From Arcobacter porcinus (GTDB lineage: Bacteria > Campylobacterota > Campylobacteria > Campylobacterales > Arcobacteraceae), in the NCBI RefSeq assembly GCF_004299785.2, contig NZ_CP036246.2, positions 1,550,001 to 1,614,000 on the forward strand: a DNA stretch of 64,000 bases. Direction: 5' to 3'. A model generated the notes under the pieces. It was not told where the DNA came from, made no database searches, and was given only the letters and a program-made list of their open reading frames with translations. Position numbers and translations under genes: made by a program. Positions 1-64,000 of this stretch are shown here, in pieces. Numbering within the stretch: the stretch's first letter is position 1; each line of letters begins with the position of its first letter.

Positions 1-40
1 TTTGTAAGATTTTTGGGTGTTTTTATACAAAAAATATCAA

Positions 41-301
41 AAATGGACATTGCTAAATGCCCATTTCATCGATATATCATTTCGCATTTGCGATTTTTGT
101 ATCGCTTCCTATCTCTGTTTAATTTTTTAAACAGAGATGGAAGCTCCCACAAGCTGAAAATCAGAAATTAAAAAATAAAGTGCCACCTTTATTTACTTTT
201 GTTAAATGCTTTAGCATAACATTTAACAAAGTGCTTTTTAATTTGTGATTATATATTTATACATACAGTATCCTATAAAAATATAATGCCCTTTTAAGGG
301 C
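41..301. other. hairpin-rich non-coding stretch
   Basis: No convincing gene is seen in the first 387 bases, but they hold a dense row of inverted repeats. H1 is at 41-66 (6 bp, a mismatch, then 4 bp). H2 is at 70-104 (CGATA/TATCG around TCGC/GCGA). H3 is at 104-144, an 18-bp stem with one bulged T (GCTTCC then ATCTCTGTTTAA, loop TTTT). H4 is at 173-194 (8 bp), H5 at 198-230 (11 bp) and H6 at 288-301 (GCCCTT/AAGGGC). H3 has no T-run on either side, so it is not an ordinary terminator. H6 is a plausible terminator for the minus-strand genes that end at 388. The role of the rest is unknown; a structured RNA or a recombination or replication site is possible. Confidence 0.5.
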
Positions 302-387
302 TTATATTGTTATAAGACAGTTTTTAGTTAAAAGTTAGGTGTTTTCAAAAATACGATGAAGTAGGAATAGAAAATAGAAATAAAAAA

Positions 388-783
388 TTATTTATCTTTT
401 GATTCTTCAAATGATTTTTTTAAAATAGCCTGAACTTCAGGGCTATAAGATTCTAAACTTACTTTAAAATCCCCTTTTTTACTTTCTCTTAGTTTCGCAT
501 TGTAATCATCTCTATAACTTGCTACAATAAGGAAAATAACAACAAAAGGAATAAGAAAAACTTGTAAAGGAAAAAGAATATAAAATCCACTTTTTTCTGA
601 ATTTTTAGATTTATTAGGATTTGTGTTTATAGATTTTTGCCTTTTTCTCTTAATCCCTTTAACTGTATTATTAAATTCTTCATCTGTATAAATAACTTCT
701 CTCGGTTCACAATTCTCACAATAATTACTATTTCCCAATGAAAGATATATATATTTTTTACCACAACTTTTACAAATTGGCAT
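388..783 (-). CDS. zinc-ribbon membrane protein of unknown function
   Basis: This is an unrecognised 131-aa protein. The N-terminus carries two cysteine pairs (CKSC at about 4-7 and CENC at about 22-25), the pattern of a small zinc ribbon. A basic, low-complexity linker follows, then one hydrophobic membrane segment at about residues 68-89 and a charged tail rich in K, E and S. It is the last gene of a leftward run with the lipoprotein at 800-1402 (16 bp gap) and the 64-aa gene at 1418-1612, all downstream of an island integrase. A membrane-anchored zinc-ribbon sensor or assembly factor would fit, but no function can be assigned. Confidence 0.6.
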   Translation of the reverse strand: MPICKSCGKKYIYLSLGNSNYCENCEPREVIYTDEEFNNTVKGIKRKRQKSINTNPNKSKNSEKSGFYILFPLQVFLIPFVVIFLIVASYRDDYNAKLRESKKGDFKVSLESYSPEVQAILKKSFEESKDK

Positions 784-799
784 TTTTTAACCTTTTTTA

Positions 800-1402
800 C
801 TAATTATTGTTTTCTTGTTTTTCTTCTACTTTTTCAGTATTGTTTAAAGTAGGAGTTTGGTTTTCTATTGTTTGATTTTCTGTCGTTTCTTTAGTTTCCA
901 AAACTGGAAGAGTTGATGTTTCTTCACCTAGAATTTGTTGTATAGCTTGTGGGTGGCATTGATTTCTGTATACAGAATAATGCTTTACTCCTTTTTGCCA
1001 TACACGAGGCTTACTTAAAATATCTAAATTCAGCCTATGCATAGTTGTTTTATCATATATGAGCCCTCTTTTAGTATCGTTTAATTTTTTCCCTGAATAT
1101 TTTTTATCCATAGCGATTTTATGTAAATCTAGCATACAAGGACGCATAAAATCTAAATATTGCTGTTTTTGTTCATCTGTTAAACCGTTATATTGTTCTC
1201 TCATATCTGTTTCTTCTATTCCATTTATCGTAAAAACTCCAATAAGAGCTCCAACTCCCATAAAAACAGGGTTTCCTGATGTTAATAGATTTCCAGCAAA
1301 CGACCGAGAAGTTCTATCATTTAACCCACTTTCATGCTTTGAAGCACAACCACTAAACATCAATCCTAGCATTAACAATGCTACTAATAACAAACTTTTC
1401 AT
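800..1402 (-). CDS. predicted lipoprotein, island gene
   Basis: This 200-aa protein has a lipoprotein signal: a short hydrophobic N-terminus ending in a lipobox (LMFSGC, Cys at about 19), so it should be exported and lipidated. The body is soluble and shows no motif that I recognise. The last 40 or so residues are low-complexity and rich in T, N, Q and E (repeats of TENQT/IENQT), typical of a disordered tail. It lies 16 bp downstream of the 64-aa gene and 16 bp upstream of the zinc-ribbon gene, so the three are probably one transcript. Possible roles are surface exclusion or another envelope function of a mobile island; this is not demonstrated. Confidence 0.6.
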   Translation of the reverse strand: MKSLLLVALLMLGLMFSGCASKHESGLNDRTSRSFAGNLLTSGNPVFMGVGALIGVFTINGIEETDMREQYNGLTDEQKQQYLDFMRPCMLDLHKIAMDKKYSGKKLNDTKRGLIYDKTTMHRLNLDILSKPRVWQKGVKHYSVYRNQCHPQAIQQILGEETSTLPVLETKETTENQTIENQTPTLNNTEKVEEKQENNN

Positions 1403-1417
1403 TTCTCCCCTTTTTTA

Positions 1418-1612
1418 TCATATACTTTCAATAAAATTTCTCAAACTTATCTTTAATTCTGCTTTACTCTGAAAATCCATGTCTAAGTTTGGTCCACTCA
1501 TCCAACCATAAAAATCTTCTATTATTTCTGCTAAATATATATGATTATATTCATTAGTAAAAAAACCTCTTTCTGTCAAATACTCATTTATAGCTTGTGC
1601 TAATTCATCCAT
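1418..1612 (-). CDS. small acidic protein, island gene
   Basis: This 64-aa acidic protein is not recognised. It has no membrane segment and no cysteines; its sequence (AQAINEYLTERGF, then LAEIIEDFYGWMSG) reads as a short helical domain. It begins the leftward three-gene run and is divergent from the XRE regulator at 1708. The 95-bp gap between them contains a perfect 9-bp inverted repeat, so it is probably regulated by that protein. An ATG start at 1612 is preceded by AAAAGGATAAAA, a usable ribosome-binding site. It could be a small regulator or antitoxin-like partner, but nothing in the sequence proves this. Confidence 0.55.
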   Translation of the reverse strand: MDELAQAINEYLTERGFFTNEYNHIYLAEIIEDFYGWMSGPNLDMDFQSKAELKISLRNFIESI

Positions 1613-1631
1613 TTTTATCCTTTTTATTTAT

Positions 1632-1654
1632 GTTATATATGAATTATATATAAC
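1632..1654. promoter_or_regulatory. palindromic operator between divergent island genes
   Basis: GTTATATAT, a 5-bp spacer, then ATATATAAC forms a perfect 9-bp inverted repeat in the gap between the leftward 64-aa gene and the rightward XRE gene. Its position fits an autoregulatory site for the XRE protein controlling both promoters. The arms are AT-rich, so chance is not excluded. Confidence 0.5.
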
Positions 1655-1707
1655 TGATTGATAAAAACTGCTTAAATAATTATTATCTATAATATGGAGT
1701 TTTAATT

Positions 1708-1962
1708 ATGAAAAGTATTTTCCCTGATATTGACAAAAGTAAACTAGATGATTTTTATATTAAAATAGGGCAAAATGTAAAGAAAATTCGAAAAGAAAAA
1801 GGCTTGAGCCAATTGGAACTCGCAATTATGATTGGGCAAAAAAGCACTTCTTTTTACTCAAACTGTGAAAATTATAAAAACAAAGAGCATTTTAACCTTG
1901 AACATTTATTTTTAATTTCTGATGTTTTAGGTGTAGAAATAGAAGAATTTTTTAAAAATTAA
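1708..1962 (+). CDS. XRE-family transcriptional regulator
   Basis: This 84-aa protein is a single-domain DNA-binding regulator. Residues about 18-78 form a Cro/C1-type helix-turn-helix (IRKEKGLSQLELAIMIG, then the recognition helix region around STSFYSNCEN), followed by the usual hydrophobic final helix LFLISDVLGVEIEEFF. It has no sensor or peptidase domain, so it resembles compact phage or restriction-control (C protein) regulators. It sits between an integrase and a divergent small-gene run, and a palindrome at 1632-1654 lies upstream. It probably represses its own promoter and the leftward operon of the island. Confidence 0.85.
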   Translation: MKSIFPDIDKSKLDDFYIKIGQNVKKIRKEKGLSQLELAIMIGQKSTSFYSNCENYKNKEHFNLEHLFLISDVLGVEIEEFFKN

Positions 1963-2005
1963 TATTACTTTATATCTTGATAATATAATTCTTCAACTGT
2001 AATTT

Positions 2006-2036
2006 TCCATTGCCTATACTTTATATAGACAATGGA
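2006..2036. terminator. bidirectional terminator
   Basis: TCCATTG/CAATGGA and CTATA/TATAG pair around one mismatch with a 5-nt loop, followed on the plus strand by GTTTTAT. It lies between the convergent XRE gene (end 1962) and integrase (end 2046) and probably ends both transcripts. Confidence 0.65.
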
Positions 2037-2045
2037 GTTTTATAT

Positions 2046-4022
2046 TTATATATCAAGTTCTCTCAAAATTTGAAAGTTATATTTTGTATTCATTCTTTCT
2101 TTTAAAATAGCATATCCCTCTTCTATTCCAAAATCTAAATTTTCAATTAATTCTTTTGCTCTTAGAATTTCGATTGGTTCTCTGAAATAGTGATGAATAG
2201 TTATATCTTTGTGTAGGTCTTTGGTTGTATGTCCTATTAACTGTTTTAATTGTAAAAGCTTATTTGTATTATCATTTTCTCCATTCAAAAATTTACCTAC
2301 AAAATATGCTCTTAAATCATGAAATGCTGGGAGTTTATAATCTTCATATATATCAGCATAATTATTTTTTATATATGTTTTTACATCTTTATTAAAAGAG
2401 AGTGGAAAATCTTTTCTATCTCCATCTTTATTTATTTTTAAATCAAAGATAAAATCTGCTTTATTATCTATCCTATCTTGGACAAAATTTAAAAATCCCA
2501 AATCTATCAAAAAATTAGTTATTGGAATGGTTCGGCTTGAGTGTTCATTTTTTAGGCTTTGCTTTTCTTTATCTGTAATTCTAAGAGTTAAAGAGTGTAT
2601 AAGTTCATCATTTACAATACTCTTTTTAAAATCTTTAACCCTAATTTGTGCTAGTTCTCCACCTCTAGCACCCGTAAAAATTGCTAAAATAACACTCCAA
2701 AAGATGTGAGGCGAAGCTTTAGTATGTCTTGTAAAATTTCGTTCAGCTTGTCCTCTGTCATTTTCTTCTTTTTTATATCTATCTTTTAAAAAGTTATTTA
2801 AAATTTCAGATGATAGATATGTTTTTTTATTTTTATCTGTTAAAATTTGGGCTTCAAGTGTTAAATCTTTATATTCAACACTTAATTTATCCCATAACTC
2901 TAAGTTTAATTTTCCGTATTTTTCAGGGTCATAAAGTTTTATATCTTTTAAAAACCTTTTTATTGTTTTTATCTTTCCTTGTAAGCCTGATAAAATGGGT
3001 TTTTTGTATTTTTCAACATCATTTTTTGTAAAATTTATAATATAAATCATTCCCTTTTCTCGCCAATTTGTCAAATCTTGATGTTGAACAACTGGAATTT
3101 GTGTATATAATTTTTTTAAAGCTTCTATATCTTCTAATCTACAATCCATAATTTTTCGTTTTGGAACTCCAAACTTTTCATCTCCTAACATCAAAGAGCA
3201 AAACTGTTGTAAATCTGTTCTATTTCCCCGTATGCTATTTACTTGTGTTTTTTGATTTTTGTAAGATAAAAATTTTTCTATTAAAAAATCCCAGTTATCT
3301 TCATCATTTTTTGGATATATAATATTTCTAAGTTGTGGATATTGAGTGATAAAATCTTCTATACTTCCAAGATTTGCTGAACTCTCTTTTTTACCCATTA
3401 ATTTTTGGTATTTTTTAATATCTGCTCTTATTACTTCTATCTCTTTTTTAACTAAATTTTCGGCAAAAAGAGGCAACATATCATCAGTGATTTTTTCAAT
3501 TTCATCAGGTTTTATAATATCTTGTCTTTTTAAAATATCATCAGCTTTTTTCCTATAAAGCCCTATATTATCTTTATTAAAAGCTTCTTCTAATTCTGAT
3601 AATTCTTTTTTTAAAGCTGTTTCAGTATGTCCACCAAACTTAACTCCTAAATCATCATAATAAGCCAAAGCTTCATATCTTTTATTTTCAATATCTGCTC
3701 TACGGCTTCCCATGTCTTTTATATAGTGATTATCTTGATTTAAAGCTTCATTTTCATATCTTTGTAATAGACCTATTACATACTCGTTCAACTCTTTCAA
3801 AGTTAAGTTCTCCCTAGTTAAAAATAACAGTTCTATTTTATTATCTATGTAAGATATTATAAAAAAAAGTGAACTATTGAATAAGTGCTTATAATAACCT
3901 TTTTTTGATAATAATTTCATAAGTGAAATTCTGAATATTGGAGTTTTTTTATTTAGCTCATATGGTATCTTTTTTCTAAAATACCACACCCCGTTTTTTT
4001 GAAAGCAAGATTTAGTTTTCAA
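2046..4022 (-). CDS. tyrosine recombinase / integrase (DUF6538-type N-terminus)
   Basis: This 658-aa site-specific recombinase probably excises and integrates the island on its left. The N-terminus has the FxKNGVWYFRKKIP pattern of the DUF6538 integrases. The C-terminal catalytic domain shows the conserved Arg in TGARGGELAQIRV (about 452), HDLR (about 568), the LIGH histidine, and the nucleophile Tyr in HHYF (about 611), so it looks intact. The start is TTG at 4022, preceded by AAGGA with 7-nt spacing; the next Met is residue 35, after the family N-terminus, so TTG is preferred. The long middle region (about 150-420) is probably the arm- and core-binding part. No tRNA gene lies at this border. 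Confidence 0.9.
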   Translation of the reverse strand: MKTKSCFQKNGVWYFRKKIPYELNKKTPIFRISLMKLLSKKGYYKHLFNSSLFFIISYIDNKIELLFLTRENLTLKELNEYVIGLLQRYENEALNQDNHYIKDMGSRRADIENKRYEALAYYDDLGVKFGGHTETALKKELSELEEAFNKDNIGLYRKKADDILKRQDIIKPDEIEKITDDMLPLFAENLVKKEIEVIRADIKKYQKLMGKKESSANLGSIEDFITQYPQLRNIIYPKNDEDNWDFLIEKFLSYKNQKTQVNSIRGNRTDLQQFCSLMLGDEKFGVPKRKIMDCRLEDIEALKKLYTQIPVVQHQDLTNWREKGMIYIINFTKNDVEKYKKPILSGLQGKIKTIKRFLKDIKLYDPEKYGKLNLELWDKLSVEYKDLTLEAQILTDKNKKTYLSSEILNNFLKDRYKKEENDRGQAERNFTRHTKASPHIFWSVILAIFTGARGGELAQIRVKDFKKSIVNDELIHSLTLRITDKEKQSLKNEHSSRTIPITNFLIDLGFLNFVQDRIDNKADFIFDLKINKDGDRKDFPLSFNKDVKTYIKNNYADIYEDYKLPAFHDLRAYFVGKFLNGENDNTNKLLQLKQLIGHTTKDLHKDITIHHYFREPIEILRAKELIENLDFGIEEGYAILKERMNTKYNFQILRELDI

Positions 4023-4060
4023 TTTTTAATCCTTTTTTTTAATTAAAGATTGAAAAATTA

Positions 4061-4112
4061 GTATCCCAAATTTAAGCCACTTTTAAAATAAAGTATCCCT
4101 TTTTGGTATCCC
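4061..4112 (+). repeat. GTATCCC direct repeats beside the integrase
   Basis: GTATCCC occurs at 4061, 4093 and 4106, and the first and third are extended to GTATCCCAAAT. The cluster lies within 90 bp of the integrase start, where arm-type binding sites or an attachment site are expected. The second att end is outside the window, so this is a candidate only. Confidence 0.4.
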
Positions 4113-4242
4113 AAATCAGGGATGGGTGTTTACAAATGTAGTTCAAAGCTCTATTTTATCGGTTATTCCTCATTTTTTGCTGAACACTCCCCAAAAACAA
4201 CCTGCACAAAAATATGCTTTTTTAATACTCATTTATTTCCTT

Positions 4243-4851
4243 TTATTTTATAGCTTTAAAACTATAACAAGAGTCTTCTATTCCATAATCACAAGCTTTT
4301 TTGAAAAACTCTTTTGCTTTTACTAAATCTTGTTTTACTCCATCAGCATTTTCATACATAAATCCAAGATTATAACAAGATAAAGCAACTCCATCTTCAC
4401 AAGCTTTTATAAAGAGTTCTCTTGCTTTAGAAAAATCTTGTTCAACTCCTTGTCCTGTTGCATACATAGTTCCTAAATTATGACATCCTAAAATGTTTTC
4501 TCCATCACAAGCTTTTTTATAATAGTTTAAAGCTTCTTTATAATCTTGCTCCACTCCTGTTCCATTTTCATAAATAACTCCTAAATTATGACATCCTGAA
4601 AAATTATTACTATAACAAGCTTGTTTATGAAGTTCCACAGCTTTTAAATAATTTTGCTCTACTCCTTCACCATTTTCATACATAACTCCAAGGTTATAAC
4701 ATCCTAAACTTTTACCATCATTACAAGCTTTATTAAATAGCTCTGATGCTAATTCATAATCTGCTTTTACATAAGCTTCTGCTCCATTATAAACATCATC
4801 TGAAAACAACAATACAAACATTCCAAATAAAAATACAAATACTTTTTTCAT
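4243..4851 (-). CDS. exported Sel1-repeat protein (Hcp-like)
   Basis: This 202-aa protein has a signal peptide (MKKVFVFLFGMFVLLFS) followed by about five Sel1-like repeats of 36 residues, each of the form KACxxGxxxGCxNLGxMYENGxGVEQDxxKA. Each repeat carries a pair of cysteines spaced as in the Helicobacter cysteine-rich proteins (Hcp), which form disulfide-clamped helical hairpins in the periplasm or outside the cell. Such proteins are scaffolds for protein binding; the partner here is unknown. It begins a leftward run of small genes (DUF2798, msrB, FAA hydrolase lie to its right on the same strand) and borders the integrase, so it is the first chromosomal gene next to the island or the last island gene. 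Confidence 0.85.
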   Translation of the reverse strand: MKKVFVFLFGMFVLLFSDDVYNGAEAYVKADYELASELFNKACNDGKSLGCYNLGVMYENGEGVEQNYLKAVELHKQACYSNNFSGCHNLGVIYENGTGVEQDYKEALNYYKKACDGENILGCHNLGTMYATGQGVEQDFSKARELFIKACEDGVALSCYNLGFMYENADGVKQDLVKAKEFFKKACDYGIEDSCYSFKAIK

Positions 4852-4863
4852 CTTTTACCTTTT

Positions 4864-5091
4864 TTAACTTTGTTTTACAATAATATTTACAATTTTTCTA
4901 ACTCTAGGGGCAACAAAAGCAATTATAGGAATAGCACAAAAAGCTGCTTTATAAAAAGCTTCCATCCATCTAAAAAAGAAATTATCCACAAATCCTAAGT
5001 TTATAAAAGTAATTATAAAACTCATAATACAGCTCATAACTGTTCCCATAATAAGTGCAAATACATATTTATCATATTTTTTATCTATCAT
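4864..5091 (-). CDS. DUF2798 membrane protein
   Basis: This 75-aa protein has two transmembrane helices and matches the DUF2798 pattern: a first helix containing MSCIMSFIITFINLGF, then FFRWMEAFYKAAFCAIPIIAFVAPRVRKIV. Members are small inner-membrane proteins of unknown function in proteobacteria. It is 12 bp upstream of the Sel1 gene and 13 bp downstream of msrB on the same strand, so the three are probably co-transcribed. The length equals the family norm. Confidence 0.75.
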   Translation of the reverse strand: MIDKKYDKYVFALIMGTVMSCIMSFIITFINLGFVDNFFFRWMEAFYKAAFCAIPIIAFVAPRVRKIVNIIVKQS

Positions 5092-5104
5092 TTAAAATCC
5101 TAAA

Positions 5105-5464
5105 TTAATTTTTTATAAATTTTAGTGATATTGAGTTTACACAATGTCTTATATTTTTTGAAGTAAATCCTTCATTTTCAAAAATATGTCCTAAATGTCC
5201 ATTACAATTTGAACAAACAATCTCAACTCTTCTACCATCAATATCAGGAACTCTTTTAATAGCTCCTTTTATCTCATCATCAAAACTTGGCCATCCACAA
5301 GCTGATTTAAACTTATCTTCACTTTTATAAAGTTCTGCTTCACACTTTTTACAAATATATAAACCATCTTCATAAAAATCATTATATATTCCTGTAAAGG
5401 CTCTTTCAGTTCCTTTTTCTTCTATTACATATCTCTCTTTTTCATTTAATTCATTATATTTCAT
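5105..5464 (-). CDS. msrB: peptide-methionine (R)-S-oxide reductase
   Basis: This enzyme reduces methionine-R-sulfoxide in oxidised proteins using thioredoxin. The 119-aa sequence has all MsrB marks: CKKC and CSNC zinc-binding pairs, CGWPSF, GHLGHIF and the catalytic Cys in RHCVNS near the C-terminus. It lacks a signal peptide and so acts in the cytoplasm. It is 9 bp downstream of the FAA hydrolase gene on the same strand. No msrA is visible in the window. Confidence 0.95.
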   Translation of the reverse strand: MKYNELNEKERYVIEEKGTERAFTGIYNDFYEDGLYICKKCEAELYKSEDKFKSACGWPSFDDEIKGAIKRVPDIDGRRVEIVCSNCNGHLGHIFENEGFTSKNIRHCVNSISLKFIKN

Positions 5465-5473
5465 ATCTTTTTC

Positions 5474-6088
5474 TTAACTTACAACAAACTCTTGTTTTAA
5501 TATAACTTTATTTTCATATAGAATTTTTCCTAAAAAAACATCACCTTTTATAAGTTTTCCAACACCTTTTGGAGTTCCACTCATTAAAATATCTCCATCT
5601 TCAAAACTTGAAAATGTTTTAAACTCTTTTATAATATCTTTTGGCTTGTGTATCATCATTGAATAATCTGCTTTTTGCTTTAATTCATTATTTATATATA
5701 ATTCAATTCCTAATTTTGAAATATCATCTTTAAACTCTATAAAATCTGAAAAAACAGCAGATGCATCAAAAGATTTTGCTCTTTCCCAAGGAAGTCCTTT
5801 ATTTTTTAACTCTGTTTGAATATCTCTTAAAGTTAAATCTAAACCAAAAGCAAGTCCAACTATTTTATCTTTTTCTATTAAAAATGATATTTCTGCTTCA
5901 TAATGACAAGAACTATCTATATTTGGTATAGATAATTTATCTGTAATGGAAGAGTTTGCTTTCATAAAAAAAACCATAGAAGATGGTAATTCATTGTTTA
6001 ATTCTTTTATATGTTCTATATAATTTCTTCCTATACAAACAAGCTTTGAAGGAGTAACTTCTATTTTATTAAATATTATCTTATTCAC
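5474..6088 (-). CDS. fumarylacetoacetate hydrolase family protein
   Basis: This 204-aa protein belongs to the short FAH family (YcgM type, acylpyruvases and oxaloacetate decarboxylases), which cleave or decarboxylate acyl-pyruvate compounds with a divalent metal. It shows CIGRNYIEHIKEL, HYEAEISFLI (metal-binding glutamates), the AFGLDLTLRDIQ helix and MSGTPKGVG near the end. The start is GTG at 6088, preceded by GAGG with 6-nt spacing; there is no better ATG in frame. The substrate cannot be predicted. It is first in the msrB/DUF2798/Sel1 run. Confidence 0.85.
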   Translation of the reverse strand: MNKIIFNKIEVTPSKLVCIGRNYIEHIKELNNELPSSMVFFMKANSSITDKLSIPNIDSSCHYEAEISFLIEKDKIVGLAFGLDLTLRDIQTELKNKGLPWERAKSFDASAVFSDFIEFKDDISKLGIELYINNELKQKADYSMMIHKPKDIIKEFKTFSSFEDGDILMSGTPKGVGKLIKGDVFLGKILYENKVILKQEFVVS

Positions 6089-6214
6089 TATAAACCTCTA
6101 TTCCTTAAAAAGTGTATTGTAACATATTGAAACTGCTATTTTAAACTTAGAATAGTTCCAAAAATAGTATGATATTAACTTCAAAATTAATTTAATAGAT
6201 TTTAAGGAGATAAT

Positions 6215-6559
6215 ATGCAAAAAGAGAATTTGCTATTGGTTTGGACAAATGGAGATATTGAGGTTGCAAATAATTTTCCTCTTTTATATTCAAGTGTTGT
6301 TTTAGATAGAAATTATTGGAAAACTGCTCACTTAATGTTATGGGGTCCTTCTATTTTACTTGTAAAAAATCATAATTTTATAAAAGAGAAAATAATACAT
6401 ATTTTATCAACTGGTGTAAAAATGAGTGCTTGTATAGTTTGTGTTGATGATTATGGTGCTAAAGAAGAGTTAGAAAAACTTGGAATTGAAATTACTCATA
6501 CAGGAGAGCTTTTAACAAATGCTTTAAAAGACCCTAGTTTTTCTGTTTTAACTATTTGA
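6215..6559 (+). CDS. DsrE-family cytoplasmic protein
   Basis: This 114-aa protein resembles the DsrE/DsrF-like family: NLLLVWTNGD opening strand, LMLWGPSILLV, a C-x2-C-x-D segment (CIVCVDDYGA) and a final GELLTNALKD. The family includes sulfur-relay proteins such as TusBCD and DsrEFH, but many single-domain members have no known role. There is no signal peptide. It is a lone rightward gene between two leftward ones, preceded by AAGGAGATAAT as a strong ribosome-binding site. Confidence 0.7.
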   Translation: MQKENLLLVWTNGDIEVANNFPLLYSSVVLDRNYWKTAHLMLWGPSILLVKNHNFIKEKIIHILSTGVKMSACIVCVDDYGAKEELEKLGIEITHTGELLTNALKDPSFSVLTI

Positions 6560-6580
6560 TTTTATAAAGAAGAGATATTT

Positions 6581-7855
6581 TTAGCTCTTCTTTTCTAAAC
6601 TATATATAGCTTTTACCATAGTTTTACATATTTTTTTAAGCTCTTTTTCTTTGATTGTATAAGATACAATAGAGTAAAAAAGTTTTCCAAAAGGACGAAT
6701 CCAAATACCATTTTGTACACAAAAATCTTGAAGTTTAGCTGCATAAATATTATCTTTTAATTCAACAACTCCGATACTTCCAATAACTCGCACATCTTTT
6801 ACAAAATTATTATCTTTTAAAACTTCTAACTCTTCTTTAAATATTTTCTCTATTTTTTTAACTCTTTTTTCCCAATTTATCTTAGTAAAAGCTTTTATAG
6901 CAGCATTTGCAACACTACATGCAAGTGGATTTGCCATAAATGTTGGTCCATGCATTAGAACTCCAATTGAACTATTTGAAATTGTATCACTTATCTCTTT
7001 TTTTGTAAGCATTGCAGCCATTGTCAAAGTTCCACCTGTTAATGCTTTTCCAATAGTTAAAATATCTGGTCTAATATCTGTATGCATAAATGCAAACAAT
7101 TTCCCAGTATGTCCAAATCCTGTTGCAACTTCATCAAAAATCAATAAAACACCATATTTCTCACAAAGTTTTTTTGCTTCATTTAAATATTTTGGATTAT
7201 ATATTCTCATTCCACCAGCACCTTGAACAACAGGCTCTACAATAAAAGCAGCTACTTGTTCATGATATTTTTCTAGCTTATTTTCTAAATCTTTTATAGC
7301 AAAAGAATAATCTGCTTCAAAACCTAAATTTGGAGTTTCTACAAAGATATTTTGACTTAAATAATCTCCATAAAGTGAATGCATAGAATTTTCTGGATCA
7401 CAAACACTCATTGCTCCTAAAGTATCTCCATGATACGAGTTTTTTAAAGCAATAAATTTTGTTTTCTCTTTTCCTTTTGACTTTTGATATAAAATAGCTG
7501 TTTTTAGTGCAACTTCAACTGATACTGAACCACTATCACACAAAAATAGAGATGGATATCCTGTCATTTTTACTAAACTCTTTGCAAGTTTTACTGCTGG
7601 TTTATGAGTTAATCCTCCAAACATAACATGAGGCATAATTTTTGCTTGTTTTTTTATAGATTTATATATATCTTTATTGTTATATCCTAAAATTGCACTC
7701 CACCAAGAGCTCATTGAATCTATTAAAACTCTTCCATCTTCTAAATATATTTTGCAGTTTTTTGTCTTTTTCACAGCCAAGATTGGTGTTTTTGTTGGCA
7801 AAGAGTTATATGGATGCCATATATGTTTTTTATCAATTTCTAAAATATTTTTCAT
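6581..7855 (-). CDS. bioA: adenosylmethionine-8-amino-7-oxononanoate aminotransferase
   Basis: BioA transfers the amino group of S-adenosylmethionine to KAPA to give DAPA in biotin synthesis. The 424-aa class III aminotransferase has IDSMSSWWSAILGY (BioA-specific), the FDEVATGFGHTGK motif for PLP binding, the Schiff-base lysine in TIGKALTGG (about 270), and MHGPTFMANPLACSVANA. Its ATG overlaps the stop of the upstream sensor kinase (ATGA at 7852-7855), indicating translational coupling. The other bio genes are not in the window. Confidence 0.95.
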   Translation of the reverse strand: MKNILEIDKKHIWHPYNSLPTKTPILAVKKTKNCKIYLEDGRVLIDSMSSWWSAILGYNNKDIYKSIKKQAKIMPHVMFGGLTHKPAVKLAKSLVKMTGYPSLFLCDSGSVSVEVALKTAILYQKSKGKEKTKFIALKNSYHGDTLGAMSVCDPENSMHSLYGDYLSQNIFVETPNLGFEADYSFAIKDLENKLEKYHEQVAAFIVEPVVQGAGGMRIYNPKYLNEAKKLCEKYGVLLIFDEVATGFGHTGKLFAFMHTDIRPDILTIGKALTGGTLTMAAMLTKKEISDTISNSSIGVLMHGPTFMANPLACSVANAAIKAFTKINWEKRVKKIEKIFKEELEVLKDNNFVKDVRVIGSIGVVELKDNIYAAKLQDFCVQNGIWIRPFGKLFYSIVSYTIKEKELKKICKTMVKAIYSLEKKS

Positions 7856-9810
7856 TTTTTAATCACATCTAAAACTATTGTTAGTTTAGCTCCTTTATAT
7901 TTTTTATTTTTATATTCAAAATCAATATTTTTCATAAAAATTTCACCTTTCATATGTTTAGTTACAATTTCACTTGACATATATAGCCCTATTCCTGTAC
8001 CACTGTACTGATGTTTTGTAGTAAAATATGGTTCAAATACTTTATGCAATATATCATCTTCTATTCCTAAAGCACTATCTATAAACTCAATATACACTTT
8101 TGAGTTCTTTTCTATTAAGTTTATAATTACTAATTTATCTTCAATATTCTTTTGTGTCAAAGCATCTTTTGAATTATTAATTGCATTTATAAATACTTGA
8201 ATAAGTTCTGTTTCATATCCAAATATATCTATATCTTTCTCTTCAAATATAAGTTTTATATCACTATTTTCAAAGCTTAATTTAGAAAGCTCAATACTTT
8301 TATAAATAGATTTACTTAAACAGAATATATCTTTCTCCTTTCTTGGTCTAAAAAAGTCTCTAAAATCATCTATTGTTTGTGAAAGATATGTTGCTGTATT
8401 AAGTATTTGTTCAAGAGCTTCATTTAATTCATCTTTTTCAAGCATTTTAAGATCATTTTTAAGCTTTATCATACTTGCTCTTGTACTGATTATTGATAAA
8501 GGCTGTCTCCATTGATGAGCTATATTCTCTATCATTTGTCCCATTGATATCATTTTTTGTTGTTGTGCTAAAATTCTATCTTTTTCTAAATTTATCTCTA
8601 GCTCTTTTTTGATTCTATTTGCTAATTTTTGATTCATTATTTTTAATCTATTTGTCTTTATTTTTACTAGATTCTTGAGCTTTTTATTTACTTTTGTTAT
8701 AAGGTATTGTCTATATACAACTAATATTGATAAAACAAAAATAACAATTATCATATTCCAAATAAATGCTAAATCTATTTTTTCTATAATATTTGTAATT
8801 ATCCATCTATTAAATTTATTCTCTTCTTTTGTAAAAATAAAACCATCAATATTTGAATCCTTTGGAACTAAACCTAAAAGATTATATAAATCAAAAATTC
8901 TTTGAACTTTATCTTGCTTTATCTCTCCTAATTTACTTCCATTTAAATAGGATAGATATTTCAACTCATTTGCTTCAAATATAAGCTCATCTTTTGTTAA
9001 GTTTTGTCTATTATATTTTTTTAAAATTAAATCAACACTTTTTTCTATATTATTATAAGCATATTCCCAACCTTTTAGTGATGCTTGTTTAAAATTATTA
9101 ACACTTTTATAATTATGTTTTACAAAATTAATATTTGTTATTAAGAAATCACTATACATATCAAAACCATAATCTTTTGGATAAAAGACATTATATTTAA
9201 TACTATTTTTTTGAAGTATATATGGTGATTTTGAAGTATATGCTGAGATAATATCAATTTTATTGTTTATTAAATCATAGATATTATGGGTATGATCTAC
9301 AAATTTCATAGATTTTAAGTTTACATTATTTGAAACCATCATAGCTTTTAAAGAGATCTCATTTTCATCATCTTTTGTTGCCATTATTATTTTATTTTTA
9401 AATTTAAAAATAGAGTCTATTCCTGATTTTTCTGTTGTTAATAAAATAAGTGGACTTGCTTGAAACATTGCATAAATTGCAGTTATATTTTTATACCTAG
9501 TTTTCTCTAAAATCAAATTTTCTCGTCCAACAGAAAAATCAACAATATTTTCATCTATTAATTTTGGAATATTTATTCCATATTCATAAGGAATTATCTT
9601 AACGTCTAAGCCTAATTCTTCATAATATCCCATCTCTTTTGCAATATAATATCCAGCAAATTGAAATTGATCAAACCAAGATAGTTGTAAAGTTATTTTT
9701 TTTAAATCTTTTGAATAGATATTTGTATGTAATAGAAAAAGAGAAATATATATAAAAATCTTAAGTTTTATAGAAAAATTCAAGATATGTTCCTTTATAA
9801 AATTATTCAT
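7852..9810 (-). CDS. sensor histidine kinase with NMT1/THI5-like periplasmic domain
   Basis: This 652-aa membrane kinase has an N-terminal signal or membrane segment, then a periplasmic NMT1/THI5-like solute-binding domain (about 35-320; LQLSWFDQFQFAGYYIAKEMGYYEELGLDV), a membrane helix at about 345-365, a coiled-coil linker, a HisKA-type phosphoacceptor (ENIAHQWRQPLSI, His at about 432) and a C-terminal ATPase (GTGIGLYMSSEIV). NMT1-like proteins bind thiamine-precursor pyrimidines or related small molecules, so the ligand may be such a compound; this is inference. No response regulator adjoins it. Its stop overlaps the bioA start, which is unusual and suggests linked expression. Confidence 0.85.
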   Translation of the reverse strand: MNNFIKEHILNFSIKLKIFIYISLFLLHTNIYSKDLKKITLQLSWFDQFQFAGYYIAKEMGYYEELGLDVKIIPYEYGINIPKLIDENIVDFSVGRENLILEKTRYKNITAIYAMFQASPLILLTTEKSGIDSIFKFKNKIIMATKDDENEISLKAMMVSNNVNLKSMKFVDHTHNIYDLINNKIDIISAYTSKSPYILQKNSIKYNVFYPKDYGFDMYSDFLITNINFVKHNYKSVNNFKQASLKGWEYAYNNIEKSVDLILKKYNRQNLTKDELIFEANELKYLSYLNGSKLGEIKQDKVQRIFDLYNLLGLVPKDSNIDGFIFTKEENKFNRWIITNIIEKIDLAFIWNMIIVIFVLSILVVYRQYLITKVNKKLKNLVKIKTNRLKIMNQKLANRIKKELEINLEKDRILAQQQKMISMGQMIENIAHQWRQPLSIISTRASMIKLKNDLKMLEKDELNEALEQILNTATYLSQTIDDFRDFFRPRKEKDIFCLSKSIYKSIELSKLSFENSDIKLIFEEKDIDIFGYETELIQVFINAINNSKDALTQKNIEDKLVIINLIEKNSKVYIEFIDSALGIEDDILHKVFEPYFTTKHQYSGTGIGLYMSSEIVTKHMKGEIFMKNIDFEYKNKKYKGAKLTIVLDVIKK

Positions 9811-9830
9811 ATCCTTAAAGGATATGAATT

Positions 9831-11363
9831 TTAATGTAAGAAGTGTCTAATTCCTGAAAAATAAAGTGCCATTCCATATTCATTTGCAGCTTCTATAATT
9901 TCATCATCTCTAATACTTCCACCTGGCTCAATAACACACTTAACACCAGCTTTTTGTGCTTCATCAATACTATCTCTAAATGGGAAAAATGCTTCACTTG
10001 CTAATACAGCACCATTTACATCAATTCCCATATCACTAGCTTTTCTAAGTGCAGCTTTAGAAGCATCAACTCTAGATGTCATTCCCATTCCAACAGCAAC
10101 CATAGCAGAATTTTTAACATAAACTACACAGTTTGATTTTGTTAAAGATGCAATTTTATAAGCAATTTCCATATCTTTTATCTCTTGCTCACTTGCAACT
10201 CTTTTTGACATAAGTTTTGAGTTTCTAACTTCATCCTCTAAAACTTTATCTGCTTCTTGATAAACAAATCCACCATCAACTCTTTTGAAATCAATATCAT
10301 CATTTGCTAATTCTAAATATTCTGTATCTTGAGCAAATAGTTTAATTCTTTTTTTACTTTCAAATACTTCAATAGCTTCAGCTGTAAAGTTTGCAGCAAA
10401 TACAACTTCTAAGAAAATTTCATTCATCTTCTCTGCTAACTTTTTATCAACAGTTCCATTTACAGCAACTACTCCACCAAAAGCTGAAACTGGATCACAT
10501 TTTAAAGCTTCAACATAAGAATCAAATAGTGTTTCTTTTATAGCAAATCCACATGGGTTTCCATGTTTTACTATACAAACTGCTTTATCTTTTCCAAAAG
10601 ATGCAGCAATTTTTGCAGCTCCACTTATATCCCCCATATTATTAAAACTAGGTTCACCTTTTACTATTTTAAATTTATTAGAAAATTGCTTATCAAACTC
10701 ATATAAAGCACCTTTTTGATGTGGATTTTCACCATATCTTGTATCAAATACTTTTGACCCAACAATAAATTGCTTATCTCCAAAACCATTATTAAATCTT
10801 TTATTCATATAGTTTGCAATCATAGAATCATAAGATGCTGTGTGTTCATAAGCTTTAATCATCAAATCTCTTCTAAATTCTACTGTATTTGTATTGTTTT
10901 TTAGATTATTTAAAACTAAATCATAATCAATAACATCTGTTACAATAATAACTGAATCAAAGTTCTTTGCAGCACTTCTTACCATTGCTGGTCCACCAAT
11001 ATCTATATTTTCAATAATTTCTTCGAAATCATTAGTTTTTTCTATTGTTGCTTTAAATGGATATAAATTTACACAAACAAGGTCAATTCCTGTAATTCCA
11101 AGCTCTTTTGCTTGATCTAAATGTGATTGTTTATCTCGTCTATGTAAAATCCCACCGTGAATAAATGGATTTAGAGTTTTTACTCTTCCTTCAAAACACT
11201 CAGGAAATTTTGTAACTTCATTTGCTTCAACTACTTTTATTCCTTCATCTTTTAAAACTTTATATGTTCCACCTGTTGAAATAATTTCATATCCTAAATT
11301 TACAAGCTCCTTTGCAAAATTTACAACACCACTTTTATCGCTTACACTAATTAATGCTCTCAA
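9831..11363 (-). CDS. purH: bifunctional AICAR formyltransferase / IMP cyclohydrolase
   Basis: PurH makes the last two steps of IMP synthesis. The start is TTG at 11363: the protein then begins [12 protein letters not shown] and is 510 aa, the length of the Campylobacter enzyme. AAGGA lies 8-9 nt upstream of this TTG, whereas longer in-frame extensions have no family similarity. The IMP cyclohydrolase part (1-200; [29 protein letters not shown]) precedes the transformylase part ([31 protein letters not shown], ending in RHFLH). It lies downstream of purL but behind a strong terminator. Confidence 0.95.
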
Positions 11364-11405
11364 AACTATATTCCTTTTTTTATTGATTTTTAAATATAAA
11401 ATAAA

Positions 11406-11433
11406 AAAAGTCAAACCTTTAGGTCTGACTTTT
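11406..11433 (-). terminator. intrinsic terminator between purL and purH
   Basis: A 12-bp stem with one mismatch and a 4-nt loop is followed on the minus strand by a T-rich run (GACTTTTTTTATTTTA). It lies just after the purL stop and before the purH start, so purH probably needs its own promoter or read-through. Confidence 0.8.
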
Positions 11434-11443
11434 AGAAGATTTT

Positions 11444-13657
11444 TTAGTTATCTTGTTCTATAACTTCTCTGAATTTATTAAAATAGATATCACTTACTTT
11501 ATCTAGCTCTTTATAGATATCATTTATGATAATTTTATCTCCACCTGTTTTACCTATTGCTACACAAGTAATATTGTTTGAAGAAGCAAGTTTTTCAAAA
11601 GCTTCACAATTTTTTGGCTCTACTTCAACTATTGCTCTACTTAAAGATTCTGCAAAAATATCTCTTGATTCATTTAGTGATAAATTTACTTCAACTCCTA
11701 TTTTTCCAACTACTGCCATTTTTGCTAAAGCTACTGCAACTCCACCAACATTTACATCTTTCGCAGATCTTAAAAGTTTAGCTTTGTTTGCTTCAATAAC
11801 TGTATTCCAAAGTGCTAGCTCTTTTTCAAAATTAACTTCTGGATGTGTTCCAGCAACCTTTCCAAAGAATTTTTTAAGATATAAACTTCCACCAAACTCT
11901 GATTTTGTATCACCTAAAAGATATAAAATATTTCCATTTGCTTTTATTTTTGAAGTTAATACATTTTCTGCACACTCATTTACTCCAACCATTGCAATTG
12001 AAGGTGTTGGGAAAATACTTACTCCGTTTGTTTCATTGTATAAAGATACATTTCCACTAATAACAGGTGTGTTTAAAGATTTACAAGCATTTTTAATACC
12101 TTCACAAGACTCTTTAAACTGCCACATAACTTCAGGATTTGTTGGATTTCCAAAATTCAGACAATCTGTAATAGCTTTTGGAACTGCTCCACTCATAGCA
12201 ACATTTCTTCCACTCTCCATAACAGCAGCAGCTGCTCCTAATTGTGGATTGATATAACAAAATCTTGTATTACAATCAGCACTCATAGCTAATGCTCTTC
12301 CAGTCTCTTTTACTCTAATTGAAGATGCATCTAAACTTCCAGGACCTTTGATTGTATTTGTTTGAACCATTGAGTCAAATTGAGTATAAATCCAAGATTT
12401 ATCTACAACTTCCATATCACTAAAAATTTCATCAAATGCAATTTGATTTGATATCTCTTTATCCATAGATATATTTTTAATAGTTTCTAAATATTTTGGT
12501 TCAGCTATTGGTCTATCAAGCATTGGAGCTTCTTCAGATACAGGTTGAACTGGCATATCAGCTACTTTTTCACCATGCCAAAACAGTTCCATATTTCCTG
12601 TATTTGTAACTTCACCAATAACAGCAACATCTAGTTCCCATTTCTCAAAAATATCAATAACAGCTTGCTCACAACCTTTCTTAGCACAAATAAGCATTCT
12701 TTCTTGTGATTCACTAAGCATAAAGTCATAAGGAGTCATTCCTTCTTCACGTGCTGGAACTTTATCAAGATGCATAATCATACCTGAACCACTTCTTCCA
12801 GCCATCTCAAATGAAGATGAAGTAAGTCCAGCTGCTCCCATATCTTGAATTCCAACTATTAAATCTGTTTTAAACAGTTCTAAACAAGCTTCTAAAAGTA
12901 GTTTTTCTGTAAATGGATCTCCAACTTGAACTGTTGGTCTTTTGCTTTCACTATCTTCATCAAATGCTGCACTTGACATAACTGCACCACCTAATCCATC
13001 TCTTCCTGTTTTACTTCCTACATAAATAACTGGATTTCCTATTCCTTCGGCTTTTGCATAAAAGATTTCATCAGCTTTTGCAAGACCTAAAGTAAATGCA
13101 TTTACAAGGTTATTTCCTGTATAACACTCTTCAAAGCTTGTTTCTCCACCAATTGTTGGAACTCCCATACAGTTTCCATATCCACCAATTCCAGCAACAA
13201 CACCTTTTAAAAGATATCTATGTTTCTTTGCAGTTTCACTATCTCCTTCAATTGAAGCAAATCTAATTGAGTTTAAACTAGCAACTGGTCTAGCTCCCAT
13301 TGTAAATACATCTCTTAGGATTCCACCAACACCTGTTGCTGCTCCTTGATAAGGTTCTATAAAACTTGGGTGGTTGTGTGATTCCATTTTAAATACAGCT
13401 GCATATCCATCACCAATATCAATTACTCCAGCATTTTCACCTGGACCTTGAATAACCCATGGAGCTTTTGTAGGAAAACCATTTAAATATTTTTTACTTG
13501 ATTTATAAGAGCAGTGTTCGCTCCACATTGCAGAGAAGATTCCTACTTCTAAATAGTTAGGCTCTCTTCCAAGAATCTTTTTAATATGTTCAAATTCATC
13601 TTTAGTTAAAGAGTGTGCCAAAGCTATCTCTTCTATACTCATCTCTTTTTTTTGCAT
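11444..13657 (-). CDS. purL: phosphoribosylformylglycinamidine synthase subunit PurL
   Basis: PurL is the large subunit of the multi-protein FGAM synthase; with PurQ and PurS it converts FGAR, ATP and glutamine to FGAM. The 737-aa length and lack of a glutaminase domain fit the small-PurL type. Visible marks are [76 protein letters not shown] and LSESQERML. The start is ATG at 13657 with AAGG upstream. PurQ and PurS are not in the window. Confidence 0.97.
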
Positions 13658-13719
13658 TTTTCACCTTAAATTTTGGAAATTTTAAGGCGATTATATCTAA
13701 AAAAGAATTAAAATAGTTT

Positions 13720-14679
13720 TTAATCCTCGTTTAAAATCTCTATTTTACCATTTATCACTTCTAGATAGAGTTCTTTTTTACCAACATATTTAACTGCTGG
13801 ACTATAATACTCCTCATCCATCACTGCTCTATATAAATTTTTACCTAAAGAGTTTGGATATGGACTTATATCAAAGTTAAATAATTTAATAATTTTATCC
13901 TCTTTTTTTGCAAAAACATTTCTTTTTTGTGCAGAGAAAAATTCAAAATCTGTTTTATCTATTCTTTTAAAATCTTTTGAATAAAAAGATAGATATGTTT
14001 CAAGATCTGAATCTTTCCAAGCATCTTTCCATTTAAAAATTGAGCTTAGAATAATAGCTAAATCCTCTTTCTTAGCTTCAATCAAATCATCATGACTTGT
14101 TAATAAAACAGATTTTCTAAAATCAATACTTGATTCTAAAGTTTTCAATTTATCATTATTTATTGCTAAACAGCCTTGAGTAAAAAGCTCTCTATTTCCA
14201 TTTAAAGGCATACCATGTATCCAAATCCCATGCCCTTTTTTATTTAAACTTCTATCAAAAGAGTTTGGATATGAAGTTACAAGTGCAAAAGGTCCATAGA
14301 ACTGATCTAATCCTGTTCTTTTTTGTGTTAAGTCATAAGCACCTTCAGGAGTTTTAAGATCACCTTCAAGTAATTTATCTCCAGCTTTTTCACCAACAAT
14401 CATACTATCATTTGATAGTTTCATAAAATCTTTTCCATCTTTTTTATAAAGTGCCATCTCTTTATTATGTTTTGTTGCAACTATAATAAAGTTTTTATTT
14501 TCATAATATCCAAATCTTGTATCTAAATTTTCAAGATATTTCATCCATGAGTCTTTTTCTCTTAATTCAGCTTTTAATTCATTCTCAACACCACTTATAC
14601 CCTCTGTTTTATAAATAGTGAAATAATCTTTTGCAAAAAGAGTTAGTGCAAAAAAAGTAATAAATAGTATCTTCTTCAA
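13720..14679 (-). CDS. csd6: Csd6/Pgp2-like peptidoglycan L,D-carboxypeptidase
   Basis: This exported YkuD-fold protein has the size and domain order of Helicobacter Csd6 and Campylobacter Pgp2, which trim tetrapeptides to tripeptides and are required for helical cell shape. A signal peptide (about 1-17) is followed by the catalytic domain with HGMPLNGNRELFTQGCLAI (His and Cys of the active site, about 168-184) and a C-terminal NTF2-like domain (about 215-319, KWKDAWKDSDLETYLSFYS). The start is TTG at 14679 with GGAG 7 nt upstream. It is divergent from the M23 peptidase csd3, so both may share control. Assignment to this family is firm; the exact activity is inferred. Confidence 0.85.
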   Translation of the reverse strand: MKKILFITFFALTLFAKDYFTIYKTEGISGVENELKAELREKDSWMKYLENLDTRFGYYENKNFIIVATKHNKEMALYKKDGKDFMKLSNDSMIVGEKAGDKLLEGDLKTPEGAYDLTQKRTGLDQFYGPFALVTSYPNSFDRSLNKKGHGIWIHGMPLNGNRELFTQGCLAINNDKLKTLESSIDFRKSVLLTSHDDLIEAKKEDLAIILSSIFKWKDAWKDSDLETYLSFYSKDFKRIDKTDFEFFSAQKRNVFAKKEDKIIKLFNFDISPYPNSLGKNLYRAVMDEEYYSPAVKYVGKKELYLEVINGKIEILNED

Positions 14680-14757
14680 GGGGTAGCTCCGTTTAGTTTT
14701 AAGTTAGGGGATTGTATAATACTTGTCCTAATTTTTTGATAAAAGAAGAGCTAATTT

Positions 14758-15948
14758 ATGTTTAAAAAAATTATATTATTGTTTTTATTATCTTTTAATA
14801 CACTTTTTTCATCTCAAGTTGAAGAGTTATTGTGGCCAAGAGGTGATAGTTTCTTATCATTTTTAGAAAAAAATGATATTCCTTTAAAACTTTTTTATAA
14901 TTTAGATAAAGAGGATAAAGAGCTTTGTAGTGAGATTCAATCTGGAAGTAGATTTTACCTTTATTCTGATGATGAAGGAAATTTCCAACAAGTATTAATT
15001 CCAGTATCAAATGAGATTCAACTACATATTTACAAAGATGATGATGAATATAAATTTCAAACTCTTCCTATAAATTATACAGAAAAAACAGAATTAATAG
15101 CAGTTCCTATAAATGAATCACTTTCAAGTGATCTTCAAAAAGCAACTGGTGATATTGCAGTACCTGCACTTATAGGACTACTATTCAAACATAGTCCAGT
15201 TGATTTCAAAAAAATGAAAAAAGGTGATTATGTTGTTGTTGAATATACTCAAAAAGTATATTTGGGAAAGCTTCTTGGATTACCTAATATAAAGTCTGTA
15301 ATGGTTGAAATAAATAAAAAACCAAATTATAGGTTTAAAAATGAAAAAGATGAAAAATATTATGACGATAAGGGAGTCTCATATACAAAAACTTATCCAT
15401 TTCAAATACCTTTAACTTACACAAGAATATCTAGTCAGTTTCATAACAAAAGATATCATCCTGTTTTAAAAAGATATAGAGCTCATCTAGGAACTGATTT
15501 TGCTGCTCCAACTGGTCGAAATGTTTATGCAGCTTCTGATGGAAGAATAAGTTTTGTTGGAAATAGAGGTGGTTATGGTAAAACAGTTATAATCAATCAT
15601 GCAAATGGGTATAAAACTCTTTATGCTCATCTTAGCCGTTATGCATCGAATGCTGTAATCGGAAGAACTGTAAAAAAAGGAACTTTGATAGCACATGTTG
15701 GTTCAACTGGTATTAGCACTGGTCCGCATTTACATTTAGGTTTATATAAAAATGGTGTAGCCGTTGATCCTATGAAAACACTTAAAAAACCAAAAGTTGA
15801 AGTTTTGAGTAAAAAAGAGAAAGATATTTTTATGGCAAATAGTAAAAAAACCATTGAACTATTTCAAGAAAAGATAGATTTAAATGAACAGATAAATCCT
15901 GAAAAACTAGATAGAATCTATGATAGAACTATTATAAATTTATTCTAG
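14758..15948 (+). CDS. csd3: Csd3/Pgp3-like M23 peptidoglycan D,D-endopeptidase
   Basis: This 396-aa exported metallopeptidase cleaves D,D cross-links and pentapeptides in peptidoglycan and affects helical shape in Helicobacter (Csd3/HdpA) and Campylobacter (Pgp3). After a signal peptide (about 1-18) come two non-catalytic domains that block the active site in Csd3, then the M23 domain with HLGTDFA (zinc His and Asp) and HLHLG (HxH), about residues 235-340, and a charged tail. It starts 78 bp from the divergent csd6 gene and overlaps the end of the convergent 66-aa gene by 9 bp. Confidence 0.9.
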   Translation: MFKKIILLFLLSFNTLFSSQVEELLWPRGDSFLSFLEKNDIPLKLFYNLDKEDKELCSEIQSGSRFYLYSDDEGNFQQVLIPVSNEIQLHIYKDDDEYKFQTLPINYTEKTELIAVPINESLSSDLQKATGDIAVPALIGLLFKHSPVDFKKMKKGDYVVVEYTQKVYLGKLLGLPNIKSVMVEINKKPNYRFKNEKDEKYYDDKGVSYTKTYPFQIPLTYTRISSQFHNKRYHPVLKRYRAHLGTDFAAPTGRNVYAASDGRISFVGNRGGYGKTVIINHANGYKTLYAHLSRYASNAVIGRTVKKGTLIAHVGSTGISTGPHLHLGLYKNGVAVDPMKTLKKPKVEVLSKKEKDIFMANSKKTIELFQEKIDLNEQINPEKLDRIYDRTIINLF

Positions 15949-16140
15949 ATTATTGTTCTTTTTAAAGAAACTCTCTATGAACTCTTTCTTTTGAGTTTTA
16001 TTTACCACATTAGTTTCTTCTTTCAAATTCTGAAGCTCTTTTTTATATTTACGATCTTCTATATATACATATGTAGAGATAAAAGTTAATAAAATAAGTA
16101 TACTAGCTATCACAGTATAAATTATTATATTTTCTCTCAT
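15940..16140 (-). CDS. small single-pass membrane protein
   Basis: This 66-aa unrecognised protein has one N-terminal membrane helix (about 5-26, IIIYTVIASILILLTFIST) and a charged, probably coiled-coil cytoplasmic or periplasmic tail (KYKKELQNLKEETN). Its last 9 bases overlap the 3' end of csd3 on the opposite strand. An inverted repeat GTTATAT-TTT-ATATAAC lies upstream at 16165-16181. Its layout is like small division or stress proteins, but no function can be given. Confidence 0.55.
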   Translation of the reverse strand: MRENIIIYTVIASILILLTFISTYVYIEDRKYKKELQNLKEETNVVNKTQKKEFIESFFKKNNNLE

Positions 16141-16277
16141 ATTTAAATCCCTTTATTTAATTAAGTTATATTTTATATAACATTATAATATACTTGGTAT
16201 TCTCTCTAAATATTTATATTATTATACTTAATTATATGTTTTTATTTATATTTTTGAAATTATTATTTTATAAGATT

Positions 16278-16565
16278 TTAACTATTTGATAAAAGCTTTA
16301 TAGGAACTATTTGGATATTATCATAATCCCAAACTTTATTTGTAACATAAACTTCATTTTCAAGCCATTCTTCAAGTTCATCATCACTACTAAAATCTAC
16401 AAAAAGTGTTGATCCAACCATTTTGTCATCTTCTATTAATGCACCAGCATTTATAATCTTTTTTTCATTCATTAATTTTTTTGAATTTTTTACATGCTCA
16501 TCTCTACAAGCCAATCTTCTCTCTAGTGCATCTTCATAATCATATGCTATAACTAAATATTGCAT
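16278..16565 (-). CDS. YciI-family protein
   Basis: This 95-aa protein matches the YCII dimeric alpha-beta barrel fold: MQYLVIAYDYEDALERR, HVKNSKKLMNEKKIINAGAL, then GSTLFVDFSSDDELEEWLENEVYVTNKVWD and a final strand with IVPIK. The His and Asp of the family pocket are present (CRDEHV and FVDF). YciI-like proteins are small cytoplasmic enzymes or scaffolds of unknown substrate. It lies 21 bp downstream of a membrane-protein gene, probably in one transcript. Confidence 0.85.
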   Translation of the reverse strand: MQYLVIAYDYEDALERRLACRDEHVKNSKKLMNEKKIINAGALIEDDKMVGSTLFVDFSSDDELEEWLENEVYVTNKVWDYDNIQIVPIKLLSNS

Positions 16566-16586
16566 TTTTATTCCTTTTTAATAAAT

Positions 16587-16967
16587 TTAGTAAGTTGATA
16601 ATAAAAATAAACTTGGATATAAAAAAACATTTAAATATCTTAGAGTTGCCCCTATTTTAATATCTATTGGTATTATTGAAGTAAAATCTTCACCATTTGA
16701 TAGTTTTTTCATAATACTTAGTTTAAAAGCAATATCAATGAACTTTAAAACAATAATAGAACTTAAAAAGAATCCAAAGTTATTTAAAGTAACAGCCAAA
16801 TATATAGAATAAAAAAATGAGCTGTGGAGTATAAAATATAAAAAAATATTTTTTTGATATATAGTAAAATTATTCTTTAATATTCCATATAAAGTAGCTG
16901 ATTTTTGCCAGTTTGTCTCGAAAAGTTCAATAGCAATGAAAAATATAAATAGATAAAATATTGTCAT
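16587..16967 (-). CDS. membrane protein of unknown function
   Basis: This 126-aa protein has about three or four hydrophobic helices (residues 1-15, 40-75, 105-125) and short loops; there is no motif that I recognise. The FETNWQKSATLYGIL segment near the N-terminus lies just after the first helix. It is 33 bp downstream of rpoC, separated by a hairpin, and 21 bp upstream of the YciI gene. Conservation beside rpoC in relatives would help decide whether it belongs to the operon. Confidence 0.6.
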   Translation of the reverse strand: MTIFYLFIFFIAIELFETNWQKSATLYGILKNNFTIYQKNIFLYFILHSSFFYSIYLAVTLNNFGFFLSSIIVLKFIDIAFKLSIMKKLSNGEDFTSIIPIDIKIGATLRYLNVFLYPSLFLLSTY

Positions 16968-16975
16968 ATCATAAG

Positions 16976-16998
16976 AATATAGGGTAAAACCCTATATT
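16976..16998 (-). terminator. hairpin after rpoC
   Basis: AATATAGGG-TAAAA-CCCTATATT forms a perfect 9-bp stem directly after the rpoC stop. It lacks a T-run on the minus strand, so it may be a weak terminator or a 3'-end stabilising or processing stem rather than a full intrinsic terminator. Confidence 0.45.
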
Positions 16999-16999
16999 A

Positions 17000-25808
<8,809 letters not shown>

Positions 25809-25827
25809 TCCTTAAGTTTAAAAAAAC

Positions 25828-26199
25828 TTACTTAACTTCTACTTTAGCACCAGCTGCTTCAAGTTGAGCTTTGATTGCATCAGCATCAGCTTTAGAAATT
25901 CCTTCTTTAATTGTTGAAGGAGTTTGCTCAGCTGCATCTTTAGCTTCTTTTAATCCAAGACCTGTAATTGCTCTGATCTCTTTAATTACGTTGATTTTTT
26001 TATCTCCTGAATCTAAGATAATTACATCAAATTCAGTTTTTTCTTCAGCAGCTTCAACAGCAGCAACTGCTCCACCAGCAACTGCAACAGGTTGTGCAGA
26101 TACACCAAATTTTTCTTCAAATTCTTTTACTAACTCTGATAATTCTAATACTGATAATCCAGAGATAAATTCTAAAACGTCTTCTTTAGAAATTGCCAT
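25828..26199 (-). CDS. rplL: ribosomal protein L7/L12
   Basis: This 123-aa stalk protein recruits translation GTPases to the ribosome. It has the N-terminal dimerisation helix ([26 protein letters not shown]), an Ala-rich hinge and the conserved C-terminal domain with [27 protein letters not shown]. It is 42 bp downstream of rplJ. Its hinge gives a local rise in Ala codons and GC. Confidence 0.98.
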
Positions 26200-26241
26200 T
26201 TTTTATCCTTTTTATATTTTTAATTTTAATAGCTTAAATAA

Positions 26242-26730
26242 TTAAGCAGCCTCTTCTTCTTTTTTTCTTCTAAGAGCATCAAGACCAATAGTAAAGTTTC
26301 TAACAGGTCCCATCCATACAGATGCAAGCATTCCAAGAAGTTCTTCTCTTGATGGTAATTTAGCGAACGCATTAACTTTTGCAGCATCAACGATCTCACC
26401 TTCAATAATTCCTGATTTAATTGTAAACTTATCTTTCATAGCAGTAACAAATTTATCAGCTACTTTACAAGCTGAAATTTGATCTTCAGACCAAAGATAG
26501 ATATTTGTTCCAGATAAATCAATATCTCCTAATTCTGCAGCTTTAACAGCTTTTGCAACTAAAGTATTTTTAATAACTTGAACTTTAGTATTATTGTCTC
26601 TTGCATTTTTTCTTAAAGTTTCTAGCTCTTTATGAGTAAGTCCTTTATAATCACAAACAACAACAGCTAAAGAGTTTTTAAACTCAGCAGATAGAAAATC
26701 AATAATTTCTGATTTTTCTTGTCTTGTCAT
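26242..26730 (-). CDS. rplJ: ribosomal protein L10
   Basis: L10 anchors L7/L12 dimers to 23S rRNA and, in many bacteria, represses its own mRNA. The 162-aa sequence has VVVCDYKGLTHKELETLRKNARDNNTKVQVIKNTLVAKA at about 20-60 and a C-terminal helix ending in KKEEEAA for L12 binding. AAAGGAGGAATAATATAATG gives a very strong ribosome-binding site. The upstream 158 bp carry a terminator and an L10-type leader. Confidence 0.98.
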   Translation of the reverse strand: MTRQEKSEIIDFLSAEFKNSLAVVVCDYKGLTHKELETLRKNARDNNTKVQVIKNTLVAKAVKAAELGDIDLSGTNIYLWSEDQISACKVADKFVTAMKDKFTIKSGIIEGEIVDAAKVNAFAKLPSREELLGMLASVWMGPVRNFTIGLDALRRKKEEEAA

Positions 26731-26754
26731 TATATTATTCCTCCTTTCAAAACA

Positions 26755-26845
26755 TCATCCTAGGCGGGACTTACAAAAGAACGAGGAGTTCTTTTACCAG
26801 CTGTCTTCAGTTTTATTTCAGTGCTTTGAACACTCAAAGATATTG
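26755..26845 (-). promoter_or_regulatory. L10 leader upstream of rplJ
   Basis: On the minus strand the segment contains GACAGCTGGT, an 8-bp hairpin (AAAAGAAC/GTTCTTTT, loop TCCTC), then GTCCCGCCTAGG shortly before the rplJ ribosome-binding site. This resembles the ribosomal L10 leader, in which the L10-L12 complex binds the mRNA and reduces translation. A further stem AGTG/CACT lies upstream. A covariance search with the L10 leader model would settle it. Confidence 0.7.
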
Positions 26846-26873
26846 ATTTTATCAACATTTTTGAATGTTAAAA

Positions 26874-26894
26874 AGATAAGGAAAATCCTTATCT
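26874..26894 (-). terminator. terminator overlapping the rplA stop codon
   Basis: AGATAAGGA-TTT-TCCTTATCT followed by a T-run (TTTTT) on the minus strand forms a near-ideal intrinsic terminator. The rplA stop (26889-26891) lies inside the stem, so a ribosome finishing rplA would disrupt the hairpin; this could attenuate rplJL-rpoBC transcription. Confidence 0.7.
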
Positions 26895-27587
26895 AATTTC
26901 TAAAAGTTCCATGTTATCTAAAATAACTGATGGGCTCATAGTTAAACTAATAGCTGCATTAGCAATATATCTACCTTTTGCAGTTGATGGTTTTGCTTTA
27001 TTAATAGCTGAAATAAAAGCTTCTGCATTCTCTTTAATAGCTTCTGCTGAAAAAGATACTTTTCCAATAGCTGCTTGCATGTTACCTTTTTTATCAACTT
27101 TATATGTAACTTGACCACCTTTTGCATCATTAACAGCTTTTGTTACATCCATTGTAACAGTTCCTGTTTTTGGATTTGGCATTAAACCTTTTGGCCCAAG
27201 TATTCTTCCTACTTTACCAACAATTCCCATACAATCAGGAGTTGCAACTAGAACATCAAAATTGATGTTTCCAGCTTGAATCGCTTCAGCTAAATCATCA
27301 TTACCAACAATATCAGCACCAGCTGCTTTAGCTTCATCCATTTTTACACCTTTTGCAAAAACAGCAACTCTTACAGTTTTACCTGTACCATTTGGAAGAA
27401 CAACTGCTCCTCTAATCATTTGATCTGCATGTCTTGGATCAACATTTAAGTTAAGTGCAATTTCAACACTCTCATCAAACTTAGCAGATTTTAAATCTTT
27501 TATTAAATTACAAGCTTCTTCTAAAGAGTATTTTCTATCTTCAACTTTAGAACTTAATGCTTTATATCTTTTTGAAATTTTTGCCAT
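26889..27587 (-). CDS. rplA: ribosomal protein L1
   Basis: L1 forms the E-site stalk and in many bacteria represses the L11 operon. The start is ATG at 27587 ([11 protein letters not shown], 232 aa), preceded by GGAG with 7-nt spacing; five earlier in-frame codons lack family similarity. Visible marks are [30 protein letters not shown] and [19 protein letters not shown]. It follows rplK after a 72-bp gap with a small hairpin. Confidence 0.98.
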
Positions 27588-27631
27588 ATTTTTACTCCGC
27601 AATTTTTATTTTAATTTGCTTCCACTTTTTT

Positions 27632-27652
27632 AAAGTCTTGTGGTTAGACTTT
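27632..27652 (-). other. hairpin between rplK and rplA
   Basis: AAAGTCT and AGACTTT pair as a perfect 7-bp stem with a 7-nt loop, just after the rplK stop. It is a candidate for L1-binding or RNA processing; there is no clear T-run. Confidence 0.4.
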
Positions 27653-27659
27653 TGTAGAA

Positions 27660-28085
27660 TTATAGTTCTACATCAACTCCGATTGATCTTGCTGAACCAG
27701 CAACAATTTTTGCAGCTTGTTCTTTGTCATCAGTATTTAAATCTTTGATTTTTAAATCAACGATCTCCATAATCTGTGCTTTTGATAATTTTCCAACTTT
27801 ATTTTTAAGTGGATTATCACTACCTTTTTTAATTCCTGAGATTTTTTTAATTAACTCAGTCATTGGTGGTTGTTTAACTTCAAATGTAAAGCTTTTATCT
27901 GTAAAAATTGTGATAACAACTGGTAATCTATAACCTGCTTTATCTTTAGTTTTTTCATTAAATGCTTTACAAAATTCCATAATATTAACACCTCTTTGTC
28001 CTAAAGCTGGACCAACTGGAGGTGATGGATTTGCCGCTCCTGCAGGTATTTGTAGTTTTAAATAACCTTGAATCTTCTTAGCCAT
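27660..28085 (-). CDS. rplK: ribosomal protein L11
   Basis: L11 is part of the GTPase-associated centre and is needed for stringent response sensing. The 141-aa protein has the N-terminal [30 protein letters not shown] and C-terminal rRNA-binding part ([23 protein letters not shown]). It follows nusG after a 98-bp gap that folds into one very long stem. Confidence 0.98.
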
Positions 28086-28110
28086 TGCTATTCCTTTAAA
28101 AAATTTAAAT

Positions 28111-28181
28111 AATTAATGATTAGACATTAGGCAAAAAAACTAAAAAGAAGCTAGTTTCTTTGCCTAATGCCTAAATTAATT
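28111..28181 (-). other. long hairpin between nusG and rplK
   Basis: About 28 base pairs form in 71 nt: AATTAAT/ATTAATT outside, TTAG/CTAA, then an 11-bp perfect CATTAGGCAAA/TTTGCCTAATG, then AAACTA/TAGTTT, with only single mismatches or a 2-nt bulge between, and a 9-nt loop. It fills almost all the gap between the nusG stop (28184) and rplK start (28085). RNase III processing or L1/L11 operon control are possible. Confidence 0.6.
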
Positions 28182-28183
28182 TT

Positions 28184-28711
28184 TTATACTATTCTCTCTA
28201 CTTGAGTATAAGATATCTCAACAGGAGTATTTCTTCCAAAAATTGAAACATTAAGTTTCAAAATTCCTGAAACCAAATCAAAGTCTTCAACAATACCATT
28301 AAAGTTTGCAAATGGTCCTTCGTTTATTCTAACCATTTCACCTTCATCAAAAGATATTTTTGGTTTTGCTGCTGCTTTATTTTTAGCTTTTTCTAAAATT
28401 AGATTAATATCTTTTTCACTTAAAGCTGTTGGCTTTTTTGATTCCCCAATAAATCTTCCAACTTTTGGCATTGATTGAATTCTATGCCAAAGTGCTGTAT
28501 CTAAATCAATTTTTGCAAATGCATAAGCTGGGTAAAGTGGTCTTTCTATAATAACCTTTTTACCTTTTTTTACTTCTATTAAATCTTCTGTTGGAACTAG
28601 AACTTCTGCTATTCTATCATCTTCCATCTCATCTGCTAATTTTAATATTGCTCTTTTTACAGCTAACTCACTTCCAGAATAAGTCTGTATTGCGTACCAT
28701 TTATGTGCCAT
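28184..28711 (-). CDS. nusG: transcription elongation factor NusG
   Basis: NusG binds the polymerase clamp and links it to Rho or ribosomes. The 175-aa protein has the NGN domain (KWYAIQTYSGSELAVKRAI, RPLYPAYAFAKIDL, VGRFIGESKKPTALSEKDI) and a C-terminal KOW domain (EGEMVRINEGPFANFNGIVEDFDLV). It is 9 bp downstream of secE, as in most bacteria. Confidence 0.98.
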   Translation of the reverse strand: MAHKWYAIQTYSGSELAVKRAILKLADEMEDDRIAEVLVPTEDLIEVKKGKKVIIERPLYPAYAFAKIDLDTALWHRIQSMPKVGRFIGESKKPTALSEKDINLILEKAKNKAAAKPKISFDEGEMVRINEGPFANFNGIVEDFDLVSGILKLNVSIFGRNTPVEISYTQVERIV

Positions 28712-28720
28712 TTATCTTCC

Positions 28721-28915
28721 TTATCCTAGTATCATTGATAGGCCAAGAGACATAGCCCCATCAATTAAAGCTAAAAATATAGCTATAACTGTAACAACTA
28801 TAAATACCGAAATATAAGCTGTTCTAATTTGTTCTTTTATAGGAAATATCACTTTAGATAGTTCAGCTTTTACACTGTTAAAATAATTACTAGCTTTACT
28901 CAAAACTGTCTCCAT
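28721..28915 (-). CDS. secE: preprotein translocase subunit SecE
   Basis: This 64-aa, single-membrane-helix SecE is the minimal form: an amphipathic helix (YFNSVKAELSKVIFPIKEQIRTAYISV) then a hydrophobic segment (VFIVVTVIAIFLALIDGAMSLGLSMI). It clamps SecY in the translocon. Its place between tRNA-Trp and nusG is the conserved one. Confidence 0.95.
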   Translation of the reverse strand: METVLSKASNYFNSVKAELSKVIFPIKEQIRTAYISVFIVVTVIAIFLALIDGAMSLGLSMILG

Positions 28916-28978
28916 CTTTTTAAATTTAATTTTAACTCTTCAAAAAAAGCCAAAACTCTTTTTAAAAAATCAAATTTG

Positions 28979-29054
28979 TGGCAGGCCAGGAGGGACTCGA
29001 ACCCCCAGCACTCGGATTTGGAATCCGATGCTCTACCATTGGAGCTACTGACCT
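28979..29054 (-). tRNA. tRNA-Trp (CCA)
   Basis: A 76-nt cloverleaf: acceptor AGGTCAG pairs with CTGGCCT (one G-U), the anticodon loop holds CCA, the T-loop is GTTCGAGTC and CCA is encoded. It lies between rpmG and secE, the usual place in this operon. Confidence 0.97.
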
Positions 29055-29060
29055 ATTGAA

Positions 29061-29086
29061 AAAGCTTGAGATTTCTCTCAAGCTTT
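29061..29086 (-). terminator. hairpin between rpmG and tRNA-Trp
   Basis: A perfect 11-bp stem (AAAGCTTGAGA/TCTCAAGCTTT) closes a GAAA tetraloop when read on the minus strand and runs into TTTTTC. It may be a partial terminator or a protective stem cut off during tRNA-Trp maturation. Confidence 0.6.
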
Positions 29087-29092
29087 AAATGA

Positions 29093-29260
29093 CTAAGATT
29101 TTAACTTCACTTCTTTATGAATAGTGTGTTTTTTTAATCTTGGACAATATTTTTTTACTTCAAACTTTTCAGTATGAGTTTTTGGATTTTTCCAAGTAGT
29201 GTAGTTAATGTCTCCACTTTCTTGACATTTTAATCCTATTTTAATTCTTATTGCTGCCAT
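29093..29260 (-). CDS. rpmG: ribosomal protein L33
   Basis: This 55-aa gene starts [16 protein letters not shown] and contains [20 protein letters not shown] followed by [16 protein letters not shown], the L33 signature. Only some zinc cysteines are kept (one Cys in each half, LKCQ and YCP), so it is a zinc-free or partial type. It is 9 bp downstream of tuf and upstream of tRNA-Trp. Confidence 0.95.
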
Positions 29261-29269
29261 AAAGAATCC

Positions 29270-30478
29270 TTATTTGATGATTTCTGAAACAACTCCAGCA
29301 CCAACAGTTCTTCCACCTTCTCTAATAGCGAACTTTGTTCCTTTTTCTAGAGCAATTGGAGCAACTAATTCAACTGTCATTTCAACGTTATCACCTGGCA
29401 TAACCATTTCTGTACCTTCTGCTAATGTACAAGAACCTGTAACGTCTGTTGTTCTAACATAGAATTGTGGTCTATATCCACTAAAGAATGGAGTATGTCT
29501 TCCACCTTCTTCTTTTGAAAGAATATAAACTTCACATTTGAATGATGTATGTGGTTTAATTGTTCCTGGTTTACAAAGAACTTGACCTCTTTCAACATCT
29601 TCTTTTTTGATACCTCTTAAAAGAATACCACAGTTATCACCAGCTTGACCTTGATCCATCTCTTTTCTGAACATTTCAACACCAGTAACTGTTGTTTTTC
29701 TTGTATCTCCAAATCCAACGATTTCGATCTCTTCACCAACTTTAATTGTTCCTAGTTCAATTCTTCCAGTAACAACTGTTCCTCTTCCTGAAATTGAGAA
29801 AACGTCTTCAACAGGCATTAAGAATGGTTTATCAGTATCTCTTTCTGGAGTTGGGATATACTCATCAACTGCAGCCATTAGAGCAACAATTTTTTCCCCC
29901 CATGGTCCAACTGAACCTTTTTTAGCTTCTTCTAAAGCTTGGAATGCAGAACCAGCAACGATTGGTGTATCATCTCCTGGGAAATCATAAGTTGAAAGTA
30001 ATTCTCTAATTTCCATTTCAACTAATTCTAGCATCTCATCTTTATCTGATGGATCTAATTGATCTTCTTTGTTTAAGAATACAACAATGTATGGTACTCC
30101 AACTTGTTTAGAAAGAAGAATGTGCTCTCTAGTTTGAGCCATTGGCCCATCTGTTGAAGCGATAACTAAAATAGCACCATCCATTTGAGCAGCACCAGTA
30201 ATCATGTTTTTAACATAATCCGCGTGACCTGGACAATCTACGTGTGCGTAGTGTCTTTTATCTGTTTCATACTCAATGTGAGAAGTAGCAATAGTAATTC
30301 CTCTTTCTCTCTCTTCTGGAGCATTATCGATTTGATCATAATCTTTCATCTCTCCACCATATTGTAGAGCTAAAACTGCTGAAATTGCAGCAGTTGTAGT
30401 TGTTTTACCGTGGTCAACGTGACCAATTGTACCGATATTTACGTGCGGTTTATTTCTTGAAAACTTTTCTTTTGCCAT
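29270..30478 (-). CDS. tuf: elongation factor Tu
   Basis: EF-Tu delivers aminoacyl-tRNA to the ribosome. The 402-aa protein has G1 GHVDHGKTT, the effector [18 protein letters not shown]3 [11 protein letters not shown]4 NKED, and the complete domains 2 and 3 ending in [11 protein letters not shown] ribosome-binding AAGGGGAA lies within a GGAATATTCC palindrome directly upstream. It has its own probable promoter (30584-30589) besides read-through from the tRNA cluster. Confidence 0.99.
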
Positions 30479-30518
30479 AGGAATATTCCCCTTCTAAATT
30501 ATTTTATTTGCTTTATTG

Positions 30519-30560
30519 CCCTCTGAGTAGATAAGCCTTATGGCTTCTCTATTCAGAGGG
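30519..30560 (-). promoter_or_regulatory. long hairpin in the tuf leader
   Basis: CCCTCTGA/TCAGAGGG and an inner TAGA-TAAGCC/GGCTTCTCTA stem stack into about 19 bp with one mismatch, one G-U pair and a TTAT loop. It lies in the 5' leader between the predicted -10 and the tuf start. The role (RNase processing between tRNA and mRNA, or leader control) is unknown. Confidence 0.6.
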
Positions 30561-30583
30561 GATTTGCACAAAATGTGCTGAGT

Positions 30584-30589
30584 ATTATA
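30584..30589 (-). promoter_or_regulatory. probable -10 of the tuf promoter
   Basis: A perfect TATAAT on the minus strand in a T/A-rich tract, with expected start near 30577, upstream of the leader hairpin. A GCACA/TGTGC inverted repeat (30566-30578) sits at the start site. Campylobacterota often lack a -35 box, so none is demanded. Confidence 0.5.
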
Positions 30590-30687
30590 TATACTAAATA
30601 CTAAAAACTAAATTAATGGGATTAAATATATTGAGAGTTATAAATATATGTGCAAATATAACTCAGCTCCCAGTAATCAATAAAAAA

Positions 30688-30764
30688 TGGAGCGGGAGAC
30701 GAGACTCGAACTCGCGACAGTCTGCTTGGAAGGCAGAAGCTCTAGCCAACTGAGCTACTCCCGC
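30688..30764 (-). tRNA. tRNA-Gly (TCC)
   Basis: A 77-nt cloverleaf: acceptor GCGGGAG, D-loop with AGTTGGCTAGAG, anticodon loop CTTCCAA (TCC), T-loop GTTCGAGTC and encoded CCA. Last tRNA of the four-gene cluster before tuf. Confidence 0.97.
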
Positions 30765-30775
30765 AACATTTACCG

Positions 30776-30860
30776 TGGTGGTGAGAGAAGGATTTGAACC
30801 TTCGAAGCCGTAGGCGGCGGATTTACAGTCCGCAGGATTTGACCACTCTCCAACCTCACC
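30776..30860 (-). tRNA. tRNA-Tyr (GTA)
   Basis: An 85-nt class II tRNA with long variable arm; acceptor GGTGAGG pairs with TCTCACC, anticodon loop CTGTAAA (GTA), encoded CCA. Between tRNA-Thr and tRNA-Gly, the order seen in many bacteria upstream of tuf. Confidence 0.97.
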
Positions 30861-30922
30861 ATATTAAAAATTATTGCTCTGGTCAAGCGCTGTTTTTTAA
30901 AACTTACGCACGACTAAAATAA

Positions 30923-30999
30923 TGGAGCTGGTGAAGGGAGTTGAACCCCCGACCTGCTGATTACAAATCAGCTGCTCTAGCCAACTGAGCTACACCAGC
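30923..30999 (-). tRNA. tRNA-Thr (TGT)
   Basis: A 77-nt cloverleaf: acceptor GCTGGTG/CACCAGC, anticodon loop TTTGTAA (TGT), T-arm GGGGGTTCAACTCCC and encoded CCA. Confidence 0.97.
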
Positions 31000-31012
31000 A
31001 TCCATAAAAAAA

Positions 31013-31088
31013 TGGTGGTTCGAGACAGAATCGAACTGTCGACACAAGGATTTTCAATCCTTTGCTCTACCGACTGAGCTATCGAACC
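31013..31088 (-). tRNA. tRNA-Phe (GAA)
   Basis: A 76-nt cloverleaf: acceptor GGTTCGA/TCGAACC, anticodon loop TTGAAAA (GAA), T-loop GTTCGATTC and encoded CCA. First tRNA of the cluster, directly behind a strong -10. Confidence 0.96.
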
Positions 31089-31105
31089 ACTGAAAATGGA
31101 GTGAA

Positions 31106-31111
31106 ATTATA
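31106..31111 (-). promoter_or_regulatory. -10 box for the tRNA cluster
   Basis: TTGTATAAT on the minus strand is an extended -10 that would start transcription about 11 nt before tRNA-Phe. It lies just after the murD stop, so the tRNA-tuf block is probably independent of murD. Confidence 0.6.
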
Positions 31112-31129
31112 CAAGCTAGTTTATTAATA

Positions 31130-32290
31130 TTAACTTAAACTAATCACAAACTTTTTAAATTCTTCTCCTCTTTGTATATATGAGCTATATTGATCTAAAG
31201 ATGCTGCTGCTGGTGACAAAATAGCAATATCATCTTTTTGTAAGTTTTTATCTATTTTATTAACTGCAACATCAAGAGTTTTACACTCAATTACTTCTAT
31301 ATTATAAGTTTTACAATATGTAATAACTCTATTATAATTTGAACCAATAGCATACACTATAAGATTCATTTTAGATATAGTTTCAAATAAAATATTTAAT
31401 TCTACTCCCTTATCATCTCCTCCTAAAATCAAATGTAATTTTTTATCAGAGTAAGGAATAAGTGCATTTAATGTTGCATCATAGTTTGTTGCTTTGCTAT
31501 CATCAATCCAAAGTCTATTTTTTTTATCATAAAATTCTTCAACCTTATGTTTATCTATTTTAAAACTATTTATCTTTTCATAATCTATCTTATCAGTTAA
31601 TATCTTTTTTGTGCAAAGAGCTAAAATTGCATCTAATAAAAATGGTTCTTTAAAATTTATCTTCTCTTTGCTTATTTTAAAATAATCACATAAATCATCA
31701 CTATTTGAATAAGTAATGAGATGTGCAGATGTTTTTATATCTTTAAATTCACTAGGAATAATAGCAACATCATTTTCTTGCATAAACTCCAATGGTTTTA
31801 GTTTTGCTTCTTTATATGCTTCATAAGAACCATGCCAAGATATATGATCTTGAGAGATTGGAAGTAGTATATAAATATTTGGCTTTGCTTTTTTTGTATA
31901 GTGAAGAGTAAAAGATGATGTTTCTAAAATCCATATATTCTTGCTTTTATCAAGTAAACTAAGTGGAACTCCTATATTTCCTCCGTAAGAAGAATTTAAA
32001 TCTTCTAAAACAACTTGACTCATTTGAGTTGTTGTTGTTTTTCCATTTGTTCCACTAATCCAGATAGAAAATGGCATATCTTCATAAAAAAGATCATAAT
32101 CACTAATTAAATTCTTTGAAGATTTTACTAATATATTATTTGGCGGGATTCCAGGACTTACAACAGTTAAAATATCTGATTCTTTATCAAATAACTCTAT
32201 TTCACTATCATCAAAAATTTCTGCATCTTTATAAACTTCTTTTAATGCAAGTGCTGTTTTACCTTTTCCTAAAATTCTTATTTTTTTCAT
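31130..32290 (-). CDS. murD: UDP-N-acetylmuramoylalanine--D-glutamate ligase
   Basis: MurD adds D-glutamate to UDP-MurNAc-L-Ala in the cytoplasm. The 386-aa protein has the ATP loop SGTNGKTTTTQ (about 84-94), the ETSSFTLHY region, the central Mur ligase HxSWHGSYE motif and DDSKATNYDATLNAL. It is shorter than the E. coli enzyme (438 aa) but like other Campylobacterota forms. It is 3 bp downstream of mraY, so the pair is one operon. Confidence 0.95.
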   Translation of the reverse strand: MKKIRILGKGKTALALKEVYKDAEIFDDSEIELFDKESDILTVVSPGIPPNNILVKSSKNLISDYDLFYEDMPFSIWISGTNGKTTTTQMSQVVLEDLNSSYGGNIGVPLSLLDKSKNIWILETSSFTLHYTKKAKPNIYILLPISQDHISWHGSYEAYKEAKLKPLEFMQENDVAIIPSEFKDIKTSAHLITYSNSDDLCDYFKISKEKINFKEPFLLDAILALCTKKILTDKIDYEKINSFKIDKHKVEEFYDKKNRLWIDDSKATNYDATLNALIPYSDKKLHLILGGDDKGVELNILFETISKMNLIVYAIGSNYNRVITYCKTYNIEVIECKTLDVAVNKIDKNLQKDDIAILSPAAASLDQYSSYIQRGEEFKKFVISLS

Positions 32291-32293
32291 CTC

Positions 32294-33355
32294 TTATCTT
32301 AACTTTAAACTTAGAAGTGCTATTAAATTTGACATAAATGCTATTATCCAAAATCTTACAATTATCTTATTTTCTTTCCATCCTTTTTGTTCAAAATGAT
32401 GATGTATAGGAGCCATAAGAAATACTCTTTTTTGTCTTAATTTGTATGAACCTACTTGAAGCATAACAGAAACTGTTTCCAAAACAAATATAAATCCAAT
32501 AAGAAGTAATAGTATTTCAGATTTTGAAACAATTGCTAAAAACCCCATTAATGCTCCTAAAGGTAAAGAACCACTATCACCCATGAAAACTTCAGCTGGA
32601 TAAGCATTGAACCATAAAAATGCTATTAAAGAACCTACTATTGCAGCTCCTAAAATTGCTAATTCACCAGCTATACTAACACTTGGTAATAATAAATAAT
32701 TTGCAAATACTGTATGTCCTACAATATATACTAATACAGATAGAGTTGAAAATGCTAAAATTGAAGGTACTGTTGCTAAACCATCAAGTCCATCTGTTAA
32801 ATTCACAGCATTTGAAGAACCAACTATTATAAACATCCAAAAAACTATTGAAAAGATTCCCATTTCAAAGATAGGATATTTATAAAAAGGTACATATAAA
32901 CTACTTGTATGTCCTAAATAATAAATTAAAGCAACAACTATTAATGCACTTAAAAATTGAAATAACAATTTCATTCTTGCACTTAATCCTTCTGAGTTTT
33001 TTGCTTTAGTTATTTTTTTAAAATCATCTTGTATTCCAATAAGTGAAAAAAGTGCTAATGTCAATAATCCACCATATACATAAAAATTATTTAATTTTGC
33101 TGTTAAAAGTGTAGCTATAATGGCAGAAAATATAAAAACAACTCCACCCATAGTTGGAGTTCCTGCTTTTTGCTTATGATTTTCAGGAGCTAATTCATAA
33201 ATTGGTTGCGAAGCATTCTTGCTTTTTGCCCATTTTATAAATTTTGGCATTAGATACATTGTTAAAATAAATGCTACAAAAAAACTAATTCCTGCACGAA
33301 CAGAAATGTATTGAAAGATATTGATATCTAGGTGTCTATAAAACCAGTAAAACAA
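32294..33355 (-). CDS. mraY: phospho-MurNAc-pentapeptide transferase
   Basis: MraY transfers phospho-MurNAc-pentapeptide to undecaprenyl phosphate to form lipid I in the inner membrane. The 353-aa protein has about ten membrane helices, [52 protein letters not shown] and [14 protein letters not shown]. The start is TTG at 33355, preceded by AAGG with 6-nt spacing; the N-terminus [15 protein letters not shown] is family-typical, and no in-frame ATG fits better. Confidence 0.96.
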
Positions 33356-33424
33356 TTTAAACCTTTTTTGGATAAAATTTTAGGATTATATTATATTAAA
33401 GTTTTTAAAAGGTTTAAATAAATT

Positions 33425-34900
33425 ATGAATAAAAAAACACTCTTAATAATAACAGATGGAATAGGACATAATAGCTCTTGCGATTTTAATGCATTTTGTA
33501 ATGCAAATAAACCAACTTATGATTATCTATTCAAAAATGTTCCTTATAGTTTAATTCACACTTATGGTGAACATGTTGGTCTTCCTGCTAATCAAATGGG
33601 AAATAGTGAAGTTGGGCATATGACTATTGGAAGTGGAAGAGTTTTATATCAAGATCTAGTAAAAATTCATCTTGCAATAAAAAATGATACTTTAAAAGAG
33701 AATGAAGTAATCAAAAAAACTATTTTAGACTCAAATAATATTCACTTAATTGGGCTAGTAAGTGATGGTGGTGTTCATTCTCATATTGATCATATTATAG
33801 CTTTAGCAAAAATATCAGAAAGTTTTGGAAAAAAAGTTTGGCTACATTTAATTACAGATGGAAGAGATGTAGCTCCTGATAGTTCAAAAAAATATATAAA
33901 ACAAATAAGTGATATTTGTAATGAAAATATACAAATTGCAACTATTTCTGGAAGATACTATGCAATGGATAGAGATAATAGATGGGATAGAGTTGAGAAA
34001 GCTTATAATGTGATTGCAAATGCCAAATCAAAAACAGATTTAGATGTTTTCACTTTAATAGAGAACTCTTATAAAAACGAAATTTTTGATGAGTTTATTC
34101 TTCCTAGCTCTTTTGAATCATACAATGGAATTAATGATAATGATGGATTGATTTTTTGTAATTTTAGAAGCGATAGAGCAAGAGAGCTTTCAAGTTGTTT
34201 CGCAAAAAATGATTTTAAAGAGTTTGATATTAAAAAATTAAGTGTAAATATAGCAAGTATGACTGAATATGATAAAAATGTAAAAATACCAGTTGCATTT
34301 CCTAAAGATAATCCTAAAAATACTTTAGCTGAAGTTATTTCAAATGCTGGTTTATCTCAAGTTCATACAGCTGAAACAGAAAAATATGCTCATGTAACAT
34401 TTTTCTTTAATGGTGGAGTTGAAGAGCCATTTTTAAATGAAACAAGAGTTTTAATACCTTCTCCAAATGTTGCAACTTATGATCTTCAACCAGAAATGTC
34501 AGCACCTAAAGTTGGAGTCGCCGTAAGAACTGCTATGCAAAACAATACTGATTTCATTGTTGTAAATTTTGCAAATGGTGATATGGTAGGTCATACAGGA
34601 GTTTATGAAGCAGCAATAAAAGCTGTTGAAGCTGTTGATTATGAACTTGGCTTAATCATTGAAGAAGCAAAAAAATCAAACTATAATGTAGTTTTAACTT
34701 CTGATCATGGTAACTGTGAGATGATGAAAGATGAAGATGGAAATATTTTAACAAATCATACTGTTGGAGATGTTTATTGCTTTGTACTTGCAGAAAATAT
34801 CAAAAAAGTAAAAGAAGGAAGTTTAAATAATATTGCACCAACAATATTAAAACTGATGAATCTTCCTATCCCAGAAGAGATGGATGAAGCACTAATATAA
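33425..34900 (+). CDS. gpmI: 2,3-bisphosphoglycerate-independent phosphoglycerate mutase
   Basis: GpmI interconverts 3- and 2-phosphoglycerate with two manganese ions. The 491-aa alkaline-phosphatase-fold enzyme has TDGIGHN, the nucleophile Ser in [63 protein letters not shown] and TSDHGNCE. It is divergent from mraY with a 69-bp gap and overlaps the next gene by one base (TAATG). Confidence 0.96.
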
Positions 34901-35589
34901 TGATAGATATTAAAAAAATAAAAATAACTAAAGAAAACATTCCACTTCTTGATATATCTTTTTCAATAAATAGTTCAGTTGCAGTTATAGGAGAGAGTGG
35001 AAGTGGTAAATCTTTAACTTTAAAAGCACTTTTAGACCTTGTTCCTGAAAGCATGGAAGTAGAAAAAAGTATAGTTTATGAATTTCCTTTAGACTCTAGC
35101 ACAATTGGCTTTATTCCTCAAAATCCATTTTTATCTCTCTCTTCAATGACTAAAATTAAAGATCAAATATTTTGTGATGATCTTAAAAAAGAGGAAGTTT
35201 TTAAACTTTTAAATCTACCTTTAGATATTTTAAATAAATACCCTTCACAAATTAGTGGTGGACAAGTACAAAGAGTAATTATTGCTATTGCAATTAGCAG
35301 AGATATTAAACTTTTACTATTAGATGAACCAACAACTGCTCTTGATTTTGATAATAAAACAAATATTATAAATATAATAAAAGAGTTACAAAAAGAGTTG
35401 GATATTAAAATTTTATTTGTAACTCATGATATTGCTAGTATTATAGATATTTGCGATGAAATTATTATTTTAAAAGATGGTAAAATCATTGAATCTGGTT
35501 TTACAAAAGATGTTTTAAGTAATCCTCAAAGAACTTATACAAAGCTTTTAATCAGTTCTAGTTTTAAAGATAAAGAATTTAGGAAATAG
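34900..35589 (+). CDS. orphan ABC transporter ATPase (Opp/Nik type)
   Basis: This 229-aa ATPase has a complete nucleotide-binding domain: Walker A GESGSGKS (about 32-39), Q-loop FIPQNPF, signature ISGGQVQRV, Walker B LLLLDEPTTALD and switch His in VTHD. It resembles the OppD/NikD group that powers peptide or nickel import, but it is shorter at both ends and no permease or binding protein adjoins it. It is coupled to gpmI (TAATG) and is 2 bp from the PBP gene. Its permease may be encoded elsewhere, or it may have a role in wall synthesis; neither is shown. Confidence 0.75.
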   Translation: MIDIKKIKITKENIPLLDISFSINSSVAVIGESGSGKSLTLKALLDLVPESMEVEKSIVYEFPLDSSTIGFIPQNPFLSLSSMTKIKDQIFCDDLKKEEVFKLLNLPLDILNKYPSQISGGQVQRVIIAIAISRDIKLLLLDEPTTALDFDNKTNIINIIKELQKELDIKILFVTHDIASIIDICDEIIILKDGKIIESGFTKDVLSNPQRTYTKLLISSSFKDKEFRK

Positions 35590-35591
35590 TT

Positions 35592-37622
35592 ATGTTAAAA
35601 AAATTTACAAAAATAGTTTTTGTCCTATCCATAGTTTTTGGTATTGCAATATTTGTTTATCTTTATGATTTATATCAAGATATAAAAGATGATATTGATA
35701 AAATTGTAAATTATAACCCAAAATTAAGTTCACAATTTTATGATAAAAATGGAAAGCTTCTTGCAAATACATTTAAAGATGAAAATAGAGAATATGTAAA
35801 TTATGATGATATTCCTGCTCGTGTTATTGAAGGACTTGTTGCAATAGAAGATACTCAATTTTTTGAACACTTTGGAATAAATCCAGATGCTATTAGTCGT
35901 GCTATGATTAAAAATATAAAATCTGGTGGATATAGTGAAGGTGCAAGTACAATTACTCAACAACTTGTTAAAATTTTAGTTTTAACAAGAGAAAAAAAGA
36001 TTATGAGGAAAGTAAAAGAAGCTCTTTTATCAGTAAGACTAGAATCTTTACTAACAAAAGAAGAGATTCTTGAAAGATATTTAAACCAAGTATATTTTGG
36101 TCATGGTTATTATGGTATAAAAACTGCTGCAAAAGGTTACTTCAATAAGAATTTATATGAATTATCTCTAAAAGAGATTGCAATTTTAGTTGGTCTTCCT
36201 AGAGCTCCTAGTTTTTATGACCCTACAAGAAATCTTCAAGTATCACTAACTAGAGCAAACCAAGTAATTTCAAGAATGCACACTTTAGGTTGGATAAATG
36301 AAGAACAATATAATGAAGCTTTAAGTGAATCTCCACAAATATTTAATCAAACTCTTACGCAAAACATAGCTCCTTGGGCTATTGATTATGCGGTATATGA
36401 GTTATCAAAAGATTTCCCAGATATTTTATATGGTGGATATAAAGTATATTTAACTATTGATTTAGATGCTCAAAATATTGCTCAAACCGCACTTAAAAAC
36501 TCTTATAATCTAGCTGTTTCTAGAAATCAAGCTTATATAAAAGAGCTTGAAGAAAAAGATTGGATAAAAAATCCACCTGAAGGTGAAAATATTCACTATA
36601 TTGAAGATAAAGTTTTACAAAAAGAATTAAATGGTTCTTTACTCTCTATGGAGAATCATACAGGAAAAATATTAGCTATTATAGGTGGAGTTGATTATAA
36701 CAAATCTGTATTTCATAGAGCTTTCCAGTCAAAAAGACAAGTAGGAAGTGCTATTAAACCATTCTTTTATCAAACTGCTTTAAATGAAGGCTATAATCCA
36801 GCAACCCTACTTTTTGATATTAGTAGAACTTACACTTATAAAGTTGATGGAGTGGAAAAAAGATGGTCTCCTAGAAATTATGGAGAAAACTTTAGAGGAG
36901 TTGTTTCTTTAAGAGATTCTTTAGTTTCATCAAGAAACTTATCAACATTAAATCTTGTAACAGATGTTGGAGTTGGAAAAGTTACAAATGATTTAATTAG
37001 ATATGGATTTAAAGATATTGTAAATGATCTATCTATAACTCTTGGTTCTATGGCTGTAAATTTAGTAGAGTTTTCGAGTGCATTCTCAATCTTTTCTAAT
37101 TTAGGAACTCAAGTTAAACCTTATATTGTGGAAAAAGTTGTAGATAGAAATAATCAATCAACAAACTATGAACCAAGTTATTTAGAACAAAATCCAAAAG
37201 AACAAGCTTATTTAATTAGCTCTATTCTTCAAGATGCTGTAAAATCAGGAACAGGAAGAAGATCTAGAGTTGCAGGTATTGAATTAGCTGGTAAAACTGG
37301 AACAACAAATGATAATATGGATGCTTGGTTTTGTGGATATTCTCCAAGTATCCAAACACTAGTTTGGTTTGGAAATGACAATAATACACCAATGAGAAAA
37401 ACAGAAACTGGAAGCACATTAGCATCACCAGCTTTTGCATATTTTTACAAAAACTATTTAGAATTAAATCCTCAAATAGAAAGAGAATTTAGTAAGCCTG
37501 AAGGAGTATTTACAGCAAACTTTAAAGATAGATTAGAGTTTTATACAAAAACTTCACCTCTTCCTGATGCAGATACACAAATAATTTTAGATAATTCAAA
37601 TCAAAATGAGTTAGAGTTTTAA
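35592..37622 (+). CDS. mrcA: class A penicillin-binding protein 1A
   Basis: This bifunctional glycan polymerase and transpeptidase builds peptidoglycan at the inner membrane. The 676-aa protein has an N-terminal anchor (about 7-29), a GT51 domain with EDTQFFEHFGINPDAI and GGYSEGASTITQQLVK, and a transpeptidase domain with SxxK in GSAIKPFF (about 386), SRN and KTGTT (about 566). The C-terminus is short. It ends in a perfect palindromic terminator shared with the convergent hydrolase gene. Confidence 0.95.
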   Translation: MLKKFTKIVFVLSIVFGIAIFVYLYDLYQDIKDDIDKIVNYNPKLSSQFYDKNGKLLANTFKDENREYVNYDDIPARVIEGLVAIEDTQFFEHFGINPDAISRAMIKNIKSGGYSEGASTITQQLVKILVLTREKKIMRKVKEALLSVRLESLLTKEEILERYLNQVYFGHGYYGIKTAAKGYFNKNLYELSLKEIAILVGLPRAPSFYDPTRNLQVSLTRANQVISRMHTLGWINEEQYNEALSESPQIFNQTLTQNIAPWAIDYAVYELSKDFPDILYGGYKVYLTIDLDAQNIAQTALKNSYNLAVSRNQAYIKELEEKDWIKNPPEGENIHYIEDKVLQKELNGSLLSMENHTGKILAIIGGVDYNKSVFHRAFQSKRQVGSAIKPFFYQTALNEGYNPATLLFDISRTYTYKVDGVEKRWSPRNYGENFRGVVSLRDSLVSSRNLSTLNLVTDVGVGKVTNDLIRYGFKDIVNDLSITLGSMAVNLVEFSSAFSIFSNLGTQVKPYIVEKVVDRNNQSTNYEPSYLEQNPKEQAYLISSILQDAVKSGTGRRSRVAGIELAGKTGTTNDNMDAWFCGYSPSIQTLVWFGNDNNTPMRKTETGSTLASPAFAYFYKNYLELNPQIEREFSKPEGVFTANFKDRLEFYTKTSPLPDADTQIILDNSNQNELEF

Positions 37623-37632
37623 AACTCTAACT
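37609..37632. terminator. palindromic bidirectional terminator
   Basis: AGTTAGAG-TTTTAAAA-CTCTAACT is a perfect 24-bp palindrome spanning the PBP stop codon and the gap to the convergent gene at 37637; a T-rich run follows on the plus strand. Confidence 0.75.
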
Positions 37633-37636
37633 TTAT

Positions 37637-38404
37637 TTATTCAAAGAAGTCTTCAATAGCCTCCATTGAAGATTTTGTCATTTCAAGTTCCATATGAGGA
37701 GCATCTTTTGCTTCAACTAATTTAACATTTAAACCTTTTTTCTTTGCTATTTCATAGAAATCTTTATTCATTTTAGGTGTAGAAACTGTATCTTTTGTAC
37801 CATAAACTATTACAATCTTTGTATCTTTTGATATTTTGTTTATAACATCAACAGCAGAAATTAAATCTTTTTTATCTGTTTTTTTATGAATATCATAAAC
37901 TCCTCCAGCACATAAAAGATTATCAACTAAATCTTTTTTAAATCCTAAAGATGTAGCACTTAGCATACAACCAGCACTATGCGCAATAATTGTAGTATAT
38001 GAACTCTCAAACTCTTTTTTTAGCTCTTCTACTAATAGAGCAAAAAACTCTACATACTCTTTTGTTGCAGCAAGATTTTTATACTCTTTAGAACCTATTG
38101 CTTTTAATTTATTGCTTGTACTATCTGAATATCCTGGAAGTGCAACTACAATAGTCGTAACATCACTTTTAAGAGCTACATCTTCTGCAAATGATGTATA
38201 TCTTGCTAAAATATCTGTTCCCTCATCCCAAGTTCCATGAACTATAATATTCAAACCTTCGCTATCTCCTAAAAAAGTTTTATAATTTATACATTCGCCT
38301 TTAACAAAAATATAATTATCTCCTTTTTCATTACAAATTTTTTTTGGATTTGCAAACAAGCTTGTAAATAAAACTGAACTTAATATTATAAATATTTTAA
38401 ACAT
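37637..38404 (-). CDS. exported alpha/beta hydrolase-like protein
   Basis: This 255-aa protein has a signal peptide (about 1-18) and an alpha/beta hydrolase layout: NIIVHGTWDEG (oxyanion region), nucleophile elbow in IIAHSAGCMLS (Ser at about 144), VYGTKDTVSTP (acid) and a final His in DAPHMELE. All members of a catalytic triad can therefore be placed. The substrate is unknown; an esterase or thioesterase in the periplasm is likely. It lies 12 bp downstream of the exported DsrE-like gene. Confidence 0.75.
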   Translation of the reverse strand: MFKIFIILSSVLFTSLFANPKKICNEKGDNYIFVKGECINYKTFLGDSEGLNIIVHGTWDEGTDILARYTSFAEDVALKSDVTTIVVALPGYSDSTSNKLKAIGSKEYKNLAATKEYVEFFALLVEELKKEFESSYTTIIAHSAGCMLSATSLGFKKDLVDNLLCAGGVYDIHKKTDKKDLISAVDVINKISKDTKIVIVYGTKDTVSTPKMNKDFYEIAKKKGLNVKLVEAKDAPHMELEMTKSSMEAIEDFFE

Positions 38405-38416
38405 TTTTTTCCTTTC

Positions 38417-38866
38417 TTAGTAAGCTGTAATTCCTATATATCCATCAACTTGTCTCTCAACTAATTCAACTATTCCTGCTTGAGTATATGAAATATCATC
38501 AATAAACTCATCTTCTGTCCAGTTCATAGTTTGCATAGTATTTTTACAAGCAATAAATTCAACATCATACTCCATAAGAGACTTTATTCTATTTGAAGTA
38601 TCTTCATCATAATCTTTTCGTAAAACTCTCATTCCTTTTCCATAAACTACAACAGCAATTTTTAAACTCTCTGCTGGATACTCTTTTAGAATATTATACA
38701 TTGTTCCTAAAGTTGCATTTACTGTTTCTAAATCAGAAACTTTTAATGAGTAAACAACTTTTCTTGGATTTTCAAAGCTAGGTTGTGGATCGCTAAAACT
38801 ACTTTTAGCAGAAGATGTAGTTACAAGTAAAAATATTGAAATAATCAATAGAAGTTTTTTATACAT
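38417..38866 (-). CDS. exported DsrE-like protein
   Basis: This 149-aa protein has a signal peptide (about 1-20, ending near SSAKS) and a DsrE/DsrF-like domain: KVVYSLKVSDLETVNATLGTMYNIL, IAVVVYGKGMRVL and EFIACKNTMQTM (one Cys, about 114). The same C-x-N-T-M segment is seen in periplasmic DsrE-like proteins found near sulfur oxidation genes; a sulfur-carrier role is possible. It is on the sox side of the IS110 element and on the same strand as the sox genes. Confidence 0.75.
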   Translation of the reverse strand: MYKKLLLIISIFLLVTTSSAKSSFSDPQPSFENPRKVVYSLKVSDLETVNATLGTMYNILKEYPAESLKIAVVVYGKGMRVLRKDYDEDTSNRIKSLMEYDVEFIACKNTMQTMNWTEDEFIDDISYTQAGIVELVERQVDGYIGITAY

Positions 38867-38931
38867 TTTATATCCTCGTATAATAAATTTATGAATATAT
38901 AACCTAGCTTTTAGCTAAAAAATATATTCTT

Positions 38932-38986
38932 TTAAGATTGAAGTACTAACTTCAAATCTTTTACTTTTTACAGTCTATGACTTTAG
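38932..38986 (+). repeat. left inverted repeat of the IS110 element
   Basis: This segment pairs with 40423-40477: a 12-bp identical core (AAGTACTAACTT), then ATCTTTT, TTTAC and TATGAC blocks with small gaps. The left copy is well outside the transposase gene, while the right copy covers its stop codon. Confidence 0.7.
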
Positions 38987-39071
38987 ATATAACAACATTT
39001 TTTTCCTTGTAGCAATGATGGAATTGAATTTATATTTATTCTAGCAAACTACATTATATAAGCCTGTTGAT

Positions 39072-39180
39072 ATCTTTAGTTGTTAATCATTTATTAAAAG
39101 CTGTGGAGGTAGCTGTATAGCACTTACTACATATAGATTAACGAGGCTGTGAATCTAGCTTAGGCTAGGCAACTAAAGAT
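39072..39180 (+). ncRNA. candidate bridge RNA of the IS110 element
   Basis: The segment 5' of the transposase folds as follows. A perfect 11-bp closing stem joins ATCTTTAGTTG (39072-39082) to CAACTAAAGAT (39170-39180). A perfect 7-bp stem lies within it, GTTAATC (39082-39088) with GATTAAC (39136-39142). Domain 1, inside that stem, holds GTAG/CTAC and GCT-GTAT-AGC pairings. Domain 2 holds the hairpin CTAGC-TTAG-GCTAG (39155-39168). Both domains contain GCTGTG-N4-TAGCT (39100-39114 with GAGG; 39146-39160 with AATC). Position and two-domain design match the known IS110 bridge RNAs with target- and donor-binding loops. The exact ends and guides are not known. Confidence 0.6.
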
Positions 39181-39203
39181 TATTATAAACGAGGTATAAA
39201 AAA

Positions 39204-40433
39204 ATGTATTATGTTGGAATTGATATTGCTAAAAGCTTTCATGTTGTTACTATCATTGATGAGAATGAAGTAAAAGTTACACAAAAACCTATAAGAGTTA
39301 CAAACTGTATTGATGGATTTTCAAAGTTTATTACTAAACTTGAAACTATTTCATCAAATACAAATGATTTTATAATTGGTCTTGAAGCAACTGGTATTTA
39401 TGGTGAAAACCTTTGGGAGTTTTTAAATTCTCATGGGTTTAATGTTAAACTATTAAATCCATTTCAAACAACTAGATATAGAGAACAACACACAATGAAG
39501 AAAGTAAAAAACGACAACATAGATTCTTGGATCATAGCTTTATTTTTAAAAGATGGTAAATATAGTTCAGGTTATGTAACTGATGACGAATATCAGAGTT
39601 TAAGAACTTTATATCGTAATCGTGCTTCTATACAATCAGACATGAAAGAAGTAAAGAAGAGAATACTTACTCAAGTAACAGTTACATTTCCAGAACTTGA
39701 AAATTTTATTGATATATTTAGCATCACAGGGCTTGCACTTTTAGATAAATATCCAACTGCACACCACTATAAACATAGTAGTGTTGACAGGATACTTAAA
39801 ATTTTTAGACATATTCAAGGAAATAGTTTTAATAACCAAAAGGCTATAGAGGTTTTAGAGTTAGCAAAAAACTCTATTTATTCAGGTAAAGCCAAAGATG
39901 CAAGAGCTATTGCTATTAAAAGTTCTATTAGACTTCTTAAAATATATCAAGAAGAACTATCTATATTAGAAGAAGAGATATTAGCACTTCTTGAAAAAAA
40001 TGGTATTAAAGAGGAAAAAGATGTTCCAACTAATTCATTGATTGAGAACTTAAAAACTATTCCTGGAGTTTCATCTAAAACTATTGCTGCAGTTATTAGT
40101 GAATGTGGAGATCTATCAAGATTTAAAACACCTATTAAATTTATTGGTTATCTTGGATTATTTCCAACAGAAAATAGCTCAGGTAATTCCAAATCTACAG
40201 GTCATTTAAGCAAAAGAGGTTCTTCTTTAGCTAAACATGCTTTATATATGGCAAGTGTTAGTTGTTTATTACACAACAAAGAACTAAAACAATATTATGA
40301 TACAAAAAAGTCTCAAGGTAAATCCAAACAGGAGGGAATTATTGCTGTTGCTAGAAAACTTGCAACCATAATTTACTCTATATTTAGATACAACACTCCA
40401 TATGATCCATCTCGTGTATTTTCTAAGTCATAA
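39204..40433 (+). CDS. IS110-family transposase (DEDD recombinase)
   Basis: This 409-aa recombinase has both family domains. The N-terminal RuvC-like DEDD domain shows YVGIDIAKSFHVV (first Asp), LEATGIYGEN (Glu) and KNDNIDSWIIALF (last two Asp). The C-terminal Tnp_20 domain shows LKTIPGVSSKTIAAVISE, IGYLGLFPTENSSGNSKSTG (with the catalytic Ser) and HLSKRGSSLAKHALYMASV. No frameshift or stop is seen, so it is probably active. ATG at 39204 is preceded by GAGG with a 9-nt gap. The enzyme is guided by the RNA encoded in the 5' arm. Confidence 0.95.
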   Translation: MYYVGIDIAKSFHVVTIIDENEVKVTQKPIRVTNCIDGFSKFITKLETISSNTNDFIIGLEATGIYGENLWEFLNSHGFNVKLLNPFQTTRYREQHTMKKVKNDNIDSWIIALFLKDGKYSSGYVTDDEYQSLRTLYRNRASIQSDMKEVKKRILTQVTVTFPELENFIDIFSITGLALLDKYPTAHHYKHSSVDRILKIFRHIQGNSFNNQKAIEVLELAKNSIYSGKAKDARAIAIKSSIRLLKIYQEELSILEEEILALLEKNGIKEEKDVPTNSLIENLKTIPGVSSKTIAAVISECGDLSRFKTPIKFIGYLGLFPTENSSGNSKSTGHLSKRGSSLAKHALYMASVSCLLHNKELKQYYDTKKSQGKSKQEGIIAVARKLATIIYSIFRYNTPYDPSRVFSKS

Positions 40434-40477
40434 ACAGTAAATTGTAAAAAGATCACAAGTTAGTACTTAAATCTAAA
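40423..40477 (-). repeat. right inverted repeat of the IS110 element
   Basis: This is the partner of 38932-38986. It includes the last codons and stop of the transposase and the AAGTTAGTACTT core. It is followed by a GATAGC/GCTATC hairpin (40479-40500). Confidence 0.7.
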
Positions 40478-40478
40478 A

Positions 40479-40680
40479 GATAGCATTAAAAAAAGCTATC
40501 ACTTTACTAAATTGTTTAACCAAACATTACTGTTTGATTATCAAAATACTATTTGCAAAATTCTAGATAATTGCATTAAAAATAGTACTTCAAAAATCAA
40601 ACATCAGCAAGAAATATTTACTTGCAAATGTTCTTTAAAAATATATTGTTAATAAAATATTGCCTTTTTTAATTTTCTCT
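40479..40680. other. gene-free, stem-rich flank right of the IS110 element
   Basis: No gene is seen. The stretch holds GATAGC/GCTATC (40479-40500), CAAACA-TTAC-TGTTTG (40521-40536), a composite stem ACTATT..TGCAA/TTGCA..AATAGT (about 40547-40588) and GCAAG/CTTGC (40607-40625). A third TAGTACTT copy at 40583-40590 resembles the IS repeats, so the element or an older relic may extend here. Confidence 0.45.
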
Positions 40681-41145
40681 TCATTTTAAGTTATTCTTTA
40701 TAAAAAGGCTTTTTATAGTCATATTTTTTAAAATCAAACCTGATTTGACTATTTTACAATAAACTCCTCTCTTTTTCTTTAATAAATTAGGAAGTTTTTT
40801 ATCAAATACTGAAAGATGATTACAAACTGTACAAATCTGTGTTATTTCTATTATTGCATCATCTCCAATTTGAAACTTTGTACCAATATCAAATCTATGT
40901 GGATCAAAACTTACTAAAATATTTTCACCCAAAGTTCCAATCTCTATTTTTATATCATTCTCTAAAGCTAAATTATATGAATCTATTCCTACTAAAAGAA
41001 CTGTTTGTTCCAAGTTTTTTAAAGCAAACTTATCAAACTCTATTCCATACTCTTCTATTAAATTCAATTTTTCAACAATTGGTCGTGGGAGTGAACTCTC
41101 TTTTCTTGTTTCACTAAAAATCTCTATTACTTTATCTATGTTCAT
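40681..41145 (-). CDS. MOSC-domain protein
   Basis: This 154-aa protein fits a MOSC domain: RKESSLPRPIVEKL, the LLVGIDSYNLA strand, GTLGENILVSF, the family's DAIIEITQICTVCNHLSVFDK with a conserved Cys, and KKRGVYCKIVKSG. MOSC domains bind molybdenum cofactor or carry sulfur. SoxC in the same locus needs a molybdenum cofactor, so a supporting role is plausible but inferred. It overlaps the upstream cytochrome-thioredoxin gene by 14 bp. Confidence 0.85.
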   Translation of the reverse strand: MNIDKVIEIFSETRKESSLPRPIVEKLNLIEEYGIEFDKFALKNLEQTVLLVGIDSYNLALENDIKIEIGTLGENILVSFDPHRFDIGTKFQIGDDAIIEITQICTVCNHLSVFDKKLPNLLKKKRGVYCKIVKSGLILKNMTIKSLFIKNNLK

Positions 41146-41923
41146 TTAAAATCTTTAAAAAATCTTCTTCTACCCATGCTCCTGGATATTGAGTAATTAA
41201 CTCTTCATTATTATTTAGAAAAAAGAAACTTGGTGTTATTTTTTTATACTCTTTTTGTAAAGAGAAAGGTAAAGAGTTTATATCCATATCAATCTCTAAA
41301 AATATATAGTTTTCTTTTATAATATTTTTTATTGAATCTTTTGAAAAAACTTCTCTATCCATCTTTTTACAAAAATAGCAAGTACTAGAAGTTGCATAAA
41401 CTATGATTTTCTTATTACTATTTTTTGCTTCTTTGATTATATTTTTTTCATCATCTTGTGAGTATTTACTAGCTTTTAAAACTATTTCTTCTTGAATATT
41501 ATCTTTGTATTCAATAAAATGTATAGCTAATTTTTCATACTCATCATCTGTAAGTTCACCTTTCATAGATTTTTTATTATCATAGAAATCTAAAGCTGTA
41601 TCATCACAAATAGTATTAAATCTATCAGGATTTTCTAAGTAAGATTTTAGAAAACTAGCTATTTCTATCTCTCTAAAATCCTCTTCATTTTCATCTCCAA
41701 TTTTCTTTGAGCTTTCAAACATTGCCCAAGCTATCATATTTGCTGTTGGTGCTTTTAAGTTTAAAAGTTTATTGCTTTTTTCATAGAAATTTTCTTTTAT
41801 TAAATTAAATGGTATATAATCTTTGTGACAAGAGCTACATTTATTTTTAAAAATCTCTTTTCCTTCTTCAAATGAAGCATTTAAAAAACTTACAAAAAAT
41901 AAAAATAAGTATAAAATTCTCAT
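41132..41923 (-). CDS. cytochrome c-thioredoxin fusion protein
   Basis: This 263-aa exported protein joins a c-type heme domain (CSSCH at about 29-33) to a thioredoxin-like domain with a CYFCKKMDREVF active site (about 186-197) and the family TPSFFFLNN cis-Pro. The start is ATG at 41923 (MRILYLFLFFVSFLNAS, signal peptide) with AGGA 6-7 nt upstream; a longer TTG start at 41950 lies in a terminator stem and lacks a ribosome-binding site. It probably serves as a SoxW-type reductant, or passes electrons between heme and disulfide, for the Sox proteins. Confidence 0.85.
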   Translation of the reverse strand: MRILYLFLFFVSFLNASFEEGKEIFKNKCSSCHKDYIPFNLIKENFYEKSNKLLNLKAPTANMIAWAMFESSKKIGDENEEDFREIEIASFLKSYLENPDRFNTICDDTALDFYDNKKSMKGELTDDEYEKLAIHFIEYKDNIQEEIVLKASKYSQDDEKNIIKEAKNSNKKIIVYATSSTCYFCKKMDREVFSKDSIKNIIKENYIFLEIDMDINSLPFSLQKEYKKITPSFFFLNNNEELITQYPGAWVEEDFLKILNEHR

Positions 41924-41939
41924 AATTTTCCTATTTTTA

Positions 41940-41961
41940 AAAAGAGACAAAAGTCTCTTTT
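41940..41961 (-). terminator. terminator after soxB
   Basis: AAAAGAGAC-AAAA-GTCTCTTTT, followed by TTTTTAAAA on the minus strand, lies between the soxB stop and the next gene, so expression of the cytochrome-thioredoxin and MOSC genes may need read-through. Confidence 0.7.
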
Positions 41962-41962
41962 C

Positions 41963-43729
41963 TTAGATAATTCCAGGATTACCTACAACTCCAACTATAT
42001 CAGGAGTATCAATTTTTACTTTATGAATATGCTTAATATTTCTTAAGTAAGCCTCAACAGTTTCCCAAACTGGTTCACCATCAGATTGTGCTCCAACAGT
42101 TGACCAACCAGCAACTTTATATGCTTTATTTGCTTCAATTTTTTTACCACTTTTTGTTAAAGTAATATTTGTAATTCTATTTCCAATTTTTGCTTTTGGA
42201 TCAATTTTATAAGATATTCCACCTGTTCTTACCATATCTCCACCTTGTTGTAAAAATGGGTCTTCATTGAATAAGTTATCAGCAACATCTTCTAGAATAT
42301 CTTTTAATTCACTTCCTTTTATATCTCTTAGATAAGTTTCAGGATATGTCATAGCAGTTTGAGTCATTAAGTCATCAAATGTGATTGTTGAGTTTGGCAT
42401 AACTGATGTTCCCCATCTAAAACCTGGACTTAAAGATATTTCTGCACCTTTAATATCAACTAAAGCATCACAAATAATTTGATCCCAAGAACCATTGAAG
42501 TTTCCTCTTCTATAAAGTGTATCTTCTGTTGTTGCAATAGGTCTTGTAAGCTCTTTTAAATAAGGTAATCTTACATCTTCAATATATTTTTTCATAGATT
42601 TATCTTCAGGAATTAAATCTGAGAAGATTGGAAGAAGTGTAAATTTAAAATCTTTTATTTTCCCATTTTGTATATCTAAATCTAACACATTTAGGAATTT
42701 ACCATTAGACCCAGCATTACAAACATATGTAACTCCATCAGAATTTTTAACTGGAACAGCTTCAGGAACACCATCGTGAGTATGTCCACCCATTATAAAG
42801 TCAATTCCTGTTACAACTTCTGCCATTTTTTTATCTGTATCAAATCCATTATGAGAAAGTACTATAATTGCATCTGGTTTTTCTTCCTCTTTAATTTTAT
42901 CAACTATCTCTTGCATTGAATCTTCTTTAATTCCAAAAGTCCAATCAGGAATAAATCTTTGAGGATTTGCAATAGTTGTATATGGGAAAGCTTGTCCGAT
43001 TATTGCAACTCTTGCATTACCCATTTTTTTAATTGTATATGGTTTAAATGCATGTCCACTATCCTCATCAAATGCATCTGCACCTTCCATTAAAGCATCT
43101 TCTCTTACAAAGATATTTTGAGCTAAGAATTCTGCATTTAAAGCTTTTACATTTTCTAAAACTTCTTCAGCTTTATATGTAAATTCCCAGTGACCAACAC
43201 AGATATCAACACCTAAAAGATTAAGTGCTCCAACCATATCTTTTCCTCTTGTCCATAAAGAAGTAGCACTTCCTTGCCAAGTATCTCCACCATCTAAAAA
43301 TAGTGTTTTATCTTTTCCATAACTATCTCTTAAAAAATCAACAACAGTTTTTATTTGTGCAAATCCACCTGTTTTTCCCATAACTTTTGCATGTTCTTCA
43401 AAATTTACACAAGAAAATGCATATTCAAGTCTTTTATTACCTTTAATTCCATAATAATCTAGAAACTTATCACCAACAATATGTGGTGGTTTACCTAAAT
43501 TTCCAAATAATCCTAAATTAACGCTAGGTTCTCTAAAATAAACTGGTAATAGTTGTGCATGAGAATCTGTCATATGTATAAATCTTGCATTTCCAAATGG
43601 CTTTAATTTATAATAATCTTCTAATTTTTTTGTTGTTTCAACCATTCTTGTATGTGAATTTGCAAATATAGGTGTAGCTCCTAAAGCTGCCATCATATAT
43701 ACAAACTCTCTTCTACTTAGCTTACTCAT
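41963..43729 (-). CDS. soxB: thiosulfohydrolase SoxB
   Basis: SoxB releases sulfate from the thiosulfonate group on SoxY in the periplasm. The 588-aa protein begins with a twin-arginine signal (KLSRREFVYMMAALGATPIFA), then a two-metal phosphoesterase domain (HMTDSHAQLLP, FLDGGDTWQGSATSL, GHWEFTYKAEEV, VLSHNGFDTD, MGGHTHDGVPE) and a 5'-nucleotidase C-terminal domain (SPGFRWGTSVMPNSTITFDDLM). It lies behind a terminator separating it from the unknown gene upstream. Confidence 0.97.
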   Translation of the reverse strand: MSKLSRREFVYMMAALGATPIFANSHTRMVETTKKLEDYYKLKPFGNARFIHMTDSHAQLLPVYFREPSVNLGLFGNLGKPPHIVGDKFLDYYGIKGNKRLEYAFSCVNFEEHAKVMGKTGGFAQIKTVVDFLRDSYGKDKTLFLDGGDTWQGSATSLWTRGKDMVGALNLLGVDICVGHWEFTYKAEEVLENVKALNAEFLAQNIFVREDALMEGADAFDEDSGHAFKPYTIKKMGNARVAIIGQAFPYTTIANPQRFIPDWTFGIKEDSMQEIVDKIKEEEKPDAIIVLSHNGFDTDKKMAEVVTGIDFIMGGHTHDGVPEAVPVKNSDGVTYVCNAGSNGKFLNVLDLDIQNGKIKDFKFTLLPIFSDLIPEDKSMKKYIEDVRLPYLKELTRPIATTEDTLYRRGNFNGSWDQIICDALVDIKGAEISLSPGFRWGTSVMPNSTITFDDLMTQTAMTYPETYLRDIKGSELKDILEDVADNLFNEDPFLQQGGDMVRTGGISYKIDPKAKIGNRITNITLTKSGKKIEANKAYKVAGWSTVGAQSDGEPVWETVEAYLRNIKHIHKVKIDTPDIVGVVGNPGII

Positions 43730-43755
43730 ATTTTTTCCTTATTTTATATATAAAA

Positions 43756-43780
43756 AAAGTCAAGATAAAATCTTGACTTT
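43756..43780 (-). terminator. terminator inside the sox cluster, before soxB
   Basis: AAAGTCAAGAT and ATCTTGACTTT pair perfectly over 11 bp with a 3-nt loop; TTTTTTTATATATAAAA follows on the minus strand. It is a strong intrinsic terminator between the 154-aa gene and soxB, so soxB may be expressed separately or less. Confidence 0.75.
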
Positions 43781-43800
43781 AAAAATTGCTTATAAATATC

Positions 43801-44265
43801 TTAATATTTATACTCATCACTTGGACTTGCTAATCTCCAAGTCTTTTTTGATTGTATCTCTTGTGTTAATGCAGATATTGCAAAGCTACAAGCTCTCCAA
43901 GTTGCAAATTCAGTACTTACAATATCTCCAGTTGCTTTTCCTTTATTATCTACTAGTGCTACTTCCTTCTCATTTTTAGCAATAGCATTTTTAGAAACTT
44001 CAATATACTGGCTATTTTTCATACCAAATCTCATAAATTCAACTTTATGTTCAATCGCAATTTTGTTATATTTTTCTGCTGTTTCAATAACTTTTTGTAA
44101 GCCATTTTCTTCAACATTACACTCTTTTTTTACATCAAGTGTAGAGTAATCTTCTTCTACTTGTTGCGCTACTTTTGTAGTTGCTTTTACATCTTTTGCT
44201 GTAAGAGTAAAATATACTGCTACTGATATAGCAATAATTATTATAATAAATAAAATCTTTTTCAT
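43801..44265 (-). CDS. unknown exported protein in the sox cluster
   Basis: This 154-aa protein has an N-terminal membrane anchor or signal (about 4-23, ILFIIIIIAISVAVYFTLT), a short linker and a soluble domain. It has one Cys near residue 50 (KKECNVEEN) and one in TWRACSFAISAL (about 129). Neither a heme motif nor a known fold is recognised. It lies 9 bp downstream of soxA and upstream of soxB, so it is probably a periplasmic accessory protein for Sox; the actual role is unknown. Confidence 0.65.
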   Translation of the reverse strand: MKKILFIIIIIAISVAVYFTLTAKDVKATTKVAQQVEEDYSTLDVKKECNVEENGLQKVIETAEKYNKIAIEHKVEFMRFGMKNSQYIEVSKNAIAKNEKEVALVDNKGKATGDIVSTEFATWRACSFAISALTQEIQSKKTWRLASPSDEYKY

Positions 44266-44274
44266 AATTTATCC

Positions 44275-45189
44275 TTACTTTCTTACATCTGGACCATCAA
44301 CTGGCATCTCATTTGACATATAAGCTAAGAAATAAAGTAATTCAATCATCTCTTGACTCTCATCAGCTGGTGGAACTTGACCTTGATCAACAATACATCC
44401 AGAAATTCTTCTTTCAACTGTACCAATATCTTCCCATTTTAATCTATGAACAGGGAAATGAGTAATTTGTCCTGGTAGAGGTGATAAAACTTCATTTCTA
44501 ACTCTTTGTCCTGAACCTTGAACGTGACAAGTTGCACAAGCAAGTTTTAGATATCCTCTTTGAGAATAATAATACTCTTTTCCTCTTTCATAAGCATCTT
44601 GTTCAGCTTTGCTATTTATTTTAATATCAAAGTTTTTTTCAGCTTCTTTACTCTCATTTACATAATAAGCTTGGAATTCAGCCATAGGTCCTTTTTTTGT
44701 ACCCCAAGGTTTTTCACCATTTGCTCTTCTACAATCATTAATAGCACTTGTTAAAGATACCATTTTATTTGTTTTCTCATCATAATATGGATAAGTTCCA
44801 GCATTTGTTAAATCTGGGAAACAACTCTCTAAAGATTCTCCATTTGCAAATTTTTCTGTATATAATTCCTCACCTTTTTCTATTGCTTCTTCATAAGGTG
44901 GCATCTCTTTTAATGCTTCGTATTGGGCTCTAGCATCTTTTGAGTAAGCATAGCTTCCTTTATTGAAATCCATATGTTTAAGATTCTTATCATATTTGCT
45001 CTCTAACTCTTCTTCTGTAAAATATGGGAAAAATCTATCCTTATTCTTTGCAGGATCTTCAAATTTTGCTTCAAAAAATTTAATCATCTCTAATCTATCT
45101 TTTTCAGCACCTTCATTAAAATTTGAAGCACTTAAAAAAACTGTTGTTGATAAAAATAATAATGAAGCTTTTGTTATATATTTAAACAT
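44275..45189 (-). CDS. soxA: sulfur oxidation protein SoxA (c-type cytochrome)
   Basis: SoxA with SoxX joins thiosulfate to the SoxY cysteine. The 304-aa protein has a signal peptide (about 1-21), heme site CATCHVQGSGQR (about 218-229), and the conserved RRISGCIVDQGQVPP with the Cys that binds heme and carries persulfide. Only one CxxCH is present, the single-heme type. It is 33 bp downstream of soxZ. Confidence 0.95.
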   Translation of the reverse strand: MFKYITKASLLFLSTTVFLSASNFNEGAEKDRLEMIKFFEAKFEDPAKNKDRFFPYFTEEELESKYDKNLKHMDFNKGSYAYSKDARAQYEALKEMPPYEEAIEKGEELYTEKFANGESLESCFPDLTNAGTYPYYDEKTNKMVSLTSAINDCRRANGEKPWGTKKGPMAEFQAYYVNESKEAEKNFDIKINSKAEQDAYERGKEYYYSQRGYLKLACATCHVQGSGQRVRNEVLSPLPGQITHFPVHRLKWEDIGTVERRISGCIVDQGQVPPADESQEMIELLYFLAYMSNEMPVDGPDVRK

Positions 45190-45222
45190 TATTCATCTCC
45201 TTTATTACTATCAAATAATTAA

Positions 45223-45531
45223 TTATTTGATAGCTTCGATAGTTGTATCACTATTCCCTTTTAAATCTGTCCAAGTAAGTTCAATTTGATCACCTTTTTT
45301 TGCTCCTGTAAAAGAGAATTTAAAGAATGGGTCTTTTGAGAAAAATTGACTTGATGACAATTCATATACTATTGTTCCATTTACTTTTGCAACTAAATAT
45401 GTAATAAAGTTAGCTTCTTTTTTAGCTCTCTCAGCTTCTTGATAACTTAACATATCGTGTTTTGCTAATGCTTTAACTTCACAAATTCCTTGTTTATCTA
45501 CTTTTGCTTTAATTCTTGTTGTTCCTGACAT
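45223..45531 (-). CDS. soxZ: sulfur carrier subunit SoxZ
   Basis: SoxZ (102 aa) is an immunoglobulin-like partner of SoxY in the sulfur carrier complex. It has GTTRIKAKVDKQGICEVKALAKHDMLSY, VAKVNGTIVYELSSSQFFSKDPFFKFSFTGAKKGDQIELTWTDLKG, typical of the family. It has no signal peptide and is exported with SoxY by the twin-arginine route. Confidence 0.97.
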   Translation of the reverse strand: MSGTTRIKAKVDKQGICEVKALAKHDMLSYQEAERAKKEANFITYLVAKVNGTIVYELSSSQFFSKDPFFKFSFTGAKKGDQIELTWTDLKGNSDTTIEAIK

Positions 45532-45592
45532 TTTTTATCCTTTTTATATTTTATATTATTGTTTTATATTTAATTAATTTTTATGGTTTATA

Positions 45593-46042
45593 TCAACCAC
45601 CACATCCACCAATTGTTACTTTTACATTTTTAACAGCTTTATATAGTTGTCCATTCGCTTCAGCAATAACAATAACATCTCCTGTTTGTTGCATTTTAAT
45701 TCTAAATGCATAATCTAAAACCATATTTGGAGTTATTGTATAAACTGCAACTGTTGCTTCAGGGTTAGCATCTTGGAATACAGCAATTTTTGTAGCTTTT
45801 AAATCTGTTTTAAAAGAGATTGGAATAACTGCACCATTTTCTGCAATATCTGGAGCTGATAAAGTTATATTCGACTCAACAGCTGCTGTTTTTCCAAATA
45901 CTTCTTTAATTGCTTCATCAACTTTTGTTGCTGTCCAAGCTTTTGGTTTTGATTTTCTAAAATCTTCTGCACCTAAATTTGAAGTCGAAGCCACTGCGAT
46001 AGCACCTAATCCTAGTCCTAAAAATTTTCTTCTATTTAACAT
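45593..46042 (-). CDS. soxY: sulfur carrier subunit SoxY
   Basis: SoxY (149 aa) carries the sulfur intermediate on the Cys of its C-terminal GGCGG arm (VTIGGCGG at the end). It has a twin-arginine signal (LNRRKFLGLGLGAIAVAS) and an Ig-like body. It is 61 bp upstream of soxZ and 15 bp downstream of soxX. Confidence 0.97.
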   Translation of the reverse strand: MLNRRKFLGLGLGAIAVASTSNLGAEDFRKSKPKAWTATKVDEAIKEVFGKTAAVESNITLSAPDIAENGAVIPISFKTDLKATKIAVFQDANPEATVAVYTITPNMVLDYAFRIKMQQTGDVIVIAEANGQLYKAVKNVKVTIGGCGG

Positions 46043-46057
46043 TTTTTATCCTTTTTA

Positions 46058-46414
46058 TTATTTTATTGTTTTTAAATAAGCAACAATTGCTTTAATCTCA
46101 TCATCACTTAACCAACCATTTTTTCCAAATGCAGGCATTGCTGTAATTGGATCACCAGTTGCTGGATCAAAGATTTTATTATAAAGTGCTTCATCTGGCC
46201 AAAATTCAAGGAATTGAAGTTTTGGTCCAAGTGTTCCTGGTCCATCTAACTCTTTTCCATTTGCATCATGACAAGCAATACAATTACCTTTAGTATTAGT
46301 ATTGTAAAGAACTTCACCTTTTTTAATTAACTCCTCATCAGAAGCACTTGATACTGTTGCAAACAGTAAAGCAAATATAGCTACCAATAAGCCTCTTTTA
46401 ATTAATCTTAACAT
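46058..46414 (-). CDS. soxX: sulfur oxidation cytochrome SoxX
   Basis: SoxX (118 aa) is a small periplasmic c-type cytochrome that forms SoxAX. A signal peptide (about 1-24) precedes heme motif CIACHDANGKELDGPGTLGPKL, and the axial Met is likely in ITAMPAFGKNG. It is 9 bp downstream of soxD. Confidence 0.9.
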   Translation of the reverse strand: MLRLIKRGLLVAIFALLFATVSSASDEELIKKGEVLYNTNTKGNCIACHDANGKELDGPGTLGPKLQFLEFWPDEALYNKIFDPATGDPITAMPAFGKNGWLSDDEIKAIVAYLKTIK

Positions 46415-46423
46415 ATCTCTTCC

Positions 46424-47623
46424 TTACTTACTTGAATTAATCATATAAGAAACAATTTCTTTAAGTTCATCATCACTTAAATCTGTTCCACCTCTTGGTG
46501 GCATAGCATTTATACCGTTTATTGCATTATATAAAACTTTATCAAAGCCTTGTTTATTAATATTTTCCCAAATAGATTTATCTCCAACAACAGGTGCTCC
46601 TATTGCTTTATTTGAGTGACAAGCTGCGCAACCATAGTCATTATAAAGTGTTTCACCAATTGAAATTTTTGTTTCTACTTTTGCTTTTAAATCTCTTTTT
46701 GTAGATAATTTTTCATTTGCACTTAAAGTTAAATCATCTTTTATCTCAAGTTTCAAATTATCAATATTATCTTCTAAACAGTTACTCATACATCTTGTAC
46801 CTGTTCCATAATTTTTTGGATTTGAAAGATATTTTGTCATATTTTCAACTCCTAATTTTGGATTTTCAGGCGTGTTTGTTTCTGGGTAGAATCCATCAAC
46901 ATTTGGCATAACTATTTTTAGAAATTGTTCTTTATCTAAAATAAAATCATCATCTAAAGACTCACCATCTATCTCAATATCATTAATAGATAACATATAT
47001 GCTGTAAGAGCATATGTTTCACTATTTGTTAAAGTTTTTGGCGAGTTAAATGGCATAGACTCTTGAATATACCAATACAATGTACTAGCATATGGCCAAT
47101 ATGAACCAATTGTTCTATCTGGACTATCTGGACTTGGATTTTCATCTGCTGGATTTAGTCTTTGGTTTTTTAACGACTCTAAACTTCCACCTGCAAGTTT
47201 AGGATAACCTTTCCCTCCACTTCCAAAATCTCCATGACACATTACACACTGAGCATCGTATAGTTCCGAACCTTCTTCTACACTACCTTGTGCTTTTTTA
47301 GGATTACCATCTTCATCTAAAACTGGTTTTCCTTCATGCATATCGAATTCAGGTAATCCTGTTCCGTCATACATTACATCAGTATCCCATGAAGCTATTT
47401 CAGTCTTTGTTGGTGCTCTTCCAATAGTAGAACCATCAAATTTATCCATATTTACATGATATTGTGAATATTTACCATCTTTTGTAGGGTATTTAACAGC
47501 TCCATCAACACTAGTTTCATTTTTAGAATCTGAAACATCACTACTACAAGCTATTAAAAAGAGACTTATTCCAACAGCAAGAAGAGTATTCTTAAGCATG
47601 TTTGTGTTTTCTAATTTGAACAT
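46424..47623 (-). CDS. soxD: SoxD-type diheme cytochrome c lipoprotein
   Basis: This 399-aa protein carries two heme sites, CVMCHGDFGSGGKGYPKLAGG (about 130) and CAACHSNKAIGAPVVGD (about 336), as in the electron-accepting SoxD subunit of the sulfur dehydrogenase SoxCD. A lipobox (LFLIAC at about 23-28) suggests it is lipid-anchored. The ATG at 47623 has AAAGGAG 9 nt upstream and overlaps soxC by 32 bp. A CMSNC pair (about 281) lies between the hemes. Confidence 0.9.
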   Translation of the reverse strand: MFKLENTNMLKNTLLAVGISLFLIACSSDVSDSKNETSVDGAVKYPTKDGKYSQYHVNMDKFDGSTIGRAPTKTEIASWDTDVMYDGTGLPEFDMHEGKPVLDEDGNPKKAQGSVEEGSELYDAQCVMCHGDFGSGGKGYPKLAGGSLESLKNQRLNPADENPSPDSPDRTIGSYWPYASTLYWYIQESMPFNSPKTLTNSETYALTAYMLSINDIEIDGESLDDDFILDKEQFLKIVMPNVDGFYPETNTPENPKLGVENMTKYLSNPKNYGTGTRCMSNCLEDNIDNLKLEIKDDLTLSANEKLSTKRDLKAKVETKISIGETLYNDYGCAACHSNKAIGAPVVGDKSIWENINKQGFDKVLYNAINGINAMPPRGGTDLSDDELKEIVSYMINSSK

Positions 47624-48926
47624 TATTACACTCTCCTTTTGAAGTAATTTCCCAAGTTACAATAGCATTTCTATGATAAACAGACTCAACTCCAATTGCA
47701 CTTGTTTCTTGATCAATAGTTGGCTGAACATTTCCAAAATCATCATAAGCCCTACTTGATAGTAATAGTGGATTTCCATCCCACTTATAAATATAACTAA
47801 ATCTAGTCCAAGATTTTGGTAGAACCAAACCTTTTAACTTAGCTTCTACCCAATTATTTCCACCATCAAAAGAGATATCAACTCCTTTTATAGTTCCATG
47901 TCCACTCCAAGCTAATCCTTCAATCTCTACTGTATCACCTTTTTTTAAGTGTGTCCAAGGTTTTTCAGGACATGGCTTTGTAATTACAGAGTTTACTTCA
48001 TTAACCCAGAAAAACCTTACAGCTTTTCCATCTTTTTGAAGCATAGTATATTTTGAAGTCTCTTCTTTTGCATGCCAAGGTTTATCACTAAATTCTAATC
48101 TTTTTAACCATTTAGTATTTAAGTTACCTTCCCATCCTGGAACTACAAGTCTTACAGGATATCCTTGTTCAGGTCTTAAAGCTTCTCCATTTTGTCCCCA
48201 AACTACCATCACATCATCTAATGCTTTTTCTACTGGAATTGTTCTTGGATTTGAAGCATTATCACTTCCAACAGCCAACATCCAAACAGCATCTTTTTCC
48301 AAACCAATATCTTCTAAAATAGTCTTAAGCATAACTCCTGTCCATTGTGCTGAACTCATCATACCTTTCATAAATTGTAAGCTATTGAATTGAGGACCTC
48401 TCCACTCTGGACTTCCATTTGCTGGGCACTCTATAAAATATGTTCTTGTTTCACTTGGATATCTTTTTAAATCTTCCAAAGTTAAAACAACTTCTCTTTT
48501 TACTTTTCCATGAATCATTAATCTAAATTCATTTGGATCAATATGTGCAGTTCCTCCATGATTTCTTGTAAAGAAAAGTCCATTTGGAGTAATTATCCCT
48601 TCACTTTCATGAATTGGACACATTGAAATTGATGCATATGCATCTCCTGATGATAATAAATCATGTGTTCTTCTTATGTTATTGTGTTCATATGGCGATG
48701 GAACTCCATAAAGGTTTTTATCCACCGGATCACCTAGCTTTTGCCCCCAAGGTGCTTCTTTGATAATAGCATCATCATCTGCACTCAAAGTAACAGGTGA
48801 TAAAATAGAAGCTGCACTAATTGCCCCAGCTAAATTAATAGCAGTTTTTTTAAAAAAATCTCTTCTACTTGTAATTTCTACTAAAGAAGAGCTATTTTCA
48901 GTGCTCAAGACTTCACTATTTTTCAA
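47592..48926 (-). CDS. soxC: sulfane dehydrogenase subunit SoxC (molybdenum enzyme)
   Basis: SoxC, the molybdenum-cofactor subunit, oxidises the sulfane sulfur on SoxY. The 444-aa protein has a twin-arginine signal (ITSRRDFFKKTAINLAGAIS), the sulfite-oxidase fold with the Mo-binding Cys in FIECPANGSPEW (about 160), GQNGEALRPEQGYPVRLVVPGWEGNLNTKWLKRLEF and a dimerisation domain. The start is TTG at 48926, backed by AAGGAGG 5 nt upstream; no other Met fits. A -10 (TATAAT) lies at 48976-48981. Confidence 0.96.
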   Translation of the reverse strand: MKNSEVLSTENSSSLVEITSRRDFFKKTAINLAGAISAASILSPVTLSADDDAIIKEAPWGQKLGDPVDKNLYGVPSPYEHNNIRRTHDLLSSGDAYASISMCPIHESEGIITPNGLFFTRNHGGTAHIDPNEFRLMIHGKVKREVVLTLEDLKRYPSETRTYFIECPANGSPEWRGPQFNSLQFMKGMMSSAQWTGVMLKTILEDIGLEKDAVWMLAVGSDNASNPRTIPVEKALDDVMVVWGQNGEALRPEQGYPVRLVVPGWEGNLNTKWLKRLEFSDKPWHAKEETSKYTMLQKDGKAVRFFWVNEVNSVITKPCPEKPWTHLKKGDTVEIEGLAWSGHGTIKGVDISFDGGNNWVEAKLKGLVLPKSWTRFSYIYKWDGNPLLLSSRAYDDFGNVQPTIDQETSAIGVESVYHRNAIVTWEITSKGECNNVQIRKHKHA

Positions 48927-48975
48927 GTTGACCTCCTTAAATTTTTGACTATTTTTTAAATAGTTTCAAGTGATG

Positions 48976-48981
48976 ATTATA
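48976..48981 (-). promoter_or_regulatory. probable -10 of the sox operon promoter
   Basis: A perfect TATAAT on the minus strand about 50 bp before soxC; transcription would start near 48969. The next 140 bp to the antiporter gene are AT-rich and contain a further hairpin. Confidence 0.5.
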
Positions 48982-49073
48982 TATTTCATAACTTAAATTT
49001 AAACTTAATTTATTAACTTTAATTATAAACATAATTCTTGGAGTTACCGTATAATAGCATTTGTGTAGCATTA

Positions 49074-49107
49074 GTAAGATATATTAGGTTATCCTATAAT
49101 ATCTTAC
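49074..49107 (-). terminator. hairpin after the antiporter gene
   Basis: GTAAGATAT/ATATCTTAC (9 bp) encloses TAGG-TTAT-CCTA (4 bp) with a 2-by-2 mismatch between. It lies between the antiporter stop and the sox promoter. It lacks a T-run, so it may be an operator, a processing stem or a weak terminator. Confidence 0.4.
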
Positions 49108-49127
49108 TTTATAATATATAAAATAGT

Positions 49128-50306
49128 TTAAGTGTTTTTTTCACTTTCAGTAGTATCTAATTTAAATAATTTGTATAGTTTTCTTAATACAACCATTATA
49201 ATTAGAGCATTTAACATACTTGCTATAATGAATGCAAAATATTGTTCTTGAGTAATTAATTTAAAATTATATGAAATCATTGCAATTGCTACCAAAAATG
49301 TAAGTGGCATTGAATCACTTAATGCAAAAAGTGTAGTATATTTTGCTTTTAAATAGTTATAAAAAACTAAATAAGAGCTTATAAATCTAATTATAACCAT
49401 AGCAATCATTATAAATAGTGCATGTTTTAAAATATCAAGAGTAATCATATCAAGTTTTACTGTTGAACCCGTATATATAAAAAATATTGGTGCAAAAAAA
49501 CCAAATCCAAAAGACTCTATTTTATGTAATAAAATCTCTTTTTTATTAAAAAACATTTTAAAGAATAGTCCACCTGCAAAAGCTCCTAAAACAACATCTA
49601 TTCTTAAAATCAACATAATTGATACTAATATTAAAAGCAAAGATATTGAGAATCTTATATCTTGATCTAATTTATCATCTTTTTCATCTGGTATTAAATA
49701 TTTTTTAACTTCAGGAAACCACCAAAACAGCATATATGAAAATCTAAGTAATATAATTGATACAACAACAACACTAATAATTAAAATAATTGATATAAAA
49801 AAGTCTTTTGTAAAACCATATTCAGTATATCCACTAAAAAGAGCAAGAGCTAAGATACTAACGAACTCTCCAACAACCCCAATAGATAAAGCTAAATTTA
49901 GCCAAGGCTCATCTTTTCCATACTCTTTTATAAGCATCATTAAAATACCTAAAGAGAAAATAGGGAAAGCCACAAAATATGTTAATCCTAAATCAAAAAA
50001 CCAACATACAAAACCTGAGATTGTATATAAAGATATAAAATAAAATATTACATTTAAGGTCATAGTAGCTTTTATAACTTTTACAAGTTTTAAATTTATC
50101 TCTAAACCAGCTAGAAACATCAAATAGACAAAACCAAATTTTGCTACAAGTTGTAAAGTTTCATCATCATATATAAAACCTAAATATCCACAAAGTAATC
50201 CAAGACTTATCTCAACAACAACAATTGGTGTTTTTAATATTTTTGAAATAAGTGGAGATGTCATTATTATTGTACAAACTGTAATAACTAATATAATCTT
50301 TTCCAT
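49128..50306 (-). CDS. CPA2-family sodium/proton antiporter
   Basis: This 392-aa inner-membrane protein has about 12 helices and CPA2 features: MEVVVEISLGLLCGYLGFIYDDE, FLAGLEINLKLVK, LALSIGVVGEFVSILALALFSG and VLGAFAGGLFF, ending in VFYNYLKAKYTTLFALSDSMPLTFLVAIAMI. It has no C-terminal TrkA or regulatory domain. It probably exchanges sodium or potassium for protons. It lies 5 bp downstream of the helicase gene. Confidence 0.85.
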   Translation of the reverse strand: MEKIILVITVCTIIMTSPLISKILKTPIVVVEISLGLLCGYLGFIYDDETLQLVAKFGFVYLMFLAGLEINLKLVKVIKATMTLNVIFYFISLYTISGFVCWFFDLGLTYFVAFPIFSLGILMMLIKEYGKDEPWLNLALSIGVVGEFVSILALALFSGYTEYGFTKDFFISIILIISVVVVSIILLRFSYMLFWWFPEVKKYLIPDEKDDKLDQDIRFSISLLLILVSIMLILRIDVVLGAFAGGLFFKMFFNKKEILLHKIESFGFGFFAPIFFIYTGSTVKLDMITLDILKHALFIMIAMVIIRFISSYLVFYNYLKAKYTTLFALSDSMPLTFLVAIAMISYNFKLITQEQYFAFIIASMLNALIIMVVLRKLYKLFKLDTTESEKNT

Positions 50307-50311
50307 ATATT

Positions 50312-52363
50312 TTAGATATCCTCACTATCTGTTTTTTTCTCTACAAGTCCTGCTTCTTTTAAAAATATACTTGGCACGAAACTCATTTTCTTTATTCTGT
50401 CATATTTTGCATAAGATAAATATAAAATATCTTTTGCTCTTGTAACAGCAACATAAAAGAGTCGTCTTTCTTCTTCTATGCTTCCACCTTTGCTCATTAG
50501 CTTTCTATTCGGAAATCTTCCATCCATTAAATCAATTATATAAACTTCTTTAAACTCCAAACCTTTACTTGCATGAATTGATAATAAATTCACTCCATCA
50601 CCTTCACTTAGCTCACTTCCACCCAAAATCATAGCATTTAGAAACCTATAAAGTTCATTATAATTTCTTGATAAATTTCTTAAAATTTCAACTTTTTGAT
50701 TTAGTTTTGCAATAGCTTTAAACTTTAGAATCTCATTTATAGTTCCATCTTTTTGTGTTGCTCTTTTTGTACTTAAATGCTCTTTTAATTTTGAGTAAAC
50801 CAACGAACTTCCAATAGTTACTATCATATTTGTAGGATTTTTTACTCTTTTTAGCTGTTTTAATAAAAGATAAAAATCATAAATATATTTTGCACCATCA
50901 ACCGATAATTTTGGATGCTTTAAAATAGGATTAGCAAAAAAAGCTTCATCGAAGTTACAATCCTTAAATTTTGCAACACTTCCAAGCTCTATAAAATCAT
51001 CAAATAATCCTAATTGATAGCTAGATTTTTTTGTTTCAAAAGGATTATTTATACTTTGTATTGGTTCAAGCAAACCTTTTACAGCATCTTTTTCCCCAAG
51101 TTTTATTAAAGCATCAAAAATGTCTTTTGCAACTGCTTTTCCTATCCCTTTTCCATACTCTAAAATATGGATAAATGCCATCATATCACTTTGATTTACT
51201 TGCAATGTTAAAACATCTAAAATATATTTTACTTCAACTGAATCAAAAAAACTCATTCCACCTTTTCTTTTAGCAGGAATTCCAAGCTCTCTTAAATTTG
51301 CTTCAATTCCATCTGCACTTGAGTTGTTTCTATAAATTATTGCAATATCACTATATGGAGTTGAAGTTTTTGATATAAGATTTGAGATATATTCATATTG
51401 TAAAAAAAGCTCTTCAAAAACCAATAGTTTTGGTTGGTAAATATTCTCTTGCCTTACAACATCAAGTTTTTTTGGATAAATTCGTTCATTGTGTTCAATT
51501 ACTTTTGTTGCCAAATCCAAAATTGGCTTTGTAGATCGATAATTTTTTTTTAAAGTAAATACTTTTGCATTTTCATATTTTTCACTAAAACTAGAGATAA
51601 TTTTAATATCCGAACCATTAAAAGCATAAATACTTTGGTCATAATCTCCAACACAAAATAGCGATTTTGATTTAAATGAGTCAAGTAAACGCCCTTGTAA
51701 TGGATTTGTATCTTGATATTCATCTACTAAAATCTCTTTAAATTCAAAATAATTATCTTTTAATACTTCAAGCATAGTTGTTAATAAATCATCAAAATTT
51801 ACATATCCAAACTCTTTTTTTAAAGTATTAAATTCATCAATTACATCTTCATATATCAAAGTATAAATTTCATGTGCAGGATTTTTATCTTTTATCCATG
51901 TTATAAAATCTTCATTATTATTTGCATTTAAGTAAAGTGAATACATATCATATAAATATCCACCATCATAAGGATTTGTACCATCTTCTCTTTGAGTGAA
52001 AACTCTTTTTTCATAAATTGATTTAAATAGAGTTTTAAGTTCATTTGGTTGTTTTAAAGTTATATTTATCTCTAACTCTTTAAGTAGTTTAAATGATATT
52101 GAGTGAAAAGTTCCAGCTTTTATCTCTTTTGCTATATCTTCTGAAAATATTTTTGCTACTCTATTTACCATTTCTAGGGCTGCTTTGTTTGTAAAAGTCA
52201 AAAGTAATATTTCACTTGGTTTTACACCATTATTTATCAAATGTGAAATTCTTCCAACTATTGTAGATGTTTTTCCTGTTCCTGCACTTGCAATTACAAG
52301 ATTATTTCCATATTCGCAAATTGCTGCTTCTTTTTGTTCTATGTTAAGTGTTGATAATGGCAT
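50312..52363 (-). CDS. uvrD: UvrD/PcrA-like superfamily 1 DNA helicase
   Basis: This 683-aa 3'-5' helicase acts in repair and removal of blocked complexes. Motifs in order: Walker A ASAGTGKTSTIVGRI (about 26), LLTFTNKAALEMVNRV, motif II VDEYQDTNPLQ (about 213), VGDYDQSIYAFNGSD, KNYRSTKPIL, LSIHASKGLEFKEVYIIDLMDGRFP and VAVTRAKDILYLSYA. It could be UvrD or a Rep-like homologue; the C-terminus is short. Its ATG is at 52363. Confidence 0.9.
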   Translation of the reverse strand: MPLSTLNIEQKEAAICEYGNNLVIASAGTGKTSTIVGRISHLINNGVKPSEILLLTFTNKAALEMVNRVAKIFSEDIAKEIKAGTFHSISFKLLKELEINITLKQPNELKTLFKSIYEKRVFTQREDGTNPYDGGYLYDMYSLYLNANNNEDFITWIKDKNPAHEIYTLIYEDVIDEFNTLKKEFGYVNFDDLLTTMLEVLKDNYFEFKEILVDEYQDTNPLQGRLLDSFKSKSLFCVGDYDQSIYAFNGSDIKIISSFSEKYENAKVFTLKKNYRSTKPILDLATKVIEHNERIYPKKLDVVRQENIYQPKLLVFEELFLQYEYISNLISKTSTPYSDIAIIYRNNSSADGIEANLRELGIPAKRKGGMSFFDSVEVKYILDVLTLQVNQSDMMAFIHILEYGKGIGKAVAKDIFDALIKLGEKDAVKGLLEPIQSINNPFETKKSSYQLGLFDDFIELGSVAKFKDCNFDEAFFANPILKHPKLSVDGAKYIYDFYLLLKQLKRVKNPTNMIVTIGSSLVYSKLKEHLSTKRATQKDGTINEILKFKAIAKLNQKVEILRNLSRNYNELYRFLNAMILGGSELSEGDGVNLLSIHASKGLEFKEVYIIDLMDGRFPNRKLMSKGGSIEEERRLFYVAVTRAKDILYLSYAKYDRIKKMSFVPSIFLKEAGLVEKKTDSEDI

Positions 52364-52459
52364 ATGTAGCTTAGAATTGATTTTGTTTATTAAGTTTTGT
52401 CATTGTGGAATATTAGCATAAAAGATTTAAGCTAGATTGAAATAGTTTTGAAAAAAAAG

Positions 52460-52578
52460 CAAAAAAAAAGACCGCCTAGGGGAAGCGGTCTTTTCTACAC
52501 AAGGAAACATAAAAAAATTATCTATTTAAGAAACTTATCTTAAAATACTATAAATAAGTCTGTTTTTAACTTACTTAC
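52460..52578 (-). ncRNA. candidate small RNA with own terminator
   Basis: Between the NnrS and uvrD genes the minus strand shows a -10-like TATACT (52585-52590), then about 85 nt without an ORF of interest, then a strong terminator: an 8-bp stem AAGACCGC/GCGGTCTT with a nine-base run of T. Transcription from this promoter would yield about 118 nt. It may instead be only the 3' end of the NnrS transcript. Confidence 0.35.
52469..52494 (-). terminator. strong intrinsic terminator
   Basis: AAGACCGC-TTCCCCTAGG-type loop-GCGGTCTT followed by a long T-run on the minus strand. It is GC-rich compared with the surrounding sequence and ends the NnrS or small-RNA transcript before uvrD. Confidence 0.85.
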
Positions 52579-52628
52579 GATGAAAGTATAATATATAAAA
52601 GTTAATAGAAAATTAATCTATACTTAAT

Positions 52629-53852
52629 TTATATATTCCATTTACTCTTTTTATCAATTTTCTTTTCTGGTTCGATTAAAATTACTATATATTTTAAACT
52701 CCAAACAAGTAATAATACTATCAATATAATAGTATTAATCTCTATTAAAAGGGCATAATCTAAAGAAAAATTTGTACTTATTGAAGTAAAAACTCTAAAC
52801 AAAATAAAAATTTGTAAAAATATAAAAATTAATTTCGCAAAAAGTTTTGTCTCAATTTTTCTTCCTGAATGTCCTAAAATAACTCTTGTTCCAAATCCTA
52901 TTAATACAGTTACAAAATATCCTAAAGCTAAAGTATGTATTACAATCTTTTCAAAATATATATTTGGATAAATATATGCAAAAATTGATTCTATAATTGA
53001 TACAAAAAATGCTACAACAATCCAATAGATTCCTAAGTGCAATATCCAAACTATTGCTGGTGTTTTAAATGTAGGAAGTTTCCATTTATAAAGCTCTCTT
53101 ACAAGAAATAAAAATATTGGAATATCTATAAATAGATTAAATTTTGCATCTTCAAAACTTAACACTATAACTTTTATAAGAAGTAATACAAAAAATATAT
53201 CTAAAAGATACTTACTTTTATTTATTTGATAATCTGGAACCATAACTCTTGTGAAAAAAGGAATCATTCTTTGTGAAATAGTAAAAACAATCATAAATAA
53301 AAATAGATAAAATCCACTATTTACTGAAAACTTCAATAGTTCATATGAATAATTCGTAAGAATCTCTGAAAGAATATATAAAAAATGTGAGATTAATCCT
53401 GTAAAAAATGAGATAAGTACCCATTTTGTATCATTTTTATCTGGCATTGTACTTCTTTTATGAATTTTATATAAAAGAATAAAACTTAAAATTTGAGTAA
53501 AAAGCATTAAACTTTGAAAATATATTATAAGTTTAGAATAAAATATTATTGATAAAAATACTCCTAAACTAGATATAAAATATAGATAAAACTGCTTCAT
53601 ATAAACCTTTGGTTCTATCTCTGCTTGCATTAGGAATTTTGGGAAAACTACAAATAGAAATCCTAAAAAAAACTGTATAAATACTATAAAAATAAGTGCA
53701 TATGCATGATAAGTATATAGACTTGAATCAATATTTATATATGTGCTAAAAGCAAGACCAAAAAGAGCCATAAACAGAATAAAAAAAGCTATTCCACTTG
53801 TAAAAAATGATTGATGTGGTTGAGAACAAAATTTTTTGTACCATGAAATCAT
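52629..53852 (-). CDS. NnrS-family heme-copper membrane protein
   Basis: This 407-aa protein has about 12 membrane helices and NnrS hallmarks: FCSQPHQSFFTSGIAFF near the N-terminus and VIHTLALGYFVTVLIGFGTRVILGHSGR with conserved His residues. NnrS proteins bind heme and copper and help cells withstand nitric oxide. No nitrite or NO reductase gene adjoins it. It is followed by the strong terminator at 52469 and preceded by an unrelated tpx gene. Confidence 0.85.
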   Translation of the reverse strand: MISWYKKFCSQPHQSFFTSGIAFFILFMALFGLAFSTYINIDSSLYTYHAYALIFIVFIQFFLGFLFVVFPKFLMQAEIEPKVYMKQFYLYFISSLGVFLSIIFYSKLIIYFQSLMLFTQILSFILLYKIHKRSTMPDKNDTKWVLISFFTGLISHFLYILSEILTNYSYELLKFSVNSGFYLFLFMIVFTISQRMIPFFTRVMVPDYQINKSKYLLDIFFVLLLIKVIVLSFEDAKFNLFIDIPIFLFLVRELYKWKLPTFKTPAIVWILHLGIYWIVVAFFVSIIESIFAYIYPNIYFEKIVIHTLALGYFVTVLIGFGTRVILGHSGRKIETKLFAKLIFIFLQIFILFRVFTSISTNFSLDYALLIEINTIILIVLLLVWSLKYIVILIEPEKKIDKKSKWNI

Positions 53853-53932
53853 AATAGATTCTCCAATTATTGAAATTTGTTCAAAATAGTAGCTAGTTTA
53901 AAAAGATTTGGAATTGATTATAATTAAGAGTT

Positions 53933-53961
53933 AAAAGTAAGAAAATAAATTTCTTACTTTT
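53933..53961 (-). terminator. terminator after tpx
   Basis: AAAAGTAAGAAA-ATAAA-TTTCTTACTTTT is a 12-bp AT-rich stem ending in a T-run on both strands. It lies after the tpx stop at 53969. Confidence 0.7.
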
Positions 53962-53968
53962 TTAGTTT

Positions 53969-54508
53969 TTAGTGGCAAGAACCACAACAAGAAGTAGTTG
54001 TAGCTTCTTTTGCTGCTTCTAAAACTTCTGCATAGTTTGGTTCACTTGTGATTTCTGGAACAATTTGTTTATATGTAATTTTTCCAGATGCATTTATAAT
54101 AAATATTGCTCTTGCACTCAATCCTGCTAATGGACCATTTGCTTGTAATACTCCATAAGATTTTGAAAATGCTTTTGCTCTAAAATCTGATGCAACTTTT
54201 AAGTTTTCTATCCCTTCTGTTGTACAAAATCTTTTCATTGCAAATGGTAAATCCATAGAAACAATAATCAGCTCTGCATTTGAAATTTTTGCTGCTTCTT
54301 CATTGAATCTTCTAGCTTCAGCGGCACAAACTCCTGTATCTAAAGAAGGAACTGCAATAATAATTTGAGCAATTCCTTGTTGTCCACCAATTGTAACATC
54401 GCTTAAATCTGCTCCAACTGCACTTACAACAGGAGCTAAATCTCCAACTTTTACCTCTGTTCCACTTAAGTTTACTTCTAATTCACCTTTAAATTTTACT
54501 GATGCCAT
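53969..54508 (-). CDS. tpx: thiol peroxidase Tpx
   Basis: Tpx reduces hydrogen and organic peroxides with thioredoxin. The 179-aa protein has the peroxidatic Cys in VPSLDTGVCAAEARRFNEEA (about 60), the resolving Cys in FAMKRFCTTEG (about 93), and SFSKSYGVL. An extra C-terminal tail ends TTSCCGSCH, with three Cys and one His, which ordinary Tpx lacks; it could bind metal or an added thiol. Start ATG with AAAGGATAT. Confidence 0.93.
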   Translation of the reverse strand: MASVKFKGELEVNLSGTEVKVGDLAPVVSAVGADLSDVTIGGQQGIAQIIIAVPSLDTGVCAAEARRFNEEAAKISNAELIIVSMDLPFAMKRFCTTEGIENLKVASDFRAKAFSKSYGVLQANGPLAGLSARAIFIINASGKITYKQIVPEITSEPNYAEVLEAAKEATTTSCCGSCH

Positions 54509-54584
54509 TTTATATCCTTTATATTGTATTTAAATAAAATATTCAAACAAAATTATATTCATTTAGGATAAACTTTATCTTAAT

Positions 54585-55418
54585 TTATATCAAGCTAATT
54601 TTATCTTCTTCAAGTTTTATTTTCTTCTCTTCTAAAAGCTTTGTTAAAGTAGCTTTAAAAGCTTTTTTACTCATAGAAAAAACATCTTTTATATCATTTG
54701 CATCACTTTTATATGTGAAGTTTATTTCTCCATTATTCTCTTTTAATATTTCCAAAACTTTTTCTGTATCAACTTTTTGACCTATTTTTTGTAAAGATAT
54801 ATCAAGTTTTCCATCTTCTCTTAAATTTTTTATATAAGCTCTTTTTTTATCACCTATTTTTATATTTTCAAAAATTTCTGAGTGGAAAATCATACCTTCA
54901 TAAAGATTATCTACAATTACTTTATATCCAAGTGGAGTTTTTGAGTATAAAATAATCTCTACCTCATCACCTTGTTTTAAACCTTTTGGCTCACTATTTA
55001 AAATATATTTCTCACTTGCAATTAATCTATTTGTTCTATCATCAAATTGCATTTGTAATACTTTATAACTTCCTACAAAAAATGTACCTTTTTGTCTATT
55101 TTTTGGAACAAGTAAATCTTTTGCTAAACCAATATCAACAAAGTATCCAAATTTTGCACTATCTACTATTTTTAAACTAGCAAATTCATTTAGATATATA
55201 TATGGTTTTAATGTAGTTGCTACAAGTCTATCTTCACTATCTGTGTATATAAAAACATCTATTAAGCTATCAATATTCATCTCTTTTTTTACATAAGCAT
55301 TTGGAAGCAAAACTTCTGTTTCATCGCCACTTATTAGATAAATTCCAGGTTCACTTACTCTATTTACTTTTAGAGTATTTACAAGACCTTGAACTATTTT
55401 TTCATTTAATTTTTTCAT
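54585..55418 (-). CDS. CvfB-like S1 RNA-binding protein
   Basis: This 277-aa protein has the CvfB (YitL) layout: an N-terminal S1-like OB part with GIYLISGDETEVLLPNAYV, a conserved SAKFGYFVDIGLAKDLLVPKNRQKG motif, a third S1-like region (GYKVIVDNLYEGMIFHSEIFENIKIGDKKRAYIKNLREDGKLDISLQ) and a C-terminal winged helix. CvfB binds RNA and affects virulence factors in Staphylococcus. Role here is unknown. It is 19 bp from znuB. Confidence 0.85.
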   Translation of the reverse strand: MKKLNEKIVQGLVNTLKVNRVSEPGIYLISGDETEVLLPNAYVKKEMNIDSLIDVFIYTDSEDRLVATTLKPYIYLNEFASLKIVDSAKFGYFVDIGLAKDLLVPKNRQKGTFFVGSYKVLQMQFDDRTNRLIASEKYILNSEPKGLKQGDEVEIILYSKTPLGYKVIVDNLYEGMIFHSEIFENIKIGDKKRAYIKNLREDGKLDISLQKIGQKVDTEKVLEILKENNGEINFTYKSDANDIKDVFSMSKKAFKATLTKLLEEKKIKLEEDKISLI

Positions 55419-55437
55419 TGGTTTTTCCGTCTCTTTT

Positions 55438-56232
55438 TTATTTTTTTAATAATTTTACAATTGCTAAAGCAACAACACTAATCATAACAATACTTGCACC
55501 TGAACTTATATCATATAGATATGATATAGCTAATCCACTTAAAGTAAATATTGTAGCTAAAACTGAACTAAGAATCATCATAGTAGATAATTTATTAGAA
55601 AAAGCTTCTGCAAGATATGTAGGAATTGTAAGAAGTGCAATAACAAGTATTAATCCTACTGCTTTTATTGCTGCAACTACACAAAGAGCTGATAATATAA
55701 GAATTAATGTATAAAAAAACTTAACATTTATTCCTCTTAAATATGCAAACTCACTATCATATGAAACTGCTAAAATCTCTTTATAAAATATTGCAATAAT
55801 AGCTATGATAAATATATCAAGTGCTATCATATAATATAAATCATTTGATGAAACTGCAATAATACTTCCAAATAAATAACTCATCAAATCAACATTATAT
55901 CCAGGTGTAAGGTCAATAAATACTATTCCTACTGCCATTCCACTTGCCCACATCATTCCAATAATTGCATCAACTCTGCTTCTATTTTTTAAAGTTATGA
56001 TTGCTATTAAAATTGCTGTTAAAATTGCAAAAACAGTTGCTCCAAACAAAACAGGAATTCCTAAAAATATAGCTAATCCTATTCCTCCATAAGCACTATG
56101 TGCTATTCCACCTGTTAAAAAAGTGATTTTGTTTACAACAACTAAACTCCCAATAACACCTGCAGCTATTGAGATTAAAACTCCTGCAATTATTGCATTT
56201 TGTATAAAATCATATTGTAATATCTCTAACAT
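55438..56232 (-). CDS. znuB: zinc/manganese ABC transporter permease (ZnuB type)
   Basis: This 264-aa integral membrane permease of the ABC-3 family has about eight helices. GGIAHSAYGGIGLAIFLGIP, RSRVDAIIGMMWASGMAVGIVFIDLTPGYNVDLMSYLFGSI and IPTYLAEAFSNKL mark the family. It imports zinc (or manganese) with the ATPase 9 bp upstream. The solute-binding ZnuA gene is not in the window. Confidence 0.9.
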   Translation of the reverse strand: MLEILQYDFIQNAIIAGVLISIAAGVIGSLVVVNKITFLTGGIAHSAYGGIGLAIFLGIPVLFGATVFAILTAILIAIITLKNRSRVDAIIGMMWASGMAVGIVFIDLTPGYNVDLMSYLFGSIIAVSSNDLYYMIALDIFIIAIIAIFYKEILAVSYDSEFAYLRGINVKFFYTLILILSALCVVAAIKAVGLILVIALLTIPTYLAEAFSNKLSTMMILSSVLATIFTLSGLAISYLYDISSGASIVMISVVALAIVKLLKK

Positions 56233-56241
56233 CTTTTTACC

Positions 56242-56976
56242 TTAATGATTACAACACATTTGTGTTTTTCCAAGAGCTGATAAAAGCTCAACTTCACATA
56301 GATGATCATCAGTTAAAGTAACATTTTTTTGAAGCTCTTCTAAACTATGATAAACCAAACTTTTATTTATATGTGCAACATCTTTTGCATAGTTTAAAAG
56401 AATTGATAAATCGTGACTTACAACAACTATGCATATTGTTTTATTTAACTCTTTTAAAAGTTCATAAATCTCTTGTTGTCCTTTTACATCAATACTTGCT
56501 GTTGGTTCATCCAAAAGCATTATTTTTGGTTTTGAACAAAGTGCTCTTGCTATAAAAACTCTTTGTCTTTGTCCACCACTTAAGTCTCCAATTTTTGAGT
56601 TAATATGATTTAGCATTCCAACTTGTTCTAGTGATTTCTTTGCACAAGATATTGCCTCTTTTGAGTATCCAAATAATCTTTTTTTAGATGAATTATCTCC
56701 CATTAAAACAATCTCTAAAGCTGTAATAGGGAAATCCATATTTAAATTTGTATTTTGTGGAACATATCCTATTTCATCTGTTCTTATATTTTTTTCTATT
56801 GTTCCTGAATAGTTTGTTAGTAGTCCTAAAATAAGTTTTAGAAGAGTTGATTTTCCTCCACCATTTGGACCAATAATTGCTAGAAAATCATCATCTCTTA
56901 TCTTTAAATTTATATTTTCCAAAACATCTGTTTTTTGATATTTGAAAAACAAATTCTCTATATTTATTAAATTCAC
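56242..56976 (-). CDS. znuC: zinc ABC transporter ATPase (ZnuC type)
   Basis: The 244-aa ATPase has Walker A GPNGGGKST, Q-loop YVPQN, signature LSGGQRQRVFIARAL, Walker B IMLLDEPTASID and VVSHD. The C-terminus MCCNH has Cys and His that may bind zinc. The start is GTG at 56976, with AAAGG 6 nt upstream. A 17-bp palindrome (56990-57006) lies upstream and could be the operator. Confidence 0.9.
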   Translation of the reverse strand: MNLINIENLFFKYQKTDVLENINLKIRDDDFLAIIGPNGGGKSTLLKLILGLLTNYSGTIEKNIRTDEIGYVPQNTNLNMDFPITALEIVLMGDNSSKKRLFGYSKEAISCAKKSLEQVGMLNHINSKIGDLSGGQRQRVFIARALCSKPKIMLLDEPTASIDVKGQQEIYELLKELNKTICIVVVSHDLSILLNYAKDVAHINKSLVYHSLEELQKNVTLTDDHLCEVELLSALGKTQMCCNH

Positions 56977-56989
56977 ATAAAACCTTTAT

Positions 56990-57006
56990 TTGCAACTGTG
57001 TTGCAA
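56990..57006. promoter_or_regulatory. palindrome upstream of znuC
   Basis: TTGCAAC-TGT-GTTGCAA is a perfect 7-bp inverted repeat 14 bp before the znuC start. Its position suggests a metal-sensing repressor site, such as a Zur box, but the sequence is not a known one. Confidence 0.5.
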
Positions 57007-57032
57007 TATTATCAAAATATGAATTAATCTTT

Positions 57033-57791
57033 CTAGATTTTTTCTCTTATATATAGATAAATTATTCCTATATATTCATGAAAAGCTAATTCAACTTTCT
57101 TTATATTTGTTGCATTAAAATATGATGCTGGATAAGAACTTACAAAATATTTATGATTTGTTGGACTTGCAACTATATCTATTCCCTCTTTTTTAAAATA
57201 TATTACTGCTCTTTTCATATGACTGGCACTTGTTACTAAAATAGTTTTTTCATTGTTTACTACTTCTTTTACATATTTTGCTTCTTCTTGTGTATCTTTT
57301 GCTTCATCTAAAGTTATAATATCTTTCTCATCTACTCCTAAAGAAATTGCTAATCTTTTTTGCATTTGTGCATGAGTATTTATATCATCATAGCTATATC
57401 CACTTACAATAATCTTTGGCTCTTTTCCTAAATTCTTTAAATTTATATAGTGTCTTATTCCTTCATTTAATCTATTTATTGCTGTTGTATTAAGTTCTGA
57501 AGTAATAGGATGATTTTCATTTGTTTTATGTCCATTTCCTAAAACTACAATATATTTAGCATCACTTGGAGTAAAAATCAAAGATTCAAAAGCATTCTCT
57601 AAAGGAGATATAATCATATTTGAAGTAGTTTGATTTGATATTAAAGCAAACCATAATATCCCAAAAAATAAAAATAACTTTGCTTTTGTATATGATTTTT
57701 TTAAAATAAAAAATAGAGCTAAAATAAAAATAAAAAAGCCTATTGGAATAGGAAGTAAAAAAGCCGATATAATTTTTTTAAATACAAACAT
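57033..57791 (-). CDS. ElyC/SanA/YdcF-family membrane protein (DUF218)
   Basis: This 252-aa protein has two N-terminal membrane helices and a DUF218 domain (IVVLGNGHKTNENHPITSELNTTAINRLNEGIRHY; KIIVSGYSY; EEAKYVKEVV; LVTSASHMKRAVIYFKKEGIDIVASPTNH). ElyC and SanA proteins affect envelope integrity and peptidoglycan precursors. It is 35 bp downstream of the chemoreceptor gene. Confidence 0.85.
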   Translation of the reverse strand: MFVFKKIISAFLLPIPIGFFIFILALFFILKKSYTKAKLFLFFGILWFALISNQTTSNMIISPLENAFESLIFTPSDAKYIVVLGNGHKTNENHPITSELNTTAINRLNEGIRHYINLKNLGKEPKIIVSGYSYDDINTHAQMQKRLAISLGVDEKDIITLDEAKDTQEEAKYVKEVVNNEKTILVTSASHMKRAVIYFKKEGIDIVASPTNHKYFVSSYPASYFNATNIKKVELAFHEYIGIIYLYIREKI

Positions 57792-57826
57792 AATAATCCT
57801 AAATTAAATAATTTTAGAATCTTATC

Positions 57827-60400
57827 TTATTCTTGTTTAGCACTCTTTTTTATCTTCTTTGCAACTTTATTATATATCTTATCTATTTTTGATTTTGATG
57901 TAATTTGCAATAGTTCATCAGATAAAGTTGATACTTCATTTGATAAAGAGTCTATTTTTAAAGCTGTTTTTGCATTCTCTTGAGTTGTTAAATCAAGATT
58001 TGAAACGGTGCTATTTATCTGAGAAATTGCTATTTCTTGCTCTTTACTAAATTTTGTAATATTATCTATAATATCTTTTGTTTCTGAGATTTTCAGATCT
58101 AAATTTTCATAACCTTTTATCATCTCATCAGCAATATTTTTACCATCAATCGCTTCTATATTTGCACTCTCAACTAAATTTTTTATCTCTTTTGCTGCAT
58201 CTGCACTTTTTGTTGCAAGGTTTCTTACTTCACCTGCAACAACAGCAAATCCTTTTCCAGCTTCTCCAGCAGTTGCAGCTTCAACAGCCGCATTTAGGCT
58301 TAGAATATTTGTTTGAAATGCAATTTGGTCAATTATAGTAATTGCTTCATTTATTGCATTTACTTTTTTACTTATCTCATCCATTGATACAAAAGTTTGT
58401 TGTGCTGAACTATTTCCAAGTTTTGAAGCACTATTTAACTCATCTGAAATCTCTTTCATCTGAGTCATGTTTTCATTATTTTTAATTAAATTTTGAGTGA
58501 TTTGTTCAAGTGAACTTGAAGTTTGCTGTAAAGATGAAGCTTGATTTGATGAAGATATTGCAAGTTCATTTGATGAATTTGCCAAAATTTTAGTGCTCTC
58601 TTCAAGATTATTTCCTGCACTATTTATCATAGCGATTAAAGAAGATGTTGTTTCTCCTAGAAATGATGTTGATTTATATAAAACTCCAAAATCTCCTTGC
58701 ATATTTGCAACATCTTCATCTTCAAGTTTGAACTTATAATTTCCTTCACTATAATTATTTAGTAAAAGATTTACACCATCAAGCTTTGTTCTTGTACTTT
58801 CAAGCATCTTATTTATAATATTTACTAAAGATTGAAGCTCTTTTGTAGAAGATTTTACATCAATTGAGTGTTCAAAAAAACCTCTATTTACTTTTTCCAT
58901 AATATTAGTAATCTCAACAATGACTTGCTTATCATTTTTACTAATTTTCTCTATTTTTAAAACTTGCTCATTCATATTTTTTGTCATCAAAGCAAATTCA
59001 TCTTTACCTTCAAGTCTATTTAGTTTTATCTCATCTTTCTCTTTCATTGAAAATGAAAAGAATTGATGAAGATTATTTTCAAACTTTTTAATAGATTTTG
59101 TTACATTATTTGTCATAACCATAATTACTATAAATATAAGTAAAATTAATGTGATAATTGATACAAGAAATACAATAATTTGAATATCAAGCTCTTTTAC
59201 ATTTCTATCTATATATAGAAGAGTATCTTTCAAAATTTTATTTTTTATCTCTTCAAATACCAATATTTTCTCATTTGAATTATCATTCCATTTTCTAAGA
59301 TCAGCACCATAAATATTTTTTGATAAAAGTTCAAAAGCTTTTAAAGTTTTATCATCTAGTTCTTTTGTATCTTCCAAAAAAGAGTTAGAAAAAACTTTTT
59401 CCATATAGATATCTATTGCAGATTGGATATCATTTAAAAGCTCTTCTTCCTCTTTTAGATACTCAAGTTTTTTATACTCTCTTATAAATCTTAATATTCT
59501 TGTATGATTTCTTTGAACTTGATTTAATATATTTTCATCATTTGTTAAGATAAAATCTTTGTATGAATGAATCAATCCACCATATCCAAAATACTCTCTC
59601 ATACTATTCACAAGCTCATTTTTCTTTGCTTTTAAAAAAATAACTTCTCTTAATTTATCAATATTTTCAAAAGAAGCATTATTTGTTTTTCTATCATAAT
59701 ACTCTTTTTGATTTTTTGTTAAATTTCTTGTAAACTCAACTGTTTCTGCATCTTGAAAAGTTAGCAAAGATATAAATTTATTATAATCCTCATTTGAGAT
59801 ATGTTGTTGTTTGAATATAACTTTTACTAAATTTTTCTCTTGGTAAAGCTTTTCAACTATACTTATGATTGAAATATATGTTTGAGAAGATTTTAAAAGC
59901 TCTTTACTGTTTGAATAGATTAATAATTCATCAAAAAATGATATTAGATTTAATATTGTTTCATCATAAAAAAGCTCTAAGCTTTTGCTATCAACACTTA
60001 GTTTTAAGCTATCTTCTCTTTTTAAAACTATTTGCTCTAAATTATTTTTCAAAATATCTAGTTTTTCTACAAGATTATTATCATTTTTTACTAAAGCAAA
60101 TTTACTTATAAAATTTTCTAAATCTTTTTGAGATTTTATACTATTTTTTATTTGATTTTCAAAAAGCTCTTTATTTGAACCATAGTTATCAATATATGAG
60201 ATGGCTATTTCTCGCTCTTTTTGAAGATTAGTTAAGAATTTTTGTACTTCTACTGTAAAATTTATATAACTTGATGTTCTATTCATATCTTTTACATTTT
60301 CTAACTTTTCAACAACTAAAATTGTTGTAAACATAAAAATAGCCATCATTGGAAGAACTAAAATTAAAAATATCTTATTTCTTAATTTTAAATTTTTCAT
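57827..60400 (-). CDS. methyl-accepting chemotaxis protein with NIT sensor domain
   Basis: This 857-aa chemoreceptor has a first membrane helix (about 10-30), a large periplasmic NIT-type (nitrate/nitrite-sensing) domain (about 40-390, with [38 protein letters not shown]), a second helix (about 408-430), a HAMP-like part and a cytoplasmic signalling hairpin ([47 protein letters not shown] at about 680-720). The C-terminus is [10 protein letters not shown], without a CheR-binding pentapeptide. The ligand is unknown; nitrate or nitrite is suggested by the domain only. Confidence 0.9.
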
Positions 60401-60472
60401 ATATTTTCCTAAAATTCTAATTTTTAAGAAATATATCTTAAGTTTTTTAAAGCCTCTTTATAAAATTTAGCT

Positions 60473-60506
60473 TGTAACCAATATGAAATCACTATGTAAC
60501 CGTGAT
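60473..60506. promoter_or_regulatory. repeat region upstream of the chemoreceptor gene
   Basis: TGTAACC occurs at 60473-60479 and 60495-60501, 22 bp (about two helical turns) apart, and an ATCAC/GTGAT inverted repeat (60488-60506) covers the second one. A regulator site for the chemoreceptor gene is possible. Confidence 0.35.
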
Positions 60507-60535
60507 GTAATTTTTGGCTTATTTATAAATTATTT

Positions 60536-61318
60536 TTAGAAAAATATAGCTGAAGCATATCCTACAACCCTACTTTTATCTCCACTTATATCAGCACTTG
60601 TACAATAGTGTAAAAGTTTTGTTTGAAGATTATTTTTTATAGAGTTCAAAATCATAGCTTCAATTCCTAGCTCTCCACAAGCTTCACATTTTTGAAGTAA
60701 AGCTATATCTTTATTTTGTATTGCATTTAAGCAATTTATATCTAGTTTCATAGCATCATTTTGTGAATAAAAATGACTTAAATCGCTACTAATTACAAGT
60801 AAATTTGAAGAATCTTTTAAAATAGAATCAAAAAGCAACTCCAAATTTTTTGAAGAAATATTACTATAAATAATCTCTACAAACTCAATATTCCCAAAAT
60901 AATACTTCACAAAAGGAGCTTGAACTTCTGTTGAATGTTCAAAAACTGACTCTTCATCAAACTTCAAAAAATCAAATTTTTCTAAAAGCTCTTTACAATA
61001 TTTTAAATCTATATTTAAATTTCCAAAAGGTGTTTCATAGTTGTCATACAAACTAACACTTGCACCATCAAACAAAGCTCTATGCGAAGGTCCAACAACG
61101 ATAACTCTTTTATAAGAGTTTTTACTAGCAAGTTTGAAAGCTTTATTTGCTGTAAATCCACTATAAATATATCCAGCATGTGGAACCAAAATTGCTTTTA
61201 TATTTTCATCTATTTTTTCATCATCTTTTGTTTGATTAAATTTTTCAAAATATAAAAGTAGTTCATCTTTTTTATCAGGATAGAAACTTCCACTTACTAC
61301 ACTTTTTCTTGTGCTCAT
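60536..61318 (-). CDS. MEMO1-family protein (AmmeMemoRadiSam system protein B)
   Basis: This 260-aa protein has the Memo fold: LVPHAGYIYSGFTANKAF, VVGPSHRALFDGASVSLYDNYETPFGNL, FEHSTEVQAPFVKY, LSHFYSQNDAMKLD and LLHYCTSADISGDKSRVVGYASAIF. The two His and one Cys that bind metal in human MEMO1 are kept. It overlaps its AMMECR1-domain partner by 4 bp (ATGA), so they are translated together. The radical SAM member of this trio is not in the window. Confidence 0.9.
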   Translation of the reverse strand: MSTRKSVVSGSFYPDKKDELLLYFEKFNQTKDDEKIDENIKAILVPHAGYIYSGFTANKAFKLASKNSYKRVIVVGPSHRALFDGASVSLYDNYETPFGNLNIDLKYCKELLEKFDFLKFDEESVFEHSTEVQAPFVKYYFGNIEFVEIIYSNISSKNLELLFDSILKDSSNLLVISSDLSHFYSQNDAMKLDINCLNAIQNKDIALLQKCEACGELGIEAMILNSIKNNLQTKLLHYCTSADISGDKSRVVGYASAIFF

Positions 61319-61857
61319 TTTATAATCTCAACTTCATATGTATAAACTTTTGGTCTAAAATTCTCATCTATTTCAAAACTTCCTTTATAGCAAAGCTGTG
61401 CAAAAAAATCTTCAAACTTTGGAAGCATCTGCCAAACTTGTGGCAAAAATGTACTTCTTCTTCCATCAAATTCTAAAATAACTCCGTGAATATTTGGAAT
61501 TAATTTCTCTTTTAAATCATCAAAATCTTTATAAATTAGCTCTTTCGGATGAGATAAAATTGATAGTTCTATTTCACACTCTTTAAACTCTGTTTCACTA
61601 AGTTCAAAAAATCTTGGGTCTTCAAAAGCTGCCATATATGAGTTTGAAAGTAAATCATCTAGCAAACTTTTTGTAGCAATTAAGCTTCCAATACATCCTC
61701 TTAATTTTCCATCTTTGTTTATTGTTACAAAACTTGCTCTTTTTTCACTCAAAAATGGATATTTTTGTTTTAAAAGAATCTTATCTATCTCTATGTTTTT
61801 ATCAAATTTTTGTAGTATTGATTTTCTTGCTAAATCTAAAAGTAGTCTCTTATCCAT
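61315..61857 (-). CDS. AMMECR1-domain protein (AmmeMemoRadiSam system protein A)
   Basis: This 180-aa protein has the AMMECR1 domain: FVTINKDGKLRGCIGSLIATKSLLDDLLSNSYMAAFEDPRF, the LRGCIG hallmark, ELSILSHPKELIYKD, GVILEFDGRRSTFLPQVW. The Cys in RGCIG is conserved. Its function with the Memo protein is not established; a modified amino acid or redox role has been suggested from the trio. It is divergent from cobA. Confidence 0.9.
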   Translation of the reverse strand: MDKRLLLDLARKSILQKFDKNIEIDKILLKQKYPFLSEKRASFVTINKDGKLRGCIGSLIATKSLLDDLLSNSYMAAFEDPRFFELSETEFKECEIELSILSHPKELIYKDFDDLKEKLIPNIHGVILEFDGRRSTFLPQVWQMLPKFEDFFAQLCYKGSFEIDENFRPKVYTYEVEIIK

Positions 61858-61983
61858 ATTTCTCCAAAGTTTTATTTTATCTTATCCAAATTATAGTTTA
61901 TTTGATTTTATACTATTTAATATTCCATAATCTAATCAATGTTATAATAAAATCTTATGAAAAAATAAAAGGCAAAGTAAAAT

Positions 61984-62715
61984 ATGAGCAAAGTTTACCT
62001 AACAGGTGCAGGTCCTGGAGATATTGAACTTCTTACACTAAAAGCTTCAAGAGTTATAAAAGAGGCTGATATAATAATTTATGATAATTTAGTAAATAAA
62101 GAGATTTTAGATTTGGCGAAAAAAGATGCTATTTTGCTCTTTGTAGGAAAAGAGTTTGGAAATCACTCAATACCACAAGAAAAAATAAATGAGATAATCT
62201 ATCAAGCATCTTTAAAATATGAAAATATTGTAAGGCTAAAAGGTGGAGATCCTTTTGTTTTTGGGCGAGGTGGAGAAGAAGCTCTTTATTTAAAAAAAAG
62301 AGATGTAGCTTTTGAGATAATTCCAGGAATTACTTCAAGCATAAGTGTTCCTGCATATGCTGGAATTCCTGTGACAAATAGAGGTGTTTCTTGCTCTTTT
62401 AAAGTTGTAACAGGTCATGAATCAGCAGATAAAAACTGCTCACAAATAAACTGGAAAAGCTTTTTAGATGATGAAACAATAGTTTTCTTGATGGGAATGC
62501 ACAACTTAAATCTAATCTCAAAAAATCTTATAGATGCTGGAAAAGATAAGAATACAGCTTGTGCAGTTATTTCAAAAGGAACAACAAAAGAGCAAAAAGT
62601 AGTTGTGGCTACTTTGGAAGATATTTACAAAAAAGCAAAAGATTTGCCAACTCCTGCGATTATTGTTGTGGGCGAAGTTGTAAAACTAAGAGATGAGCTA
62701 AATTGGTTTTTATAA
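61984..62715 (+). CDS. cobA: uroporphyrinogen-III C-methyltransferase
   Basis: CobA (SUMT) methylates uroporphyrinogen III twice to precorrin-2 for siroheme or cobalamin. The 243-aa protein has VYLTGAGPGDIELLTLKA, YDNLVNKEIL, IVRLKGGDPFVFGRGGEEA, IPGITSSISVPAYAGIPVTNRG and DLPTPAIIVVGEVV. It has no CysG N-terminal domain. Its end overlaps the convergent hsdS gene by 6 bp. Confidence 0.95.
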   Translation: MSKVYLTGAGPGDIELLTLKASRVIKEADIIIYDNLVNKEILDLAKKDAILLFVGKEFGNHSIPQEKINEIIYQASLKYENIVRLKGGDPFVFGRGGEEALYLKKRDVAFEIIPGITSSISVPAYAGIPVTNRGVSCSFKVVTGHESADKNCSQINWKSFLDDETIVFLMGMHNLNLISKNLIDAGKDKNTACAVISKGTTKEQKVVVATLEDIYKKAKDLPTPAIIVVGEVVKLRDELNWFL

Positions 62716-63942
62716 CTCACCTTTAAATGCTTTGTCTAAAATAGAGGCTTTTAAAGCTTTTAAGCTTTGCATTTTCTCTTTTTGAAGATTTTTGATTTTT
62801 TCCATTTTGTTTGAAATTTCATCTAGGTATGAAACTACTTTTTGTTGGATTTGGAGTGGGGGAATAACTACATCAATTTCTTTTAATGTTTTATAATAAA
62901 TTGCAGCAACATTTGTAGTAGCAGATTTAATGTTTTCCAATTGTTCTTTTAGATAATTACAACCAAATTGATATGAAACAAAATAAGAAGATATATCATC
63001 TCTAAATCTGACTCTCATAATGTTGTTATTATATAAAATATTTTTCATATCATAATCAAATATACAACTTTTACCTACTAATTCAGCACTATTTCGAGTA
63101 TTGAAAAGGAAGTCCCCTTTCTCTAAATTGAATTTTCTAACCTCTTCATCTGTTGCATCTACATTAATTATATTATCAAATGTAAATCTATTATTATTTG
63201 TAATATTATTCATTTTAACATATTGATATTGTAAAGATGGTGATTGCTCTTTTACACTTCTAACCAATCCTATTACATTTGATGTTTTTATTTCATCAAA
63301 TTTTTCTTTATTATACTTTTCTTCCAACTCTCCAAAAACATCATTTAAAACACTTGCCATAAAAATATCTGCTTCATCAATATTTTTTTGATGTAAATCT
63401 ATGGCTTTATCGATTTTGGCAAATAAAATATCCAACTTAGCCACAATTCTTTTTTGTTCTTCAAGTGATGGAAGAGGAATTGATAATTCCTTAATTGTTT
63501 TTAATACAATTCTTTTTATTGCGGCACCAGTTTTATTTTTAATTGCATTATTATAAAAATATGGACTCAATAAATAGTTTTTCAAATATTCAGATGATAT
63601 ATTTTCTGCTGGTTTTAAAATAGCTAAAGATGATAGTACAACAAAATCTATATCATAATTTACTAATGCAACTTTTCCTACTGTTCCATCTTTAGAAAAA
63701 AGAACATCTCCTTTATTAGGTTTACAGTTACCTTTAACTAATAAATCAAAATCTTCATTTGAAATAAATTTACAATCTTTAAAATTGATAATTCCATCAT
63801 CATTTACATCTTTAACTGTAATGTAAGGTTTTCCACTTTCAATAGTTTTTGGTGATTTGTGAGCACCATCTGTGACTTTATTACAGACATCATTTATAGT
63901 TCTCCACTCCCACCCTTTAGGCAAACTGTATAATTCACTCAT
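62710..63942 (-). CDS. hsdS: type I restriction-modification specificity subunit HsdS
   Basis: HsdS (410 aa) recognises the DNA target for HsdM and HsdR. It has two target-recognition domains, each followed by a conserved coiled-coil spacer: first LPSLEEQKRIVAKLDILFAKIDKAIDL (about 160-185), second IPPLQIQQKVVSYLDEISNKMEKIKNLQ (about 365-390), ending in KALKASILDKAFKGEL. Its ATG overlaps the upstream gene's TGA by 8 bp, indicating coupling. Specificity is set by the two variable domains and cannot be predicted. Confidence 0.93.
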   Translation of the reverse strand: MSELYSLPKGWEWRTINDVCNKVTDGAHKSPKTIESGKPYITVKDVNDDGIINFKDCKFISNEDFDLLVKGNCKPNKGDVLFSKDGTVGKVALVNYDIDFVVLSSLAILKPAENISSEYLKNYLLSPYFYNNAIKNKTGAAIKRIVLKTIKELSIPLPSLEEQKRIVAKLDILFAKIDKAIDLHQKNIDEADIFMASVLNDVFGELEEKYNKEKFDEIKTSNVIGLVRSVKEQSPSLQYQYVKMNNITNNNRFTFDNIINVDATDEEVRKFNLEKGDFLFNTRNSAELVGKSCIFDYDMKNILYNNNIMRVRFRDDISSYFVSYQFGCNYLKEQLENIKSATTNVAAIYYKTLKEIDVVIPPLQIQQKVVSYLDEISNKMEKIKNLQKEKMQSLKALKASILDKAFKGEL

Positions 63943-64000
63943 TATTAAACCTTAATTTGTTATAATCTTTTTGTAATTCCCCTGTAAGACTATATACAAG
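63935..64000 (-). CDS. hsdM: 3' end of probable type I methyltransferase hsdM
   Basis: Only the last 21 codons are in the window: an open frame ending LTGELQKDYNKLRFNNE then TGA at 63937-63935. The overlap with hsdS and the ELQKDYNKL helix fit the C-terminus of HsdM, but so little sequence cannot prove it. The rest, and any hsdR, lie to the right of the window. Confidence 0.5.
   Translation of the reverse strand, partial: LVYSLTGELQKDYNKLRFNNE

What the first reader, a model, noticed from the sequence alone, without database searches (positions are those of the whole stretch)
60536..61857. Memo and AMMECR1 pair of the poorly understood AmmeMemoRadiSam system
The genes overlap (ATGA) and keep the Memo metal ligands and AMMECR1 LRGCIG Cys, but the radical SAM partner is not here. 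The system's biochemical role is not established; in this genome it would be split or reduced to two parts.
Basis: partly seen in the sequence, partly recalled or inferred. Interest (0 to 1): 0.5.

Follow-up and report, generated by a model that had tools for sequence, protein, structure and literature searches.

The report
Memo–AMMECR1 pair lacking its radical partner
This bacterium keeps two well-preserved genes of a poorly understood three-gene system, relatives of the human proteins MEMO1 and AMMECR1, but lacks the third gene, so it offers a simple place to ask what the pair does alone.

Summary
Window 60536-61318 (-) is a Memo protein and 61315-61857 (-) an AMMECR1 protein, with an ATGA overlap. 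The complete 2.02 Mb genome has no radical-SAM member (TIGR04337). The pair is a reduced form of an ordinary trio: in the same family (Arcobacteraceae) many genomes have AMMECR1-rS-Memo, or AMMECR1 plus an rS-Memo fusion, at one locus. Of 71 family genomes with Memo, 22 lack an intact rS; 11 of these are near-closed assemblies. The rS state changed at least five times. Junctions fit excision between AAATGA repeats; one lineage probably keeps a remnant of the rS tail. Elsewhere complete absence of rS is uncommon: 1 of 60 (rest of phylum sample), 6 of 80 (another phylum, multi-contig assemblies). Where rS is gone, Memo and AMMECR1 stay under purifying selection and keep their candidate active-site residues. 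I infer a working module with rS as accessory, as I recall for eukaryotes. The substrate is unknown. 'Memo metal ligands kept' is partly right: two His are kept, but human Cys244 is Ile here. An oxygen explanation found no support. New variant of a known system, moderate interest.

The parts
60536..61318 (-). Memo-family protein, 260 aa (AmmeMemoSam_B). H47, H79, H128, E131, D179, H182 and C214 are near-invariant polar residues; I244 stands where human MEMO1 has Cys244
61315..61857 (-). AMMECR1-family protein, 180 aa (AmmeMemoSam_A), with LRGCIG; GGAG lies 4 bases upstream of its ATG
61315..61318 (-). ATGA overlap of AMMECR1 stop and Memo start: the place where rS sits in trio-bearing relatives
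61984..62715 (+). divergent neighbour: uroporphyrinogen-III C-methyltransferase (294.7 bits to TIGR01469). Context only; shared with G236 and G126
57827..60400 (-). methyl-accepting chemotaxis protein downstream of Memo (context only; shared with G236 and G126)
55438..57791 (-). DUF218 protein, ABC ATPase and ABC-3 permease genes: the block that commonly follows Memo at the family locus, still downstream here

Best explanation
It is a two-part remnant of the AmmeMemoRadiSam system that still works as a unit. Shown by comparison: in Arcobacteraceae one locus, hemH-AMMECR1-[rS]-Memo-DUF218-ABC, is found with rS, with an rS-Memo fusion and without rS; the rS state changed several times; where rS is absent both remaining proteins keep their candidate active-site residues and are under purifying selection. 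Supported but not proven: rS was lost from a trio, in the genus by a small deletion between the two AAATGA overlap sites, which would leave AMMECR1 and Memo overlapping by ATGA. Inferred: the two are made together by translational coupling and act together, Memo as a metal-dependent enzyme of the LigB-type fold and AMMECR1 as a partner that supplies the conserved cysteine, on a substrate that does not strictly need rS. rS would be an accessory step (an earlier or extra modification, or activation) that these lineages can do without. Not shown: the metal, the substrate, the reaction, or physical contact of the two proteins in this organism.
For: No rS in the complete own genome. Nested presence: phylum sample of 249: AMMECR1 71, Memo 70, rS over cut-off 63; all 63 rS genomes have Memo and 69 of 70 Memo genomes have AMMECR1. 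Family of 104: AMMECR1 76 over cut-off, Memo 71, rS 47 over cut-off plus two partial beside Memo. Same locus with and without rS. At least 5 changes of the rS state at the locus on the AMMECR1+Memo tree and 7 on a flank-gene tree; one clade of all 21 rS-less rows rejected, p-AU 1.8e-9, and one clade of 11 of them (10 of the genus's 11, G260 left out, plus G321) rejected, p-AU 0.002. ATGA junctions and a probable rS-tail remnant in G250/G254. Residues: Memo H47, H79, H128, E131, D179, H182, C214 in 21 of 21 rS-less rows; AMMECR1 LRGCIG in 19 of 19. dN/dS in 10 rS-less pairs (one member, G336, has an unlinked rS): AMMECR1 0.08-0.23, Memo 0.09-0.29. Memo-AMMECR1 fusions in 6 of 80 loci and in G009, one of them (L242) in a genome without a rS match.
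Against: 13 of 31 genomes of the genus have neither gene by these searches (9 of the 13 at least 99% complete), so the pair may itself be on its way out. Memo dN/dS is somewhat higher without rS (median 0.17 against 0.118; 10 against 7 pairs, p 0.26). rS-Memo fusions (16 family loci) show that rS and Memo normally act closely together. A more distant radical SAM enzyme could stand in for rS; only TIGR04337 was searched. Six family genomes have AMMECR1 without Memo (three of them incomplete), so AMMECR1 may have a role of its own. In genus g69 the joint is not an ATGA overlap (0 or 1 base in the three read), so the deletion model does not cover all lineages.
Confidence: 0.68

Rival explanations
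1. Decay intermediate: with rS gone the pathway is dead, and AMMECR1 and Memo are leftovers not yet lost.
For: 13 of 31 genus genomes have neither gene. rS-less genus members have smaller genomes (median 2.1 against 3.0 Mb, 11 against 7, p 0.001, not corrected for kinship). Where AMMECR1 is alone, G206 has lost the LRGC cysteine and keeps 29 of 33 conserved positions.
Against: Conserved residues and low dN/dS in several rS-less lineages; ATGA overlap intact in 14 of 17 rS-less joints printed; the state is seen in 11 near-closed genomes.
Confidence: 0.15
2. Replacement in trans: another radical SAM enzyme of the genome does the job of rS, so the trio works with a substitute.
For: Three split relatives keep an operon-type rS elsewhere, so linkage is not needed. 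Some other Campylobacterota have an AMMECR1-Memo pair and an unlinked rS of another clade.
Against: Nothing in the own genome matches TIGR04337 at E 0.001, although the model gives weak matches in controls such as E. coli. No candidate was identified, but other radical SAM families were not searched.
Confidence: 0.12
3. The pair is the older state, and rS was inserted between the genes in trio-bearing relatives.
For: In the AMMECR1+Memo tree the six trio species of the genus stand within a 26-row group of otherwise rS-less or split rows; parsimony does not orient the change.
Against: All three genes lie together in 53 of 80 loci from several groups, and 74 of 80 Memo genomes of another phylum have rS. 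Family rS genes, apart from G290's, fall together with three other Campylobacterota genes in one supported group. G250/G254 carry what looks like the rS 3' end.
Confidence: 0.05
4. Oxygen: the oxygen-sensitive rS was lost because these bacteria tolerate air.
For: AMMECR1 is the first of the anaerobe rows in a table of oxygen predictors (PMC13386939, one passage seen). The genus is perhaps Aliarcobacter, a name that goes with 'aerotolerant' in 23 held papers (search listing only).
Against: NrdD, another oxygen-sensitive radical enzyme, is found at E 0.001 (partial matches included) in 18 of 22 rS-less and 40 of 49 rS-bearing genomes, p 1.0, and in the own genome.
Confidence: 0.1

Closest known systems
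AmmeMemoRadiSam system (NCBIfam TIGR04335 / TIGR04336 / TIGR04337)
   Same: Two of its three proteins above cut-off over their length, adjacent, in the order of the family's trio
   Different: The radical SAM protein is absent from the whole genome
Eukaryotic MEMO1 and AMMECR1 (pair without a radical SAM partner: recalled, not tested)
   Same: Memo fold (Z 32.3 to human MEMO1, 2.0 A over 254 residues); His49 and His81 kept; the pair without rS
   Different: Here the genes are adjacent and overlapping; the third human iron ligand Cys244 is Ile244
Memo-AMMECR1 fusion proteins (G009, L254, L272, L278, L290, L295; AMMECR1-Memo in L242)
   Same: The two partners coupled one to one
   Different: One polypeptide; rS was seen in the same locus for L254, L272, L278, L290 and L295, but had no match in the L242 genome
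Class III extradiol dioxygenases (LigB, DesB, aminophenol and DOPA dioxygenases)
   Same: Same fold (Z 13.4-17.4); two His ligands in register (PMC11081632, passage seen)
   Different: The Glu ligand is not conserved as such; that paper reports no dioxygenase activity found for human MEMO1

Membership tests
AmmeMemoRadiSam system | AMMECR1-type protein A (TIGR04335) | tested here: met
   166.8 bits, cut-off 99
AmmeMemoRadiSam system | Memo-type protein B (TIGR04336) | tested here: met
   239.8 bits, cut-off 26
AmmeMemoRadiSam system | radical SAM protein (TIGR04337) in the genome | tested here: not met
   0 matches at E 0.001 in the complete genome
AmmeMemoRadiSam system | genes adjacent | tested here: met
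   A and B overlap by 4 bases
Memo family | Memo domain and fold | tested here: met
   PF01875 173.2 bits; model pLDDT 96.6, Z 32.3 to MEMO1
Memo family, human-type metal site | His49, His81 and Cys244 equivalents | tested here: not met
   H47 and H79 present, Cys244 is I244
Class III extradiol dioxygenase | 2-His-1-carboxylate iron site | tested here: inconclusive
   two His; the neighbouring D243 is Asp or Glu in 18 of 21 rS-less rows, Asp in 30 of 35 rS-bearing and 26 of 31 other rows
Class III extradiol dioxygenase | ring-opening activity | not testable with these tools
   needs biochemistry
AMMECR1 family | LRGCIG motif and domain | tested here: met
   PF01871 130.2 bits; motif kept in 19 of 19 rS-less rows
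Eukaryotic-type pair | absence of rS in eukaryotes | not tested
   recalled only; no eukaryote genomes on hand

The most novel reading that the evidence does not exclude
Memo and AMMECR1 form a self-sufficient enzyme, conserved from bacteria to people, whose radical SAM partner is an optional extra: first to be lost, before Memo and then AMMECR1. Arcobacteraceae would then be natural rS-knockout strains of a human-type pair, and the neighbours in this family (ferrochelatase, uroporphyrinogen methyltransferase, cytochrome cd1) would hint at iron or tetrapyrrole chemistry, in line with MEMO1 and iron homeostasis.
Probability: 0.2. Interest if true: 0.75.

Novelty: new variant of a known kind. 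Interest (0 to 1): 0.42.

Why it matters
The primary molecular function of MEMO1 is described as unknown (PMC11081632, abstract start in the listing), and the bacterial system is named as a trio. A bacterial lineage that repeatedly dropped the radical SAM gene while keeping the other two intact separates the core from the accessory part. It gives matched close relatives with and without rS for metabolite, metal and knockout comparisons, in small genomes and without the eukaryotic signalling background.

Tried and rejected
Oxygen hypothesis: tested with NrdD, no association. Conserved neighbourhood outside the family: clustering of neighbours in 80 loci gave no partner gene shared widely; the two largest clusters (12 and 8 loci) look like ORFs antisense to Memo, AMMECR1 or rS. 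The ferrochelatase link is therefore a family feature as far as seen. Diagnostic residues of rS-less proteins: only three weak columns differ (Memo 20; AMMECR1 135 and 159), perhaps kinship. Asp243 as third metal ligand: conserved but not strictly, left open. A test of Memo-AMMECR1 contact by structure was not possible (single chains only). Name of the organism: not determined; 'Arcobacteraceae' rests on two family contigs whose lengths equal those of Arcobacter MAG records (G299:C33, 39444 bases, L222; G044:C10, 218828 bases, L224); 'Aliarcobacter' is a guess from genome size. Papers: 'AmmeMemoRadiSam' is in 5 held papers, none on Arcobacter by title; 'AMMECR1' with 'radical SAM' in one; 'MEMO1' with 'radical SAM' in one (listing only). 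The study cited in PMC7159879 for Memo-Ammecr1 systems (Burroughs 2019; passage seen) is not held under the DOI that I recalled; I recall that it discusses AMMECR1 and radical SAM contexts and predicts nucleotide-base or isoprenoid modification, so I do not claim that rS-less pairs are unknown.

Limits of the counts: regions were read for 60 of the 71 family genomes with Memo (11 not fetched: G297, G298, G300-G305, G308, G325, G326) plus three with AMMECR1 only. The 80 loci are the best 80 of 588 confirmed stretches, so they lean to relatives of the query. 'rS-bearing' rows are 35 family rows (G311 with its rS fragments included) plus 31 rows of other families, whose rS was not checked row by row. 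A first rS tree took loci on one strand only and lost rows; it was redone and only the second is used. Two scripts stopped with an error after printing their trees; the counts were made, where the flank tree includes the three AMMECR1-only genomes. All trees are the quick kind. G260's AMMECR1 came out short in my ORF list, but the frame is open; the genome is a draft. The dN/dS pairs were chosen by hand among close relatives (22 pairs, one unusable because of N). The remnant test (4 of 5000 shuffles) is post hoc.

Full report
What is there. The Memo protein matches TIGR04336 over its length with 239.8 bits and the AMMECR1 protein TIGR04335 with 166.8 bits; Pfam agrees. They overlap by ATGA at 61315-61318. 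A model of the Memo protein (pLDDT 96.6) is closest to human MEMO1 (Z 32.3, 2.0 A over 254 residues) and next to extradiol dioxygenases and related structures (Z 13.4-17.4) (Foldseek agrees).

Is the third gene elsewhere? No. The genome is one contig of 2,018,219 bases, and TIGR04337 finds nothing at E 0.001. The same model detects the gene readily in relatives: all matches above cut-off in the phylum sample score 330-393 bits.

How usual is that? In 249 Campylobacterota genomes AMMECR1 is in 71, Memo in 70 and rS above its cut-off in 63 (a further 9 genomes have only weak rS matches, which I take for other radical SAM proteins). All 63 rS genomes have Memo. Seven Memo genomes lack rS: five of the window's genus, G121 of the same family, and G195, where Memo and AMMECR1 are interrupted by stops. 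In the family (104 genomes) Memo is in 71 and rS in 47 above cut-off plus two partial matches beside Memo (G284, G288), so 22 of 71 lack an intact rS (one of the 22, G311, has rS fragments, some with stops). Eleven of the 22 are in one or two contigs and at least 99% complete: G000, G008, G121, G126, G236, G250, G254, G255, G270, G321, G331. The other eleven are in 20 or more contigs, and five of these are under 98% complete, so some of their absences may be gaps. In the genus, 18 of 31 genomes have Memo and 11 of these 18 lack rS. Outside the family, 59 of 60 Memo genomes of the phylum sample have rS (Fisher p 4e-6 against 49 of 71). In a sample of another phylum (centred on G349, a betaproteobacterial genome by its record title) 105 of 398 genomes had Memo above cut-off; I tested the first 80 of these 105 and 74 had rS (p 0.0003). 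The six without (G487, G491, G499, G507, G523, G531) are multi-contig assemblies by their contig numbers, so gaps are possible. Of 80 Memo loci found by pattern in genome contigs, 53 had all three genes within about 6 kb, 15 had AMMECR1 and Memo only, 11 Memo and rS only, and one Memo only. So full loss of rS beside an intact pair is uncommon in general and recurrent in this family.

Where did it go? I fetched 100 regions, covering 60 of the 71 family Memo genomes and three with AMMECR1 only, and read gene order. In 45 of these 63 family loci AMMECR1 follows a ferrochelatase-type gene (PF00762 for the one tested). Around this same place 16 loci have AMMECR1-rS-Memo, 10 have AMMECR1 and one rS-Memo protein (in three of them with another gene between), 15 have AMMECR1-Memo without rS in between (three of these genomes have rS elsewhere), three have AMMECR1 alone (G206, G319, G320), and G290 has AMMECR1 and Memo with another gene between. 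Further upstream are commonly a cytochrome c, a P-type ATPase and in 16 loci a cbb3 maturation protein; downstream commonly DUF218, an ABC ATPase and an ABC-3 permease. The window's own lineage has no ferrochelatase in the 12 kb read but keeps DUF218 and the ABC genes downstream. Six trio species of the genus have ATGA overlaps at both joints; in four of the six both joints read AAATGA. Of 17 rS-less joints printed, 14 are ATGA overlaps of 4 bases, as a deletion between the two sites would leave; the three of genus g69 overlap by 0 or 1 base. In G250 and G254 Memo starts with three more codons that resemble the end of rS (alignment and shuffles; post hoc). Trees of AMMECR1+Memo (58 rows) and of flanking genes (45 rows) need at least 5 and 7 changes of rS state at the locus (6 and 9 counted by genome). 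A single rS-less clade is rejected for all 21 rows (p-AU 1.8e-9) and for 11 of them, namely 10 of the genus's 11 (G260 left out) plus G321 (0.002). G275, G333 and G336 have an operon-type rS elsewhere in the genome, so a split stage exists; G290's unlinked rS belongs to a different clade. Gene transfer may also play a part: by AMMECR1+Memo G249 groups with the fused genes of G277 and G328, although its flanks stand within the genus.

Do the two still work? Of 54 Memo positions conserved in at least 95% of 66 reference rows, the candidate active-site residues H47, H79, H128, E131, D179, H182 and C214 are all kept in 21 of 21 rS-less rows; of 33 such AMMECR1 positions, 31 are kept in all 19 rS-less rows, LRGCIG included. 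The number of phylum-invariant positions kept has the same median with and without rS (Memo 47 of 49, AMMECR1 35 of 37); the lowest rows are 42 in both Memo groups, and among rS-less rows the low ones are all of genus g69. dN/dS is 0.08-0.29 in ten rS-less pairs (one member, G336, has an unlinked rS); medians do not differ significantly from rS-bearing pairs (AMMECR1 0.123 against 0.157; Memo 0.17 against 0.118), with a trend to weaker constraint on Memo. By contrast, where Memo is lost as well, one of three AMMECR1 proteins read has lost the motif cysteine (G206). This suggests that the unit is AMMECR1 plus Memo.

Mechanism. Shown: one locus with and without rS, and retention of an intact pair. 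From the families: Memo is a metalloprotein of the extradiol-dioxygenase fold; human MEMO1 binds iron through H49, H81 and C244, and no dioxygenase activity was found with standard substrates (PMC11081632, passages seen). Here the first two ligands are kept and the third is not; no Cys stands at that column in any of the 87 rows counted. The acidic residue beside it (D243) is a candidate but not strictly conserved. Inferred: Memo and AMMECR1 act together on one substrate, rS adds a step that some lineages can drop, and Memo is the hub, since it is found fused to either partner. The substrate is unknown.

Oxygen was the obvious reason for dropping a radical SAM enzyme. In a 2026 table PF01871 is listed as 'Anaerobic' with 3.38, 50.66 and 0.074 (PMC13386939, one passage seen; the column heads were not in it, I take them to be percent of aerobic and anaerobic genomes and importance). 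But NrdD is found in 18 of 22 rS-less and 40 of 49 rS-bearing family genomes, and in the window's genome, so a general turn away from oxygen-sensitive radical enzymes is not seen. Smaller genomes go with rS loss in the genus (sizes rounded as listed), uncorrected for kinship, and not clearly in other genera.

Verdict. The finding is real and correctly read as a reduced system. It is a derived, recurrent two-part variant of a known three-part system, not a new kind. Its use is as a natural experiment.

Noticed in passing
own genome, L299:365-2479 (+) and 2457-2621 (+) (G000:C1 about 900164-902420): The anaerobic ribonucleotide reductase NrdD looks split: a 704-aa ORF matches the profile to position 549 of 581, and an overlapping 54-aa ORF in another frame (23-base overlap) carries an RVMGY stretch and matches positions 549-580, where I recall the glycyl-radical site to be. 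An NrdG2-type activase follows. Separate subunit or programmed frameshift: open.
   Followed up: partly
L120, L142-L149, L151, L161-L163, L166, L167, L169: rS and Memo are fused into one protein of about 590 aa in several Arcobacteraceae genera (16 loci, two of them incomplete).
   Followed up: partly
L191:3718-5166 (-), L242, L254, L272, L278, L290, L295: Memo and AMMECR1 fused in one ORF in several bacteria (AMMECR1 first in L242, Memo first in the others).
   Followed up: partly
L161, L162, L163, L164: A gene of about 610 aa stands between AMMECR1 and rS in four family genomes (cluster c9); in G290 (L150) a 739-aa gene stands between AMMECR1 and Memo. Not identified.
   Followed up: no
L124, L125, L123, L135: In G008, G186, G255 and G270 the pair sits near genes of the clusters whose tested members are a heme-copper oxidase family protein and a cytochrome cd1 protein; in the window it sits beside uroporphyrinogen-III methyltransferase. 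Heme-related settings recur within this family; no shared neighbour was seen outside it.
   Followed up: partly
window 62710-63942 (-): ORF that by eye looks like a type I restriction specificity subunit, next to the divergent methyltransferase gene; not tested.
   Followed up: no
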